In this document: positions 1 through 59,238 of the stretch, in pieces
Numbering within the stretch: position 1 is the first letter of the stretch
Layout: each line of letters begins with the position of its first letter
NCBI GenBank assembly: GCA_030041435.1
Contig: JASHNW010000014.1
Coordinates: 1-59,238, forward strand
Direction of reading: 5' to 3'
Origin: Acidobacteriaceae bacterium
Lineage (GTDB): Bacteria > Acidobacteriota > Terriglobia > Terriglobales > Acidobacteriaceae
DNA: 59,238 bases
Translations under genes and position numbers: made by a program
Notes under the pieces: model-generated
The model's input: only the letters and a program-made list of their open reading frames with translations
Told to the model about the DNA's origin: nothing
The model's database searches: none

Positions 1-221
1 ACGAAGGCCTGGGGCAGGTCGATGGTGCGCGACGCCAGCAGATCGGTCACGTGCAGACCGCGGAAGCTGCCGTGCCCGGCACGAAATTCGACGGCGATGC
101 CATTGCCCTGGAGGCGGTAGCCGGCGTTGCCGGAAAGCGCAGTAACGGTCTGCGCATGGACTGCCGCGGCCGCCACCAGAGCGGCAAGGACCAGGGCGCG
201 CGGGCGCAACGAAATGTGCAT
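1..221 (-). CDS. Secreted protein, N-terminal fragment (truncated by window edge)
   Basis: Only the first 73 codons are inside the window; the gene runs off the left edge. The start is ATG at 221, with a GGAGAG ribosome site about 10 bases upstream. Residues 1-24 form a clear Sec signal peptide (basic MHISLRPR, then an Ala/Leu/Val-rich core ending in VHAQ). The visible mature part (NGIAVEFRAGHGSFRGL) resembles the beta-sandwich start of secreted glycosidases, but no catalytic motif is visible, so the function is unassigned. It is last in a leftward set with the sugar kinase and permease, only 22 bases after the permease stop. A glycoside hydrolase or other sugar-related exported protein is the best guess. 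Confidence 0.6.
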   Translation of the reverse strand, partial: MHISLRPRALVLAALVAAAAVHAQTVTALSGNAGYRLQGNGIAVEFRAGHGSFRGLHVTDLLASRTIDLPQAF

Positions 222-243
222 CAGGATTTCTCTCTCCTTCGGC

Positions 244-1602
244 TCAGGCAAAGTCGATGGGGGCCTGGGTTGCGGATCGTTTGCCGCGCATGAACCAGTA
301 GACAATGAGGCCGACGACGACCCAGGTGGTTCCGAGAAGCTTGGCGCTATTGCTGAGATTGAGCCAGATGAAGGTGCAGATGACTAGCCCGCACAACGGC
401 GCGAGAGCGGGGAGGAACACCTTTTCCTTTGAGCGGAATTTGTAGTGGATGAGAGCGGCTGCGTTGACTCCGATGAAGGCGATAAAGGCGCCGAAATTCA
501 GCAGCTCCGCGCCCCGCTCGTAGGTCAGCAGCGACGCCCCGACCAGGGTGATTAGCCCCAGCAGCAGGACGTTGTTGCGGGGAATGCCGCTGCGGGCGCT
601 GACCGATCCAAAAAAACGCCGCGGCAGCGCATTCTCGCGGCCCATTCCGTACAGCAGGCGAGCGGCGCCGAACTGCGCGGCGATGCCGGAGCCGATGTTG
701 GCGATGAGCAGCGTAGCGTTGAGCAACTGGAAGAGGAAGCGGCCGCCGACACGCAGGGCGACGTGAACGTAGGCGGTGTCGACCATGCTCTCGGGAAACG
801 GCGCTTTGGCCGGCCACGCGAGTTGCGCGACGTAAACCTCGATGGCGGAGAGCACTCCAATGGCGAGACAGGTGAGCACCGTGGCCAGCATGACGTTGCG
901 CCGCGGATTCTCGACTTCTTCCGACATGGTGGAGATGCCGTCGAAGCCGATGTAGGTGAGGACTGCGATCGATGTGCCGTGGAAGATGCGTCCTGGAGCG
1001 AAGGTGGATGGATCGTAGAACGGGATGAGCCATGCGTATCCGGCGGGTCGCGCGATGAGCGCGATATAGCGGATGGCGTAGGCGAGGAAGATGACCACGA
1101 CGATGCCCATGCCGAACGCGAGGGCCGCATTCACGCGGCTCGAAGCCTGCACGCCAAGCAGATTCAATCCGGTGAAGACTACAACGAAAGCAACCACCCA
1201 CGCGGCGTAGGGCACCTGGGGCAAAACATTCTGCGCGGCGGCGCTGCACCAAACGACGCAGATGATGGGGTTGAGCATGTAGTCCATGAGCATGGCCCAG
1301 CCAACCACGTAGCCGGCCATGGGGTGCAGTTCCCTTCCGACGTAGGTGTAGGCGGAGCCGGCGCTGGGATAGATGCGCGCCATGCGTCCATAGCTGAGCG
1401 CGGTAAAGAGCATGGCCACCATGGCGATGAGGAGGGTGGTAACCACGTGTCCGCGAGCTGCATTGCTGACCACGCCGTAGACGCTCATGGGCGCGACCGG
1501 CTGAATGATGATGATGCCGAAGAGGATCAGGTGGCGAAGCTTGAGCGCGCGGCGGAGGCCGGGCGCGGAGCCTGCGTGCGTCGTGACGGCGGGTGCTTCC
1601 AG
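244..1602 (-). CDS. APC-superfamily amino acid/polyamine permease
   Basis: This is an inner-membrane secondary transporter of the amino acid-polyamine-organocation family, probably with 12 helices. The first ATG in frame is at 1488, but it lies inside transmembrane helix 1: the residues before it read LKLRHLILFGIIIIQPVAP, the classic APC start. The true start must be upstream. No in-frame ATG, GTG or TTG exists between 1488 and the kinase stop at 1645. An in-frame CTG at 1602 lies six bases after a GGAGG ribosome site and gives a normal 38-residue N-terminus, so I use it. Later helices (SYGRMARIYPSAGSAYTYVG, GFDGISTMSEEVENPRRNV) match the family. The substrate is not predictable. It sits between the PfkB kinase and a secreted protein on the same strand. 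Confidence 0.8.
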   Translation of the reverse strand: MEAPAVTTHAGSAPGLRRALKLRHLILFGIIIIQPVAPMSVYGVVSNAARGHVVTTLLIAMVAMLFTALSYGRMARIYPSAGSAYTYVGRELHPMAGYVVGWAMLMDYMLNPIICVVWCSAAAQNVLPQVPYAAWVVAFVVVFTGLNLLGVQASSRVNAALAFGMGIVVVIFLAYAIRYIALIARPAGYAWLIPFYDPSTFAPGRIFHGTSIAVLTYIGFDGISTMSEEVENPRRNVMLATVLTCLAIGVLSAIEVYVAQLAWPAKAPFPESMVDTAYVHVALRVGGRFLFQLLNATLLIANIGSGIAAQFGAARLLYGMGRENALPRRFFGSVSARSGIPRNNVLLLGLITLVGASLLTYERGAELLNFGAFIAFIGVNAAALIHYKFRSKEKVFLPALAPLCGLVICTFIWLNLSNSAKLLGTTWVVVGLIVYWFMRGKRSATQAPIDFA

Positions 1603-1644
1603 CGAACACCTCCAGGAGGTCTGCGGCCATGGCGCCGGCCAGGG

Positions 1645-2601
1645 TCAGGGTTCCGGCTGAGGAACGGGAAACTGGTGCTGGCGCAGAAATGTCTGCCGAA
1701 GGATACCATCGCGCAGGGCTTCTGTTCCCCCGGGACTCAGGGTGGAGAGCGCGCCGGCAATGTTGCCAGCGCGGGCGCAGGTTTCGGGGTCAGCGCCGCG
1801 CAGCCACGCGGCGAGAAAGCCGGCGTTGAAGGTATCGCCCGCGCCGATGGTATCGACGGGTTCGACGGTCACGCCGGGCACCGTGAACCGGCGCGAGCCC
1901 TGCTGCACGATGGCGCCGCGGGCGCCGCATTTGACGGCGATGAGCGGCACCAGCGGGGCGAGCGCGTCGAGTGCGGCCTCGACGCTGTCGCGGCGGGCGA
2001 TGCGGCGAATCTCGTCCTCGTTGGGCAGCAGCAGATCGACATACGGCAGAATGGCTTCGAGCACCCCGTTCCAGCGGTCTTCGGGATCGTCGTTCGTGTC
2101 GAGCGAGATGGTGAGGCCGCGCACCTTCAGGGTGCGGAAGAGCTCGGGCAGGCCGGCGTGCAGGCCGCGCTGCAGAAAGAGCGACGACAGATGGAAGTGC
2201 CGCGCCGTCGAGAGAAATTCGAGGTCGAGGTCGGCGCAGGTCATCTCGAACATGATGCCGGGGTAGGTGAGAATGCGCCGCGTGCGGCCGTGGTGCAGAA
2301 GGATGGTGACGCCGGTCTTCGTTCCGGTGGCGGAGCGGATGACGTGCGACAGGTCGACGCGGCTTTCCGCGAGACGCTCCATGGCGATTTGGCCCAGTTC
2401 GTCGCCGCCAACGCGGGTAATGAAGGCGGTGCGCGCGCCGAGCACGGAGATGTTGTGCGCGAGGATGGCGGAGGAGCTGCCGAGGGTCAGCTCAAAGTTG
2501 GTGGCCAGAATTTCCCGGTCGAGGGGGATGTTCTCGGCGAGTCCGTAGAGGATCAGGTCGAGGTTTACTTCTCCGGCGATGATGAGATCGAAGTCGGCCA
2601 T
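1645..2601 (-). CDS. PfkB-family carbohydrate kinase
   Basis: The 318-residue protein is a ribokinase/PfkB-type cytoplasmic sugar kinase using ATP. The N-terminus (IAGEVNLDLI) is the usual sugar-binding strand. The C-terminal signature DTIGAGDTFNAGFL near residue 250 carries the catalytic Asp of the GAGD motif and the anion hole. Length is normal for the family. It is the first gene of a leftward set (kinase, permease, secreted protein) and diverges from the alpha-galactosidase/DeoR arm, so it probably phosphorylates a sugar released or imported by this locus. The substrate (fructose, ketogluconate, ribose or another) cannot be read from the sequence. Confidence 0.9.
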   Translation of the reverse strand: MADFDLIIAGEVNLDLILYGLAENIPLDREILATNFELTLGSSSAILAHNISVLGARTAFITRVGGDELGQIAMERLAESRVDLSHVIRSATGTKTGVTILLHHGRTRRILTYPGIMFEMTCADLDLEFLSTARHFHLSSLFLQRGLHAGLPELFRTLKVRGLTISLDTNDDPEDRWNGVLEAILPYVDLLLPNEDEIRRIARRDSVEAALDALAPLVPLIAVKCGARGAIVQQGSRRFTVPGVTVEPVDTIGAGDTFNAGFLAAWLRGADPETCARAGNIAGALSTLSPGGTEALRDGILRQTFLRQHQFPVPQPEP

Positions 2602-2939
2602 GGTGCTGTGCTTCCCGATTGTCTCGAATCCGGTTCTACAGAGTTTTTGGCCCGGTATGGGCGTGGATGTTTGAGATTCCGTATTATTACCATTCTTTTC
2701 TTATCGGACGCAACGGCTCTGAGCGAGATTCGCAGAACGCGGGTCTCACACGCACGGGATTCGCAGTACGGACGATGCCGCTCTGTTGCGTATTCATCGA
2801 TCATTCTGCAGGTTGCGCGAAGGAGTTCGCTCTTGACAGAGGAAATTCCGACAGTCTACGCTTTCGTACTTGAACCGCATCGTCCGTAATAAAACGAAAT
2901 AAGGCAAGGTCGCTTGGCCAGGCAAGCGAGGGGGACCCG
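2602..2939. promoter_or_regulatory. Divergent control region between the two arms of the sugar locus
   Basis: This 338 bp gap separates the leftward kinase set from the rightward glycosidase-DeoR set. It is AT-richer than its surroundings and I see no gene in it. TTGACA at 2833-2838 followed 16 bases later by TCTACG (2855-2860) is a plausible rightward promoter. A perfect 12 bp inverted repeat (TACGGACGATGC at 2767-2778, its complement at 2877-2888) brackets this promoter. It may be a looping operator for the DeoR regulator encoded at 5503. Confidence 0.5.
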
Positions 2940-5399
2940 GTGAAGCTCGGCGGATCGAAACGAGTCGGCAGCCATTCGGCCTTTGCGCTGGGAGTTTGCG
3001 TGCTGTTCGCGCTGCCGGTGGCCGCACAGGCGCGCGGACTGCACGTGGCCATTGGAGCCGACGGGAGATACAGCATCGGCGGGCCGGATGCGGCCGGTTC
3101 CGCGCTCACTGCGGGCGTGGCGGCCGAGGTGGATGGCCACTGGCTGCACTCCGCGGATTTTCCAAAGCATGCCGTTGTGCAGTCGGAGACGCAGGGAGAC
3201 CTGGGCGCGGCGACCGAATGGCAGGTAACGAATTCGGGCGTGGCGGGAGAGCCGCAGCTTGTTTATCGGTTGCGCGCCTATCACGATGCTCCGTTCGCCG
3301 ATGTTCAGGTGACGGTGGAGAATGGGACGGGCGCGGCGATGCATGTGGAGGCGATCCGCGTTGTGGATGCCGCCGGCGATGACGTGGTGAATCTTGACGG
3401 CCCGGCGGCAGCGGACCGCGTACTGTCGGACAGTTTCAGCGAAGACCGGCCTGCGATGCGGATTCACGACCTCGCCGATACGCAGGGCGGAATGCATCGC
3501 GGGGTGGGCAGCCAGCTGCTTTACAACCGCGAGAGCCACGAGAGCCTTTTTGTGGGCGCGCTCACGTCGGACAAATTTCTGACGATTCTGCGGCTGCATC
3601 TGGCACCGGGCGCGGGGCCGCACATTGCTGCCTTCGAAGTGGATTCGACGGGCACAACGGAGATGGAGAAGGAGAACTCGCTCCAGAACTCTCCGGCGGA
3701 AGATCAGATCCCGCTCCGTATTCCTGTCGCTCCCGGCGGCACGCTGGCCTCAGAGCGGGTGCTGCTGAGCGTCGACAAGGATTATCACGGGCAGCTGGAA
3801 ACGTACGGCTCGCTGATTCGGAAGATCCACCACGCGCGCGTTGCTGCGCCGCCGCTGCTGGGCTGGTGGAGCTGGACGGCGTTCTACTTCGGCCTGAATG
3901 AAGGCGCCGCGCTGACCAACGCGCAGTGGCTCGCGGCGCACCTGCAGCGGTATGGCTACCAGGTCTTCCACATCGACGAGGGCTACCAGTATGCGCGCGG
4001 CGAGTACACCACGCCGAATGCAACGCTCTTCCCGCATGGTATGACCGCGCTCGAATACAAAATTCGCGGGCTGGGTCTGACGCCGGGTATCTGGACTGCT
4101 CCGTTTGAAGTGTCGGAGCGGTCGTGGGTGTATGAGCATCACCCCGACTGGCTGATTCACAACGCGCAGGGGCAGCCGATTCCGGCGGGGTCTGCGACCG
4201 ATGGGAAAGATCGGCTCTTCATTCTGGACACGACGAATCCTGGCGCGCAGGACTATCTGCGCATGACCTATTCGACGCTGGTGCAGAAGTGGGGCATTCA
4301 CTACATCAAGCTCGACTTCATGGACGACAGCGCGATCGAGGGCTATTACTACAAGCCCGGCACTACCGCCATGGAGGCGCAGCGCATCGGGCTGGGTATT
4401 ATTCGCAGCGCCGTGGGCGACGATGTGTATCTGGACAAAGACGGCAGCGTGATGATGAACCCCGTGGGCTATGTGGACTACGGGCGCATCTCGCAGGACA
4501 CGGGACACACCTTTGACGCGACGAAGGACGCGGCGACGGGGATTGCGGCGCGGTACTACATGGATCGCAATTTCTTCGTGTCGGATCCGGATGCCTTTAC
4601 GGTCTCGACGCAGACCATCTCCGATCAGAGCTGGCATGAGAGCCGGACGCCGGCGACGCTGGACGAAGCGCGGGCCTCCATGGCTCTGGCTGCGGTTTCC
4701 GGCGGAATGCTGGAGATCGGCGACAACCTGCCGTCGCTGGAGCGGATGACGGACCGGGTGGCGCTGATCGAGAACCAGGATTTGATCGACATGGTGCGGC
4801 TGGGGCGGGCTTCCACGCCCGTCGACCTGATGGACTACCGCGAGCAGGATGGTCAGCCGACGATCTTCCTGCTGAAGGAATCGCCGCGCCAGAGCATTTT
4901 GACGGTCTTCAACTGGACGAAGCAGCCGGTGCAGCGGACGATTTCGCTGGAGCGGCTGGGCCTTGCGGCTGGCGGGAACTATGCCATCTATGACGTTCTG
5001 GACAGCAAGGACGTGGCGGGACCGGCGGGGGGCGCTGTGGAGATGGAGATTCCGGCACAGTCGGTGCGCGTGCTGAAGCTGATCGACCGCAGCGTGGTTC
5101 CTGAGACACCGATGATGAAGATCGAGCATGCCGAGGGAGGCACAGCGGGAGACACGCTTGCGTTCTCGGCGGAACAGACGGGAGGCGATCCGGTGGTGGG
5201 GTGGCAATGGGATTTCGGCGATGGCGTGACGGCGGAAGGCCGCGCGACGAACCACGCGTGGACTGAGCCGGGCGACTACGATGTGACGGTGACGGCGCAG
5301 GGGCTGAGCGGCGAGGACGCGCAGCAGCAGTTTCGGATTCACATTGCCGGATATATGTCGACGGTGTTCAATCCGGCGAAGATACAACGCCTTCCGTGA
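2940..5399 (+). CDS. Secreted GH36-like alpha-galactosidase with C-terminal PKD domain
   Basis: The 819-residue protein probably hydrolyses alpha-galactosides outside the cytoplasm. The GTG start at 2940 is chosen because GAGGGGG lies just upstream and a signal peptide (residues 1-30, ending VAAQA) follows. Residues 35-280 are the beta-sandwich domain. The TIM barrel starts near 305 (GWWSWTAFYFGLNEG). FHIDEGYQ (343-350), YIKLDF with Asp459 as likely nucleophile and GRISQD with Asp521 as likely acid/base follow the GH36/clan GH-D plan. Residues about 725-805 form a PKD domain (WQWDFGDG), common in exported carbohydrate-active enzymes. It heads the rightward arm, with DeoR about 100 bases downstream. 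Exact specificity (galactose or related sugar) is uncertain. Confidence 0.85.
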   Translation: MKLGGSKRVGSHSAFALGVCVLFALPVAAQARGLHVAIGADGRYSIGGPDAAGSALTAGVAAEVDGHWLHSADFPKHAVVQSETQGDLGAATEWQVTNSGVAGEPQLVYRLRAYHDAPFADVQVTVENGTGAAMHVEAIRVVDAAGDDVVNLDGPAAADRVLSDSFSEDRPAMRIHDLADTQGGMHRGVGSQLLYNRESHESLFVGALTSDKFLTILRLHLAPGAGPHIAAFEVDSTGTTEMEKENSLQNSPAEDQIPLRIPVAPGGTLASERVLLSVDKDYHGQLETYGSLIRKIHHARVAAPPLLGWWSWTAFYFGLNEGAALTNAQWLAAHLQRYGYQVFHIDEGYQYARGEYTTPNATLFPHGMTALEYKIRGLGLTPGIWTAPFEVSERSWVYEHHPDWLIHNAQGQPIPAGSATDGKDRLFILDTTNPGAQDYLRMTYSTLVQKWGIHYIKLDFMDDSAIEGYYYKPGTTAMEAQRIGLGIIRSAVGDDVYLDKDGSVMMNPVGYVDYGRISQDTGHTFDATKDAATGIAARYYMDRNFFVSDPDAFTVSTQTISDQSWHESRTPATLDEARASMALAAVSGGMLEIGDNLPSLERMTDRVALIENQDLIDMVRLGRASTPVDLMDYREQDGQPTIFLLKESPRQSILTVFNWTKQPVQRTISLERLGLAAGGNYAIYDVLDSKDVAGPAGGAVEMEIPAQSVRVLKLIDRSVVPETPMMKIEHAEGGTAGDTLAFSAEQTGGDPVVGWQWDFGDGVTAEGRATNHAWTEPGDYDVTVTAQGLSGEDAQQQFRIHIAGYMSTVFNPAKIQRLP

Positions 5400-5502
5400 G
5401 GTTCGCATTCCGTTGGCACGGGCGGGCGCGGAGCAGCTATGATGCGGCTTACGCATCGAGGCCGCGCGCACGGCGCGCAGTGGAGAGGACGACACGGGAA
5501 GC

Positions 5503-6315
5503 ATGGCACGGAAACCCATGAAGACAGCCCTGGAAACAAACGACAGCAGCCAGATGCTCATCGATGAGCGCCGCCGCCACATTCTGTCGCTGGTGCAGAG
5601 CCAGGGGCGCGTTTTGGTGGGAGAACTTTCGCGCACGCTCGGGATTTCGCAGATCACGATCCGCAAGGATCTCGAACATCTGCAGTCGCGGGGACTGATC
5701 CAGCGCACGCACGGCGGGGCGCTGCGGATGCAGTCGGGAGCGCTCTTCGATCCGTCGCTGCAGGAGAAGCAGAAGCAGCATTCGCAGGAGAAGCAGCGCA
5801 TTGCGGACGAGGCGGCGAAGATGGTGCAGGAGGGCCAGTGCGTGATGCTGGACTCCGGCACGACGACTACGGCGGTTGCGCACGCGCTGAAGCGTTATTC
5901 GCAGCTGACGCTGATTACGAACGCGGTGAACATCGCCGCGGAATTGACGAATACGAACTTCGAGGTAATCCTGATCGGCGGGACTTTGCGGAAGAATTCG
6001 TTTTCGCTGGTCGGGCCGCTGGCGGAAGACGTGCTGAACGAGATGCACGCGGACATTTTGTTTCTGGGCGTGGACGGGTTCGATGTGGAAACCGGCATCA
6101 CCACGCCGAACTTCCTTGAGTCGCGTGTGAACCGGGCCATGGTGAAGGCGGCGCGGAGGGTAGTGGTCGTGTGCGACTCGACAAAATTCAATCGCCGCAG
6201 CCTCTCGCGCATCGTGCCAACCTCGGCAATTCACTGCGTCATCACGGATAAGAACATTCCCCGCGAGGCAGAGGACGCGCTGCGGAGCCAGAACGTGGAA
6301 CTGATCCTGGTGTAG
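5503..6315 (+). CDS. DeoR-family transcriptional regulator
   Basis: This is a 270-residue cytoplasmic repressor of the DeoR/GlpR type. The N-terminal winged helix-turn-helix (residues about 20-75: RRHILSLVQSQGRVLVGELS, then DLEHLQSRGLIQRTHGGAL) is followed by the sugar-phosphate sensing DeoRC domain (MLDSGTTTTAVAHAL, FLGVDGFDVETGITTPN). DeoR proteins usually respond to a phosphorylated sugar. The PfkB kinase encoded divergently could supply that ligand, so this is the likely regulator of the whole locus, with the inverted repeat at 2767/2877 as a candidate operator. It lies between the glycosidase and the amidohydrolase on the same strand. Confidence 0.92.
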   Translation: MARKPMKTALETNDSSQMLIDERRRHILSLVQSQGRVLVGELSRTLGISQITIRKDLEHLQSRGLIQRTHGGALRMQSGALFDPSLQEKQKQHSQEKQRIADEAAKMVQEGQCVMLDSGTTTTAVAHALKRYSQLTLITNAVNIAAELTNTNFEVILIGGTLRKNSFSLVGPLAEDVLNEMHADILFLGVDGFDVETGITTPNFLESRVNRAMVKAARRVVVVCDSTKFNRRSLSRIVPTSAIHCVITDKNIPREAEDALRSQNVELILV

Positions 6316-6326
6316 GGCTGAGGCGC

Positions 6327-7388
6327 ATGGATTCCGCGGACACGCAAAAGGAACAGGACAAGTTTGTCGCGCTGGTGACGGCCAAGGCGGAGGTGACGCT
6401 GCCTCTGGGAGAATTTCACCCGCGATCGATGCTGGCGGCGCCCGAGCACGAGATTCAGCGTCCCCGCTTCCCTGCCGTCGATTACCACAACCATCTCGAC
6501 TCGATGGAGCCGGCCGACGTGCTGCGCGTGATGGATACGTGCGGCATCGAGAAGGTCGTCAACATCACGATGCAGACCGGCGATGCGGCGCTGCGCATGA
6601 TCGATAAGTATCGCGCCGCGGACGCGCAGCGCTTCGCCACCATCGGGTGGATGGACTGGGCGGGCGTCGGCGAGCCGGACTTCGTGCTGAGGACCTGCGA
6701 GTTTCTGGAGCGGCTGGTGGAGCGCGGCGCGGTAGGCATCAAGTTCTGGAAGGACCTGGGACTGAGCGTGCGGGACGGCAGCGGGCAGTTGCTGCGCATC
6801 GACGACGAGCGGCTGGCGCCGATCTTCGACAAGGCCGCAGAGCTGGGCATTCCGGTTATGTTTCACACTGCCGACCCGGATGCGTTCTTTCTGCCCATCG
6901 ACAGCCGCAACGAGCGGTTCGAGGAGCTGGCGGCGCATCCGGACTGGGGATTCTACGGTTCGCAATATTCGAAATCGGAGCTGCTCGACCAGCGCGACCG
7001 GGTCATTGCGCGCCATCCGGGGACGACGTTTGTGGCGGCGCATGTGGCGGAGAGCGGCGAGAACCTGGCGCGCGCCACAAAACTGCTGGAGACGTATCCG
7101 AACGTGTATGTCGACATCAGCGCCCGTGCGTCGGAGCTGGGGCGGCAGCCGTACACAGCGCGCGCGTTCTTTCTGCGCTTCGCCGACCGGATTCTCTTTG
7201 GCACAGACCTGCTGCCGGAGGAGAGCATGTACCGGCTCTACTTCCGCTTCCTCGAAACGGCAGATGAGTATTTTGAGTACCCTTCGCACGCTTCGCGCCA
7301 GGGCCGGTGGAATATCTACGGTCTATCCCTTCCCGACGATGTTCTGAAAAAGGTCTATCGCGAGAATGCCCTGCGGCTGCTAAGGTAG
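6327..7388 (+). CDS. Amidohydrolase-family TIM-barrel metal-dependent hydrolase
   Basis: The 353-residue protein belongs to the amidohydrolase-2 group (metal-dependent hydrolases and decarboxylases with one or two metals). Near the N-terminus HNH (54-56) is the HxH metal site. A further His lies in MFHTADPD, another in VAAHVAES, and the late Asp in LFGTDLLPEE; these are the expected metal ligands in order. It starts 11 bases after the DeoR stop, so the two are surely cotranscribed. In sugar clusters such proteins act as lactonases or dehydratases, but the substrate here is unknown. Confidence 0.85.
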   Translation: MDSADTQKEQDKFVALVTAKAEVTLPLGEFHPRSMLAAPEHEIQRPRFPAVDYHNHLDSMEPADVLRVMDTCGIEKVVNITMQTGDAALRMIDKYRAADAQRFATIGWMDWAGVGEPDFVLRTCEFLERLVERGAVGIKFWKDLGLSVRDGSGQLLRIDDERLAPIFDKAAELGIPVMFHTADPDAFFLPIDSRNERFEELAAHPDWGFYGSQYSKSELLDQRDRVIARHPGTTFVAAHVAESGENLARATKLLETYPNVYVDISARASELGRQPYTARAFFLRFADRILFGTDLLPEESMYRLYFRFLETADEYFEYPSHASRQGRWNIYGLSLPDDVLKKVYRENALRLLR

Positions 7389-7447
7389 CGGAGAAGCATC
7401 AAGGAGAACCACACAGTGCATCCTGAATCGGCAACGCCCGCGGCGCT

Positions 7448-9160
7448 ATGAGAGACGGAACTGGGTTGGGTTATCGGCGATTTTTGATGGGCGTCTCGGG
7501 GCTGGGCGGCCTGCTCTACGGCGCGGACATCGGCATCATCGCGGCGGCGCTGCTCTATCTGAGCGGCACCATCGATCTGACCATCGAGCAAAAATCGCTG
7601 GTGGTGGCCGCCGTGCTGGGCGGCAGCATGTTCTCTTCGCTGGCCGCGGGCGTGCTGGCGGACTGGATGGGCCGCAAGAAGATGACCATCGTCAGCGGGG
7701 TCATGTTCGTGGCCAGCATCGTGATCATCGTGCTGTCGCACGGGTTCATGAGCCTGTTTCTGGGGCGGCTGCTGCAGGGCATGAGCGGCGGAGTGATCGC
7801 AGTGGTGATGCCGCTGTATCTGGCAGAGTGCCTGAGCGCTAACGAGCGCGGGCGCGGAACGGCGATCTTCCAGTTCATGCTGACCTTCGGCATCGTGATC
7901 GCGGCGCTGATCGGCTTCCTTTATACGCGCCAGGCGGAGACGGCCATCGCCCACGCCGCGGGCAATGCCATTCTGATCCGCGCGGCGGAAAACCACGCGT
8001 GGCGCGGCATGTTCCTTGCGGTTATCTATCCGGGAATCCTCTTCTTTGCCACGGCGTGGGCGCTGAGCGAATCGCCGCGCTGGCTGTTTCGCAAGGGCAG
8101 GTTTGCCGAAGCGCGGGCCGCACTGCTGCGCGCAGCGCCTGCCGCAGAAGCCGATATTGCCTGGAAAGAGATGGAGGAGCTGGCGCAGGAGGAGCGCACG
8201 ACCGCCGCTTCCGGCGTCCGCGACTCTCTGCTGCGGCGCAAATACGTTGTGCCCTTCGTGCTGGCCTGTATCGTGCTGGCCTGTACGCAAACCACCGGCA
8301 TCAATTCCATCCTGAGCTTCCTGGTCATCATCCTGCGCCAGGCGGGGATGACGGCGCGCCACGCGACCCAGGGCGATGTGGTGGTGAAGCTGCTGAACTG
8401 CCTGATGACGCTGGTCAGCGCGGCGCTGGTCGATCGCCGGGGGCGGCGTTTTCTGCTGCGCATCGGAACCGGCGGCGTGGTGATCGCGCTAGCCGCGGCA
8501 GGGCTGATCTTTCTGCGCATTGAGTCGCACAGCGTTGACGCCCTGGCGCGCGTGCAGGCGGCGCAGACGGGCTCCAGCGTCACGCTGCCGCTCGATCGCG
8601 GCGCGTTTGCGGCCGGAGTCAACGGCCGTCCCATGTCGCTCACCGTGACTTACTCCTACGGACACGGCGACTACGTCGACACGGTGCTGAGCGACAGCGA
8701 CGATCCGGTGCTGCGCATTGCGCCGGACTCGCAGCAGGCGAACGCAAGGCTGACCATTAAGCGCGCGCGCTACGGGCCGATTCCGGAAGCAGGCACGGGA
8801 TGGCTGGTGGCGTCCTGCCTGGGGCTCTTCATTCTGGCCTATTCGTTCGGCCCCGGCGTGGTGGTGTGGCTGATGCTCTCGGAGCTGATGCCGACGCGCA
8901 TTCGCTCCACGGGGATGGGCATTGCGCTGCTCATCAACCAGGGGATCTCCACGCTGATTGCCGCGTTGTTTCTGCCCGTGGTGGGCCGCTACGGCTACTA
9001 TGCCATGTTCTTTTTCTGGGCGGCCTGCACGGTCGTCTATTTCGTGACGGCAACGTTCTTCCTGCCGGAGACGAAAGGCAGGACGCTCGAGGAGATCGAG
9101 AAATATTTCGAGGGACATGGGGAGATGCGCGTATCGCCGGCGGCGAGTGCCGGAGGGTAG
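7448..9160 (+). CDS. MFS sugar porter with a large periplasmic loop insertion
   Basis: The 570-residue protein is a major facilitator sugar:proton symporter. Family marks include DWMGRKK after helix 2, GRLLQGMSGG, PLYLAE, SPRWLFRKGR after helix 6 and PETKGRTLEEIE at the end. About 90 extra residues lie between the ninth and tenth helices (roughly 355-455), a polar stretch probably outside the membrane. The ATG at 7448 has only a weak ribosome site. A GTG at 7416 with a strong AAGGAG opens an 11-codon reading frame whose TGA overlaps this ATG, so the gene may be translated through coupling or have a slightly different start. It follows the amidohydrolase by 59 bases and is likely the importer for this locus. 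Confidence 0.9.
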   Translation: MRDGTGLGYRRFLMGVSGLGGLLYGADIGIIAAALLYLSGTIDLTIEQKSLVVAAVLGGSMFSSLAAGVLADWMGRKKMTIVSGVMFVASIVIIVLSHGFMSLFLGRLLQGMSGGVIAVVMPLYLAECLSANERGRGTAIFQFMLTFGIVIAALIGFLYTRQAETAIAHAAGNAILIRAAENHAWRGMFLAVIYPGILFFATAWALSESPRWLFRKGRFAEARAALLRAAPAAEADIAWKEMEELAQEERTTAASGVRDSLLRRKYVVPFVLACIVLACTQTTGINSILSFLVIILRQAGMTARHATQGDVVVKLLNCLMTLVSAALVDRRGRRFLLRIGTGGVVIALAAAGLIFLRIESHSVDALARVQAAQTGSSVTLPLDRGAFAAGVNGRPMSLTVTYSYGHGDYVDTVLSDSDDPVLRIAPDSQQANARLTIKRARYGPIPEAGTGWLVASCLGLFILAYSFGPGVVVWLMLSELMPTRIRSTGMGIALLINQGISTLIAALFLPVVGRYGYYAMFFFWAACTVVYFVTATFFLPETKGRTLEEIEKYFEGHGEMRVSPAASAGG

Positions 9161-9191
9161 AGCCAGGGCCGGGACCCAGGACGATCCGGCT

Positions 9192-11072
9192 CTACGACGT
9201 GCTTCTGTACTGCCCCGGCGACGAGACGGACGCGACATCGGCCGCGACGGAGAGGCGGTTTCTGCCGTTGCGCTTGCTTTCGTACAGGGCGCGGTCCGCC
9301 TGCTGCAGCAGCGATGCCGTATCCGTGGCGAACTGCGACGGCCATATTGCCATTCCGACGCTGATGGTGACACGGCCGAGCGGGCTGTCGATGTTTTTGA
9401 TGGCCAGGGTGCGCACGCGGTTCAGCATATCGAGCGCCACTTTGCGCGCGCCCACCTCGTCAGTGTTCGGCAGCAGAACCGCGAACTCCTCGCCGCCGAC
9501 GCGAGCCACCAGATCGGAAACGCGCCCGACGCAGGCCTGCAGTGTTTCGGCCATCCGCTTCAGACACACATCGCCTTCCTGGTGGCCAAAGCGGTCGTTG
9601 TACATCTTGAAGTAATCGACGTCGACCATGAGCAGCGCAAGCGGCTTGCCCAGCCGCGTATGGCGCAGGGCTTCCTGCTCGAGGGCCACGTTAAAGGCGC
9701 GCCGATTGGCGACTCCGGTGAGCTCGTCGCGTGCGGCCAGGTCCGCGAGGTACTGATTCTCCTGGGAGAGGACGGCTCGCTCCGCCATCAGGCTGTCTTC
9801 GGCTTCCTTTTGTGCAGATATATCGCGCACCGTCGCCACGTAGCCCGCGATGTCGACGGAGCCGGAGTGGCGATAGCCGCGAAGGTTGGCTTCCACCCAG
9901 CGGAACGCGACGTCTTTGCACAGCAGCCGATAGCGCAGCGTATGGTTCATTTTTCCGGCGGCCAGACTGGCGAGAATCTTTCGCGCCAGTTCCCGGTCGT
10001 CCGGGTGGATGGTGGCCAGTTGCCCCCGGGCAACAAACTCCTCCGGCGTCCAGCCGGTGATCTTCTCCACGGCCGGGGAGGCAAAGCGGCCCGCGCCATC
10101 GAGCGTGGAGAGAATGATCATGTCCTGTGTGTTTTGGATGAGGGTCTGGTAAATGGACTGGGCTTCCTCGGCGGCTCTGCCCGCGCCTTTGCGCTCGTCG
10201 AGCAGCGCGCCCACCGAGAGGGCGACCTCAGCCACCGCGGCGACAAAGACCTGGAAGCCAAAGATGCGAGCGTGCTGTCCCGAGCCGGCAATCAGCAACG
10301 CCGGGCCGTATCCGTGCGCCGTGGCGATGCAGGCGACGACGGCGAGCAACGGCACGGCAACGGCCGCACCCTCGAGCCCGAGAGCAAAGAGCACCAGCGT
10401 GAGCGGGGGAAAGATGAGAAAGAGCAGCCCGCTGGACGACTGCGCGAAAACCAGAACGGAGGTGGCCAGAAACAGACCCAGCGTGCCCGCCGCCGGGGCA
10501 AGGTAAGGCCGCAGCCTGCGGATGGGAAGGTATTCGCCTGAAAGCAGGAAAAGCAAAGCCGGCAACCCAATGGCCAGACCCAGGGTGTCGGCAGGAGCCA
10601 TGATCTTCCACGTGGTGGAGACGGAACTGTGCGTGAGCGCAGCGAACGGATCGGCCACGATGCGCTCGAAGAGAGCGGGTACGACCACGGCCACGATGCC
10701 GAGCCGCAGCACATTCACGCGTTTCTTGAGGTCCTGGAAGCAGGTGACCGAACGGGAGAGAATCTCTCCGGCGGCCCAGACTTCCAGCGACTGCCCGATG
10801 GAGAGGCTGAGGCCGATCCACAGGGGAATACCCAGCGCCGAGCAGACGGCCAGCTCCCCCAGTGCGCTGCCTGCGAGCTGCAGGGAGCGATCCAGCCGGC
10901 TGTGCCAGCTGCCGAGTGCGAGGGCCAGCGGGACGGCGGTGAGCGGCCAGACATAGAGCAGCGTATGCCTCCCGCCGAACCAGGTCATCAGCACCCATGT
11001 CGTGAAGCCCGCTGCCAGGAATTGTGCGACAACTCGAACCAGGCGGGATTGCATGGCCGTTTTGGTTTCCAT
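9192..11072 (-). CDS. MASE1-PAS-GGDEF diguanylate cyclase
   Basis: This membrane sensor makes cyclic di-GMP. The N-terminal about 270 residues contain eight or so hydrophobic segments of the MASE1 type. Next comes a PAS/PAC domain (SIYQTLIQNTQDMI to VRDISAQKEAEDSL), and then a GGDEF domain with DELTGVANRRAF, DVDYFKMYND and an intact active site RVGGEEF. The RxxD inhibitory site is absent (QACVGRVSD is the nearest stretch), so product inhibition may be lacking. I take ATG 11072; an in-frame GTG at 11111 would add 13 residues. The gene faces the MFS gene tail to tail with about 30 bases between stops. Confidence 0.88.
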   Translation of the reverse strand: METKTAMQSRLVRVVAQFLAAGFTTWVLMTWFGGRHTLLYVWPLTAVPLALALGSWHSRLDRSLQLAGSALGELAVCSALGIPLWIGLSLSIGQSLEVWAAGEILSRSVTCFQDLKKRVNVLRLGIVAVVVPALFERIVADPFAALTHSSVSTTWKIMAPADTLGLAIGLPALLFLLSGEYLPIRRLRPYLAPAAGTLGLFLATSVLVFAQSSSGLLFLIFPPLTLVLFALGLEGAAVAVPLLAVVACIATAHGYGPALLIAGSGQHARIFGFQVFVAAVAEVALSVGALLDERKGAGRAAEEAQSIYQTLIQNTQDMIILSTLDGAGRFASPAVEKITGWTPEEFVARGQLATIHPDDRELARKILASLAAGKMNHTLRYRLLCKDVAFRWVEANLRGYRHSGSVDIAGYVATVRDISAQKEAEDSLMAERAVLSQENQYLADLAARDELTGVANRRAFNVALEQEALRHTRLGKPLALLMVDVDYFKMYNDRFGHQEGDVCLKRMAETLQACVGRVSDLVARVGGEEFAVLLPNTDEVGARKVALDMLNRVRTLAIKNIDSPLGRVTISVGMAIWPSQFATDTASLLQQADRALYESKRNGRNRLSVAADVASVSSPGQYRSTS

Positions 11073-11262
11073 TGTGGGCAGTGTTCTCTTTGTGTGCAAT
11101 GGAAAAAACACATGCGCGGCCGGTTTTTCCGGCGCCAGAGGTATGTGTTACGACAGGCACAAGGCAAGCCTGCCGGGTGTTCTCAATGCAATGCGGCCCG
11201 CTGCGGCGGGCTCTAGACAATCTATCAGACAGGCTGGGACATCGAGCCTGGAAATCGCTGCT

Positions 11263-11309
11263 CCGCTGCAGCCGTTGCACGGAAGCATGCGAGGCAACGG
11301 CTGCAGCGG
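11263..11309 (-). terminator. 16 bp perfect hairpin after lipoprotein gene
   Basis: CCGCTGCAGCCGTTGC at 11263-11278 and its exact complement at 11294-11309 form a 16 bp stem with a 15-base loop. It lies immediately after the stop codon of the leftward lipoprotein gene. There is no clear run of U after the stem, so it may be a terminator helped by a factor, or a stabilising 3' end. Confidence 0.55.
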
Positions 11310-11310
11310 C

Positions 11311-12504
11311 TTACTGGACGGTGAGATTCACCTTGTCGAGCCAGGCGTTGTAGGGCGTCTGATTCACGTTGCCGTCCATCTGGAATGCCACGTTGATCTG
11401 TCCCATCGACCAATCCTGCTGGGCCGCGTAATACAGATCGAGAGGATAGGTGTTGCTGTTCACCTGCAGGCTGATGTAGTGGACCTGCTGGCCGACGCGC
11501 TCGAAGGTCCACACGATGTGGTTCCACTGATTGGCGGGAAACGTCGGACACGGGGCGCTGGTTTTCTGCCAGCCCGTGTCCGGAGCGCCGTTCCAGACGT
11601 CCCACTCGCCTACGTTGGGATAGTTCCCGTTGAAGTTACATTCTGTGCCCCATGTCCATCGCGTGTCGTTGATGGTCTGGTTCACGTCGAACTCCAGAGC
11701 CTGAACCGCGCCGGGGTTGTCGACCATGATGTAGAAGTCATAGACGAAGTGTGTGGGAGAGTCGCCGCCACCGAGCGACATGGTGTACAGCTCGTTCGAG
11801 TAGCCAGTGGGTCCGCCGAGGGTGAAATGCGCGGAGGAGCCGCTCAGCGAGGGGTTGCTGACGCCCTCCGTCATGGTGGAAACCGCATTCCCTATCCCGG
11901 CGGCGCAGATTTGCCCGGCGCGCGGCGTGCCCGGCGCGTAGAGCGCCGAGCAGGGCTCCCAGTTGGGAATGTTCTGGATGCCCGAGACGGTGGGCGAGCC
12001 GGCTCCCGTCACGTTGACCGAAAAGCTGGTACTGACGTTGTTGCCGTTCGCGTCCGTTGCGAGCACTTCGATGTTGTGCGTGCCTGCCGGCATCCAGAAG
12101 AGCGCCGTGAACTGGTTGTAAAAGGTGAAATAGTCCGCGACGCCGTCGATGTAGACGCGCATGTACTCAATCGGAGCCTGGGTGAGACTGGCCACGGCGG
12201 TCATGCTCATAGGCGAGGTGACGCTGGCGCCGCCGGCGGGCGTCGGGACGCAGACCGATCCGAAGGCGCTGGAGCCTGGTGTGGGCGGCGGAAGCGGCGG
12301 CGCTGTGGGAAACGGCTGCGGAGCGGCTTCTGCGAGTTTGACGGTAGGACAGTTTTGCGAGCTCGCGCCGGAACCACCGCTGCCCGTTCCGCCTGAGCCT
12401 GACGTCTTCATGCTGGCCGAAGAACCGCATCCGACCCCGGCAAAAAGCCAGAGCAGCAGGGCGAATGAGGCGGTGCAACAGGCGACGCGGTGAAGCCGGG
12501 GCAT
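11311..12504 (-). CDS. Secreted lipoprotein of unknown function
   Basis: The 397-residue protein starts at ATG 12504, chosen because GTGGAGGG lies a few bases upstream and a lipoprotein signal (MPRLHRVACC, hydrophobic core, GVGC with lipid Cys26) follows directly. A Gly/Ser linker and a Pro-rich stretch come next, then an Ig-like segment (residues about 115-185: VYIDGVADYF to FSVNVTG). The C-terminal half (GVSNPSLSGSSAHFTLGG, WNHIVWTFERVGQQVHYISL) looks like a concanavalin-like jelly roll. This type of protein is common in acidobacteria, but no catalytic residues are recognisable. It is likely surface or periplasmic and may bind carbohydrate. Confidence 0.75.
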   Translation of the reverse strand: MPRLHRVACCTASFALLLWLFAGVGCGSSASMKTSGSGGTGSGGSGASSQNCPTVKLAEAAPQPFPTAPPLPPPTPGSSAFGSVCVPTPAGGASVTSPMSMTAVASLTQAPIEYMRVYIDGVADYFTFYNQFTALFWMPAGTHNIEVLATDANGNNVSTSFSVNVTGAGSPTVSGIQNIPNWEPCSALYAPGTPRAGQICAAGIGNAVSTMTEGVSNPSLSGSSAHFTLGGPTGYSNELYTMSLGGGDSPTHFVYDFYIMVDNPGAVQALEFDVNQTINDTRWTWGTECNFNGNYPNVGEWDVWNGAPDTGWQKTSAPCPTFPANQWNHIVWTFERVGQQVHYISLQVNSNTYPLDLYYAAQQDWSMGQINVAFQMDGNVNQTPYNAWLDKVNLTVQ

Positions 12505-12645
12505 GAACACCCTCCACTGGGAGTCTTCCCTGGGAGAGATGCGGCGATTGCGCGGGGCGTTGACGCCGGCGTTCAAATTCCGCCGGTTAGAGCGGACCAA
12601 TCGCCGGGAACCTGGGCCTTCCGATCCCGGCGATCGTGCAACTTG

Positions 12646-12651
12646 TATCCT
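12646..12651 (+). promoter_or_regulatory. Possible -10 box six bases before the thrC start
   Basis: TATCCT is followed by exactly six bases and then the ATG at 12658, with no ribosome-binding site. This arrangement predicts a leaderless transcript. No good -35 box is visible, so this is tentative. Confidence 0.35.
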
Positions 12652-12657
12652 TTTCTT

Positions 12658-13884
12658 ATGCCTTCAATCGCAATCCTGGAGTGTTCCCGTTGCCATCTGT
12701 CGATTTCCGCCGCTACCCCGCAAACGGTTTGCCCGGCATGCGCCGGATCGCTGTATGTACGCTACGATCCGGAGAGCTGGAAGAGCGCGCAAAAGCCCGA
12801 CGCTGACGCTCCGCCCTCCATGTGGCGCTACGCCGCGGTGCTGCCGGCGGTCGAACCCGTCACTTTGGGCGAGGGCTGGACGCCGATGCTGCCGTCGCGG
12901 AGGCATCCCGGCCTTCTGGTCAAAGAGGAGGCGGACAATCCCACGGGCAGCTTCAAGGCGCGGGGCATGTCGGCGGCCGTGAGCATGGCGCGCCATTACG
13001 GGCTGAAGAAGCTGGCCGCGCCGTCGGCCGGCAATGCGGCCAGTGCGCTCGCGGCCTACGCCGCCGCAGCGGGCATCGAGGCCCACATCTTTATGCCGCG
13101 CGACGTGCCGATGGCCAACTACCTGGAGGGCGTGGCCTATGGCGCCCACGTGACCCTGGTGGATGGGCTCATCTCCGACTGCGGACGGATGGTGGCAGAG
13201 GGCGCGAAACGCGAGGGGTGGTTCGACGTCTCGACGCTGAAGGAGCCGTTCCGCGTGGAAGGCAAAAAGACCATGGGCTACGAGCTGGTGGAGCAGCTGG
13301 GCTGGGAGTACCCCGACGCGGTTTTCTATCCGACCGGCGGCGGCGTTGGCCTGATTGGGATGTGGAAGGCCTTTGAGGAGATGGAGCAGCTGGGGTGGGT
13401 TTCAGGGAAACGGCCGAAGATGATTGCCGTACAGGCCTCCGGCTGCGCGCCGATCGCGCGTGCGTGGAAGGAGGGCGCAGCTGTGTCAAAGATGTTCGAG
13501 AATGCATCGACCTTTGCTGCCGGCCTGCGCGTGCCGAAGCCGTACGGCGACTCGATCATCCTGGAGATCGTGCGCGAGTCGGGCGGGACCGTTGTCGATT
13601 TGCCCGACGAGACGATCCTCGCTTCCCTGCTCGACTGGGCGCGCAAGGAGGGGCTGCTGCTGTGTCCCGAGGGGGCAACGGCCACGGCTGCGTACGATCA
13701 CCTGCTGGCGACCGGGTTCCTGAAACCGAGCGATCGCGTGGTGCTGTTCAATACCGGCTCGGGGTTGAAATATATCGACGCGATCGCGGACGAGATGCAC
13801 CTGGCGCGGCCGGCTTTCAGGAGTTCCGATGCGAAGAACTATCCGCAGCGGACGCCGGTGGGGGGGATAATTACGCCGCAGTGA
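12658..13884 (+). CDS. thrC: Threonine synthase
   Basis: The 408-residue PLP enzyme converts O-phosphohomoserine to threonine. The N-terminus has a zinc-ribbon-like pair of Cys motifs (Cys9/Cys12 and Cys25/Cys28), seen in the archaeal-type threonine synthases. NPTGSFKARG carries Lys100, which binds PLP. PTGGGVGLIGMWKAFEEM is the phosphate loop region. The start at 12658 is preferred to upstream codons because the zinc motif begins within nine residues. A further upstream frame (from 12490) is open but would add a 56-residue low-complexity tail. The gene stands alone, divergent from the lipoprotein gene. A related PLP enzyme with another substrate cannot be fully excluded. Confidence 0.88.
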   Translation: MPSIAILECSRCHLSISAATPQTVCPACAGSLYVRYDPESWKSAQKPDADAPPSMWRYAAVLPAVEPVTLGEGWTPMLPSRRHPGLLVKEEADNPTGSFKARGMSAAVSMARHYGLKKLAAPSAGNAASALAAYAAAAGIEAHIFMPRDVPMANYLEGVAYGAHVTLVDGLISDCGRMVAEGAKREGWFDVSTLKEPFRVEGKKTMGYELVEQLGWEYPDAVFYPTGGGVGLIGMWKAFEEMEQLGWVSGKRPKMIAVQASGCAPIARAWKEGAAVSKMFENASTFAAGLRVPKPYGDSIILEIVRESGGTVVDLPDETILASLLDWARKEGLLLCPEGATATAAYDHLLATGFLKPSDRVVLFNTGSGLKYIDAIADEMHLARPAFRSSDAKNYPQRTPVGGIITPQ

Positions 13885-13906
13885 GATTTTCGCTGGCACT
13901 GACATG

Positions 13907-13930
13907 CTGCTGACACCACGCTGTCAGCAG
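13907..13930 (+). promoter_or_regulatory. Inverted repeat CTGCTGACA-N6-TGTCAGCAG upstream of VOC gene
   Basis: A perfect 9 bp inverted repeat with a 6-base centre lies between thrC and the VOC gene, followed by TATGCT at 13939 as a possible -10 box. This looks like an operator or activator site for the WYL regulator encoded two genes down. It could instead act as the thrC terminator, but no T-run follows. Confidence 0.5.
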
Positions 13931-13980
13931 GGGTTTCCTATGCTCCTCTCGTAGTCAAAATCCACTGCGAGAGGAACACC

Positions 13981-14364
13981 ATGCCGACCCTGGAAGAAAC
14001 CGTGACGTCCACCATCACCTGGTTCGAGATCCCCGCCTCGGACTTTCCCCGCGCCATCCGCTTCTACGAGACGATCTTTGCGCGGCCTCTGAAGCACGAT
14101 GCATCGTGGCCGAACCTGGCCATCTTCCCCTACCAGCGGCCCGGCGTCTCCGGTGCGCTGGCGTACGGGGAGGGTCACCTCCCTTCGCCGGCCGGCGTTG
14201 TGATCTACCTGAACTGCGACGGCAAATTCGACGACGTGCTGGGGCGCGTGGAGGCTGCCGGGGGCAGCATCGTCGAACCGAAGAACCATGTTCCGAACGT
14301 GGGCTGGGTGGCGCAGATCCTCGATTCGGAAGGCAATCGCATCGGGCTGCATGCGGCCGTCTAG
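13981..14364 (+). CDS. VOC-family (glyoxalase/bleomycin-resistance fold) protein
   Basis: The 127-residue cytoplasmic protein has the paired beta-alpha-beta-beta-beta modules of the vicinal oxygen chelate fold: ITWFEIPASDFPRAIRFYET opens the first and VVIYLNCDGKFDDVLGRVEA the second, ending LDSEGNRIGLHA. An AGAGGA ribosome site precedes the ATG by seven bases. Members include dioxygenases, glyoxalases and antibiotic-binding proteins. The substrate is unknown. A WYL regulator follows 21 bases after the stop, a common pairing that suggests the regulator controls this gene. Confidence 0.85.
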   Translation: MPTLEETVTSTITWFEIPASDFPRAIRFYETIFARPLKHDASWPNLAIFPYQRPGVSGALAYGEGHLPSPAGVVIYLNCDGKFDDVLGRVEAAGGSIVEPKNHVPNVGWVAQILDSEGNRIGLHAAV

Positions 14365-14373
14365 CTGTGCCTC

Positions 14374-14379
14374 TAGAAT
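14374..14379 (+). promoter_or_regulatory. -10 box TAGAAT six bases before WYL regulator start
   Basis: TAGAAT (five of six consensus bases) is followed by six bases and then ATG at 14386, with no ribosome-binding site. Transcription from it would begin at or next to the start codon, giving a leaderless message that lets the regulator be made independently of the VOC gene. Confidence 0.5.
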
Positions 14380-14385
14380 GCCGGT

Positions 14386-15105
14386 ATGCGCCGTGCCGAC
14401 CGTCTCTTTCGCATTGTCCAGCTGCTGCGTTCCGGGCGTTTGCTGACGGCCAGAAACCTCGCGGAGAAGCTGCAGGTCTCGCATCGCACCATCTATCGCG
14501 ATGTGCAGGACCTGCAGCTCTCCGGCGTTCCCATCACCGGCGAAGCGGGCGTAGGCTACACGCTGCGCCGCGACTTCGATATCCCGCCGCTCATGTTCGA
14601 TCGCGAAGAAATCGCAGCGCTGGTGCTGGGCGCCCGCATGGTGGAAGCCTGGGGCGGCACACAGCTGACTGAGGCTGCCAATCGCGCCCTGCGCAAGATC
14701 GAAGCGGTGCTGCCGGCCAGCCTGCGCGAAAACATCGACGATGTGCTGCTGTATGCTCCGGGCCTGCGCGCTCCTGTGGAGGTGCGCCGTAAGCTCGACC
14801 AGCTGCACGCAGCCGCGCAGCAGCGGCGCATCGTGCTAGTGGCGTATTCCCGCGAGGACGGACAGCCCAGCGTGCGGCGCGTGCATCCCCTGGCGCTCTA
14901 CTTCTGGGGCGGCGTGTGGACGATGGCGGCCTGGTGCGAGATGCGCGTCGACTTCCGCAATTTTCGCGTGGACCGCATCCAGCACGCGGAGACTCTGGCG
15001 GAGACCTTTACGCCGACGGCGGGGCAAACCCTGGCCGATTATCTGAAGCGGGTGCGCGCACAGACCGCGGAGGGTTCGCGTCCTGGAGCGCAGAGCGAAG
15101 CGTAG
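14386..15105 (+). CDS. YafY-type HTH/WYL transcriptional regulator
   Basis: The 239-residue protein has an N-terminal winged helix (residues 1-60, RLFRIVQLLRSGRLLTARNL and VSHRTIYRDVQDLQ) and a C-terminal WYL ligand domain (about 130-210; VAYSREDGQPSVRRVHPLAL, YFWGGVWTMAAWC, FRNFRVDRI). Such regulators sense small ligands or nucleic acids and often control a neighbouring VOC or stress gene. The inverted repeat at 13907-13930 is the likely target. Length is slightly short because the WCX tail is brief. Confidence 0.88.
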   Translation: MRRADRLFRIVQLLRSGRLLTARNLAEKLQVSHRTIYRDVQDLQLSGVPITGEAGVGYTLRRDFDIPPLMFDREEIAALVLGARMVEAWGGTQLTEAANRALRKIEAVLPASLRENIDDVLLYAPGLRAPVEVRRKLDQLHAAAQQRRIVLVAYSREDGQPSVRRVHPLALYFWGGVWTMAAWCEMRVDFRNFRVDRIQHAETLAETFTPTAGQTLADYLKRVRAQTAEGSRPGAQSEA

Positions 15106-15109
15106 GTAT

Positions 15110-15769
15110 TCAGTAGCCGTTGGCGAGCAGATATTCCAGCGTTACGTCAAAACCTGACTGCGGCTGGCGGCGCCCCTCCACGGCCAGGCGGATCATCACA
15201 TCGGCTTCGATATTGACGGGAGCGCCCGGCTTGAGCAGGCGGAGATTCGTGGCGCTCCGGGTGTGCGGCAGGATCGCGATCGTCACGACCTCGCCGTCCC
15301 AGGCGGCGACGGTCAGGCTGATGCCCTCGATCGCGATCGAACCTTTTTCCACGATGTAGGGCCGGACATTCTCGGGAATGCGCACGCGCAACCACCAGTC
15401 GGTCAGACTCGGATCGGCCTTGGCATCGACGGGTTCTAACGACAGCATCTCGCCGCGGCCGTCTACATGCCCCTGCACGATATGGCCACCCAGCGGAGCG
15501 CCTGCCGGGGTGGGCATCTCCAGGTTGACGATCGATCCGGGGCGCAAGAGGCCGAGAGAGGTACGGGCAATGGTTTCAGCCGCCAGGTCTGCATAGAAAA
15601 GCGGCGGCTCGATCTCGAGAGCCGTCAGGCAGGTTCCGCTCACGGCTATGCTGTCACCCTTGCGCAGGCGCCCGGCAAAGGCCGGCGCAGAGACTGCAAT
15701 GCGCGTGGTGCCCTGCCGCGGCTCCAGGTTTGCAATGCTGCCGGTGGCTTCGATAATGCCCGTGAACAT
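15110..15769 (-). CDS. ribE: Riboflavin synthase, alpha chain
   Basis: The 219-residue enzyme dismutates two 6,7-dimethyl-8-ribityllumazine molecules into riboflavin. It begins with the invariant MFTGIIEATG and contains two homologous lumazine-binding halves (GTCLTALEIE and EGISLTVAAWD; GGHIVQGHVDG between). Length is typical. It lies 23 bases after ribD and completes the ftsY-ribD-ribE set. The stop is 4 bases from that of the converging WYL gene. No FMN riboswitch was seen upstream of the set. Confidence 0.96.
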   Translation of the reverse strand: MFTGIIEATGSIANLEPRQGTTRIAVSAPAFAGRLRKGDSIAVSGTCLTALEIEPPLFYADLAAETIARTSLGLLRPGSIVNLEMPTPAGAPLGGHIVQGHVDGRGEMLSLEPVDAKADPSLTDWWLRVRIPENVRPYIVEKGSIAIEGISLTVAAWDGEVVTIAILPHTRSATNLRLLKPGAPVNIEADVMIRLAVEGRRQPQSGFDVTLEYLLANGY

Positions 15770-15792
15770 GCTTTCAGATTACGCCAAAGCCT

Positions 15793-16965
15793 CTACGCCC
15801 ACGGGTCGCGAAGATACGCCTCCACGCGAACGTCCGGTCCGAAGCAGTCGACCCGCGGCGAGCCGGAGAGGAGGGGGCCGGGGATCGCGTCCTGGATGAG
15901 CGGCACGGCGCCCGGGCCGAGAAAGACCGGCGCATAAAAGAGCGTCAGCTTGTCGACGTGTCTGCCGCCCAGCGCGGAGCCGTTGAGCTGCGCGCCCGCC
16001 TCGATCATGACGGAGAGAATCTGCAGATCGCCGAGACGCTTGAGCACCTGGCCGAGCGAGACGCCGGCGCGGCGGGCCGGGTCGCCTGGACGGCGCGGGG
16101 CGTTGCCGGCCGGAGCTGTCTCAGGATCGACGCGCTCCACGCGAACGCCCATGGCCTCCAGCGTACGCTGCCGGTCCGTGGGGGCAATGGCGCAGAAGAT
16201 CATCAGATCGTCCTTCGCCGTGCGCACCAGCCTGGCGTCGAGCGGAATGCGCAGGGCCGAGTCCAGGACGACTCGCATCAGGGGGCGGCGGCGGGGAGAT
16301 CCCGACCGATCGGTCAGCTGCGGATCGTCCTGCAGCACGGTATTGATTCCGGTCATGACCGCATCGCAGTTATGCCGCATGCGATGGACCTCCGCGCGCG
16401 AACTCTCGGCGGTGAGATAAACCGGAGCGCCGGGAGGCGCGGTTCCGGGCGCAGGGGCAATGCGGCCGTCAAGGGAAAGCCCCGATTTCAGGGTGACGAA
16501 GGGCAGGCCGCTGCGCACGTGCCGGGCAAAGCCATCGTTGATCTCACGCGCCTCCCGCTGAAACATCCCGACGTTCACTTCGATGCCTGCCGCACGCAGC
16601 TGCTCGATGCCCTTGCCGTAGACGACGGGATTGGGATCGGTGGTAGCAACCACAACGCGCGATACTCCGGCGTCGATGAGCGCCTGGGTGCAGGGGCCGG
16701 TGCGTCCGGTATGGCAGCAGGGCTCGAGCGTGACATACGCCGTCGAACCCTTCGCATTCTTGCCGGCATTCTTCAGGGCGCCGATTTCCGCATGCTCCAG
16801 CCAGTCGTAGCCGTGGAACCCCCTGCCCACAGCGGCGCCGTCCCTGACCAGAACGCAGCCCACCGCGGGATTCGGAGACGCGAATCCCAGCGAGCGGCGC
16901 GCCAGATCCAGCGCTTCCTGCATCCACTCTTCAGCGGGAAGCCGGCTTTCGGATACTCTCCTCAC
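15793..16965 (-). CDS. ribD: Bifunctional riboflavin deaminase/reductase
   Basis: The 390-residue enzyme carries out the second and third steps of riboflavin synthesis. The N-terminal deaminase domain has HAE (58-60) and PCCHTGRTGPC, giving zinc ligands His58, Cys83 and Cys92 and the catalytic Glu60. The C-terminal reductase domain begins near 150 (PFVTLKSGLSLDGRIA) and includes the NADPH-site sequence SVMIEAGAQLNGS. Residues 280-300 hold a Pro/Arg-rich insertion absent from short homologues. The gene starts 31 bases after the ftsY stop and is followed by ribE, so FMN synthesis here appears tied to a protein-targeting gene. Confidence 0.95.
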   Translation of the reverse strand: MRRVSESRLPAEEWMQEALDLARRSLGFASPNPAVGCVLVRDGAAVGRGFHGYDWLEHAEIGALKNAGKNAKGSTAYVTLEPCCHTGRTGPCTQALIDAGVSRVVVATTDPNPVVYGKGIEQLRAAGIEVNVGMFQREAREINDGFARHVRSGLPFVTLKSGLSLDGRIAPAPGTAPPGAPVYLTAESSRAEVHRMRHNCDAVMTGINTVLQDDPQLTDRSGSPRRRPLMRVVLDSALRIPLDARLVRTAKDDLMIFCAIAPTDRQRTLEAMGVRVERVDPETAPAGNAPRRPGDPARRAGVSLGQVLKRLGDLQILSVMIEAGAQLNGSALGGRHVDKLTLFYAPVFLGPGAVPLIQDAIPGPLLSGSPRVDCFGPDVRVEAYLRDPWA

Positions 16966-16996
16966 ATCAGTCCTTTCAACCCGCGGAACATTGCCG

Positions 16997-17953
16997 CTAG
17001 GCTGCCAGAAGCGAATTCACAAACGCCTCGCTGTCAAAAGGCAACAGGTCTTCCAGTGCTTCTCCCGTGCCCACAAATCTGACCGGCAGCTTCATCTCGC
17101 GTGCGATGGCCACGGCAATGCCGCCTTTGGCGGTACCGTCGAGCTTGGTCAGCACAATGCCCGTGACTCCGGCAGACTCAGTGAACTGGCGAGCCTGCTG
17201 CAGCCCGTTTTGCCCCGTCGTCGCATCCAGCACCAGCAGCACCTCGTGCGGAGCATCGGGAACGATGCGCTGCGCGGTGCGGCGCATTTTGTCCAGCTCC
17301 GCCATCAGCCCGCTCTTGGTGTGCAGGCGTCCGGCGGTGTCGACAATCACCACATCGTTCTGCCGCGACCTGGCCGCGGTCAGCGCGTCGAACAGGACCG
17401 CGGAAGGATCGCCGCCCTGCTTCGTGCGAATCATTTCCACGCCGCTGCGTTCGCTCCATACCTCCAGCTGCTCGATGGCGGCGGCGCGAAACGTATCGGC
17501 CGCGCACAGCAGGACGGTTTTGCCCTGGACGCGATAGTATGCGGCCAGCTTGCCGCTGGTCGTCGTTTTGCCGGTACCGTTCACGCCCACCATCATGATC
17601 ACTTCCGGAGGGGCAGCCACCGCGGAGGGCGGCCGCACGTTTTCATCCAGCATCCTCTGCAGCTGTTCCTTCAGCAGTTCCTTCAGTTCCGCGCCGTCGC
17701 GGATCTGCTGCCGCTTCGCCCGCTCGCGCAAATTCCCGGCGATCTCCGCCGACGTGACGACGCCGATATCGGAAGCGATCAGGCTCATCTCCAGCTCTTC
17801 GAGCGCGGATTCGTCGACCGTGCGCGCCATCGACAGGACGTTGTCAATGCGTTCTCCCAGGCTGTCGCGCGTGCGCGAGACCGCCTGCCGCATCCGCTCG
17901 AAAATGCTCTTCTTTTCCGGCTCGTCGAGACTGCCGAACAACGTCTGAATCAT
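16997..17953 (-). CDS. ftsY: Signal recognition particle receptor FtsY
   Basis: The 318-residue GTPase docks SRP-ribosome complexes at the inner membrane. The N domain (residues about 10-95) is followed by the G domain with GVNGTGKTTTSGKLA (P-loop), DTFRAAA, DTAGR and TKLDGTAKGG. There is almost no acidic A domain, as in many non-enteric bacteria. ATG 17953 is chosen over an in-frame GTG at 17965 because GAGGTG lies nine bases upstream of the ATG. It heads the ftsY-ribD-ribE operon. Its RNA partner (SRP RNA) is also in this window at 30252. Confidence 0.96.
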   Translation of the reverse strand: MIQTLFGSLDEPEKKSIFERMRQAVSRTRDSLGERIDNVLSMARTVDESALEELEMSLIASDIGVVTSAEIAGNLRERAKRQQIRDGAELKELLKEQLQRMLDENVRPPSAVAAPPEVIMMVGVNGTGKTTTSGKLAAYYRVQGKTVLLCAADTFRAAAIEQLEVWSERSGVEMIRTKQGGDPSAVLFDALTAARSRQNDVVIVDTAGRLHTKSGLMAELDKMRRTAQRIVPDAPHEVLLVLDATTGQNGLQQARQFTESAGVTGIVLTKLDGTAKGGIAVAIAREMKLPVRFVGTGEALEDLLPFDSEAFVNSLLAA

Positions 17954-18026
17954 GAGACAAAACACCTCAACCCGACTGAGTCGAGTGTAACGAACCCCCT
18001 CGGATGCAGTTTGCAGCGATCTGTGG

Positions 18027-19070
18027 TTAAACCACCTCGGCGGTCGGCCTTCTCATGCGGAACGAGACGGGAACCCGCATTTTTTTCACTTCCAGCGCGC
18101 CGCTCCGCACCAGGGCCGCCAGAGCATCCACCACCGCGGCATCGTAGCGCGTCCCGGAAAGTCGAGACATGACTTCCAGAACGTACTCAGGGTTCATTGC
18201 CGCCTGGTAAGGACGCGGCGTGGTCATGGCGTCGAACGAATCGGCGACGGAGATGATTCTCGCCATGAGGGGGATCTGGTCGCCTTTGAGCCCATAGGGG
18301 TAGCCCATGCCATCCAGCGATTCGTGGTGCAGCTCCACACCGGGAATCAGTTCGTGCAGCATTTCGATCGGGCGCAGGATGGCCGCGCCCTTGACGGTAT
18401 GCGCCTTCACGATTTCGAACTCTTCCGGCGCCAGCGGAGCGTCCTTCATCACCAGATAGTCTTCAATGCCTAAGGTGCCGATATCGTGCAGCAGGCCGGA
18501 GAGCCGGACCCATTCAACCTTCTCCTCGTCCAGGCCCATCTTGCGCGCAATGGCTGCGGCATAGCGGGCCACGCGCTCGGAGTGGCCGCGCAGATAGGCG
18601 GCGCGCTCGTCCACGGCCTTGGCCATCATGCGGATCAGCTCGGCCAGCGTTTCGTAGGCGCGGCGTGCTTCTTCGTGCTTGGCCTGCCAGCCATCCTGCA
18701 GGGTTTTCACCGCATTCTGCCAGGTGATGATGAGCTCTGCGAAGAGGCGATCGGAAGTCTGGCGGATGAGCTCCTGGCCGTGCAGCGGCGAGCCCGACTC
18801 AATCACTTCCACGAGTTCCTGCAGGCGCTTTTCGAATCGCCCGCTCCACAGCGAGCCCAGAGCCACAGCCATGCCGAGGCCGGCGAAGCTCCCAGCAAAC
18901 CCAAGAACCCACGGACTATGAGTCAATTGCTGGACCAGCAGCATCGCGGTCACCGTGATGGCGACCAGTCCCGCGAACACCACCATGAAGCGCGTGAAGA
19001 CGCGCCGGCGCAATCGCGGGATTCCCGGCGACGAGCTATGCCGGGCAGCGGGTCTGGGAGCTTCCAGCAT
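18027..19070 (-). CDS. Membrane HD-GYP cyclic di-GMP phosphodiesterase
   Basis: The 347-residue protein has two transmembrane helices (residues about 28-75), a linker helix and a C-terminal HD-GYP domain. Visible motifs in order are RGHSERVARY, LLHDIG, AHTVKGAAIL, HHESLDGMGYPYGLKG and ADSFDAMT, which keep the HD pair, the metal-binding His residues and the GYP triad. The residue after HDIG is Thr instead of the usual Lys. It should break down cyclic di-GMP, opposing the two GGDEF proteins in this window. ATG 19070 has GGAG upstream; a GTG at 19082 is less likely. It is transcribed singly. Confidence 0.88.
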   Translation of the reverse strand: MLEAPRPAARHSSSPGIPRLRRRVFTRFMVVFAGLVAITVTAMLLVQQLTHSPWVLGFAGSFAGLGMAVALGSLWSGRFEKRLQELVEVIESGSPLHGQELIRQTSDRLFAELIITWQNAVKTLQDGWQAKHEEARRAYETLAELIRMMAKAVDERAAYLRGHSERVARYAAAIARKMGLDEEKVEWVRLSGLLHDIGTLGIEDYLVMKDAPLAPEEFEIVKAHTVKGAAILRPIEMLHELIPGVELHHESLDGMGYPYGLKGDQIPLMARIISVADSFDAMTTPRPYQAAMNPEYVLEVMSRLSGTRYDAAVVDALAALVRSGALEVKKMRVPVSFRMRRPTAEVV

Positions 19071-19210
19071 GACGATCCGCACTCCATGGCCGCACGGAGG
19101 CCGCAGAGCCTTTCGCTGTTAGTGTACGAAGTCTCGGGGCGCCCTACGCTCACACGAAGGTGGTAGGAAAGGGTCCGAACATGTTATCAGATAGATATTA
19201 CTACGGTTAT

Positions 19211-19256
19211 CCCTCCATGGAGGGGCATTTGTCATGCCCGGTAACCCGCCGGCGGG
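19211..19256 (-). terminator. Clustered hairpins after gpsA
   Basis: Directly after the gpsA stop are the 12 bp palindrome CCCGCCGGCGGG (19245-19256), a stem GGGCA/TGCCC (19222-19226 with 19235-19239) and the 14 bp palindrome CCCTCCATGGAGGG (19211-19224). Together they probably end the plsY-gpsA transcript. No strong T-run is present. Confidence 0.45.
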
Positions 19257-19257
19257 G

Positions 19258-20265
19258 CTATTCATCGCGCCCTGGCCGGACCATCAGTTCCGCTATGGCG
19301 CGCTCGGGAGATTTTCCGTGCATCAGGATGGCCTCCATCTGCTCGGCAATGGGCATTTCTACCCCATGCAGGCGGGCCAGGCCCAAAGCGGCAGAGGTCG
19401 TCCGGACCCCCTCGGCTACCTGCCCCTCGAGACCCGCCAGAATGTCGCTCAGTTTTTGCCCGCGGCCCAGTTTCATGCCCACCGTGCGATTGCGCGAGAG
19501 CGACCCCGTGCAGGTGAGCACCAAATCGCCCACCCCGGAAAGCCCGGCGAGGGTTTCCCTTCTGCCGCCGCAGGCGACGGCCAGGCGGGTCATCTCCGCA
19601 ATGCCCCGGGTAATGAGCGCGGCATTACTGTTGAACCCCAGTCCCAGGCCCGCCACAATGCCGGCCGCGATGGCAATCACGTTCTTGAGCGAACCGCCCA
19701 GCTCCACCCCCACCACGTCGTCGTTGGTGTAAAGGCGCAGCGAACTGCTGGAAAATTCCCGCTGCACCCGCCCCGCCAGTTCGGCATCGGCCGAGGCAAT
19801 GGTGATGGCTGTCGGCGCTCCCGCGGCAACTTCCTGGGCAAAGGAGGGTCCGCTGAGGACGCTGCAGGGCAACTGGAGCCCGCGAGTGGCAAGCACTTCC
19901 CCGATCACCTGGGTCATGCGCAGAAAGGACCTGTCCTCGATGCCCTTGGTCGCGCTCACCAGCAACTGGCCGGGGCGCAGATGCGGCGCAAAAGCGGAGT
20001 AGGACGAGCGCGTGAACTCCGATGGCGTGACGCTGACGACGATTTCCGCGCCGGCCAGCGCTTCGCCCGGATCGGTGGTGACAGCGATCGAGTCAGCGAG
20101 GAGGAAACCGGGCAGGAACCCGGCATTCTCGCGAGTCTGCCGCATGGTTGCCGCCACGTCCGAATCGTAGGACCACAGGGCAATGTGGTGGCCGCCGCGG
20201 CGCGCCAGGCTGATGGCCAGCGCGGTGCCCCATGCTCCGCTGCCCATGACCGCGATACAGCTCAT
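19258..20265 (-). CDS. gpsA: Glycerol-3-phosphate dehydrogenase (NAD(P)+)
   Basis: The 335-residue enzyme reduces dihydroxyacetone phosphate to sn-glycerol-3-phosphate for phospholipid synthesis. The Rossmann motif GSGAWG is at residues 8-13. VSATKGIE, LSGPSFAQEVAAGAPTA and the active-site region ELGGSLKNVIAIAAGI with its Lys are all present, followed by GDLVLTC. The ATG at 20265 overlaps the plsY TGA as ATGA, so the two are translationally coupled. This makes biochemical sense because PlsY acylates the product of GpsA. Confidence 0.96.
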   Translation of the reverse strand: MSCIAVMGSGAWGTALAISLARRGGHHIALWSYDSDVAATMRQTRENAGFLPGFLLADSIAVTTDPGEALAGAEIVVSVTPSEFTRSSYSAFAPHLRPGQLLVSATKGIEDRSFLRMTQVIGEVLATRGLQLPCSVLSGPSFAQEVAAGAPTAITIASADAELAGRVQREFSSSSLRLYTNDDVVGVELGGSLKNVIAIAAGIVAGLGLGFNSNAALITRGIAEMTRLAVACGGRRETLAGLSGVGDLVLTCTGSLSRNRTVGMKLGRGQKLSDILAGLEGQVAEGVRTTSAALGLARLHGVEMPIAEQMEAILMHGKSPERAIAELMVRPGRDE

Positions 20266-20906
20266 GCCGCGGATGTCCTTGCTTTGCCGAAGCGGTATTC
20301 GGTCCCGTTCATCAGCCGCGCGATGTTCTGACGATGCCTGGCGATGACGATGAGCGGCACGAGGAAGAGCACGGCTGTTAAGAAGGCGCTTCGCGGCCCA
20401 TGGGGCAGCAGAACGGCGATCACCGGAAACGCCGCGGCGGCGAGAATCGATCCCAGCGAAACGTAGCGGGAGATGGCGAAGACGACGACGAAGATGCCCA
20501 GCCCCGCCAGCGCCGCCCACGGAGCCAGCGCCAGAAAAACGCCGAATGCCGTGGCCACGCCCTTGCCGCCTTTGAAGCCCAGCCAGACTGGGTAGATGTG
20601 TCCAAGGATCGCGAACAACGCGGCGAGGGCGACCGCATTCAGACGCACCCCGGGAGCCATGCTGAGGTGCGCGACGGCAATCTCGCAGCACAGCACGGCG
20701 CAATATCCTTTGACGACATCGAGGACAAACGTCACCGCGCCGAGGCCCTTCGCGCCCGAGCGGATCACGTTGGTTGCCCCGATATTGCCGCTGCCCTTGC
20801 TGCGAATGTCTTCCTTGCGGAAGATGCGCACCAGCAGATATCCGAAAGGAACAGAGCCCAGCAGATAGGCCGCCACCGCGGCAACCAGATAGATGGTGAG
20901 GGGCAT
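20262..20906 (-). CDS. plsY: Acyl-phosphate:glycerol-3-phosphate acyltransferase PlsY
   Basis: The 214-residue inner-membrane enzyme adds the first acyl chain to glycerol-3-phosphate. It has about six helices and the three signature loops: GSVPFGYLLVR, KGSGNIGATNVIRSGAKG and GFKGGKGVATAFGV. ATGA overlap with gpsA downstream makes a two-gene phospholipid unit. Length and motifs are typical. Confidence 0.95.
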   Translation of the reverse strand: MPLTIYLVAAVAAYLLGSVPFGYLLVRIFRKEDIRSKGSGNIGATNVIRSGAKGLGAVTFVLDVVKGYCAVLCCEIAVAHLSMAPGVRLNAVALAALFAILGHIYPVWLGFKGGKGVATAFGVFLALAPWAALAGLGIFVVVFAISRYVSLGSILAAAAFPVIAVLLPHGPRSAFLTAVLFLVPLIVIARHRQNIARLMNGTEYRFGKARTSAA

Positions 20907-21050
20907 TGCGTTTACGAGTCTATCAGTTGTGCGCTGTCCTGCTGCGCGCCGTCCGGCGAGCAGCGCTCACGGCGAGGAAAGCGGCCGCTGGGGCAAAGCA
21001 CTTCCCGATGCTCGGAACATCGCTCCCGTTCTCCCCTGAGTGCTGCCGCT

Positions 21051-23435
21051 CTAGTGAACGGGCTGCGCTTTGCCGTTCTGCAGCGTGTCCTGGATGATCT
21101 TCTGAACCTGCTGGTCGAGTTCCTGCGCCATCTTTCCCTGCTGCGCGCCCAGACGTCCCTGTTCGTCGCCGAGCCTGCCCTGCTGTTCGCCCAGCTCACC
21201 CATCCTGGACCCGAACTCACCCTGCCGCGCCGACAACTCCGCCTGCACGGCGCCGAGCCTGGCCTGCATTTCGGCCAGCCGCGCCTGCATCTCGGCCATG
21301 TTCTGCGCGTTCCAGCGGTCTTCCTCGGCCTTCAGCGTTGCCTGCAATTCCGCCATCTTCGCGGAACTAAGCTGGCTCTCCGCAGCCTTCAATTTGGCTT
21401 GCATCTCGGCCATCTTTTCCGGACTCAGTTCGCTCTGGTAAGCCTTCATGTCGGCCTGGAGGGCTGCCATTTTTTCCGGACTCAGCTCGCTCTGTGCCGC
21501 CTTCAGTTCTGAGTCCACTTCTGCCCTGATCTTGTCGTTCCACTCAGACTGCTCGGCCTTGATTTCGGCCTGCACCTGCGCCATCACCTTCGAGACGTCG
21601 GGAACCGAAATGTTGCGAGCCTCCTTCATGGCCTGCGCCATTGCCGCCTGCTCTTTGCCCAGGTTCTCCTGCGTTTGTCCGAGCAACTTCTGACGCATTC
21701 CCAGCTCCTGCATCGGTGCATAGAGAGACTCGATCTGCGCAACGATCGCCGGATCCGTCACGATGTACGACTTGCCGTCGTGGTGGAACCACAGGAAGGG
21801 GCCGTTTGTCATTTTGCGCGCCTTGTCGATTTCGGCGGCGAAGTTGCCCGACCAGTTGCCTGAGAAGGTGAACTGGTTGCCCGGTCCCTGCACCACCGCA
21901 TACGAATCGCCGTTTTGCGAGAAGTGGAAGCCGAAGCCGCTGGCTGCCGCGCCATCGCTGAAGATGAAGAAACTGTGCGGTTCGTGCACCGTCACCGCGT
22001 TGCCGTTGCTGAGAAGGGCCGTTGCCGCGTGACCGTCGAGGTCGGGCGGCAACGCCGCGAGCGGCGGCTCGGGAGGCATGGGCGCAACGTTGTCCAGGGG
22101 AGCCAGGGGAGCGACCGCGGGGAGGACCGGTTCGCTGCCAGGAGCGGGCGGCGCCTGTGGCGGTGCGGCTTGCGGAGCCGCTGCGGGGGCGGGAGGCGGC
22201 GGAGTCTGCGGAGCTTGCGGGGTGGGCTGATCCTGTGCAGGGGCGCCGGTCGTCGTCACCTGGCTTTCCGGCGGTGTGGAAACGCCAGTCCGTGGCGCAT
22301 CGGCTGCAGCAGGCGGAATCGCCCGCGGTGCGCTCTGGGATGCGGGAGGCGCGGTCTGGGCGGCAGCCGACGGCACGCGCACCAGCGCCGTCACAGCAAA
22401 CAATGCCAGCGGGATCAGCAGCAGCGAGGCCAGCGCGCGCCGCCGCCCCTCTGCGAAGGCGCGGCGCAGGTGGTTTTCGTTCAGCATGGACTCGACGCGG
22501 CGCGAGAGATTGCCGGAGCATGCCATTGCCACTCCCGGCAGCGGCCTGTGCGGCAGTGCCGCGAATTCAAGAACAACCTGGGCGTATCCCGTTGGGCTGG
22601 CCGCGGCATTCATTCCCGCCCGATCCGAGATCGCTTCGCCCAGCGAAGACAACGTGCGCCGCAGCCACCACCCCAGCGGGCTGAACCAGAAGAATGCGGT
22701 GTAGATTCCGGCCAGCAGCTGCAGGTAAAAATCCTGCTGCCGGACGTGCGAACGCTCATGCGCCAGCACCATGCGCAGTTTCTTCCTGTCCCACTGTTTG
22801 TAAGCAGCCGGCAGAACAACACCCGAACCGATGGTGACGGGAGAACCGATGTTCTCACTCGCGCGCACGTGCGGCTCAGGCGCATCCAGCGGCGAAACTT
22901 CAAGGGCCGACGTCCACAGGCGCAGCGCGGCGGCCAATCCGAAGAGCAGCCGCAGCAACAACGCGCCGCACACCGCGAGATAGAGACCCACAATCATCTT
23001 TGCCAGCGGCGGCCACTGAACCGTATGGCGCGCGACCGAGTTCGCCACCGGCGTTGCGGTGACCGTTACATCCGCGGCGGACAGACCATCGAATGCCGCG
23101 GGTTCAGACGATGCGGAATACGCACCTTTGTCCGCCGTGTCTCGCGTAGGCTTCGGCGCGACGAGGACCGGGACGATCTGCGGCGCCGCAACCTCCTGCA
23201 GCGGAGCGACAACACGGCTCCGCTCGATGGGCAGCACCCAGGCGAATTTCCCCTGCAGGCCCGCCATCGCCGGCCAGCGCATCAGGGCAGGCATGGCCAG
23301 GGACGCGATCAGCACCAGCGTCCACGCGGCTTTGCGCACCGGAATATTGGTGACGCGGAGCGCGCTCAGGCCCAGCCCAACGATTGCGGCGAGCGCCAGC
23401 CCCCGCAGTGCCGCGTCGATCATCATCGCCGTCAT
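21051..23435 (-). CDS. BlaR1-type M56 metallopeptidase with coiled-coil tail
   Basis: The 794-residue membrane protease probably senses a signal and inactivates the cognate BlaI repressor. Helices lie at about 8-26, 38-52, 146-170 and 335-360. The zinc protease motif HERSH is at 226-230, with the third ligand Glu267 in LGEAISD. Beyond the last helix is a Pro/Ala/Gln-rich linker (about 360-460), a small globular region (HEPHSFFIFSDGAAAS to IVTDPAIVAQ) and a long helical tail from about 560 with three 19-residue repeats of the SELSPEKMA type. The penicillin-binding sensor of classical BlaR1 is absent, so beta-lactam sensing is unlikely. ATG 23435 overlaps the repressor stop as ATGA. Confidence 0.88.
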   Translation of the reverse strand: MTAMMIDAALRGLALAAIVGLGLSALRVTNIPVRKAAWTLVLIASLAMPALMRWPAMAGLQGKFAWVLPIERSRVVAPLQEVAAPQIVPVLVAPKPTRDTADKGAYSASSEPAAFDGLSAADVTVTATPVANSVARHTVQWPPLAKMIVGLYLAVCGALLLRLLFGLAAALRLWTSALEVSPLDAPEPHVRASENIGSPVTIGSGVVLPAAYKQWDRKKLRMVLAHERSHVRQQDFYLQLLAGIYTAFFWFSPLGWWLRRTLSSLGEAISDRAGMNAAASPTGYAQVVLEFAALPHRPLPGVAMACSGNLSRRVESMLNENHLRRAFAEGRRRALASLLLIPLALFAVTALVRVPSAAAQTAPPASQSAPRAIPPAAADAPRTGVSTPPESQVTTTGAPAQDQPTPQAPQTPPPPAPAAAPQAAPPQAPPAPGSEPVLPAVAPLAPLDNVAPMPPEPPLAALPPDLDGHAATALLSNGNAVTVHEPHSFFIFSDGAAASGFGFHFSQNGDSYAVVQGPGNQFTFSGNWSGNFAAEIDKARKMTNGPFLWFHHDGKSYIVTDPAIVAQIESLYAPMQELGMRQKLLGQTQENLGKEQAAMAQAMKEARNISVPDVSKVMAQVQAEIKAEQSEWNDKIRAEVDSELKAAQSELSPEKMAALQADMKAYQSELSPEKMAEMQAKLKAAESQLSSAKMAELQATLKAEEDRWNAQNMAEMQARLAEMQARLGAVQAELSARQGEFGSRMGELGEQQGRLGDEQGRLGAQQGKMAQELDQQVQKIIQDTLQNGKAQPVH

Positions 23436-23839
23436 GCTTTGCCTCCCTCCTGCTTTTTGGCCGCCGCAATGCGCCGCGCCAGCCGTTCCAGCTCGGCCCG
23501 GCTCACCACTTTCGAGTCCACCATGCCCACCAGAAGATCCTCGACAGAACCCGCGCAGAACCAGTCCACGATGCGCTGCACTGCGCGCCCCGCCACCTTT
23601 TGCGGGGACTCTGCCGGCCGGTAGACAAAGGTGCGACTGTCCACAGCGTGCGCGAGGTAGCCCTTCTCTTCCAGCCGCCGCAGCACGGTGCGGATCGTCG
23701 AGTCCTTCAGCGGACGCTCCAGCTCTTCCCGGACCTGATCGGCGGTCGCCTCGCCACGCCGCCAGACAATGCTCAGAATGCCCCGCTCCAGATCGCCCAG
23801 CTCCGCCGGATCGTGTCCCGATGATGTGTTACGCGCCAT
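23432..23839 (-). CDS. BlaI/MecI/CopY-family repressor
   Basis: The 135-residue winged-helix repressor has LGDLERGILSIVWRRGEATA and STIRTVLRRLEEKGYL (DNA recognition) followed by a C-terminal dimerisation region. I place the start at ATG 23839. A GTG at 23851 is also in frame, but it falls inside the operator-like repeat. The gene is cotranscribed with the M56 protease through a 4-base overlap, the standard BlaI-BlaR1 arrangement. Its target is probably the GTGTTAC-N5-GTAACAC site covering its own promoter. Confidence 0.92.
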   Translation of the reverse strand: MARNTSSGHDPAELGDLERGILSIVWRRGEATADQVREELERPLKDSTIRTVLRRLEEKGYLAHAVDSRTFVYRPAESPQKVAGRAVQRIVDWFCAGSVEDLLVGMVDSKVVSRAELERLARRIAAAKKQEGGKA

Positions 23840-23840
23840 A

Positions 23841-23859
23841 GTGTTACCCACTGTAACAC
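23841..23859 (-). promoter_or_regulatory. Candidate BlaI operator GTGTTAC-N5-GTAACAC
   Basis: A perfect 7 bp inverted repeat with a 5-base centre lies immediately upstream of the repressor ATG. It overlaps a possible -10 box (TACAGT on the minus strand, 23855-23850). A further half site (TGTGTTAC) occurs just inside the gene near 23825. The placement implies autorepression and a very short leader. Confidence 0.6.
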
Positions 23860-24004
23860 ATAAGACGAGACGACGCGCAAGAGGGTAAGCAGGAAATCTT
23901 TCACGGGCTCAAAGCCCCCGGCAAAATATACGGAACCCGTGCCCGCCGATTGGCGTATGCACCTTCCAGGCTCCCCCCAAAGCATCCGAGTGGAGGCTGA
24001 TTGC

Positions 24005-24385
24005 ATGATGCGAGAGCGGATTTTGCGGGTGTTCCTTGTGGTGGAGAGCGTGTTTTTTCTTGCCGCCATTTACCCCATCACGACATCGTTGTGGAAGATG
24101 GCCGCACAGGGTGAAACGATGATGCTCAGCATTTACTTCGCGCTCGGCGTCTTCCTGCTGCTCGCCGTCCGCACGCCGTCGGAGCATCGCAGCCTCATCG
24201 CCTTCGCTGGCTGGGCGAACGTTGCCCATGGGCTGGTGATGTCGCTGATGGCCATCGGGATGCCCGCCGGCCGCCGGGAACTGCTGTTCGCCACCCTGCT
24301 TTGTCTCGTGGTCGGCGTGCCCCTCATCGTACTTACGCCTCCGCGGGCTTCCACGCGGGCAAAACTCACCGCGTCCGCGACGTAA
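24005..24385 (+). CDS. Small four-helix membrane protein (DUF6632-like)
   Basis: The 126-residue protein has four hydrophobic segments (RVFLVVESVFFLAAIYPI, LSIYFALGVFLLLAV, WANVAHGLVMSLMAI, FATLLCLVVGVPLIVL). The start at 24005 (or the adjacent ATG at 24008) is chosen because GGAGG lies nine bases upstream. An open frame extends back to 23939 without a good site. The sequence resembles DUF6632 proteins, which have no known function. It stands alone between the BlaI promoter and cinA. Confidence 0.75.
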   Translation: MMRERILRVFLVVESVFFLAAIYPITTSLWKMAAQGETMMLSIYFALGVFLLLAVRTPSEHRSLIAFAGWANVAHGLVMSLMAIGMPAGRRELLFATLLCLVVGVPLIVLTPPRASTRAKLTASAT

Positions 24386-24430
24386 CGGAACAACAAGCCT
24401 CCACTGGCTTCGACCCAGTCGGCGCGGCCG

Positions 24431-25675
24431 TTACATCAGCCGGCGCCGCACCATGTCCAGCCCCTGCTGGCTGGCGTAGAAACGCACGGCAGCGCGGTCG
24501 CCGGAGAAGCGCTTCTCCACCACGTCGGTCCCATCCGCGTCGCTGACCGCGATATAGACCAGCCCCACCGGCTTCTCTTCCGTGCCGCCAGCCGGTCCGG
24601 CTATGCCGGTGACGCCCAGCCCCATAGTCGCGCCGCAGCGCTCGCGGATGCCTTCCGCCAGGGCGATGGCGACTTCCCTGCTGACTGCGCCGTGCGTTGC
24701 GATGAGCTGCGCATCGACGCCGGCCAGCTCCGTCTTCAGCCGATTACTGTAGACGACTGCGCCGCCGACGAACGATCTTGAGCTGCCGCTCACGCTGGTG
24801 AGCCGCTCGGCCACGAGACCTCCGGTGCAGCTCTCCGCCACGGCCAGGGTCGCGCCGCGCATTTCCAGAAAGTAGAGAACGATTTGCTCCAGCGATTCGC
24901 CCTGCGAGGAGTAGATGAAGTCCTCCAGCTCCTCTTCAATCTTGCCGGCCAGATCGTCGACCCGCGTCTGCGCCAGCTCGGCGATCGGCTTGGAGCAGCT
25001 CAATCGCAGCTCGATATCGCCCAGGTGCGCCAGGATGGTCGTCTCCACATCTTTGTACTCGGTGTAAATCGGAGCGATCCTCGCGTCGGCCAGCGATTCG
25101 CCGATCATTGCCGCCTTCAGCACGCGGGTTACGATTTGCCGTTTCGGCACAATATCGCGCAGCCGCGGCAGGCACTCGGCTTCGAACATCCCCTTCAGTT
25201 CGTGGGGCGGTCCAGGCAGCAGCATGGCCAGCTTGCGATGCTTGCCGACGACGGTATCCAGCCACTGACCCGGCGCGCTGCCCAGCGGATTCGGCAGCAT
25301 CGTCGCGCCTTCGATCACGTCGGCCTGTTTCTCGTTGTTACGCGGTATCGTCATGCGCCGCGCAGCCGCGCGGGTGTAGAGATGGGCAATGATGTCGGGG
25401 TCGCGCCGCAGCCGGACGCCGAGGGCCTCGGCGGTTGCCTCGCGCGTCAAATCGTCTTCCGTGGGGCCCAGGCCGCCAGAAAGGACCACGATGTCGACGC
25501 GGCCCAGCGCTGTACGCACCGCGCCTGTCAGATGCTTCCGTTTGTCGCCGACGATGGTTTTGAATGCGACCGCAACGCCCAGCTCGTTGAGCTTTCCGGT
25601 CAGGTAGAGGGAGTTGGTATCCTGGCGGTAGGGCGTGAGCATCTCGGACCCCACCGCGATAATCTCCGCGTTCAT
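24431..25675 (-). CDS. cinA: CinA-family protein (nicotinamide-nucleotide amidase type)
   Basis: The 414-residue protein has an N-terminal MoCF/COG1058 domain (AEIIAVGSEMLTPYRQDTNS, VLSGGLGPTEDDLTRE), known in relatives as an ADP-ribose or NMN pyrophosphatase. The C-terminal CinA/PncC domain (ATLAVAESCTGGLVAERLT with the catalytic Ser, TGIAGPAGGTEEKPVGLVY) deamidates nicotinamide mononucleotide. ATG 25675 is preferred to TTG 25678 because GAGGAG precedes it at good spacing. It is last in the rimO-yacG-pgpA-NHL-cinA run; pgpA and cinA are frequent neighbours in bacteria. Confidence 0.94.
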   Translation of the reverse strand: MNAEIIAVGSEMLTPYRQDTNSLYLTGKLNELGVAVAFKTIVGDKRKHLTGAVRTALGRVDIVVLSGGLGPTEDDLTREATAEALGVRLRRDPDIIAHLYTRAAARRMTIPRNNEKQADVIEGATMLPNPLGSAPGQWLDTVVGKHRKLAMLLPGPPHELKGMFEAECLPRLRDIVPKRQIVTRVLKAAMIGESLADARIAPIYTEYKDVETTILAHLGDIELRLSCSKPIAELAQTRVDDLAGKIEEELEDFIYSSQGESLEQIVLYFLEMRGATLAVAESCTGGLVAERLTSVSGSSRSFVGGAVVYSNRLKTELAGVDAQLIATHGAVSREVAIALAEGIRERCGATMGLGVTGIAGPAGGTEEKPVGLVYIAVSDADGTDVVEKRFSGDRAAVRFYASQQGLDMVRRRLM

Positions 25676-25718
25676 CAATCTCCTCGACCGAATTCAACCG
25701 CCGATTTGCCAGGAGGAA

Positions 25719-26798
25719 TCAGACCAGCCGCCAGCCTTCCACTCCCAGAGCTACATGATAAAGGGAGGTGCTGGTGGCGAGCAGCGCGCCGCCGCCGGGA
25801 ACAAAGGTGAAGCCGACGAGGCCCGTCCCCGCAATCGCCAGCGATGCTTCGCCCTGGGGTGTCACGGCCACCACCCCGCGGCGCCCGCGCAGCGACGCTG
25901 CCACGTACACGTTGCCGGCAATATCCACGGCCAGGCCCTGCGGCCGCCCCAGCCCGCGATGGAGCACGTTGATATCCCCTTCGCGCGAGATGGCGTACAG
26001 GTTGTCGTAGCTCGAGGTGGTGGGTCCGGTGAGGAACAGGGTGCCGTCGGGACCAAAGGCCAGATGGTAGGCGGCAACGCTCGGCTCCAGCGTGGCGAAG
26101 ACGAAGATCTGGCGGTCGGGGGCGATCTTGAAGATGGTTCCGCTGCGATCGCCCACGTAAAGATTCTGATCGACGTCGAAGGCCAGCCCCGTCGCTACAC
26201 CCATGCCTTCGGCGTAGACGGCAGCGGCGCCGTTCCGCGCCACCTTGTAGACCTTGCCTTCGTGGCGCGAGGAAACGTAGAGATTCTCTTCGTAATCCAC
26301 GGCCAGCCCGGTGGCGTTCATGATGCCGCGCACGAAGGGACGCATCTCGCCGTCGCGCTCGATGCGAAAGACCGAGACCGGCGTCTCCTGCCCGCGCTCC
26401 CCGGAGAATGTGAGGAACATGTTTCCCGAGCTGTCCATCACCGGGTTGGAGACCATGTGCGCGCCGGTCGCGATCAGGCTGGCCACGCGCACTTCCACCG
26501 CATTGCTCTGCGCTCCGTTCTGCAGAATGCGCAACCGCCCCGTCTCCGCCTCGTCGGGCACGCGCAGCAGCAGCCGTGCGGCGCGGCTGAGCAGCACCGG
26601 CGCGGCCAGTTCGCCCAGCATGGCCACGGGCCTGCGCCATTCGCCGCCGCCGACGCGCGCTGCTTCCGGCTTGCCTACCGGCACGCCGCCAAGGTTCGCG
26701 CCGCGGATCTCCACCTCGCCGCCAGGCAAAGCCGCTGCGGGCGAAACGGCGTCGATCCTCGGCGCTGTGCTCGGTTCGGATTTGAGAAGGCGCACCAT
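25719..26798 (-). CDS. IPT/TIG plus NHL-repeat beta-propeller protein
   Basis: The 359-residue protein starts with an IPT/TIG-like domain (PRIDAVSPAAALPGGEVEIR, about residues 12-105) followed by a six-bladed propeller of NHL/SMP-30 type. Blades recur as GIMNATGLAVDYEENLYVSS, GVATGLAFDVDQNLYVGDR and GRPQGLAVDIAGNVYVAA. No signal peptide is visible, so it may be cytoplasmic despite its resemblance to secreted propellers. It lies 21 bases after pgpA and 43 before cinA, so it is cotranscribed with them. Lactonase activity is possible but no catalytic ligand set is evident; a scaffold role is equally plausible. Confidence 0.8.
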   Translation of the reverse strand: MVRLLKSEPSTAPRIDAVSPAAALPGGEVEIRGANLGGVPVGKPEAARVGGGEWRRPVAMLGELAAPVLLSRAARLLLRVPDEAETGRLRILQNGAQSNAVEVRVASLIATGAHMVSNPVMDSSGNMFLTFSGERGQETPVSVFRIERDGEMRPFVRGIMNATGLAVDYEENLYVSSRHEGKVYKVARNGAAAVYAEGMGVATGLAFDVDQNLYVGDRSGTIFKIAPDRQIFVFATLEPSVAAYHLAFGPDGTLFLTGPTTSSYDNLYAISREGDINVLHRGLGRPQGLAVDIAGNVYVAASLRGRRGVVAVTPQGEASLAIAGTGLVGFTFVPGGGALLATSTSLYHVALGVEGWRLV

Positions 26799-26819
26799 TT
26801 CTGAAATCGACTCTTCTTC

Positions 26820-27350
26820 CTACCAAAAGTGCCGGATCGCCAGCATCGCCAGCACTCCCCAGGCGCCGGCTGCCAGATCATCCAGCATAATGCCCATGCC
26901 GCCATGCAGACGTTCCAGTTGCCGCGCCGGCCATGGCTTGGTGATATCGAACAGCCGAAACAGCGCCAGGCCGACGAGCGCGTGACGCAGATCCATGGAC
27001 GCTGCCGCCAGCACCACCCACTGCCCTGCGACTTCGTCGATCACGACAAATCCGGGATCGACGCGCCCGGACTCGTTCTCGATTCGGCTTGCCGCCGGGA
27101 TTCCGATCAGCGTAACGGCCAGCGCTGCTGCCGCTGTGACGCCAGCCAACTCCCAGCTATTCAGATGCGCGGCGCGCAACCCAAAATACCAGATAGCGGT
27201 GGCGGCAAGCGAACCCCACGTCCCTGGTCCCGGTTTCAGCAGCCCGGCGCCGAAGAAAGTGCCGGCCACCCAGGCCCAGCGCGTTTTCGCTGGCCGCGCG
27301 GGGACCACCTCGCTGGACGGGCCAGGCGCGGGTTCCGTTTTAGTCGTCAT
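26820..27350 (-). CDS. pgpA: Phosphatidylglycerophosphatase A
   Basis: The 176-residue inner-membrane phosphatase removes phosphate from phosphatidylglycerol phosphate. FFGAGLLKPGPGTWGSL is the family opening; DPGFVVIDEVAGQW holds the metal-binding Asp/Glu; the C-terminus has the expected LHGGMGIMLDDLAAG. About 25 extra residues precede the conserved part. It overlaps yacG by 11 bases, indicating coupled translation. Confidence 0.94.
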   Translation of the reverse strand: MTTKTEPAPGPSSEVVPARPAKTRWAWVAGTFFGAGLLKPGPGTWGSLAATAIWYFGLRAAHLNSWELAGVTAAAALAVTLIGIPAASRIENESGRVDPGFVVIDEVAGQWVVLAAASMDLRHALVGLALFRLFDITKPWPARQLERLHGGMGIMLDDLAAGAWGVLAMLAIRHFW

Positions 27351-27555
27351 GATCGTCCTGCGGACGCGGTTCGCCGTTCAGCCCTTCCAGAACCTCAGGG
27401 TCGAGCACGGGCGACGAGATGCGGTACCCCCCGCTCGCCCACTTGCCCAGATCGATCACGCGGCAGCGGTCGCTGCAGAAGGGAAAGTTCTCGTCTTTCT
27501 CGGTGACGATGTTGCGGCAGGTCGGGCAACGCAGGATTTTGCTCTTCAGGCTCAC
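27340..27555 (-). CDS. yacG: DNA gyrase inhibitor YacG (zinc-ribbon)
   Basis: The 71-residue protein binds one zinc through Cys10, Cys13, Cys27 and Cys31 (CPTC and CSDRC). Family members bind GyrB and inhibit gyrase. FCSDRCRVIDLGKWASGGYRI is split between the metal site and the conserved tail. The start is GTG at 27555, overlapping the rimO TGA as GTGA. The acidic tail (PQDDHDD) overlaps the pgpA start. Confidence 0.9.
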   Translation of the reverse strand: MSLKSKILRCPTCRNIVTEKDENFPFCSDRCRVIDLGKWASGGYRISSPVLDPEVLEGLNGEPRPQDDHDD

Positions 27556-29156
27556 AGCACGGCTCCTGCTTCCACGAGCAGCGGCGTCTCGGGCGCGCGG
27601 GCTTCGCCAAGCACGCGCGCGACCAGATCGTAATCGTGCGCTTCGGTCACCTCGCAGCGGTAGAAGCGTCCCGGCGTCAGTGCGTCGAAGGGGCCAAAGT
27701 CATTCAGATAGACGGTTCCATCGATCTCCGGCGCGTGATACGGCGTCCGCCCCTCCCACAACAGAGGCGTTTCTTCCGATTCGCCTTCGACCAGCACGTC
27801 GAACCGGCGCCCCACCTGCTGGCGCTTCGCCTGGCGGCTGATTCCCTGCTGCAGCTTCATGAGCGCCCGGCGGCGCCGCTCGATGACCCGCTGCGGAACC
27901 TTGGCGCCCAGCTCAAACGCGCGCGAGCCTTCCTCGTCGGAGTAGGCAAAGACGCCCAGCCAGTCGAACCTGGCCTCGACGACAAAATCGCAGAGGGCTT
28001 CGAAATCCGCGTCGGTTTCGCCGGGAAATCCGACGATGAACGAAGTGCGCAGGGCGATGCCGGGAACCGCGGCGCGGACTTTCTCGATGGTCCTGAGGAA
28101 AATGTCGGCTCCGCCACCACGCTTCATGGCCTTCAGCACCGGCGCCGAAGCGTGCTGCAGCGGCACGTCGAGATATTTGCAGATGTTGTCGTGCCGCGCG
28201 ATTGTCTCCAGCAGGCGTCCGGTGATGCGATTCGGATACGCGTAGAGGAAGCGCAGCCACGTCAGGCCGTCAATCCTGGCGAGCCGGTCGAGCAGCATCG
28301 CCAGACCGTCCTTCAGGCCGAGGTCCTCGCCGTAGCAGGTCGTGTCCTGGCCGATCAGCGTAATCTCGCGCACGCCCTCGGCCACCAGCGCTTCGGCTTC
28401 GGCCACCACCGATTCGAACCGCCGCGAACGGAACTTGCCGCGCAGGTTCGGAATGACGCAGAAACTGCAGGGGTGGTCGCAGCCCTCGGCGATCTTGATG
28501 TAGGCTGACGCAGATTTGGTCGCGCGCAGGCGCGGCGTAGTGTGATCGTAAAGATATTGCGGCAACTGGGCCGTCGCTCCATCCCACTCCCGGCGCGAAA
28601 ACCTCCCTTGCGCCTCGCGCCGGTCGCCCTCGGCGCGGAAACTGGCCGTCTCGTGCTGATGGGTTCCCGACAGAGCTTCGCGGCCTGGGCGCACCTCAGC
28701 GTGTCCGTTGCCAGACAGAATGGGAAACAGGGAGGGTGGGGCCGCGGGAGCCGGGCTCATCCCCGCTGCTGCGAGGATCGATTCCAGCTCGCCCGTCCCG
28801 ACAACCGCGTCCACTTCAGGAATGTTCTTCTGAATCTCGTCGCGGTAGCGCTCGACGAGACAGCCGGCGACGATCAGTTTCTGCGCTGAGCCGGCAGTCT
28901 TTAGCCGCGCCATTTCCAGGATGGCGTCGACCGACTCCTGTTTGGCCTTATCGATAAAAGAGCAGGTGTTCACCACCAGGATGTCTGCGGTTTCCGCGTT
29001 CGCGGTGATCTCGGCTCCGGCGCGATCCAGCAGCCCCATCATCACTTCGCTGTCCACCAGGTTCTTGGGGCAGCCCAGCGATACAAAACCCACACGCGGG
29101 CGGGCCGGCGCCGCAGGAACCGCGGGAGCGTCTTCTATTGTCGATAGTGCCGTCAC
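27552..29156 (-). CDS. rimO: Ribosomal protein S12 methylthiotransferase RimO, with insertion
   Basis: The 534-residue radical SAM enzyme methylthiolates Asp in ribosomal protein S12. The N-terminal UPF0004 domain has cluster ligands Cys29, Cys65 and Cys99; the radical SAM motif is Cys226-x3-Cys230-x2-Cys233 (CDHPCSFC); a TRAM domain closes the C-terminus (RRFDVLVEGESEETPLLWEG onward). Usual length is about 440. The excess is mainly a low-complexity insert at about residues 131-198, between the first two domains, with composition unlike the rest. The start is GTG 29156; the ATG two bases upstream runs into a stop. It heads a five-gene leftward operon. Confidence 0.94.
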   Translation of the reverse strand: MTALSTIEDAPAVPAAPARPRVGFVSLGCPKNLVDSEVMMGLLDRAGAEITANAETADILVVNTCSFIDKAKQESVDAILEMARLKTAGSAQKLIVAGCLVERYRDEIQKNIPEVDAVVGTGELESILAAAGMSPAPAAPPSLFPILSGNGHAEVRPGREALSGTHQHETASFRAEGDRREAQGRFSRREWDGATAQLPQYLYDHTTPRLRATKSASAYIKIAEGCDHPCSFCVIPNLRGKFRSRRFESVVAEAEALVAEGVREITLIGQDTTCYGEDLGLKDGLAMLLDRLARIDGLTWLRFLYAYPNRITGRLLETIARHDNICKYLDVPLQHASAPVLKAMKRGGGADIFLRTIEKVRAAVPGIALRTSFIVGFPGETDADFEALCDFVVEARFDWLGVFAYSDEEGSRAFELGAKVPQRVIERRRRALMKLQQGISRQAKRQQVGRRFDVLVEGESEETPLLWEGRTPYHAPEIDGTVYLNDFGPFDALTPGRFYRCEVTEAHDYDLVARVLGEARAPETPLLVEAGAVL

Positions 29157-29398
29157 ATCTCTATTTTACGGGATTGCGCCAGGCGACCCCGGTCGGCCAG
29201 GGATAATCGACCGCGGGCATGTTCGCCGTCCTCGATTGCCGCGCCACAAGGCGGTTCCCACGGCGCGTTGTCTGGCAATTACGTAACTGTAATCGGTGCA
29301 AAAATCCCTGCGCCTCACCAACCCTTCACCTCCCCGTTACGTCCATCCCGTAGGATAGCCAGCACCTCTTCACCCACAAAGGAGTTCCCTGCCCTTCC

Positions 29399-30187
29399 AT
29401 GCGCCTCCGCATCCGCGCGTTGCATTGCTGCACCCTGGTCCTCGCATTGTCCCTGATCGCCCCGGCCGTTGCACTGGCTGCTCCTGTCGCTGTGCACCGC
29501 AGGCAGGAGCCGATGCACCAGGAATTTGTCCTCAGGTCCATGGACGGGAAAACCCTTGGCAACGGCGAAGAGATCAGCATCGACCAGGGGAATCAGACCC
29601 GCTCCGACCTCGCCTTTCGCTTTCTCGATGGCTCTATCGACGAGCAAATCACCACGTTCACGCAGGGCGACGTTTTTCGCCTGATCAACGATCACCACAT
29701 CCAGAAGGGCCCATCCTTCCCTGCTCCTCTGGATATGACCGTCGATGTCCCCTCCGGCACCGTCACCTGGCACGAGTGGAAAAACGGCAAAGATCGGGTC
29801 CAGTCCGAGCACATGACTTTGCCCAACGATGTGGCAAATGGCCTCGTGCCCCTGCTCGCTGAGAACGTCCCCCCTGGACCGTCAGGCCTCGTGGTCTCCT
29901 GGGTCGCCATCGCCGGAAAGCCCCTGCTCGTTACGCTGACCATGCAGCCCGACCGGGCCCGCATCGAAGGCGTGACGCCCCTGCTGCACGCTCACCGCTA
30001 TCTCCTCCACGTCGAGTTGCACGGCCTCGCATTTTTGGTCGCGCCACTCATCAACAGGCAACCGGCCGACCTCCGCATGTGGGTCACGGACGATGCACAG
30101 CCCTCATTCCTGCGCATGCTGGGCCCGTTCTATCAGGTAGGGCCGGTCTGGGTCGTCGATAGCCTCGGTCCGGAGATGCCCCGGTAA
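29399..30187 (+). CDS. Secreted protein of unknown function
   Basis: The 262-residue protein has a Sec signal peptide (MRLRIRALHCC, then a hydrophobic core ending ALAAP near residue 28). The mature part is beta-rich (DLAFRFLDGSIDEQITTFTQ, RLINDHHIQKGPSFPAPLDM, LLHVELHGLAFLVAPLI) and ends in VWVVDSLGPEMPR. No catalytic motif is recognised. It resembles acidobacterial exported proteins of unknown role. An AAAGGAG ribosome site lies rather far (about 14 bases) upstream of the ATG. It is transcribed alone, with the SRP RNA gene downstream. Confidence 0.75.
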   Translation: MRLRIRALHCCTLVLALSLIAPAVALAAPVAVHRRQEPMHQEFVLRSMDGKTLGNGEEISIDQGNQTRSDLAFRFLDGSIDEQITTFTQGDVFRLINDHHIQKGPSFPAPLDMTVDVPSGTVTWHEWKNGKDRVQSEHMTLPNDVANGLVPLLAENVPPGPSGLVVSWVAIAGKPLLVTLTMQPDRARIEGVTPLLHAHRYLLHVELHGLAFLVAPLINRQPADLRMWVTDDAQPSFLRMLGPFYQVGPVWVVDSLGPEMPR

Positions 30188-30251
30188 GCTTCGCATGGAG
30201 CGCCTCCCCGCACGCAGCCGATTTCCAACGCCCCCGGTGCTAGAATCACCT

Positions 30252-30352
30252 GTGTGCCGGGTCCTGCGCGACGCAATCCCGCCAACCCCGCCAGGTCCGG
30301 AAGGAAGCAACGGTAACGGGCCAGTGCGTGCGCAGCAGGTCACCCGGTGCAC
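30252..30352 (+). ncRNA. ffs: Signal recognition particle RNA (bacterial small type, 4.5S)
   Basis: The conserved SRP54-binding core CAGGTCCGGAAGGAAGCA is present with the matching tetraloop region. The ends pair over 11 bases (GTGTGCCGGGT with ACCCGGTGCAC, two wobbles), giving a hairpin of about 101 nt. TAGAAT at 30241-30246 is the likely -10 box. The RNA works with Ffh and the FtsY receptor (encoded at 16997) in co-translational targeting. The exact 5' and 3' ends are inferred from pairing. Confidence 0.95.
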
Positions 30353-30419
30353 TAAGATCCCCCCGCACGAACCTCGCCTCCCACAGAAACCCGTCGATTC
30401 ACGGAACTCAGAGATTGTT

Positions 30420-30611
30420 ATGAAAGCGACTGGCGATATCGGAATGAAAATTACCGCCGCCCAGCGTGAATTCTTCCGCTATTCCGGCATTTCCGCAGAG
30501 TTGGAACGGCGCGGCTTTGGATCGTCGAGAGTCGATCTCTCCTGGGCGGTGCGCCATCCGCTGCAGAAGTCTGCGCACGAACCGCGCATCCATCCCGGCA
30601 AATCCGGCTGA
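30420..30611 (+). CDS. Hypothetical 63-residue protein
   Basis: The small reading frame starts with ATG at 30420 and encodes a basic peptide (MKATGDIGMKITAAQREFFR, then RRGFGSSRVDLSWAVRHPLQ). It lies between the SRP RNA gene and fabH. No ribosome site stands out and no family is recognised. Regular codon use and a sensible amphipathic start make it plausible, but it could be chance in GC-rich sequence. Confidence 0.35.
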   Translation: MKATGDIGMKITAAQREFFRYSGISAELERRGFGSSRVDLSWAVRHPLQKSAHEPRIHPGKSG

Positions 30612-30721
30612 TAAGTTCACAGAAGCGCTGCGAGCCTGCCTGCTGCGATTCGTGAAGGCTGCACTTCGCACCCTGGGCGCTGATTTTCTGCGACAATACT
30701 TCTTCGCTCAGGAGAATCGAT

Positions 30722-31738
30722 TTGACTCTTGCAGTTCGTTCGCATGTGCCTGTTCGCGCCAGGATCAGCGCCCTTGGAACCTACACCCCGCCGCGACTCC
30801 TTACCAACGCCGATCTGGAGAGGATGGTCGAGACCTCCGACGAGTGGATCACCACGCGCGTCGGCATCCGCGAGCGCCACATCGTCGAGCCCGGCCAGGC
30901 CACCAGCCACATGGCCGTGGAAGCCGCGAAGCGCTGCCTCGCCGCGCGCGGCATCGAGGCAGCGGAAGTTGAAGTCATCATCGTGGCCACGGTCACACCC
31001 GACATGTTCTTCCCCGCGACGGCCTGCCTGGTGCAGGACCGCATCGGCGCGAAAGGCGCGTGGGGATTCGATCTCTCCGCGGCCTGCTCCGGCTTCGTTT
31101 ACGCCCTGCAAACCGGCTGCAAGCTGGTGGAGAGCGGCACGCACAAAAAAGTTCTCGTCATCGGCGCCGATACCATGTCGTCGATCATCGACTACACCGA
31201 CCGCGCCACCTGCGTCCTGTTTGGCGACGGCGCCGGCGCGGTCCTCATCGAACCGGCTGCGGACGGCGAACTGGGCATGATCGACTTCCACCATGAGATC
31301 GACGGCTCCGGCGGCTGCTCCCTCTTCATGCCGGGCGGCGGCAGCCTGCATCCCTCCTCGCACGAGACCGTCGACAAGAAGATGCACTTCGTCCATCAGG
31401 ACGGCCAGGCGGTTTACAAATTCGCAGTGCGCAAGATGGTCGAGGCCGCGGAGACTCTGCTGACCCGCAACGGCATCACCGCCGCCGACATCGCCTGCTT
31501 CATTCCGCACCAGGCCAACCGCCGCATCATCACCTCCAGCGCCGAGCGGCTGGGGCTGCGCGACGAGCAGGTCATCATCAACATCGACCGCTTCGGCAAC
31601 ACCACCGCCGCAACCATCCCGCTGGCGACAGAAACGGCCATCCAGGAAGGCCGCCTGAAGAAGAACGACCTGGTGCTGATCGGCAGCGTCGGCGCCGGAT
31701 TCACGGTCGGCGCCGCGCTGCTGCGCTGGGAGATCTGA
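30722..31738 (+). CDS. fabH: Beta-ketoacyl-ACP synthase III
   Basis: The 338-residue enzyme condenses acetyl-CoA (or a branched primer) with malonyl-ACP to start fatty acid synthesis. The catalytic Cys122 lies in [19 protein letters not shown] carries the His and FGNTTAA the Asn of the triad. The start is TTG at 30722, supported by AGGAG six bases upstream and the normal N-terminus ([12 protein letters not shown]). It is a single gene here, not in a fab cluster. Confidence 0.95.
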
Positions 31739-31791
31739 CCCACGCGGTACTGCATGCCCCGTCCTGCCGCGTTCGTTCGCGCTTCGCGTGC

Positions 31792-31820
31792 TTGTTGCAG
31801 CGCCGCCTCCTTGCTACAGT
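31792..31820 (+). promoter_or_regulatory. Promoter for a leaderless flavin monooxygenase transcript
   Basis: TTGTTG (31792-31797), a 17-base spacer and TACAGT (31815-31820) are followed by six bases and the ATG at 31827, with no ribosome-binding site. Transcription should begin at the start codon. Confidence 0.55.
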
Positions 31821-31826
31821 CCCGAC

Positions 31827-33020
31827 ATGCAGCGCACCTGCATCATCGGCGGCGGTCCGGCCGGCATCATGCTCGGCTATCTGCTCGCCCGCGCCGGTTT
31901 GCCCGTAACGGTTCTCGAGAAGCACGCCGACTTTTTTCGCGACTTCCGCGGCGATACGATCCATCCCTCAACGCTTCAGCTTCTCGATGAGCTTGGCCTG
32001 TACGACAAATTCCTGCAGGTCCCCCACGCTGAGGTCACCGGCCTTTCCGCCATCGTGGGGGGCCGCAAGTTCGTCATGTCCGACTTTTCCCACCTGCCCA
32101 CGCGCGCGAAATTTATCGTCCTGATGCCGCAATGGGACTTCCTGAACTTCCTGGCCGGCGAAGCCGCGCAGTACCCCACCTTCACCCTGCGCATGGGTTG
32201 GGAAGCAACCGGTGTCCTCGAAGAGAATGGCGTCGTCACCGGAGTCCGCGCCAGCACCCCGGACGGACCTCAGGAAATCCTCGCCGACCTCACCGTTGGC
32301 TGCGACGGCCGCCACGCCATCTCTCGCGCATCCGCCCAGCTCACCCTGATCGAAGAAGGCGTACCCATCGATGTCCTCTGGTTCCGCATCGCGCGCCAGC
32401 CCACGGACCCTGAAAACGCCCTCGGCTACACCAATTACGGCCGGCTCGTCATCCTCATCAATCGCTCGGATTACTTTCAGGTCGGCTATCTCATCGCCAA
32501 AGGCGACTTCCCGAAAATCCAGCAGGACGGCCTGCCTCGGTTCCACGAAAGCCTGGAGCGCATTGTTCCCTTCCTCGCCGGCAGAAGCGGAGAAATCGAT
32601 GCATGGGAAAAGGTCAAGCTGCTCACTGTTCAGGTCAACCATCTCCAACGCTGGTTTCTGCCCGGCCTTCTCTGCATTGGCGATGCGGCCCATGCCATGT
32701 CCCCGGTAGGCGGCATCGGCGTCAACATCGCGTTGCAGGACGCGGTCGCCGCAGCCAACATCCTCACTGAGCCGCTGCGCGCCGGCGTCGCCGGGCCGTC
32801 TCATCTCGAACAGGTCCAGCGCTACCGCGAACGCACCGTCCGCAACACCCAGCGGATGCAGCTGGTCGCGCACCGCCTGCTCAATCGCATCCTCTGCGAC
32901 CCGCGGCCGATGTCCCCTCCCTGGCAACTTCGCCTCGTCACCAGCGTTCCCGGCTTCCAGCGGCTCACCGCGCGCTTCATCGGACTCGGCCTGCAGCCCC
33001 AGCACATTGGCCGGCTCTGA
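31827..33020 (+). CDS. FAD-dependent aromatic-ring monooxygenase family protein
   Basis: The 397-residue protein is of the p-hydroxybenzoate hydroxylase/UbiH class. The FAD-binding GGGPAG is at residues 8-13, the DG motif is VGCDGRHAISR, and the second FAD motif is GDAAHAMSPVGGIGVN. Length is normal. The start at 31827 places the Rossmann motif properly; upstream codons in frame lack support. The substrate is unknown; phenolics, quinones or drugs are possible. It has its own apparently leaderless promoter. Confidence 0.88.
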   Translation: MQRTCIIGGGPAGIMLGYLLARAGLPVTVLEKHADFFRDFRGDTIHPSTLQLLDELGLYDKFLQVPHAEVTGLSAIVGGRKFVMSDFSHLPTRAKFIVLMPQWDFLNFLAGEAAQYPTFTLRMGWEATGVLEENGVVTGVRASTPDGPQEILADLTVGCDGRHAISRASAQLTLIEEGVPIDVLWFRIARQPTDPENALGYTNYGRLVILINRSDYFQVGYLIAKGDFPKIQQDGLPRFHESLERIVPFLAGRSGEIDAWEKVKLLTVQVNHLQRWFLPGLLCIGDAAHAMSPVGGIGVNIALQDAVAAANILTEPLRAGVAGPSHLEQVQRYRERTVRNTQRMQLVAHRLLNRILCDPRPMSPPWQLRLVTSVPGFQRLTARFIGLGLQPQHIGRL

Positions 33021-33039
33021 AAGCCTGTGCCGACTCGGT

Positions 33040-33258
33040 TTACGACCGCGCACCCGCAACCACCAGCACAATCCCGCCCACCAGCGCAATCCCGCTTAAT
33101 ACCGGTGGAATGGGGACCGTTTTGTGCTGGCGATGCGAGATGTGCACCGGGCCTACATCGGCGTCATGCTTCCGGTGCGTGTAGTGAAATCCGCCAAACG
33201 CAAATCCAACGATGCCCAAAACGATCAGCACCAGACCAGCAACGGTGGCTGCCTTCAA
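33040..33258 (-). CDS. DUF3185-family small membrane protein
   Basis: The 72-residue protein has two helices (AATVAGLVLIVLGIVGFAFG and VLSGIALVGGIVLVVAGA) flanking a polar loop with KTVPIPP, the mark of DUF3185. The start is TTG at 33258 with AGAGGA upstream. Function is unknown. It converges on the monooxygenase gene with 19 bases between stops. Confidence 0.75.
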   Translation of the reverse strand: MKAATVAGLVLIVLGIVGFAFGGFHYTHRKHDADVGPVHISHRQHKTVPIPPVLSGIALVGGIVLVVAGARS

Positions 33259-33535
33259 TGTGTCCTCTTTCTGTCAATGGGATTTCCTGCCAGTTTTCCT
33301 GCAGCTGATGGGATGCGGTGAGTCCCAGGCGCGCATATCCGCCCCTCTGGCACAATTCGCACACCAGAATCTGCCAGGCGGACGCTATTGCGCGGCCGTT
33401 CATTTCGTATCCGCAACATCGAATTCCTGTTGTGCGCAGGTCTGCGGGGAGCTATCGTGGTGACGCCATCCGAATCGCGCTCCCGCGGCTTGCGAATCCG
33501 TCCTGACTGCCGCCGGAGTGGGGGGATTTATATCT

Positions 33536-36500
33536 ATGTCCGTCTTGCGGGCGCGCTCTTGTTCCAGCGCCTTTCAGGTTGCCCTGCTCGGTCTTCTCGT
33601 CCCGCTGATGAGCGCGCTTCCCGGCGCCGCGCAATCCTCGGCCGAGCCAGCGCAGCCTTCGCCGCAGCCTCAGGCAGCCGGTTCGCAGCCTCCCTCAGTA
33701 CCGTCCATCGCCACCACGGTCGACGAGGTTTCCCTCGACCTGGTGGTGCGCACGAAAAGCGGCAAGCCGATCCTCGACCTGAAGCCCTCCGATCTCACCA
33801 TTACGGACAATGGGTCGCCGGTAAAGCTCACTGACCTGCATCTGGTTCAGGGAACCACGGAATCCGACCATCTGGTTACGCTGGTCTTCGACCGGCTCGA
33901 TCCTGGCCCGGCCAAAGCCGCACGCGATCTTGCCGCGAAGCTGCTCAAGGTGATTCCCGACCAGGGATATCACTTTGCCGTTCTGCAGATGAACGGCCGG
34001 CTGCGCCTGCTGCAGGCATGGACGACCGACCGCGAAACCGTGATGAAGGCGGTCGCCGGCGCCACCAGCACCGTGACCAACTCCGCGGCGCAGGGCAGTG
34101 TCTCCGAGCTTCTGCCCGCGGAAAAACAGCTTATCGCCACCACCCAGGACGACAGCCTCTCCACCGATTTCGCCGATCGCGCCCGCGCCCGGCTGCTGCT
34201 CTCCGCGCTCGAGGAATCGCAGCGCATTCTGGAAGATCAGCACACCTATCCGGCGCTCTCGGCGCTGCTCGCGCTGTCGCGCAGCGAGCGCACGATCACC
34301 GGACGCAAATTCGTTATCTATTTCGCGCAGGGGCTTTATGCGGACACGGACGCGCGCGACGCGGTCAAATCGATTGTCGGCCAGGCGAACCGCGCCGGCG
34401 TCACGATCTGCGCGATTGACACCAACACCATGAACCAGCAGGTTGGCGACAAAATGATGGGCGCCATGGCCATGGCTGGCCCCACGGGTCCGGGCGGCGC
34501 CATGGCTGCCGCGAATTCCCTGGGCGCCAGTGGTTACGGCCGCGGACAGTCCGGACCGCCCATTGGACAGGTGATGGACGCCGCGCAGAACATGTCCAGC
34601 TTTGAATTCGACAGCATGGACGAGGTCAAGAGCCCGCTGATCAACCTCGCTTCCGGAACGGGCGGAATTTATATCCGCGCAGGAGCGAGCCTCAAAAAGC
34701 CTCTGCAGCAATTCCAGCAGAGCCTCACGGAATACTACGAAGCCGCCTACGTTCCCGGAATCAAGGACTACAACGGCGCCTTCCGGCCCATCGAGATTCA
34801 TCCGCTGCGCAAAGGGATTGTGGTCCAGTCGCGCGCCGGGTACTTCGCCGTGCCGCCGGACGACGGCTCCGGCATCCGGCCCTTTGAAGTGCCGCTGCTC
34901 TCGATCCTCGCCCAGCCGAAGCTGCCCACCGGCATCGCCTTCCGCACCGGGGTGCTCGACCTCGGCCAGACTCCCGACGGCAATACCGGCGTCCTCGCCG
35001 TGCAGGTGCCCCTGTCTCAGGTTCAGGTGCACGAAGACGCCAACACGCATTTGTCCACCGTTCACCTGTCCATCGTCGCGCAGATCAGGAACGAAAAAGG
35101 CGCGCTGGTGCAGCGCTTCAGCGAAGATGTCCCCCGCCACGAAGCCCCGGACATGCTGCGCCTTCCGGAAAACCAGTTCATCACCATGCAGCGGCATTTC
35201 TCCGCGGGGCCCGGCACTTACACTCTGGAAACTGCTGTGATGGACAGCATGGGCAACAAGACCGGCGCCGAGCGCTCGACCTTCACCATCGCTGCGACGC
35301 CGCATGGCCCCTCCCTGAGCGACATCGCCCTGGTCCGCCAGATCGAGCCCATCCATGCCGAAACCGCGTCGTTCGATCCAATGCGCTACATGAACGGGCG
35401 GATTGTTCCCGAGCTGAACGACGAATTGCCGGAAGGAACGAAAGACCTCTCCGTCTTCTTCCTCGTGCATTCCCTGCCCGCGGCCTCCGGGCAGCCGCAG
35501 CTCACGATGCAGATCGTCCGCAACGGCCAGTCGCTGGGCAAGATGCCGCTGGAACTGAGCAAGACCGATGGCATGGGTGCGCTGCCTTACCTGGGGACCA
35601 TCAGCGGCCATGTTTTCCCGCCGGGAAGCTACAAGATTGAGGCCACGCTGACCCAGGACGGCCAGACGGCCACCAGCACCGCATCGTTCACCGTGGAAGG
35701 CAGCATCGCGGCGCAAAGCGCCCCCGCCGAAACGGCGTTCTCCGCGACCACCGGCTCCGCGGAGACTGCGTCAGAGCGGGCCGCCGACGAGCACCTCGTC
35801 ACCTCCGCCGCCGAGGCCAACAGCGCGTTTATCATCGCCAGTTCGAAGGACCCGGTGCCGCCGCCCACGCCCAACCAGGTGCACACCATCGTCGAGGCGG
35901 CGCGCCAGCGCGCCCTTGCCTGGAGCGATGCGCTGCCCAATTTCTTCTGCATCGAGGTCACCGACCACTCCGTCGATCCCAGCGGCGAAGGCGACTGGCA
36001 TCACAAAGACACCGCCATCCAGCTGATGCGCTACGTGGATCGTCAGGAATCGCGGACCACCCTCGAGCTGAACGGGCAGAAGAGCAACCTGGAGGCTACG
36101 GATCTCGACTTCGCGCACTCGATTGGCGAATTCGGGGGCATGTTCCGCCTGGTCTTCGATCCCTCGGCCAAAGCGCAGTTCACCTGGAAAGAGTCCGACG
36201 TCCTGGATGGACAGCCCGTCCAGGTATTCGCCTTTGACGTGGCTCTCGCCAATTCCGAGTTCAGTCTTGCCGGCCTGAACGCGCAGCAGATCCCGGTCGC
36301 CTTCCACGGTCTCGTCTATCTCGATACGGCCACGCACAGCATCCGCCGCATCACCATCACCGCCGACGACATCCCGGAGAAGCTGGGCGTCCGCGCCACC
36401 AGCATCTCGGTCGACTACACGTGGGTCGCCATCAACGGCCATGACTTCCTGATGCCCACCCGGGGAGCCGTCAGCCTGCGCGAGGGCAAGCGCGAGGCGG

Positions 36501-36598
36501 TGCTCAACGAGTTCGAATTCCGCAACTACCGCCGCTTCGGCGCCCAGGTCCGCATCCTCTCCACCGCCGAATCGAAGGGGATTTCGACCAATAACTGA
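33536..36598 (+). CDS. Large secreted VWFA-domain protein
   Basis: The 1020-residue protein has a signal peptide (MSVLRARSCSSAFQVALLGL to PGAAQ) and a Pro/Gln linker. It then has the acidobacterial VWFA-related domain (about residues 55-330: VDEVSLDLVVRTKSGKPILD, LVTLVFDRLDPG). The MIDAS-type DxSxS is replaced by DRLDPG, so metal-dependent adhesion may be lost. The central part is beta-rich (YYEAAYVPGIKDYNG), and the C-terminal about 230 residues form a separate domain (LAWSDALPNFFCIEVTDHSV to NYRRFGAQVRI). ATG 33536 is preferred to GTG 33518. Function is unknown; it is probably periplasmic or surface. Confidence 0.82.
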   Translation: MSVLRARSCSSAFQVALLGLLVPLMSALPGAAQSSAEPAQPSPQPQAAGSQPPSVPSIATTVDEVSLDLVVRTKSGKPILDLKPSDLTITDNGSPVKLTDLHLVQGTTESDHLVTLVFDRLDPGPAKAARDLAAKLLKVIPDQGYHFAVLQMNGRLRLLQAWTTDRETVMKAVAGATSTVTNSAAQGSVSELLPAEKQLIATTQDDSLSTDFADRARARLLLSALEESQRILEDQHTYPALSALLALSRSERTITGRKFVIYFAQGLYADTDARDAVKSIVGQANRAGVTICAIDTNTMNQQVGDKMMGAMAMAGPTGPGGAMAAANSLGASGYGRGQSGPPIGQVMDAAQNMSSFEFDSMDEVKSPLINLASGTGGIYIRAGASLKKPLQQFQQSLTEYYEAAYVPGIKDYNGAFRPIEIHPLRKGIVVQSRAGYFAVPPDDGSGIRPFEVPLLSILAQPKLPTGIAFRTGVLDLGQTPDGNTGVLAVQVPLSQVQVHEDANTHLSTVHLSIVAQIRNEKGALVQRFSEDVPRHEAPDMLRLPENQFITMQRHFSAGPGTYTLETAVMDSMGNKTGAERSTFTIAATPHGPSLSDIALVRQIEPIHAETASFDPMRYMNGRIVPELNDELPEGTKDLSVFFLVHSLPAASGQPQLTMQIVRNGQSLGKMPLELSKTDGMGALPYLGTISGHVFPPGSYKIEATLTQDGQTATSTASFTVEGSIAAQSAPAETAFSATTGSAETASERAADEHLVTSAAEANSAFIIASSKDPVPPPTPNQVHTIVEAARQRALAWSDALPNFFCIEVTDHSVDPSGEGDWHHKDTAIQLMRYVDRQESRTTLELNGQKSNLEATDLDFAHSIGEFGGMFRLVFDPSAKAQFTWKESDVLDGQPVQVFAFDVALANSEFSLAGLNAQQIPVAFHGLVYLDTATHSIRRITITADDIPEKLGVRATSISVDYTWVAINGHDFLMPTRGAVSLREGKREAVLNEFEFRNYRRFGAQVRILSTAESKGISTNN

Positions 36599-36625
36599 GA
36601 GGCGAGCCGGTAACCGGACGTCTTA

Positions 36626-36647
36626 CCGGGCGGGGAAAATCGCCCGG
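36626..36647 (+). terminator. Hairpin after VWFA gene
   Basis: CCGGGCG (36626-36632) pairs with CGCCCGG (36641-36647) around an AAAA-containing loop. A second stem, CCGGTAA/TTACCGG, lies just before it. TATACT at 36671 begins the next gene's likely promoter, consistent with transcription ending here. Confidence 0.5.
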
Positions 36648-36746
36648 CCGTGACCCCTTGCGCCTGCTGCTATACTGGGGTTGATCGCCTCGGTATCCGC
36701 GCAACTCGCACCCCAGACCGGACCGAAGCGCAGGATTTCTGACAGC

Positions 36747-38366
36747 ATGTCCATCCGCACCCGCCGCACCCTCTTTTCCCTCATCGTGTTCTTCTCTGTC
36801 TGCGCGCTGGGCGGCATGATCGTCAGCCAGCAGGTCGGCGCGCAGTCGGCCACCGACGAATCCAATTTCCGCGACAGCCTCAAGTCCTTCGGGGCGGTTT
36901 ACGACATTGTCGCGAAGAATTATGCCGAGCCGCTTACCGGGAATATGCCCGACCGGGCCATCTACGACGGCGCCATTCCGGAGATGCTGCACACGCTCGA
37001 TCCGCATTCGAGCTTCTACGATCCCGAGGCCTTCGCCAAAATGAAGGAAGATCAGCACGGCAAGTATTACGGGGTCGGAATGCTGATTCAGCCGCAGAAC
37101 GGCAAAGTTGTCGTGGTCTATCCCATCGAGGGCTCACCCGCGTTCCACGCCGGCATTCACCCCGGCGACGTCATCTCCGGCATCGATGGCCAGTCCGCGG
37201 CCGGCATGAGCTCCGACGATGTGGCCAACCGCCTCAAGGGGCCGCGCGGAACCAGCGTCACGGTCACCATTACGCGCGTCGGCGCCTCGGCACCGCTCAC
37301 CTTCCAGCTCACGCGCGATGAAATCCCCAATCCCAGCGTCGATCTGAGCTACGAGATTCGCCCCGGCATCGGTTACATTCATATCCGCCAGTTCCAGGAG
37401 ACGACCGGCCGCGAATTTGACGATGCGCTCAACGCCTTCGGACCCAACCTCAAGGGACTGGTTCTCGATCTGCGCGGCAACCCCGGTGGCGTGCTGGTGG
37501 AAGCCGTGGCAGTGTGCGACCGCCTGCTGAAGCGCGGCCAGATCATCGTTTCCCAGCGCGGACGGGCGTTCCCTGAACAGGTTTACCGCGCCACCCACGG
37601 CAACGACGGCCAGGACTTCCCCATCGTTGTGCTGGTGAATCACAACACGGCTTCCGCCGCGGAGATCGTCTCCGGCGCCCTGCAGGATCACGACCGCGCC
37701 CTGATTGCCGGCGAAACGACCTTCGGCAAAGGCCTGGTGCAAACCGTCTACACTCTGTCTGACAACACCGGCCTCGCGCTGACGACATATCACTACTACA
37801 CGCCCAGCGGCCGGCTGATTCAGCGCAACTACAACGGCGTCTCGCTCTACGACTACTACTACAATCACGACCAGCCGCAGGATCTGAAGGATCGCGAAGT
37901 CAAGCTCACTGACTCCGGACGCACCGTCTACGGCGGCGGCGGCATCACGCCCGACACGAAGATCGAACCTCCGAAGTCGACGCCTTTCCAGGACGTCCTG
38001 CTGGAGCACGACGCCTTCCTTGGGTTCACCGAGGAGTATGTCTCGCATCATTCGGTCAACAAGGACCTTCAGGTGGACGATGCTGTGCTGAGCGACTTCA
38101 AACAGTATCTGGCCAGCCAGAACATCGACTACACGCCCCAGGAGCTCGCCAACAATCTGGACTGGGTAAAAGTCAACGTGAAATCCAAGCTGTTCGCCAC
38201 GCAGTTCGGCGAGACGACGGGGCTGCAGGTCGAGGCCAACTGGGATCCCATGATCCAGCAGGCAGTGGGGCTGATACCTCAGGCTGCCCAACTGGAGCAG
38301 CACGTGCTGCAGGTACTGGCCCAGAAGGACGCCGCCCTCAACAAGGGTCCGGTCTCGTCGCAATAA
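36747..38366 (+). CDS. S41-family C-terminal processing peptidase
   Basis: The 539-residue exported serine protease has an N-terminal signal anchor (SLIVFFSVCALGGMIVSQQV), a PDZ domain (about 105-190, GVGMLIQPQNGKVVVVYPIE to GIHPGDVISGIDG) and the S41 catalytic domain. The nucleophile Ser lies in NTASAAEIVSGAL and the general-base Lys in TTFGKGLVQT. It is of CtpA/Prc type, cleaving C-terminal tails in the envelope. ATG 36747 is used because the anchor follows directly; an earlier in-frame start at 36681 has no ribosome site. Confidence 0.93.
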   Translation: MSIRTRRTLFSLIVFFSVCALGGMIVSQQVGAQSATDESNFRDSLKSFGAVYDIVAKNYAEPLTGNMPDRAIYDGAIPEMLHTLDPHSSFYDPEAFAKMKEDQHGKYYGVGMLIQPQNGKVVVVYPIEGSPAFHAGIHPGDVISGIDGQSAAGMSSDDVANRLKGPRGTSVTVTITRVGASAPLTFQLTRDEIPNPSVDLSYEIRPGIGYIHIRQFQETTGREFDDALNAFGPNLKGLVLDLRGNPGGVLVEAVAVCDRLLKRGQIIVSQRGRAFPEQVYRATHGNDGQDFPIVVLVNHNTASAAEIVSGALQDHDRALIAGETTFGKGLVQTVYTLSDNTGLALTTYHYYTPSGRLIQRNYNGVSLYDYYYNHDQPQDLKDREVKLTDSGRTVYGGGGITPDTKIEPPKSTPFQDVLLEHDAFLGFTEEYVSHHSVNKDLQVDDAVLSDFKQYLASQNIDYTPQELANNLDWVKVNVKSKLFATQFGETTGLQVEANWDPMIQQAVGLIPQAAQLEQHVLQVLAQKDAALNKGPVSSQ

Positions 38367-38389
38367 GCTGCAATACGCGACGTATCTCA

Positions 38390-38415
38390 GGGCCGGCGGC
38401 TACTGCTTCCGGCCC
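38390..38415 (+). terminator. Intrinsic-type terminator after S41 peptidase
   Basis: GGGCCGG (38390-38396) pairs with CCGGCCC (38409-38415), followed by CTTTCGTTG. Confidence 0.65.
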
Positions 38416-38447
38416 CTTTCGTTGTGCTAGTTGAGGAAATAGGCGCC

Positions 38448-38930
38448 ATGGAATTTCGCTTCGCCGAAGAACGCGATCTCCCTGCAATCATGTCCCTGGT
38501 GAATGAGGCCTTCGCGCCGGAAACCTTCTTCATCCGCGGAGACCGTCTGGACACGGAGAAGACCCGCGGCTACTTCGATCGCGGGCGCTTCCTGCTGGCT
38601 GAAGAAGACGGCGCCCCCGTCGCCTGCGTTTACGTCGAACTCCACGGCGATCGCGCTTACCTGGGCCTGCTCTCGGTCGATCCGGCGCGCCAGAAAGGTG
38701 GCATTGGCCGCCGCCTGGTGGCAGCCACCGAGGAATTTGCCCGCGAAATGGGCGCTCGCCACATGGATCTTACCGTCGTAAACCTGCGTACCGAGCTGCC
38801 GCCGCTCTACCAAAAGCTCGGCTATTCCGTCGTGGGCACAGAGCCGATCCGCGAGGAAATGGTTCCGCGCCTCAAGCTCCCCTGCCATTTCATCCGCATG
38901 TCCAAACCGCTGGGCGGCGCGCCGAGTTAA
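38448..38930 (+). CDS. GNAT-family N-acetyltransferase
   Basis: The 160-residue cytoplasmic enzyme transfers an acetyl group from acetyl-CoA. Motif A is LGLLSVDPARQKGGIGRRL, with the pyrophosphate loop QKGGIG. The C-terminal PPLYQKLGYSVVG is the usual motif B. ATG 38448 is supported by GAGGAAAT upstream. The acceptor substrate is not predictable. Its stop lies six bases from the msrQ stop on the other strand. Confidence 0.88.
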   Translation: MEFRFAEERDLPAIMSLVNEAFAPETFFIRGDRLDTEKTRGYFDRGRFLLAEEDGAPVACVYVELHGDRAYLGLLSVDPARQKGGIGRRLVAATEEFAREMGARHMDLTVVNLRTELPPLYQKLGYSVVGTEPIREEMVPRLKLPCHFIRMSKPLGGAPS

Positions 38931-38936
38931 CGGCGG

Positions 38937-39584
38937 CTAGCCGACGGGAATGCGAGCCACGCCTGCCTTCCGGGCTGCAGACCGCCGGGCCAGCACAGGG
39001 CGAGCCAGCAGCAGAATCGCCAGCACTACGGTGATCGTGGTCGGCGTCTTCACCCCCGACTTCACGCCCCACCAGTAGTGGATAACCCCGGTAATCGCGG
39101 CGGCATAGGTGAGCCAGTGCAGCCGGTTCCAGTTCTTGCCGCCCAGCTTGCGAATCGACCAGGTGGTCGAGGTGAGCGCCAGCGGCAACAGCAGCAGCCA
39201 CGCCGCGAGCCCCGCGGTAATAAAGCGCCGCTGGCTGATGTCGTCCACCATCGCCGCCCAGCTGAACCCCGCGTAGAGCCACACATACGTCATGAGGTGC
39301 AGGCAGGCGTAGAAGAACGCGTACAGCCCCAGCATCCGCCGAAACCGGATGAGCCAGCTTAGTTTGGGAATGAGCCGCCGGATGGGCGTGATGGCCAGCG
39401 TGACGACGAGCAGCCGCAGTGTGCCGCGGCCGGTGAAGAACGTTACCGTGTGGGTTGGGTCCGGGCCCAAAGCCGCGGGATCGCTGGTCGCCGACAAATA
39501 CAGATGCCACAGCAGCCAGGCTACCGGCCCCAGACAGGCCGCGTGCGCCACCACCTTCAGCGCAACAATCCAGCGCTGCTTCAT
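38937..39584 (-). CDS. msrQ: MsrQ, heme-binding membrane subunit of envelope Met-sulfoxide reductase
   Basis: The 215-residue inner-membrane protein has about six helices and the ferric-reductase-like fold. Heme-ligating His residues are seen in YACLHLMTYVWLY and in LHWLTYAAAITGVIHYWWG. It passes electrons from the respiratory chain or flavin to periplasmic MsrP. The gene follows msrP after a 122 bp gap, longer than usual for this pair, containing repeats of CTACCAG but no gene. Confidence 0.9.
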   Translation of the reverse strand: MKQRWIVALKVVAHAACLGPVAWLLWHLYLSATSDPAALGPDPTHTVTFFTGRGTLRLLVVTLAITPIRRLIPKLSWLIRFRRMLGLYAFFYACLHLMTYVWLYAGFSWAAMVDDISQRRFITAGLAAWLLLLPLALTSTTWSIRKLGGKNWNRLHWLTYAAAITGVIHYWWGVKSGVKTPTTITVVLAILLLARPVLARRSAARKAGVARIPVG

Positions 39585-39706
39585 CCGCTTACGATCCTGT
39601 TCATTTGCCTCTCGAAGGCTCCTGCGAGGTTACCAGCATGCGCGCCCTCTGCCTCTTCGCTGCCAGGGACGCGATTTTGGCTCCGGGCTACCAGCTACCA
39701 GCTGTT

Positions 39707-40675
39707 TCAGTAGTTCTTATCCAGATTCATGCCCTGGTACAGGCTTGCCACCTGGTCGGCGTAGCCGTTGAACATCAGCGTCGGCTGCAGCTGCTTCCAG
39801 ATCGGCGCGCCAATCACCCGCTCGCGCTTCTGGCTCCAGCGCGGATGATCGTGGTTGGGATTCACATTCGAGTAGAACCCGTACTCGTTGGGCGCCATCA
39901 GGTTCCACGTGGTCAAAGGCTGGTCCTTGACGAATTTCACCTTCACGATCGACTTCGCCGACTTGAATCCGTATTTCCACGGCACCACCACGCGCACCGG
40001 CGCGCCATCCTGGTTGGGCAGCACCTCGCCGTACATCCCGAAGGTGAGCAGCGTCAGCGGGTGCATGGCCTCGTCCATCCGCAGCCCCTCCGTATAGGGC
40101 CACTGGATTCCCGCATCCCACGGCAGCGGCTCCTGCTTCGGATCGTCCAGCGAAGTGAATTCGATGTACTTGGCCGAGGGGAGCGGATCGCACTGTTTGA
40201 TGAACTCCGAGAGTGAATAGCCGGCCCACGGGATCACCATGCTCCACGCTTCCACGCAGCGGAAACGGTAGACGCGCTCTTCGATCGGCCGCAGCTTCAG
40301 CAGGTCGTCGATGTCGAAGGTCTTCTTCTTGCTCACCATGCCTTCGACCTTGATCGACCAGGGCCGCGTGCGCAGGCTTCCCGCATGTTTGGCCGGATCA
40401 TCCTTGTTCACGCCGAACTCGTAGAAATTGTTGTAGTGCGTGATGTCGTAGAGAGGTGTGAGCGCCAGTCCCTGGGTGGAAAGCGGGCTCTTCACCGTCG
40501 CCAGTTGCTCGGCTGCATCCACCGGCGCTGCCTTCGCCAGGCCACGCAGCGCGCGTCCGCCCGCCACAGCGGCCACGCCCGCGCCCGCGGCAGCCATGAA
40601 GGCACGTCGATTCATGTACTCACGCTTCGGTGTGATCTCCGAAGATGGAATCTCGCTCTTTTGCCGGATCAGCAT
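39707..40675 (-). CDS. msrP: MsrP, periplasmic molybdopterin Met-sulfoxide reductase
   Basis: The 322-residue enzyme repairs oxidised methionines in envelope proteins. A Tat signal is present (RRAFM, Arg23-Arg24, then an Ala-rich core). Cys140 in [15 protein letters not shown] is the molybdenum ligand. [20 protein letters not shown] and the C-terminal [16 protein letters not shown] are family marks. It is first of the msrP-msrQ pair, with GGAAG upstream of the ATG. It faces the membrane protein gene at 40922 divergently. Confidence 0.94.
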
Positions 40676-40921
40676 GGGAACTTCTTCCTTACTCTACCTC
40701 TTCTAAGCATTCGACGCGTTTCCCGTCAATCCGTCGCAGAGACTGTTCCCCGAGTGCGTTCTGGCAAAACCTCTCTCATGCCCGATCCGCCGGTTAGCGC
40801 CCACTTTTTCGCCTGGGAATACGGATGGTCCATTTTGGATAGAATGCACCGTGATCTGCAGGATTCCGCTCAAACGGAAGGGGGATGGACTTGCGGCTCC
40901 CCGCTGCTAGACTCAGGGCGA

Positions 40922-42553
40922 ATGGCTCTCACGAAGACCCCACCTTCGTCCGCCGAGGCTGAGCAGACGGCTGGCTTCTGGACGCGGCACACCGCTACCC
41001 TGGTTGCCGCGGCGCTCTATGTCCTCTGCACCGCGGGGGTCCTCATCGGCTCCTGGGTCGCCTGCGAGCATCACTTTATCTATCCGCTCGACGACACCTA
41101 CATCACCATGTCGATGGCCCGGAATCTCGCTTTGCACGCGATCTGGGGCGTCACGCCGTACGGATTCAGCTCGTCCAATTCCTCGCCCATTTTTCCGCCG
41201 CTGCTGGCTCTCTTCTACCGACTGTTCGGCGTGAACCGCTTCACGCCGCTCGTGCTCTCCTGGATTTTTGGATTCGCAACCATCTTTGTTGCTGAAAGAA
41301 TCGTCGCGCGCTTCTTCGACCGCAAAGGTCAGACGCTGGTGCTGATTCTGCTCGTCCTTTTCGCACCGCTCTTCGTCGTCGGCGTCCTCGGCATGGAGCA
41401 CTCGCTCCACGTCCTCTTCACGGTTCTCTTTCTCGGGTTCTTTCTGCGCGACTCGCTCGACGAGCCGCCGCGGGACCGCCTGTGGCAGCTCGGCATCGTC
41501 ACCGCCATCATGGTCGCTGCGCGCTACGAAGGGCTCTTCTTCGTCCTGCCCGCAGGTTGCGCGCTGGTTCTCGAACGCCGCTGGAAATCCGCGTTCGCCA
41601 TGAGTCTGGGAGCGGCGCTTCCGGTTGTGGCCTACGCTGTTTTCTCGCTCGCCCACGGCGGCTACTGGCTTCCGAATTCCGTCGCCGTCAAGGGATTGAA
41701 CATCCACCACCCCGGCATCGTCGGCGCTATGCTGGACGCGCTCACCCGCTTCCGCATCAACTGCCACGACGGATTCGAGCTGCCCCTGATGCTGGCCGGC
41801 GTCGCCGTCGCTGCCATTGCCCTGCTGCGCAAATCGCCGCGTCAGGCCGTTCCGCTGGCGATGGTGCTGGTGGCCGGCTGCCTGCATCTGGCGCTGGCCC
41901 AGGTGGGCCTCTACTACCGCTACGAGCCGTATCTGTTCGCCGCCGGAACGCTCTGCGTCTGCTGCACCTTTCCCGCCCTCCGAAGGCTGGTGTCCAGGCC
42001 GGTCTTTACCACCGCGTATTTCATGTATCTCATCTCCGCCGCGGCCATGCTGATGCTGAGCATCGCGCAGCTCCATATGCTCCCGCTCATCTCAAGGAAT
42101 ATCTACCTGCGGCAGTGGCAAATGGGACGCTTCGTCGCGGCTTATTATCCTGGCGGCGTGGTGGCAGCCAACGACATCGGCGCCATCAACTACCTCAGTA
42201 ATGTTCACTGTTACGATTTGGTTGGACTGGCGAACCGCGATGTCTTCCTGGCGCGCCGCTCGGGCCATTTCACCACGCAATTTATCGCCGAAGATGCCGC
42301 GGCGGCCCATGTGCAGATCGCCATTGTCTACGACCGCTGGTACGCCGATCCGCCGCCGTCGCCCATCGGCGGCCCATCCCTGCCCAAGACCTGGATTCGC
42401 GTGGGCCGCTGGAATATTCCCGATCCCTCGATCATCGACGACCACGTGGTCAGCTTCTATGCCGTCGATCCCCGCGAAGCCCCGGCGCTCCACGATCACC
42501 TCGAGCAGTTCGCCCCGCAGCTGCCGAAGGTGCTGCAGCTCTGGTGGCACTGA
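40922..42553 (+). CDS. Polytopic membrane protein, glycosyltransferase (GT-C/ArnT-like)
   Basis: The 543-residue protein has about ten to eleven helices. An early periplasmic loop carries YPLDDTYITMSMARNL, where the acidic DD pair resembles the catalytic loop of GT-C enzymes using polyprenyl-linked sugars. After the membrane part comes a periplasmic tail (VVAANDIGAINYLSNVHCYD, VGLANRDVFLARRSG, FYAVDP). The start at 40922 follows TAGACT (40908-40913) by eight bases, so the leader is very short. No partner genes lie nearby. Function as a transferase is inferred from topology and loop only. Confidence 0.72.
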   Translation: MALTKTPPSSAEAEQTAGFWTRHTATLVAAALYVLCTAGVLIGSWVACEHHFIYPLDDTYITMSMARNLALHAIWGVTPYGFSSSNSSPIFPPLLALFYRLFGVNRFTPLVLSWIFGFATIFVAERIVARFFDRKGQTLVLILLVLFAPLFVVGVLGMEHSLHVLFTVLFLGFFLRDSLDEPPRDRLWQLGIVTAIMVAARYEGLFFVLPAGCALVLERRWKSAFAMSLGAALPVVAYAVFSLAHGGYWLPNSVAVKGLNIHHPGIVGAMLDALTRFRINCHDGFELPLMLAGVAVAAIALLRKSPRQAVPLAMVLVAGCLHLALAQVGLYYRYEPYLFAAGTLCVCCTFPALRRLVSRPVFTTAYFMYLISAAAMLMLSIAQLHMLPLISRNIYLRQWQMGRFVAAYYPGGVVAANDIGAINYLSNVHCYDLVGLANRDVFLARRSGHFTTQFIAEDAAAAHVQIAIVYDRWYADPPPSPIGGPSLPKTWIRVGRWNIPDPSIIDDHVVSFYAVDPREAPALHDHLEQFAPQLPKVLQLWWH

Positions 42554-42576
42554 GGCCTGTGGACTTGTCAGGAGTC

Positions 42577-42653
42577 TGGTGGCGGCGGGTAGGATCGAAC
42601 TACCGACCTTGGGGTTATGAATCCCACGCTCTAACCATCTGAGCTACGCCGCC
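42577..42653 (-). tRNA. tRNA-Met (anticodon CAT), elongator type
   Basis: The 77 nt on the minus strand fold into a standard cloverleaf. The acceptor stem is GGCGGCG/CGCCGCC, the D-arm starts TAGCTCAG, the anticodon loop is TTCATAA, and the T-loop is TTCGATC in a GGTAG/CTACC stem. The 3' CCA is encoded. The standard 7 bp acceptor start (G1-C72) and single A in the D-loop pattern argue against initiator tRNA. The lysidine-modified Ile type with the same anticodon cannot be fully excluded by eye. Confidence 0.93.
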
Positions 42654-42839
42654 GAAAGTTGGGGAGCAGTTCTCATCATACGAATGCGCCTTGCGATCGG
42701 TCAATCCGGGCTGCGCCCTGTCTTGCCAAATCGATTTACACGGGCCTTGCGTTGTCTTCGCACCTGTACACCGCCCTCCAATGGGGCGTACACTGCGTGC
42801 GGCGCTGTTTGCCACAAATTCCACAACATCCGAGCACTC

Positions 42840-45239
42840 ATGAGTCGAAAGCTTTTCGCCGCAGGCCTGGTTTCCCTGTCGCTGCTCCCTGCCGGCAGCG
42901 CCGTCGCTCAAAAGCAAATTGTCCTCCAGCGCCGCGATGCCACCGTCACCCTCGAAGCCTACGCCCCGAACGTTGTGCGCATCACGATGAGCCTCAAAAA
43001 GGACGCCGCGCTCGCGCCCCCCGGCTATGGAATCACGGCTAAGCCCTCCGATGAGGGCTGGGCCTACGAACACACCGACACGATGGACACCTATAAGTCC
43101 GCCGACCTGACGGTGAACATGCCGGTGCCCCATTACAGCCCGCGCAACACGAAGTACACCTGCGACACCTGCCAGTATTTCTCCGGCTCCACGCCGTGGA
43201 TTCCGCTCACCGTCACCGGCGCCGACGGCAAGACGCTGGTCGATATGGAAGGCTGGTCCATGGCCGTTCCGAACTATAAGGACGGCACGGAATACCTCCT
43301 TTCGCAGGTGCAGCCCTCCATCGCCTACGATCGCTTCGACCCGCGTCCTGCGGATGCGGCGTACTTCCAGGTAGGAGCCACCTTCCGCTCGGCCGACGAC
43401 GAGCACTACTACGGCCTCGGCGAGAATCAGCAGGGGTATCTCGATCACCGCGATCATCAGATCCAGTGCTGGAACGATTACACGGCGGCGGCCGCTCCGA
43501 CTTTCTGCGTGCCCTTTCTGGTCACCAACAAGCACTACGCCGTGCTCTGGGACAATCCTTCGAAAACCACTATCGACGCGGGCTTCAACGAGCGCACCAC
43601 CTGGTCCTCGGAAATCGGCGACCGCGTCTCCTTCTTCGTCATTACCGGCAAAACCACCGACGAACTGTACGGGGGATACCGGCTGCTCACCGGCAGCACG
43701 CCCATGCTGCCCAAAGCGGCCTACGGCTATATCCAGTGCAAGCAGCGCTATTCGAGCCAGGCCGAAGTGATGGCTGTCGCCAATGGCTACCGCGAGCGCC
43801 ACCTGCCGCTCGACATCATCGTCGTCGACTGGTTCTATTACACGAACATGGGCCAGATGGATTTCGACTCGCGTTCCTGGCCCGATCCCGCGGCCATGAA
43901 CGAGAAGTTGCACCAGATGGGCATCCAGACCATGATCAGCGTCTGGCCGCGCTTCGTGCCCACCGACCGCTTCTATACCGAACTGCAAAACAAGGGCTGG
44001 TTTGAGCATCTGGCCGACGGCACGCCAACGAACGGCCTGCCCTACGATCATGCCGGCTCCGATATCGACACCACGAATCCCGACGCGGCGAAGTGGTACT
44101 GGAACACGATCAAAGACAACATTCTCAGCAAAGGTTTCAATTTTCTCTGGGCGGATGAGACAGAGCCCGACCTTGCCCCCAACGGCAGCTACTTCCACAT
44201 CGGGCCAGGCACCGAGTACTTCAACGTCTACCCGCTCTTCCACACCGGCGCGCTCTACAACGGCTACCGCTCCGACGGCGACAAGCGCGGGCTGATCCTC
44301 TCGCGTGACGGCTATCTCGGTGTGCAGCACAACAGCGCCATCGTGTGGTCATCGGATATCTTCCCCACCTGGGACACGCTGCAGCGGCAAATCCCGACCG
44401 GCCTCGATGTTGCCGCGTCCGGCCTCAATTACTGGAGCAACGACACCGGCGGCTGGCAGTATCTGCCCGCGGTCCACCACCCCGACCATCCGCCGCTGCT
44501 CTCGCCCGACGACGCGCGCGACAATGTCGGTGGCTACGACGATTACCCCGAGCTCTACACGCGCTGGTTTGAGTACGCCAGCTTCCTGCCCATCTTCCGC
44601 ACGCATGGCAGCCGCAGATACAACGAGGTCTGGTCCTACGGCAAGCAGGCCGAGCCGATCCTCGAGCAGTATCTGCGCCTGCGTTATCAACTCATGCCCT
44701 ATATCTACTCGCTGGGCTGGTTCACCCACGAAACCGGCGCGCCGTTTATGCGCGCGCTGTTCATGGACTTCCCCGACGACCCTAAGGTCGATGCCATCGG
44801 CGATGAATATATGTTTGGCCCGGCGTTCCTTGTCGCGCCGGTCACCACCCAGGGAGCGACGACAAAGCAGGTCTATCTGCCCGCGGACGCGGACTGGTAC
44901 GACTACTGGACCCACAAGCGCTATCAGGGCGGGCAAACGGTCACCGTCGACGCTCCGATCGACAAGCTTCCGCTCTTCGTGCGCGCCGGGTCGATTATCC
45001 CCATGGGCAGCGCCGTCGACAGCACCGAAGAGAAGCAGACCATCACGAAGGTCGAAGTCTGGCCGGGCGCCAACGCCGACTTCACCCTTTACCAGGACGA
45101 CGGCCAGACGTACGCCTACGAGAAAGGCGACTACCAGCTAACGCATCTGCATTGGGATGATGCGGCGCACCGGCTGACCCACTCAGGGACGGTCGCGTGG
45201 AGCGAGCCCGACAGCCAGGTTGTCGAAGTGATCCGATAG
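42840..45239 (+). CDS. Secreted GH31-family alpha-glucosidase/alpha-xylosidase
   Basis: The 799-residue enzyme has a signal peptide (MSRKLFAAGL to AVAQ, residues 1-24), an N-terminal beta-sandwich (YFQVGATFRSADDEHYYGLG), the TIM barrel and C-terminal sandwiches. The nucleophile Asp439 is in FNFLWADETEP and the acid/base Asp506 in AIVWSSDIFPTW. SNDTGGW and THGSRR are further family residues. It hydrolyses terminal alpha-glucosides or alpha-xylosides outside the cytoplasm. No ribosome site is clear at ATG 42840, but the signal peptide fixes the start. It stands alone after tRNA-Met. Confidence 0.93.
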   Translation: MSRKLFAAGLVSLSLLPAGSAVAQKQIVLQRRDATVTLEAYAPNVVRITMSLKKDAALAPPGYGITAKPSDEGWAYEHTDTMDTYKSADLTVNMPVPHYSPRNTKYTCDTCQYFSGSTPWIPLTVTGADGKTLVDMEGWSMAVPNYKDGTEYLLSQVQPSIAYDRFDPRPADAAYFQVGATFRSADDEHYYGLGENQQGYLDHRDHQIQCWNDYTAAAAPTFCVPFLVTNKHYAVLWDNPSKTTIDAGFNERTTWSSEIGDRVSFFVITGKTTDELYGGYRLLTGSTPMLPKAAYGYIQCKQRYSSQAEVMAVANGYRERHLPLDIIVVDWFYYTNMGQMDFDSRSWPDPAAMNEKLHQMGIQTMISVWPRFVPTDRFYTELQNKGWFEHLADGTPTNGLPYDHAGSDIDTTNPDAAKWYWNTIKDNILSKGFNFLWADETEPDLAPNGSYFHIGPGTEYFNVYPLFHTGALYNGYRSDGDKRGLILSRDGYLGVQHNSAIVWSSDIFPTWDTLQRQIPTGLDVAASGLNYWSNDTGGWQYLPAVHHPDHPPLLSPDDARDNVGGYDDYPELYTRWFEYASFLPIFRTHGSRRYNEVWSYGKQAEPILEQYLRLRYQLMPYIYSLGWFTHETGAPFMRALFMDFPDDPKVDAIGDEYMFGPAFLVAPVTTQGATTKQVYLPADADWYDYWTHKRYQGGQTVTVDAPIDKLPLFVRAGSIIPMGSAVDSTEEKQTITKVEVWPGANADFTLYQDDGQTYAYEKGDYQLTHLHWDDAAHRLTHSGTVAWSEPDSQVVEVIR

Positions 45240-45245
45240 ATTTCA

Positions 45246-45268
45246 GGCCCCTGCCATGCGCAGGGGCC
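45246..45268. terminator. Bidirectional hairpin between GH31 gene and small membrane gene
   Basis: GGCCCCTGC (45246-45254) pairs with GCAGGGGCC (45260-45268) around a 5-base loop, seven bases after the GH31 stop and eight bases before the stop of the converging small gene. Confidence 0.6.
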
Positions 45269-45276
45269 GACACTCG

Positions 45277-45369
45277 CTAGGCAGCGAACTTATTAATCAG
45301 CGTAATTGCCACAACAATCAGAACCACAGCCGCAACCAGCCCTGTAATCGCCAACGTTCCCAGACTCAT
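45277..45369 (-). CDS. 30-residue single-helix membrane peptide
   Basis: This very short gene starts with ATG at 45369, with a strong GGGAGAGG ribosome site three to ten bases upstream. It encodes MSLGTLAITGLVAAVVLIVV followed by AITLINKFAA: one clean transmembrane helix with a short lysine-containing tail. Such peptides often regulate larger membrane complexes, but no partner is evident. It converges on the GH31 gene with a shared terminator. I judge it real because of the ribosome site and uniform hydrophobicity. Confidence 0.6.
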   Translation of the reverse strand: MSLGTLAITGLVAAVVLIVVAITLINKFAA

Positions 45370-45722
45370 GGCCTCTCCCTTATCCCATGTATCGGCGCGA
45401 CCCGATTCCAGGATGAGGGGCCGCAGCAGATACCGAACGATCCCAGGATAGATTCCTGAGCCTGTCTTCACAGTGACGGCCGTCACGATCAACGGTTTCC
45501 CTCCGGATTCTTCGCCGGGGGCGGCTCTTAGCTTTCGCACGACCGGCGCTGGAGACCCATTCTTCTCAGTTCGGGGAGAGAGGAGCGGTTGTGCCTGGTT
45601 TGGCTTCCGCATCGTTGTGGAAGGCCAGCCCGCCCCCGAAAAGACATTCCGCGCCCATTCGCTCCAGCCGGGCCCTGTGCCTGGCTCGACAGACCTTGCA
45701 TCGTGGCCCATAGTTGTTTCTC
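45370..45722. other. 353 bp intergenic region upstream of pfkA and the small peptide gene
   Basis: No gene is supported here. The one clear element is a perfect 14 bp palindrome, GTGACGGCCGTCAC at 45473-45486, which may be an operator. CATAGT at 45709-45714 lies eight bases before the pfkA ATG and may be its -10 box. Open frames through this stretch lack start signals and have arginine-rich, shadow-like composition. Confidence 0.5.
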
Positions 45723-46853
45723 ATGGCCACAAAAATCAGGCGCATCGGCATTCTTACGGCCGGGGGCGACAGCCCCGGTTTGAACGCAGCCATCCGCGGC
45801 GTGGGCAAAGCCGCTCTCGGCTACTACGGCTGGGAGATCGTAGGGTTTCGCGACGGTTTTCGTGGCCTGGTCGAGAACCGGCGGATCAATCTGGATCGCG
45901 CCGCTCTTTCCGGTATTCTCACCATCGGCGGCACCATTCTCGGCACCAGCCGCGACAAGCCGCATCGCATGGTGATGAACGGCGAAACAAAGGACATGAC
46001 CGGTGTTATCCGGGACAATCTCACGAAATGGGGAATCGATTGCGTCGTATGCCTGGGCGGAGGCGGCACAGCGAAGAACGCCCTGCGCCTGCACCGGGCC
46101 GGCATCCGTGTGATTACGTTGCCGAAGACCATCGACAACGACGTGGCCATGACTGACGCCACTTTTGGCTACGCCACCGCTTTGGATATCGCCACCGAGG
46201 CGATCGATCGCCTGCACAGCACCGCTCACAGCCACCACCGCATCATCGTGGCTGAAATCATGGGCCATCGCGCCGGCTGGCTCACCCTCGGCGCCGGACT
46301 GGCGGGCGGTGCAGACGTGATTCTCATTCCCGAAATCCCTTACGACGTGAAGAAGATCGCCGATGCCATTCGCCAGCGCAGCAAGCGCGGCAGCAACTTC
46401 AGCATTGTGGCCGTAGCCGAGGGCGCGATGAGCTGCGACGACGCGCGCCTCTATGACAGCGCGGAGAAGGAACTGGAGCGCGCCAAAACCCTGAACGACA
46501 AAATCGAGGCCAAGCGCGCCATCGCCGCGCTGGATGCTCGGCATCAGGGCAACACGATGCGTCTCGCCGGACAGCTCGAGGAACTCACCCACCTTGAATC
46601 CCGTGTGACCATTCTTGGCTATGTGCAGCGTGGCGGCACGCCGTGCGCCGCAGATCGCATCCTCGCCACGCGCCTTGGCACCGCCTGCGCCGATCTGATC
46701 AACAAGGGGGAGTTTGGCGTGATGCTGGCGGCCCGCGGCGACGACACGGCGCCGGTGCCGCTGGAGAAAGTAGCAGGCAAGCGAAAGTCAGTTCCGCGCG
46801 ATCACTCCTGGATCGAGACAGCCCGCAGGCTGGAAACCTGCCTTGGTGATTGA
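45723..46853 (+). CDS. pfkA: 6-phosphofructokinase
   Basis: The 376-residue glycolytic enzyme phosphorylates fructose 6-phosphate. Visible motifs are [18 protein letters not shown] (nucleotide loop), LGGGGT (112-116), PKTIDND with the catalytic Asp, and [20 protein letters not shown]. Gly115 corresponds to the position that favours ATP over pyrophosphate, whereas Lys135 (PKTIDND instead of PGTIDND) is typical of pyrophosphate or group III enzymes. The phosphoryl donor is therefore uncertain. ATG 45723 is used; a TTG nine bases earlier is in frame. It is transcribed alone, just before the RiPP locus. Confidence 0.93.
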
Positions 46854-46899
46854 GACGAACGACTTGTGCATGGGGCAGGCTGTTCTTAACAAGTGAATG

Positions 46900-46940
46900 T
46901 GTCCGGTTTTTGCAGCAAATGAAATGTCCGTTTCTGGCAG
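46900..46940 (+). repeat. Pair of imperfect 16 bp direct repeats resembling an IS end
   Basis: TGTCCGGTTTTTGCAG (46900-46915) and TGTCCGTTTCTGGCAG (46925-46940) match at 13 of 16 positions by eye and are spaced 25 bases apart. Multiple short repeats starting TGT near an end are usual for IS21-type elements. No transposase remains, so this would be a relic. Confidence 0.35.
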
Positions 46941-47048
46941 ATCTCCCGCAGCCGCCGGAGGGTGGACAAGTGGGAACCGCGGAGCGATTGCAGGGCGGAG
47001 CCACCGTTTTTTTCCATACCCCTGCTCGCTTTTTTGGTCGCTTTTTTC

Positions 47049-47077
47049 TTGACAAGAGCTTTAAGAGGTACTAGGCT
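47049..47077 (+). promoter_or_regulatory. Promoter of the RiPP precursor gene
   Basis: A perfect -35 box TTGACA (47049-47054), a 17-base spacer and a -10 box TAGGCT (47072-47077) precede the precursor gene by about 40 bases. This is the best sigma-70-like promoter in the window and suggests strong expression. Confidence 0.65.
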
Positions 47078-47116
47078 CCCTCTGCCTTTGGAATCCCCAC
47101 GCGTAAGGAGAAAGAC

Positions 47117-47290
47117 ATGGCAGCTCAGAAAGCTTCTATCGGCGGCACCGTTAATAACAAACCAATCACCCCGGAATTGGCGGCAAAAGTACAGAATGCC
47201 CTGAAGAGCACCGTAGAAAGTGAACTCTCGATTCGTCCGCCCTTTCACATCGAGATCACTCACATCGACATCACTTTCGATAAGGTGTAG
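47117..47290 (+). CDS. Cyclophane-type RiPP precursor peptide
   Basis: The 57-residue peptide (not long enough to be found by simple length cut-offs) has an AAGGAG ribosome site six bases before its ATG. Residues 1-37 are a polar, helix-prone leader (MAAQKASIGGTVNNKPITPE). The C-terminal core, residues 42-57, reads PFHIEITHIDITFDKV: three aromatic-X-X triplets, His44-Ile-Glu46, His49-Ile-Asp51 and Phe54-Asp-Lys56, exactly five residues apart. In triceptide RiPPs a radical SAM enzyme links the ring of the first triplet residue to the beta carbon of the third; three small cyclophanes are predicted. The maturase gene follows 119 bases downstream. No transporter or protease gene is adjacent. Codon use is AT-richer than its neighbours. 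Confidence 0.8.
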   Translation: MAAQKASIGGTVNNKPITPELAAKVQNALKSTVESELSIRPPFHIEITHIDITFDKV

Positions 47291-47409
47291 GTCGACAGAA
47301 CCCCAAATCTTTCTTATTCGATATTGCCGGTCCAGACAGCTGCTCTCTGAGCGGAGCGGGTAAGTGTTTGTCTTTTGACTTCGACCGTTGGCCATGCGGG
47401 AGAACTTGC

Positions 47410-48627
47410 ATGAGTGAGGTTCGACAGTCCAGGGAAACCAGATATATCAGCCACGCTGTTCTGAAGGTGGCATCACGCTGCAATCTGAACTGCTCGTATT
47501 GCTACGTATACAACAAGGGCGACTCCACGTGGAAAATACGGCCGCCGCTGATGTCGGATGAGGTATTTGAAGCGGCACTCGAGCGGATTTGCCAGCAGTG
47601 CCACGCCACTCGCCAGGAGCGATTCCGCATAGCCTTCCACGGGGGAGAACCATGTCTTATTGGTCACGACACGTTTGACGCCTGGTGCGGAAGAGCACGC
47701 GCCGTCCTGGGAGAGATGGTGCATTTAGGTCTGGTCATCCAGACGAACGGAACGCTGCTGGATTCGACGTGGATCGATTTGTTCCGAAAGCACCACGTGG
47801 CCGTCGGGCTCAGCATGGATGGGCCCAGGGAGATCCACGATGCTGTGAGAGTCGATCATCGGGAGCAAGGCTCCTATGAACGCGTGGAGCGCGGCTTAAG
47901 GCTCCTGCAGGAAGGGGGTGTGCCGTACGGTATCGGTTGTGTGATTCCGCTGGGGGCCGATCCTCTGACCGTGCACCATCATTTTCTGAGGCTCGGCTGC
48001 ACCCAGATTACTTACCTGATGCCCCACTTCACGCACGACACGATTGGGCCCATCCGGGAACGCTACGGTCCGACTCCCTGCGCGGATTTTCTGATCCCAA
48101 TTTTTGACGATTGGTGGTTTGAAAGCACGATGGAGATCCAGATCAACGATTTGAAAGATGTGGCGCGCGTAATCATGGGCGGCAGGAGTCACAGTGAAGC
48201 GATCGGCAATTACCCTCCGCGTTACGTGTTCATCGAACCGGACGGGGAGATGGAGGGGCTGGACAATCTGCGCGCCTGTTGCGACGGACTTTCGCGCATC
48301 AGGCTGAACGTACGCAATTCCACCTTCTCCGATCTGCTGCATACCGAGACGATGCATTCCCAGGCGATATTCGAGGGCATGCCGGTCGCGCAGGCCTGCC
48401 GCAACTGCATTGAGGGGGAGACGTGCCGCGGCGGATATCTTCCCCATCGCTATTCCAGCGCTCGAGGCTTCGACAATCCGAGCGTCTGGTGCGCGGACCT
48501 GCTGAAGCTGTTTGCCCATCTGCGGAGCCGGATGGGCGTGAGCATTGAAGAGACTCATGAGCGCCAGCGTATGCTTGCGGCGAAAGACGCTCCCAGCCTC
48601 GATGCGGAGGGCATGGCCGTTTTTTGA
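47410..48627 (+). CDS. Radical SAM/SPASM cyclophane-forming peptide maturase
   Basis: The 405-residue enzyme should crosslink the precursor encoded upstream. The radical SAM cluster motif is Cys24-x3-Cys28-x2-Cys31 (CNLNCSYC) in the typical KVASRCNLNCSYCYVYNKGD. FHGGEPC and QTNGTLLD are further core motifs, and GLSMDGPREIHD is the substrate-side strand. The C-terminal SPASM-type region has Cys290/291, Cys330, Cys333, Cys339 and Cys361 in CRNCIEGETCRGG and GFDNPSVWCADL. This follows the layout of FxsB, GrrM and XyeB, enzymes that form three-residue cyclophanes. ATG 47410 has GGGAGA six bases upstream; an earlier in-frame ATG at 47368 lacks one. It appears cotranscribed with the precursor. Confidence 0.9.
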   Translation: MSEVRQSRETRYISHAVLKVASRCNLNCSYCYVYNKGDSTWKIRPPLMSDEVFEAALERICQQCHATRQERFRIAFHGGEPCLIGHDTFDAWCGRARAVLGEMVHLGLVIQTNGTLLDSTWIDLFRKHHVAVGLSMDGPREIHDAVRVDHREQGSYERVERGLRLLQEGGVPYGIGCVIPLGADPLTVHHHFLRLGCTQITYLMPHFTHDTIGPIRERYGPTPCADFLIPIFDDWWFESTMEIQINDLKDVARVIMGGRSHSEAIGNYPPRYVFIEPDGEMEGLDNLRACCDGLSRIRLNVRNSTFSDLLHTETMHSQAIFEGMPVAQACRNCIEGETCRGGYLPHRYSSARGFDNPSVWCADLLKLFAHLRSRMGVSIEETHERQRMLAAKDAPSLDAEGMAVF

Positions 48628-48896
48628 GGACTAAGGGAAAACTGCAGAAACGTGAAAAGATCGGCTCCGCACCCGCGTCATTCGAGCAATATTCGGGGAT
48701 GACCGCCGATCGGAGGCGGTTCCTGGCCGGACCCTTCGGCTCATTCAAAAACAACAGGAGCTGGTCTTCCGGCGAGTCCCGGAATCACGATGCGCCTGCG
48801 CCGGAAAGAACCGTCTCCTCTGCCGATCCTCGCCCGAATCCATTGAACCAGCATCCATTCATCCGGCGCGAGCCGCTTGCAACGGGCTGCCAATGA
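48624..48896 (+). CDS. Possible small basic protein overlapping the maturase stop
   Basis: A frame starting at TTG 48624 (overlapping the maturase TGA), or at ATG 48699, encodes up to 90 residues. The sequence is basic and Pro/Arg-rich (MTADRRRFLAGPFGSFKNNR) and has no recognised family. There is no ribosome site at the ATG. It could be a third RiPP gene or non-coding sequence. I lean slightly towards non-coding. Confidence 0.25.
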   Translation: MRTKGKLQKREKIGSAPASFEQYSGMTADRRRFLAGPFGSFKNNRSWSSGESRNHDAPAPERTVSSADPRPNPLNQHPFIRREPLATGCQ

Positions 48897-48921
48897 CCGC
48901 GGCCTCTTCTACTTCGACGAC

Positions 48922-49719
48922 CTAGCCGCCAAGGTCCACCAGTTCCACCCCGTCGATCGGTCGCCCCAGAAACCGGCTGCCCAGCGCGCGAAACTTCGCC
49001 ACCGAATCCGTCGCGAAGAAGAGTGTCTCCGGCGCATCCGCATGTAACACCGCGCCATCCAGCGTCTTCGCCACCTGCTCGGCCGTCACTTCGGCCGAAT
49101 CGATCACGCGCAGACGCTCCGGCACCGCCCGTTCGATCTGCGCCCGCAGCAGCGGATAGTGCGTGCAGCCCAGCACCAGCGTGTCCGGATCGAGCGCCGC
49201 GGCCCGCGCCTGCTCCATCAGCTCCGACAGGTAGACCCGCAGCACCTCAGCGGTCACCGGATGATCGATCCATCCCTCTTCCACCAGCGGCACCAGCAGC
49301 GGACACGCCTTTTCAAGGGCGCGCATCTGCCGCTCCTCGCACGCCGCTGCATACGCGTGGCTCTCCACCGTTGCCGCCGTGGCAATTACCAGCACGTCGC
49401 GCGTTGTGGAACTCCCATCTGCGGCATTCGCGCCGGTTTCCACCACTCCCAGCACCGGCACAGCGACCGCATCGCGAATCGCGTCGAGCGCTAATGCGCT
49501 GGCCGTGTTGCAGGCAATCACCAGATATTCGGCGCCCTCGGCCACCAGAAACCGCGCGCTCGAGGTTGCATAGCGCGCCACAGTCGCACGCGACTTCGCC
49601 CCGTAGGGCAGCCGCGCCGTGTCACCCAAGTAGATGTAGTCCGCGCCTGGAATGTGTTCCAGAAGCGCGCGCAGTACCGTCAGCCCGCCGAAACCCGAAT
49701 CGAAGACGCCGATTTTCAT
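48922..49719 (-). CDS. murI: Glutamate racemase
   Basis: The 265-residue enzyme makes D-glutamate for peptidoglycan. VFDSGFGGLTV opens the protein; the two catalytic Cys residues are Cys70 (IACNTASA) and Cys185 (LGCTHYPLL, with His187). Length is normal. Its ATG overlaps the stop of the GerMN gene as ATGA. It closes a four-gene operon for cell-wall functions. Confidence 0.96.
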   Translation of the reverse strand: MKIGVFDSGFGGLTVLRALLEHIPGADYIYLGDTARLPYGAKSRATVARYATSSARFLVAEGAEYLVIACNTASALALDAIRDAVAVPVLGVVETGANAADGSSTTRDVLVIATAATVESHAYAAACEERQMRALEKACPLLVPLVEEGWIDHPVTAEVLRVYLSELMEQARAAALDPDTLVLGCTHYPLLRAQIERAVPERLRVIDSAEVTAEQVAKTLDGAVLHADAPETLFFATDSVAKFRALGSRFLGRPIDGVELVDLGG

Positions 49720-50342
49720 CGCCCCGCCCCCACGGGCGTGGGCTCAGGATTCGCTTCCGCCGCCATATACGTCCGCGTCAGATCCGCATGTCCCGCCAGG
49801 GTATCGCGCGGCTGCCCATCCACCAGAAAGTGCACCTCGGTAATCTGCGGCATGTTGGCGTGCAGCGTCGCCATCACCGCCAGCAGCGTCAGCGTCTCCG
49901 GCTCAATGCCCGACGGCTGCGCAGCGGCCAGCGCTCCGCTCAGGTCCACCACCGCCTCCTGCCCGCCGCCGGCTGACTGCGGCACCGGCAGGAAATACAC
50001 ATCGTTCACGCCGGAAGCCACATCGATGGGGTGCGTCGATCCCGGCGCGTGGAAGGCCTCCACCAGGTTTTCCAGCAGCACCCGCGCTTCCGCGTTGTTG
50101 TCACCGGGCAGGGCGAGATTCCGCTCTACGGCAGTCAGCGAGCCGTCGAGGTCGTTCGGCACGTAGAGCGTCACCGCACGCGGCGGAGTGCTCGTCCCTT
50201 CTGCAATGGACGGCGGCGCGGCGCTGGCTTCAGCCTGCAGGCGGTCCTGGGCGCGATTGCGCAGCCGGATCAGCACCGCCGCCATGATGACGCACGCCAG
50301 CAGCATCACCAAAAACAGCATTTTGTGCGCGCGCGTGATCAT
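49716..50342 (-). CDS. GerMN-domain exported protein
   Basis: The 208-residue protein has an N-terminal membrane anchor (MLFLVMLLACVIMAAVLIRL) and a GerMN domain (about residues 55-185: RAVTLYVPNDLDGSLTAVER, VNDVYFLPVPQSAGGG, ITEVHFLVDGQPRDTLAGH). GerMN domains are found with amidases and spore or cell-wall proteins and are thought to bind ligands in the envelope. The ATG at 50342 shares its first base with the amidase stop (TAATG), and its own stop overlaps murI, so translation is coupled on both sides. Confidence 0.9.
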   Translation of the reverse strand: MITRAHKMLFLVMLLACVIMAAVLIRLRNRAQDRLQAEASAAPPSIAEGTSTPPRAVTLYVPNDLDGSLTAVERNLALPGDNNAEARVLLENLVEAFHAPGSTHPIDVASGVNDVYFLPVPQSAGGGQEAVVDLSGALAAAQPSGIEPETLTLLAVMATLHANMPQITEVHFLVDGQPRDTLAGHADLTRTYMAAEANPEPTPVGAGR

Positions 50343-51055
50343 TATTGTTTCCAGTCGCTGCGCCACGACTCCAGCGCGGCGCTCAGCGCGTCCACCACAG
50401 ATTTCTGATAGCCGGCATCGGAGATGCCCCGCGCTTCGGTCACATGTCCGGCCACCAGCGGCGCCATCTCCACGGCGACCGCCGGACAGGCCAGGCTGTC
50501 CATGGGCTGCACATAGGCCCGGCCCAGGGTTACTGGAATCTGTGCGTGCGCCAGCGCCGAATCGATCTCCGACTCCAGCTTCAGGCTTTGCGTCACGTAG
50601 GCGGCCTGCGCCGTCTGCCACGGCAGCATCCGCGCCGGCGCCGCCTGCGCCAGCGATGAGGTAAACAGATGCACCCCGCTGCCCGTCGCCGTTGCATGGA
50701 TCACGAGGCACCCGGCAGCCGCGGCGTGGTTTGCCGTCCCTGCGCGGTCGGCCATCGACGGATTCACGTCCCCATCGCGCGTGGTCACCACATCGATGCC
50801 CCGCGCGCGCAGCGCCGAACGCAGGCGATTCGAAAGGGCCAGAGTGACGTCCTTCTCCTGAAGATCGCTGCGCAAATGCGCGCCGGGATCGCTTCCCCCA
50901 TGCGCCGCGTCGAGCACGACAACAAACCCCGGCCGCACCAGCGGAGCAGCGGGGGCGGGAACAGCCGGCATTTGCGGAGCCTGAGGCGGCGGAGTCTGCG
51001 CCTGCGCGCACCCGAGCAGGATCACAGCCAGCGCAGCTGCCTCAGTCCAGCGCAT
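50342..51055 (-). CDS. N-acetylmuramoyl-L-alanine amidase (amidase_3) lipoprotein
   Basis: The 237-residue zinc amidase cleaves the amide bond between glycan and peptide in peptidoglycan. The zinc ligands appear as His52 (LDAAHGGSDPG), Glu67 (LQEKDVTLAL) and His120 (CLVIHATATG); the catalytic Glu is Glu196 (PAVAVEMAPL). A lipobox LLGC (Cys16) suggests an envelope lipoprotein, followed by a Pro/Gln linker. It overlaps the DUF1015 gene by 14 bases and GerMN by one. Confidence 0.92.
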   Translation of the reverse strand: MRWTEAAALAVILLGCAQAQTPPPQAPQMPAVPAPAAPLVRPGFVVVLDAAHGGSDPGAHLRSDLQEKDVTLALSNRLRSALRARGIDVVTTRDGDVNPSMADRAGTANHAAAAGCLVIHATATGSGVHLFTSSLAQAAPARMLPWQTAQAAYVTQSLKLESEIDSALAHAQIPVTLGRAYVQPMDSLACPAVAVEMAPLVAGHVTEARGISDAGYQKSVVDALSAALESWRSDWKQ

Positions 51056-52382
51056 AGATGGCCAGGCCGCTGAGCAGCTTGGGATAGAAATCGGTCGATT
51101 TCTGGGGCATCACCTCGCCGGCAAACGCGACCTCGCGCAGCTGATCCATCGTGACCGGGTTCATCAGGAACGTTACGTTCGCCTCGCCCCGCGCCACCTG
51201 CGCCGCAGCCTCACCGGCATCGCGCAGGTAGCGCAAATGCGTTTGGTCGCGGATCGCCTCCGGCGTAATCCCCAGCAGCTTCTCCAGCACCAGGCTGTGC
51301 AGCTGCACGATATCCAGCTGTCGCTGCCGCGCGGGGGTCCCCTTGAGCGCCTCGGCTACCGGCCCGGCCTTTGCGGACATCAGATACCACCCGTCCGCTG
51401 TTACCGCCACAAACGCAGTCTTCGGGCTTGCTGCGGCCAGCCGAGCCATCGCCGTTTCCGCATCGCGCTCCGCCAGCTCTTCGATCTCGAAGTACGTCCT
51501 GGCGGCCTCGAGCAAACGCTGCGGCGCAAAATCCGCCAGCCCAAACACCACCCGATGCGTCGGCAGGATTACCAAACCCTCTGAATCCATATTGATAAAC
51601 GTCATCATCGCCGCCGCTTCCGGATACGCCGGCTGCGGCAGCGCGCCTCCGGCCCGCTCGGAACTTTCCGCCGCCTGGCCCGGAGCACGTTCCCGGGAGT
51701 AGTTCAGGGCCGTCTCGTAGCGATGGTGTCCATCCGCAATGATCAGCTTCTTGTCTTCGAGCGACGTGGTCAGCAGGTTGATCTTCGCCGGATCGCTGAG
51801 CTTCCACACCCGATGCAAAACGCCATATTCGTCCGTCACTTCGATATCGGGCAGCGTCTCCCCGGCAGCGCCATTACCGAATAGCAGCGCTTCGGCGGTC
51901 CCCGCCGGGTCCGAATACAGCATGAAAATCTGCCCAAAGTGCGCCCGGGTCGCGCGCAGCAGGTTAAGACGGTCCGATTTCGGTTTCGACAGGGTCTGTT
52001 CGTGCCGGAAGACCACTCCCTGGCTGTAGTCATACAGCTCGCCCAGGGCGATAAAGCCCCGCCGCTCGCGCACCACGCCGGGCTGGCCGGGCACCGCAAA
52101 CCGCTGGGCGTAGGCGAAAACGCACGGCTGCCGCTCCTGCGCCAGGATCCCGGACGCACGCCAGTCGGCGAAATCCCGCGCCGCGTTGGCGTAGATGTCC
52201 CCGTCCCGGTCGAAGAGTTCCGGTAGCCGCAGAACGATCCGGACCAGGTTGTACGGGCTGCGCTGGTAATACGCCTGCTGCATGGCAGGGGTGATCTTGT
52301 CGTAGGGCTGGGTGACGACATCCTGGGCGGAAACGTGCGCCGGATTGTAGCGCAGAGCGCGGAAGGGATAGATGCGGGCCAT
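51042..52382 (-). CDS. DUF1015-family protein
   Basis: The 446-residue cytoplasmic protein begins MARIYPFRALRYNPAH, the hallmark of DUF1015, and contains VVTQPYDKITPAMQQAYYQR, IADGHHRYETALNY with its HHRYE motif, and ILPTHRVVFGL. Members are related to serine kinases of the SerK/SbnI group (ADP- or ATP-dependent free-serine phosphorylation), so a kinase role is possible. ATG 52382 is preferred to a start six codons upstream because the family begins here. It is first in the operon with the amidase, GerMN and murI genes. Confidence 0.88.
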   Translation of the reverse strand: MARIYPFRALRYNPAHVSAQDVVTQPYDKITPAMQQAYYQRSPYNLVRIVLRLPELFDRDGDIYANAARDFADWRASGILAQERQPCVFAYAQRFAVPGQPGVVRERRGFIALGELYDYSQGVVFRHEQTLSKPKSDRLNLLRATRAHFGQIFMLYSDPAGTAEALLFGNGAAGETLPDIEVTDEYGVLHRVWKLSDPAKINLLTTSLEDKKLIIADGHHRYETALNYSRERAPGQAAESSERAGGALPQPAYPEAAAMMTFINMDSEGLVILPTHRVVFGLADFAPQRLLEAARTYFEIEELAERDAETAMARLAAASPKTAFVAVTADGWYLMSAKAGPVAEALKGTPARQRQLDIVQLHSLVLEKLLGITPEAIRDQTHLRYLRDAGEAAAQVARGEANVTFLMNPVTMDQLREVAFAGEVMPQKSTDFYPKLLSGLAIYALD

Positions 52383-52619
52383 GAGTTTTCGTGTTCCCAC
52401 CGATTTTATCGCAGCGCGTCAGGGCATCCCTGTGCACCACGCGCAACGCAATTTCGCGACAAGCCACTGCGTCACCGCGGTTACGCGCATCCCACGATCA
52501 GACGGCCCGATGGTGGAGCTTTCCGTGCGAATCCGGATGCCTCCGGTTTCGCAATACAGCAATTGGCTATTGCACAAGTCTACATATCGTGCCAGTATTT
52601 CCACACGTGAGGTACGGTC

Positions 52620-53768
52620 ATGGCGTCCCTCTTCGGGCGCGAACTCTGTGTTGGCGCGCTTCCCGGTTCCCAGACAAGGATCCCCTTCCCACCGGCTGGT
52701 TTTTCCGGGTTTCGCATGGCCTCCTTCCCTGCCCGCCGCCGTGCCCTGCTCAGGCTCCTGTCTTTCGCGCTCCTGTCCCTCGTCGTCATTCCTCTGTTGC
52801 TGGCTCTGCCCGCCTTCGGGCAGGACGATGACCCCCTGAACCAGGTGCACATCGACTCGCCGGTGCCCGCGGCGACCACGGCCAAAGCGGACCCCTCTAT
52901 TCCCCTCACTCCGGAAGCATCGCTGCGCGCAGGTATCCAGTTTCGCGTCAATACCAACCTGGTGCTGATTCCGCTCACCGTCACCGATCCCATGGACCGG
53001 CTGGTGACCGGCCTCGAAAAACAGAATTTCTCGATCCTCGAAGACAGTCACCAGGAGGCCATCCGCACCTTCTCCTGCGACGATGCCCCCGTTTCGATCG
53101 GCGTCATCCTCGATCTGAGCGGCAGCATGGGCAACAAAGTCGTCCGCGCGCGCGGCGCCGTCCTCCAGTTCATGAAGACATCGAATCCCCAGGACGAGTT
53201 CTTTGTCATCGGCTTTAACGACCGCCCCCAGTTGCTGAACGACTTCACCTCTTCGGTGGATGACATCGAGGCCCGGCTGGCCACCGTCGAAGTGGGCCAC
53301 CGCACTGCCCTGCTCGACGCCATCTACTACGGCCTCGAAAAGATGAAGCAGGCCAAATACCCGCGCAAGGCTCTGCTCATCGTTTCCGACGGCGGCGACA
53401 ACAACAGCCGCTATACGGAAAGCGAGGTCCGCTCGGCGGTGAAAGAGGCCGATGTCCAGATCTATTCCATCGGCATTTTCGACCCCGAAGCCGCCACCCC
53501 GGAAGAGCGCAATGGGCCGATGCTTCTCAATGACATCAGCGACGACACCGGCGGCCGCCTCTTCCGCGTCGACGACCTCTCCGAGATGGGCGACATCGCC
53601 ACCAGAATCAGCGCGGAACTGCGCAACGAGTATGTGCTGGGCTACAAAACCGACAATGCGAGGCAGGATGGGAAGTGGCGCAAAGTGAAAGTCAGACTGA
53701 CGCCGCCCCAGGGATTGCCTCAGCTTACGGTGCATGCGCGCGCCGGATACTATGCGCCTTTACAGTAG
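52620..53768 (+). CDS. Secreted VWFA-domain protein, copy 1
   Basis: The 382-residue protein belongs to the acidobacterial VWFA-related family. A hydrophobic signal segment (LLRLLSFALLSLVVIPLLLA) ends in PAFGQ. The VWA domain has an intact MIDAS motif DLSGSM and KALLIVSDGGDNNS, and ends with ELRNEYVLGYKTDN and a C-terminal AGYYAPLQ. ATG 52620 has a well-spaced GAGGT ribosome site but gives an unusually long region before the hydrophobic core; ATG 52716 gives a normal signal peptide without such a site. It is the first of a tandem pair. The role is probably adhesion or protein interaction outside the cell. Confidence 0.85.
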   Translation: MASLFGRELCVGALPGSQTRIPFPPAGFSGFRMASFPARRRALLRLLSFALLSLVVIPLLLALPAFGQDDDPLNQVHIDSPVPAATTAKADPSIPLTPEASLRAGIQFRVNTNLVLIPLTVTDPMDRLVTGLEKQNFSILEDSHQEAIRTFSCDDAPVSIGVILDLSGSMGNKVVRARGAVLQFMKTSNPQDEFFVIGFNDRPQLLNDFTSSVDDIEARLATVEVGHRTALLDAIYYGLEKMKQAKYPRKALLIVSDGGDNNSRYTESEVRSAVKEADVQIYSIGIFDPEAATPEERNGPMLLNDISDDTGGRLFRVDDLSEMGDIATRISAELRNEYVLGYKTDNARQDGKWRKVKVRLTPPQGLPQLTVHARAGYYAPLQ

Positions 53769-53860
53769 CGCTGCGTGGTTTCCGGGTACAGGAAGCTCTC
53801 CGGCCCCGAGGACGAATTCCTGCGCGGCTGAGCTGAGAGTCCGATTACGCAGAGACACAC

Positions 53861-53959
53861 GGAAAGTGGCGTAAAGTGAAAGTCAGGCTGTCGCCGCCGT
53901 CCGGCTTTGCTCACCTGACGGAGCATGCGCTGTCTGGATACTATGCGTCTTTGCAGTAG
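53861..53959 (+). pseudogene. Relic of a third VWFA gene (C-terminal 32 codons)
   Basis: These 99 bases read GKWRKVKVRLSPPSGFAHL followed by TEHALSGYYASLQ and a stop. They align codon for codon with the last 33 codons of the VWFA gene upstream (53670-53768), with 79 of 99 bases the same by hand count. The rest of the copy is missing. The relic overlaps the start of the next VWFA gene in another frame. Confidence 0.8.
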
Positions 53960-55106
53960 CCTGGCCCTTTCCAGCGTTCTTCTCCTGATCCCGGGCCCTG
54001 TCGCTCTCTGGGCACAGTCTTCGTCTGCCCAGTCGTCCGCGGCTCCGTCCAGCGCTGCCCAGTCGGCGCCGGCCCCACCGGCGCATGTCTCGCCCCAGAC
54101 CCCCGAGACGCAGCCTCCCCTCGACGTCGACCGCGACCCCATCGAATCGCCGGACGCTGCCGACAATGAGCCCATCAGCCCCGGCCATCCCAACGGCGGC
54201 CAGGTCGTGCAGCGCGACCGCGGTGTGTACACGTTGCGCCGCAACGTCGACGAAGTGGTCCTCAACTGCACCGTCGTCGATCCCGACGGCCACCTGGTCA
54301 ACGACCTTGCGCAGGACGACTTTCACGTCTCTGAAGACAACGTTCCCCAGAACATCGTCTCCTTCCAGCACTCCGACATTCCTGTCTCCATGGGCATTCT
54401 GGTCGACAATTCCGGCTCCATGCGCGACAAGCGCGCCGCCGTCAATGCCGCTGCCCTCGACCTCGTCCGCGCTTCCAATCCCGGCGATGAGGCGTTTATC
54501 GTGAACTTTTCCGACGAGGCATTTCTCGATCAGGACTTCACGTCCGACATTAACAAGTTGCGCCAGGGCCTTGCTCACATTGAATCTCGAGGCGGAACGG
54601 CCCTCTATGATGCCGTGGCCGCCTCGGCCGATCAGCTCGCCCAGGGAGCCCGCCGTCCCAAGCAGGTTTTGCTCATCATCACTGACGGCGAGGACAACGC
54701 CTCCTCTTTGGACCTTGAGCAGACCATCCACCGCGTTCAGGATCTGCAGGGCCCGGTGATCTATTCGATCGGCCTGCTGTTCGGCGAGGACGCCCACGGC
54801 GGCGAGGCGCATCGCGCCCGTCGCGCCCTCCAGCTGCTCTCCGATGAAACCGGCGGGATGGCCTTCTTTCCCAAATCCCTGGCTGATGTCGACAGCGTTG
54901 CCGCCGAGGTGGCCCGTGACATTCGCAATCAGTACACCATCGGGTATCACTCCACCAAACCCATGAGCCAGGGAGGATACCGTGTTGTGCGCGTCGACGC
55001 CAGAGCGCCCCATCACGGGAAGCTTTTTGTGCGCACCCGCAGCGGGTACTATCCCAAGGCTGAGTCTCAGGCTGCCCACAAGGCCAGCGTCGCCGACACT
55101 CCGTAG
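53943..55106 (+). CDS. Secreted VWFA-domain protein, copy 2
   Basis: The 387-residue protein has a signal peptide (MRLCSSLALSSVLLLIPGPV, ending LWAQ), an Ala/Pro/Ser linker and a VWA domain with MIDAS motif DNSGSM, LLIITDGEDNAS and the family ending IRNQYTIGYHST to TRSGYYPKA. ATG 53943 is used; an in-frame ATG at 53925 adds six residues. The first codons of the signal peptide overlap, in another frame, the last codons and stop of the decayed copy at 53861-53959. Its product and copy 1 differ in sequence, so roles may have diverged. Confidence 0.87.
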   Translation: MRLCSSLALSSVLLLIPGPVALWAQSSSAQSSAAPSSAAQSAPAPPAHVSPQTPETQPPLDVDRDPIESPDAADNEPISPGHPNGGQVVQRDRGVYTLRRNVDEVVLNCTVVDPDGHLVNDLAQDDFHVSEDNVPQNIVSFQHSDIPVSMGILVDNSGSMRDKRAAVNAAALDLVRASNPGDEAFIVNFSDEAFLDQDFTSDINKLRQGLAHIESRGGTALYDAVAASADQLAQGARRPKQVLLIITDGEDNASSLDLEQTIHRVQDLQGPVIYSIGLLFGEDAHGGEAHRARRALQLLSDETGGMAFFPKSLADVDSVAAEVARDIRNQYTIGYHSTKPMSQGGYRVVRVDARAPHHGKLFVRTRSGYYPKAESQAAHKASVADTP

Positions 55107-55124
55107 AGCGGGCCGGCTGCTGCA

Positions 55125-56816
55125 CTAAACGCGCAGGCTGCTGTCCGCGGTTACCACGCGATTGCGCCCCTTGTGCTTGGCTCCGTACATGGCCTGATCG
55201 GCGCTGCGCAGCAGTTCTTCCGGGTTCTCGGAGTTTTCCGGGAACATCGACACGCCTACGGATATCGTTACCTGGCGCAGCGACTGCCCGCGATAGCGCA
55301 GCGCCAGCTCGCCGACGATGCGGCGCAGCAACTCTGCCCGCTCGATGGCCGCGTGTGCACTGATTTCCGGCATAATCACAACAAATTCTTCCCCGCCGAA
55401 GCGGCAGACAATATCTTCGGAGCGGACCCCCAGCCGCAGGGTTTCCGCCACTTCGCGGAGCACGACATCGCCGGCTTCATGCCCAAAAGTGTCGTTGAAC
55501 TGCTTGAAATGGTCGATATCCAGCATCATGACCGCAATCTGTTTACCCTGGCGGCCGGCACGCCCGACCTCGCGCTCCAGGGCAATTTCCATAAAGCTCC
55601 GGTTGAACAAACCGGTCATACCATCTCGAATCGATTGGCTTTCCAGCTTTTGCCGTAGCTTTAATCCGACAATCGCCATGGCTGCCATTTCCGCCAGCGA
55701 AGCCAGTGTGCCCTCCCGACCTTCGGCCAGCGCGGCACCGTCCGAGGTGGGGCATTCGACCGTGATAATGCCCAGGGTTTCCCCATGCGCCGTGAGCGGC
55801 AGGCACATGTAACGGTCCGGCGGTTTTCCGGCAAAATGGCTGCAGTGGACCTCCGACCTCTCCGGCCTCCGCCATCGCAGCCGTCCCGAGCGCAGGGCGC
55901 AGCAGCTGTCGGGCACGAAGCCGTCGAAGGTAACCGCGTCCGCCCCGCCCCAGGTCCCCTTGCTTTCGATGATCTGCCGCGAGTTGTTGATGATGCACAG
56001 GCTGCCCGCCGTCTCCGGAAGCAGCTGCTCGAGATAACGTACCGTGCATTCCTCCGCCTGCTTAACCTCCAGGCACAGAGACACTTCGTCGCGGGCCGAG
56101 ATCAGCAGTCGGCTCGTCCATGCCTGCTCTTCCAGCCGCTGTACCGTCTGGCGCAGCCGCTCATTGGCGTCCGAAATCTGATCCTCGAAGCGGCCGCGGC
56201 GAACCACGTCGCGGATGATGAATCCAAACAAAACCAGAATCAGTATCGTCCCGATGACGATCACCAGCACCCGCCGTGCCAGCCCGTACAGGTTGTTGCG
56301 CTCCGCCTGCGCCTCGCGCGTGGTAAGCCGCGTCCGCTCCTCATCCTGCATCAGGTTCAGCACACGCCGGCAGTCCACCACCTGGTCCCGTATGGGACTG
56401 CCCCCGGGTTTTACATGGGTGACTGCTGCGGTGAGATCGGCTCCCGCATCGATGAGACCGGCAAGCCGGCGTTCCTGCACCGAGTCGCCCTGCAATTGCT
56501 CCTGCAGCCGCGCCAACAGCGTGTTCAGGGTCACCGTCGCGCCCTCGGCCAGGCGCAGCTGGTCCTCGTCACCGGTGATCCGGTACAAACGCACATCAAG
56601 CTCGATGCGATCCAGCTGCTGCGACACTCCGGCCAGGGTCAGCAGCACATCCTGCGTCTGGTTAACCGGGTTCTCCGGTAATCCCGCGCCCCGCGCATCG
56701 GTATAGATCACCAGCGCCACAATGGAGCCCAGGCAAATGAGGGTCAGAGCGAATGCGACAAGCATCCGCACGGCCCGGCGATTCCCGGGCGTCGAGTTGT
56801 CGGATACAGGGGTCAC
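55125..56816 (-). CDS. Membrane GAF-GGDEF diguanylate cyclase
   Basis: The 563-residue sensor has a first transmembrane helix (VAFALTLICLGSIVALVIYT), a helical periplasmic CHASE3-like region (about 45-165), a second helix (RVLVIVIGTILILVLFGFII), a GAF-like domain (about 235-385; LLPETAGSLCIINNSRQIIE, ITVECPTSDGA) and a C-terminal GGDEF domain with DGMTGLFNRSF, DIDHFKQFND and an intact FGGEEF. It should make cyclic di-GMP. The I-site RxxD is present as RSED shortly before the active site. The start is GTG 56816 without a clear ribosome site. It diverges from the cysteine synthase gene. Confidence 0.88.
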   Translation of the reverse strand: MTPVSDNSTPGNRRAVRMLVAFALTLICLGSIVALVIYTDARGAGLPENPVNQTQDVLLTLAGVSQQLDRIELDVRLYRITGDEDQLRLAEGATVTLNTLLARLQEQLQGDSVQERRLAGLIDAGADLTAAVTHVKPGGSPIRDQVVDCRRVLNLMQDEERTRLTTREAQAERNNLYGLARRVLVIVIGTILILVLFGFIIRDVVRRGRFEDQISDANERLRQTVQRLEEQAWTSRLLISARDEVSLCLEVKQAEECTVRYLEQLLPETAGSLCIINNSRQIIESKGTWGGADAVTFDGFVPDSCCALRSGRLRWRRPERSEVHCSHFAGKPPDRYMCLPLTAHGETLGIITVECPTSDGAALAEGREGTLASLAEMAAMAIVGLKLRQKLESQSIRDGMTGLFNRSFMEIALEREVGRAGRQGKQIAVMMLDIDHFKQFNDTFGHEAGDVVLREVAETLRLGVRSEDIVCRFGGEEFVVIMPEISAHAAIERAELLRRIVGELALRYRGQSLRQVTISVGVSMFPENSENPEELLRSADQAMYGAKHKGRNRVVTADSSLRV

Positions 56817-56950
56817 CGGATGCGCTTAGCCCAGGCAGTAGGAACCAGCGTCGGGTAGCCGGTATTTTAGCATCCCCGCATATTTCCCCGCAGCGAAACA
56901 GCCGGTTCCGCTGCTCGCGGTCTTCCTGCCTGATAGACTAGTCAGTCCTT

Positions 56951-57901
56951 ATGACCGAATCCACCACCCTCAGTCAGCTCCGCGCGGCCACCTCCGTGAC
57001 CGAGTTGATCGGGCATACGCCTCTTCTCCAGCTGCGGCGCGTGGTCCCCTCCGATGCCGCCGAAGTCCACGCCAAACTGGAGTTTCTGAACCCCGGCGGC
57101 AGCGTTAAAGACCGTGCCGCCCTGGGCATGATCCTCGAAGCCGAACGCCGCGGCCTGCTCCATTCCCGCTCCATCGTCGTCGAGGCCACAGCCGGCAATA
57201 CCGGCGTCGGACTCGCCCTGGTCGGCGTCAATCGCGGCTATCGTGTCGTCCTCTTCGTCCCGGAAGGCTACGCCGAGGAGAAATGCATCCTCATGCGCGG
57301 TTTCGGGGCGGAGGTTCATCGCACACCTGAAGCCGAAGGTATGGCCGGAGCCATTCGCCGCGCCCTCGCTCTGGCCAAAACCGACCCTAATGTCTGGCCT
57401 GCGCTCCAGTTCGACAACCCCGCCAATCCCCAGTTTCACCACGACACAACCGCAGCCGAATTGTGGGAGCAGATGGACGGCCGGATCGATGCCTTTGTCG
57501 CCGGCATCGGGACGGGCGGCACGTTCTCCGGCATCGCCCGATTCCTGAAAGAGAGGAATCCACGCATCCGCACCGTTGCCGTCGAGACCCAGGGCTCGAT
57601 CCTGCAGGGTGGCGAACCAGGGCCCCACAAGGTCGAAGGCATCGGGGTTTCCTTTGTCCCCAACACCTTTGACCGCGCCGTCGCCGATGAAATTGTCGCC
57701 GTTCCCGACGCGGAGGCGTTTACCATGCTCCGCGCCCTGGCCAGGCAGGAAGGCCTGCTGGCCGGATCCAGCGGTGGCGCCATGGTCCACGCGGCCGTGG
57801 AGATTGCCCGCCGGCTCGGTCCCGGCCGACGCGTCGCTACGATTATTCCGGATTCAGCCGAGCGGTATCTGTCGAAGAATATCTTCGACTGCGAGATTTG
57901 A
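56951..57901 (+). CDS. Cysteine synthase/cystathionine beta-synthase family enzyme
   Basis: The 316-residue PLP enzyme of fold type II has the PLP Lys53 in NPGGSVKDR and the phosphate loop GIGTGGTFSGIARFL. The substrate loop reads EATAGNTGVGLAL, where most O-acetylserine sulfhydrylases have PTSGNTG; this variant is often seen in cystathionine beta-synthase-like bacterial proteins. It therefore makes cysteine or cystathionine. The C-terminus (PDSAERYLSKNIFD) is normal. The ATG follows TAGACT (56935-56940) by ten bases, so the leader is very short. It is transcribed alone. Confidence 0.88.
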   Translation: MTESTTLSQLRAATSVTELIGHTPLLQLRRVVPSDAAEVHAKLEFLNPGGSVKDRAALGMILEAERRGLLHSRSIVVEATAGNTGVGLALVGVNRGYRVVLFVPEGYAEEKCILMRGFGAEVHRTPEAEGMAGAIRRALALAKTDPNVWPALQFDNPANPQFHHDTTAAELWEQMDGRIDAFVAGIGTGGTFSGIARFLKERNPRIRTVAVETQGSILQGGEPGPHKVEGIGVSFVPNTFDRAVADEIVAVPDAEAFTMLRALARQEGLLAGSSGGAMVHAAVEIARRLGPGRRVATIIPDSAERYLSKNIFDCEI

Positions 57902-58005
57902 CCGGGTGTCATACTCATCCTACAGATATAACAATCGCATTATCAATTAGATATAGAAACAACTTCAATGGATAGTTGAACTGTGTTCGCTCGGCCTGCC
58001 GCTGC

Positions 58006-58929
58006 TTAAGTTCCGAAGCCGCGCTCCAGGGCCTGGCGGTCCCAGTTGCCGAGTTGTGCCGCCACGTCGTAGGTGCTCTGGCAAAACTCCAGCAAGGCAG
58101 CGGACGGAGCCGGCGCGCTGCGAACGTCCTCGTACTTCAGCAGGAACTCCCCAAGCTGCGTGTCGTAGCGGGCCGCGTCCGGCCGGACGTGCGCCGCGCT
58201 GAATCCCGGTGGCGCCGGGGCCGCGTAGGAATAAAATGCCGGCTCGGAAATGCCGCCGTTGCCCGGCCAGAAGCCGACGCTGCTCACCTCGTGGGAGTAG
58301 GCTTCGCGCGTGATGCTGTCAGCGCCCGGCCGTTCAGGCGCTCTCCGCCCGGAAAAGCGTGTGACCGCCAGGTCGAAGCTTCCCCAGAAGAAGTGCACCG
58401 GGCTGTCCTTGCCGATAAAGCCTGCCCGGAACCGCTGGAATACCGCATCGACCGACAGCAGGATGCGCCAGAACGTCTCCACGCGCTCCGCGTCGTAGGC
58501 AGCATGCTGCCGGTCCTGGTCGAAGGGAATGGGGTTGGGGATCTCCACGGGCATGCTCCAGATGCTGACCTCGATTCCCGCGGATCGCAGCAGTTCCATG
58601 CATTCCCGGTAGAAATCGGCCACCGATTGGGGACGCAGCGGCAGGGTTTTCACGGTTCCGTCATTCAGTTCCAGCACCAGCTGGTGAGCGACGAAGTCGA
58701 AACGAAGCTCAAACGCTCTGTCGCCGTACGGAATGCGCGAGGTCGTCAGTCCCCGTGCCGACACGTAAAGTGGGACGTTCCACCAGTGGTTGACCAGCGG
58801 CGTCAGGCGCAACCGTATCTTGCCGACAATCTGCGTCCACATATGCAGCGTGGCGCAGGTGTCCTGCCACGATTCCAGCGGCAGCGCGGGCCAGCAGCTC
58901 GGATCATCGCGAAGCGTGGGATCGGTCAT
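58006..58929 (-). CDS. DUF5996-family protein
   Basis: The 307-residue cytoplasmic protein begins with the family pattern WPALPLESWQDTCATLHMWT, then VGKIRLRLTPLVNHWWNVPL. Other conserved pieces are FRAGFIGKDSPVHFFWGSFD and the C-terminal LLEFCQSTYDVAAQLGNWDR. Function is unknown. An AGGGGG ribosome site lies just before the ATG and directly behind a strong hairpin (58938-58971), so translation may depend on RNA folding. Confidence 0.87.
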   Translation of the reverse strand: MTDPTLRDDPSCWPALPLESWQDTCATLHMWTQIVGKIRLRLTPLVNHWWNVPLYVSARGLTTSRIPYGDRAFELRFDFVAHQLVLELNDGTVKTLPLRPQSVADFYRECMELLRSAGIEVSIWSMPVEIPNPIPFDQDRQHAAYDAERVETFWRILLSVDAVFQRFRAGFIGKDSPVHFFWGSFDLAVTRFSGRRAPERPGADSITREAYSHEVSSVGFWPGNGGISEPAFYSYAAPAPPGFSAAHVRPDAARYDTQLGEFLLKYEDVRSAPAPSAALLEFCQSTYDVAAQLGNWDRQALERGFGT

Positions 58930-59238
58930 GAAACCCCCTGAGCAGCGCAGGACAAGGGCTGCGCTGCTCAGCGATTATGCCCCTGCCGGCAGGGGTCGAT
59001 CAATTGGGCTGTGTGAGGGTCAACCAACACCCATGTATCCGCGGGGAATTCCTCCATCGTCCAAAACGATGCCGTCTCCCTGGAATTGACGACATTGAGT
59101 GTGCGGCCCGTCCCCCTCGGGCTATGGGCTTCAGACCAAGAATCGAACAAACGATGGTTCACTCCGTTTGGGCCGTATTCTATCGATGCGAATTACTGGA
59201 ACAGGCTCCCAGATGGAGAGGCTCCCGATGTTTCTGAT
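58930..59238. other. Right-end region with hairpin, palindrome and possible gene fragment
   Basis: A 13 bp stem (CTGAGCAGCGCAG at 58938-58950 with its complement at 58959-58971, 8-base loop) is followed by a perfect 16 bp palindrome CCCCTGCCGGCAGGGG (58980-58995). A leftward frame from GTG 59162 to a stop at 58968 encodes 64 residues (ETASFWTMEEFPADTWVLVD) with no recognised family. Its stop lies in the hairpin stem, which could be its terminator. I cannot decide whether it is a real gene. Confidence 0.4.

Follow-up and report, generated by a model that had tools for sequence, protein, structure and literature searches.

A two-gene radical SAM cassette of Acidobacteriota predicted to form three-residue cyclophanes, and candidate repeat-built precursors at sister loci on Rhizobium plasmids

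A short peptide gene followed by a radical SAM enzyme gene raises the question whether the two form a RiPP cassette, and which modification the enzyme would introduce into the peptide. Such a pair is found in the DNA analysed here (the window, 59,238 nucleotides; Acidobacteriaceae bacterium, GCA_030041435.1, contig JASHNW010000014.1, positions 1-59,238, forward strand). A first-pass annotation had read the pair as a 57-residue peptide gene with its ribosome-binding site and a downstream maturase that makes three-residue cyclophanes, and both genes were found in place (Table 1). The likely start of the enzyme is ATG 47410, which we preferred to the mechanical start TTG 47368 because a GGGAGA ribosome-binding site precedes this ATG. 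Our analysis suggested that a two-gene RiPP cassette of the triceptide type is the best explanation of the locus, and we consider it highly probable. The chemistry is of a known kind, and the enzyme branch and the repeated peptide design are unnamed in the family libraries searched. Peptides of this type may already figure among precursors listed in print.

Table 1. Features of the peptide-enzyme cassette in window coordinates
Feature	Position	Strand	Basis or remark
Whole cassette	47038-48641	+	limits are the extent of blastn DNA similarity to L003 (84%)
Promoter-like element, TTGACA (47049-47054), 17 nt, TAGGCT (47072-47077)	47049-47077	+	TTGACA conserved; -10 weak
Ribosome-binding site AAGGAG, 6 nt 5' of the peptide ATG	47105-47110	+	sequence
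Precursor peptide gene, 57 aa	47117-47290	+	ATG start; leader KVQxALKS...EL, then core; homologues 5' of the enzyme in L003, L004, L100
Tandem 15-nt direct repeat encoding HIEIT-HIDIT (5-codon unit)	47245-47259, 47260-47274	+	repeat finder family D3; copy 2 93% identical
Predicted ring motif 1, H44-I45-E46 (alternative register F43-H44-I45)	47246-47254	+	H44 invariant in 4/4 rows; ring inferred
Predicted ring motif 2, H49-I50-D51	47261-47269	+	H49 invariant in 4/4 rows; ring inferred
Predicted ring motif 3, F54-D55-K56	47276-47284	+	aromatic in 4/4 rows, Trp for Phe in L004 and L100; ring inferred
Ribosome-binding site GGGAGA before the enzyme ATG 47410	47398-47403	+	sequence; near-identical stretch in L003
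Radical SAM maturase, predicted cyclophane-forming, 405 aa	47410-48627	+	Pfam Radical_SAM 2.3e-14; FxsB 300 bits; YhhB 296 bits; ChlB 9gm3 best solved relative
CxxxCxxC (C24/C28/C31), radical SAM [4Fe-4S] ligands	47479-47502	+	sequence; invariant
CxxC-x5-C ... NPSVWC (C330/C333/C339/C361), likely ligands of a single auxiliary cluster	48397-48492	+	invariant

The pair recurs in four more Acidobacteriota loci (L003, L004, L100 and L056), whose enzymes are 90, 81, 69 and 60% identical to that of the window. The first-pass annotation had named homologous enzymes without a conserved peptide as the finding that would speak against it. In this clade a short peptide gene stands 5' of the enzyme, on the same strand, in all five loci, the window included. 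When the 57-aa peptide alone was searched against 300 genomes of the family (E 0.01), three matches were obtained, namely its own genome, the genome G009 and the new locus L100 (E 2.4e-9). The enzyme beside the L100 peptide was 71% identical by tblastn. Because L100 was found by the peptide alone and has the enzyme adjoining, this independent check indicated that the peptide and the enzyme belong to one system. The G009 contig is identical in sequence to L003, and the two were counted as one.

The distribution of the cassette seems rare and patchy. When species genomes were scanned by pattern, 17 candidate stretches were obtained, 5 of them relatives, and two of these (L003 and L004) reached 80% or more. 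A match at E 0.001 occurred in 30 of the 61 genomes of relatives, its own among them, and besides the window only G009 reached 90%. In wider searches that sampled the group with up to four candidates scored per genome, so that the counts are lower bounds, at least 12 of 399 class genomes (own included) had a match to the L004 enzyme with E no higher than 1e-35, which in one genome (L045/L056) reached 64%, and at least 4 of 396 phylum genomes (own included) matched the family profile at E 1e-70. Two weak relatives (29%) were found on viral contigs. Matches were obtained in 15 phage records, all below 60%, with five among the matches listed at about 24%. For a second copy in the own genome there was only a weak match (E 3.3e-6).

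The borders of the cassette could be drawn from DNA comparison. The similarity to L003 covers the promoter and the two genes and stops at the cassette ends, and the block shared with L004 ends at window position 48673. A blastn search of window 44001-51000 against the L003, L004, L100 and L056 loci (E 1e-5) returned nothing beyond the cassette block. In the genus, with 25 candidates scored per genome and some assemblies incomplete, the right-flank DNA on the glutamate racemase side was present in all 11 other genomes searched. The cassette DNA was seen in only one of these 11, G009, on a different contig, and a short stretch matching the left flank (window 46881-47012) was on a third G009 contig.

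The promoter had been described as strong, and only part of this description held. TTGACA is found 66-84 nt 5' of the start codon in four of the five loci (window, L003, L004 and L100); in L056 none was present within 120 nt upstream. The hexamer that follows is weak in the window (TAGGCT, a 3/6 match to the consensus), L003 and L004, and L100 has a near-consensus TATACT after an 18-nt spacer. A promoter scan of the window called no site.

The peptide core reads PPF-HIE-IT-HID-IT-FDK-V in the window and L003, PTH-HAS-LT-HFS-IT-WDQ-V in L004 and PTH-HIE-FT-HIN-IV-WDE-A in L100. In the alignment of these four peptides, three aromatic positions were kept at 5-residue spacing and much of the remaining core varied. 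When the window was compared with L003, the 19 core codons at the 3' end of the peptide gene showed 5 synonymous and no amino-acid changes, and the 38 leader codons showed 12 synonymous and 11 amino-acid changes. For the peptide dN/dS was 0.136/0.928, and for the enzyme 0.052/0.637. These codon comparisons indicated that the peptide is under purifying selection. The pattern of aromatic-x-x-[ILV]T twice and then an aromatic residue, which was framed after seeing the sequence and which L100 fails in its strict form (linkers FT and IV), arose at a frequency of 3.5e-5 when the window core was shuffled and of 2.4e-4 when the L004 core was. The spacing alone, without the linkers, was common in shuffles (3.7% for the window core and 7.8% for the L004 core).

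The three evenly spaced aromatic triplets (two with His and one with Phe) support the view that the pair is a radical SAM RiPP system of the kind that makes three-residue cyclophanes. They also agree with the several His- and Phe-based rings that had been predicted, whose number is probably close. The same chemistry might give fewer or shifted rings, with only the two C-terminal triplets crosslinked, or with ring 1 formed by F43-I45, and with the N-terminal unit used for recognition. Two triplets around a [VIL]T linker are indeed found in more distant Acidobacteriota (WTQ-VT-FSR, WTQ-IT-FSR and FGR-LT-FSQ in L057, L058 and L059), and ring 1 could be F43-I45 because position 43 is aromatic too (F/F/H/H in the four rows). 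Against this stand the invariance of H44 in all four rows and the DNA repeat, which spans unit 1 as well as unit 2. We regard this alternative as unlikely, though with some weight. The preferred reading is that the enzyme very probably makes about three small rings in the peptide.

Beyond the close relatives the peptides diverge. The most distant locus of the clade, L056, differs in its core, which has HDA and HAN motifs. Other loci lack the layout of two triplets and a linker, for example L062 and L064-L066 with their YhhA-like tails. The 57-aa peptide gave no match to NCBIfam or Pfam families. A profile of the four close leaders, searched against 1476 ORFs, ranked the L056 peptide second (E 0.99) and reported nothing significant. 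A leader motif common to the more distant loci was considered and rejected on this result, for which reason we claim no leader kinship beyond the four close loci.

The enzyme was compared with curated families, among which the earlier reading had named AmcA/AmcB and pointed to FxsB, GrrM and XyeB. The highest NCBIfam score was to FxsB (TIGR04269; 300.4 bits over the full length, cut-off 370), followed by YhhB (NF041707; 296.5 bits over the full length, cut-off 445). XyeB (TIGR04496) scored 168.9 bits against a cut-off of 450, and GrrM/OscB (TIGR04261) 102.6 bits against 310. Membership in FxsB, GrrM/OscB or XyeB thus fell short at every curated cut-off. AmcB (NF041718; cut-off 425) is cyclophane-forming by its model name and has the radical SAM core in common with the window enzyme, but its 110.1 bits cover residues 28-215 only and the peptide matches no NCBIfam family, so that the AmcA/AmcB assignment was not sustained.

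The closest solved structure by sequence was ChlB (PDB 9gm3/9gmc), which is like the window enzyme in its C-terminal Cys pattern (9gm3: E 9e-53 with the single sequence and 223 bits by profile). ChlB is named a multiple-cyclophane synthase, with several rings per peptide, in a title in the reference list of PMC12636437, and the available part of the same paper describes it as fused to an alphaKG-HExxH hydroxylase. The window enzyme of 405 aa differs in this respect, and no HExxH family was found among its Pfam matches or the 25 of 68 NCBIfam matches listed. Of the features of three-residue cyclophane-forming enzymes (3-CyFE), those that can be read from sequence were present, namely CxxxCxxC, CxxC-x5-C...C (one cluster's worth) and an adjacent precursor with aromatic-X-X motifs that is conserved with the enzyme.

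All of the Cys motifs expected from the first reading, including NPSVWC, were found, and C24, C28, C31, C330, C333, C339 and C361 were invariant in the 11 aligned enzymes, window included. As a correction to the label "radical SAM/SPASM", the Cys ligands suffice for one auxiliary cluster only. In the alignment to the sulfatase maturase 4k36, the first auxiliary-cluster Cys had no counterpart in the window enzyme, for which reason this enzyme most likely contains a radical SAM cluster and a single auxiliary cluster, not the full SPASM pair; ChlB showed the same Cys pattern there. The invariant Asp D285 aligned with the 'CDF' Asp of 4k36, which we take to be the catalytic Asp of the sulfatase maturase. 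The window enzyme also scored 163.1 bits to the anaerobic sulfatase maturase family (TIGR03942), as would be expected if it were such a maturase with an unrelated small ORF upstream. That score misses the cut-off of 349, sulfatase maturases trail ChlB in the solved-structure search (1.3e-28 versus 9e-53), the auxiliary-cluster Cys noted above is lacking, and the peptide is under purifying selection and co-occurs with the enzyme. This explanation is hardly credible.

A tree of 28 rows, which has no GrrM or AmcB row and whose deepest forks, including the place of XyeB, are unsupported, grouped the five window-type enzymes (100/99) and then joined them to two Rhizobium plasmid enzymes (97/90). 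This clade stood apart from a 14-row group (98/95) with HaaB, YhhB and an FxsB above its cut-off. In that group HaaB scored 420 bits and the L080 enzyme 395 bits to FxsB (cut-off 370). The FxsB family including HaaB gives the highest NCBIfam score, at full length; the window enzyme stays below 370 bits and outside the supported HaaB/YhhB/FxsB group. By these cut-offs the window enzyme is in a clade that the curated libraries leave unnamed, and is not AmcB, FxsB, GrrM, XyeB or YhhB. YhhB resembles it in the full-length match, and His is among the YhhB ring donors in the available part of PMC11002830. The YhhA-type tails (Y-x-R-x-H-x-R-H-x-R) have zero or one residue between triplets, whereas the window core has two.

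Radical SAM/SPASM maturases are chemically diverse and no named cyclophane family includes this clade, so another modification of the 57-aa peptide, such as an ether or C-N crosslink or an epimerisation, has to be weighed. The peptide contains no Cys, which argues against a thioether to a Cys of its own. The nearest named relatives (ChlB, FxsB/HaaB and YhhB) are reported as cyclophane-forming in the accessible text of PMC11002830 and PMC12636437. We consider a different modification quite improbable. A triceptide-type system, with three-residue cyclophanes, is well supported by sequence, because the pair recurs, the core spacing and codons are conserved, and ChlB is the closest solved structure.

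For this system we propose the following mechanism. The leader, likely a helix around KVQNALKS, would recruit the enzyme. The radical SAM cluster would cleave SAM, and the resulting 5'-deoxyadenosyl radical would take the beta-hydrogen of residue i+2, the last one in an aromatic-X-X triplet. The beta-carbon of that residue would then bond to the aromatic ring of residue i, and the auxiliary cluster would remove the spare electron. This bond from i to i+2 should be expected for the window enzyme by analogy with XncB, OscB, MscB, HaaB and YhhB (PMC11002830, in part) and ChlB (PMC12636437, in part). The predicted rings would be H44-E46, H49-D51 and F54-K56, separated by two-residue Ile-Thr linkers, with a total mass change of -6 Da. 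For enzymes of this kind, the available part of the review PMC11002830 describes rings donated by His, Tyr, Phe or Trp. The acceptors it gives are Asn, Asp, Arg, Ser and Ala; the Glu and Lys acceptors of rings 1 and 3 are absent from this list. The leader would presumably be cut off by an unlinked protease. As a guess, the product would be a small peptide with an ecological use, either secreted or acting on the envelope.

Several observations count against this explanation, as the enzyme misses every curated family cut-off, the L056 core differs, and the adjoining genes encode neither a transporter nor a protease. These two genes are phosphofructokinase and glutamate racemase by Pfam, in a scan that covered 13 other window genes. 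The same scan placed an S41 peptidase gene about 9 kb from the pair. In L100, genes for a MacB/FtsX-type permease and a TonB-receptor plug-domain protein lie on opposite sides of the pair, and in L004 a MacB/FtsX-type permease likewise lies one gene away. Because such permeases are common in Acidobacteria, we treat them as a lead only. The window also contains an ordinary bacterial small SRP RNA gene (30255-30352, +) and an ordinary tRNA-Met (cat) gene (42577-42653, -).

The sister clade on Rhizobium plasmids (NZ_CP050304 and NZ_CP071682, both typed conjugative) is the more surprising part. Its enzymes, 49 and 47% identical to that of the window, are likewise unnamed in NCBIfam. These loci differ from the window in the long repeat protein upstream and in what lies downstream. 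The 'hypothetical protein' encoded directly upstream of the enzyme has 380 aa with 8 HxQ(T/N)HSx units in one locus (L068, 3718-4860) and 632 aa with 13 units in the other (L069, 2983-4881), and the units hold 16 of the 21 and 27 of the 34 His of these proteins. Downstream, both records annotate an HExxH protein, and the L068 copy, which was scanned, scored 68 bits to TIGR04267 (cut-off 40). A further protein of the downstream region matched NAL1_N at 28.8 in L068 (cut-off 27) and below the cut-off, at 21.3, in L069; Peptidase_S64 was below its cut-off in both. When the 380-aa protein was searched by tblastn against 72,556 plasmid records (E 0.001, low-complexity filter on), only these two records were returned. 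The end of the 632-aa protein (RVSEALGKAVQSEL) is leader-like by eye and was not reported by the leader profile at E up to 10. Literature searches linking cyclophane, Rhizobium and radical SAM, or FxsB, RiPP and radical SAM, found nothing.

From their sequence, the 380- and 632-aa proteins are candidate giant multicore cyclophane precursors. Tentatively, and with less than even confidence, we propose that the window and Rhizobium loci make up a new clade of cyclophane-forming systems in which substrates become longer through tandem repeats. They would range from a 15-nt repeat and three linked rings in 57 aa in Acidobacteriota to 8 or 13 double-His units, with up to 26 rings, in 380-632 aa in Rhizobium, there beside a separate hydroxylase and a possibly protease-like protein that could excise the units. 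If true, a radical SAM enzyme would modify an entire repetitive protein, which would widen the presumed substrates of radical SAM maturases. The window pair is minimal and easily expressed, and its evenly spaced motifs are useful for studying ring-site choice and ring counting.

In L004 a DUF483-like gene (5261-6307, below cut-off) lies directly 3' of the enzyme. A corresponding third operon gene, as a remnant at window 48624-48896, was considered and rejected: tblastn gave no good match, and found no DUF483-like gene in the window or L003. The alignment of window DNA past the stop with L004 scored 99.3, no better than shuffles (200 shuffles, mean 78.9, maximum 106.6). The blastn similarity to L004 extends 46 nt past the enzyme stop, into the first codons of the DUF483-like gene, and a small remnant of that gene may lie past the window enzyme stop. 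Among 297 phylum genomes, the DUF483-like protein had one match, in G608, beside an HxsB-like enzyme; the FxsB-type enzyme of G608 is on another contig.

Some other loci were observed in passing. The HxsB-like locus of this Acidobacteriota genome (L081, G608 contig 9) has a 270-aa protein with a His-Asp-Arg repeat tail (5825-6634, -) preceding the radical SAM enzyme, which at 283.7 bits stays under the 370 cut-off; two more proteins follow, one of them DUF483 over cut-off. It is possibly a separate His-rich RiPP locus. On G608 contig 22 (L080), an enzyme scoring above the FxsB cut-off (3881-5104, -) is preceded by two short peptides in tandem whose aromatic triplets are closely packed (FDNHTAFTEHTN; HVNHTAFQDHSD). 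In the L003 genome, a short contig (L037, G009 contig 295) that could be a binning contaminant encodes an 820-aa FxsB-type enzyme (3145-5607) whose C-terminal part contains HEFQH, of the HExxH type.
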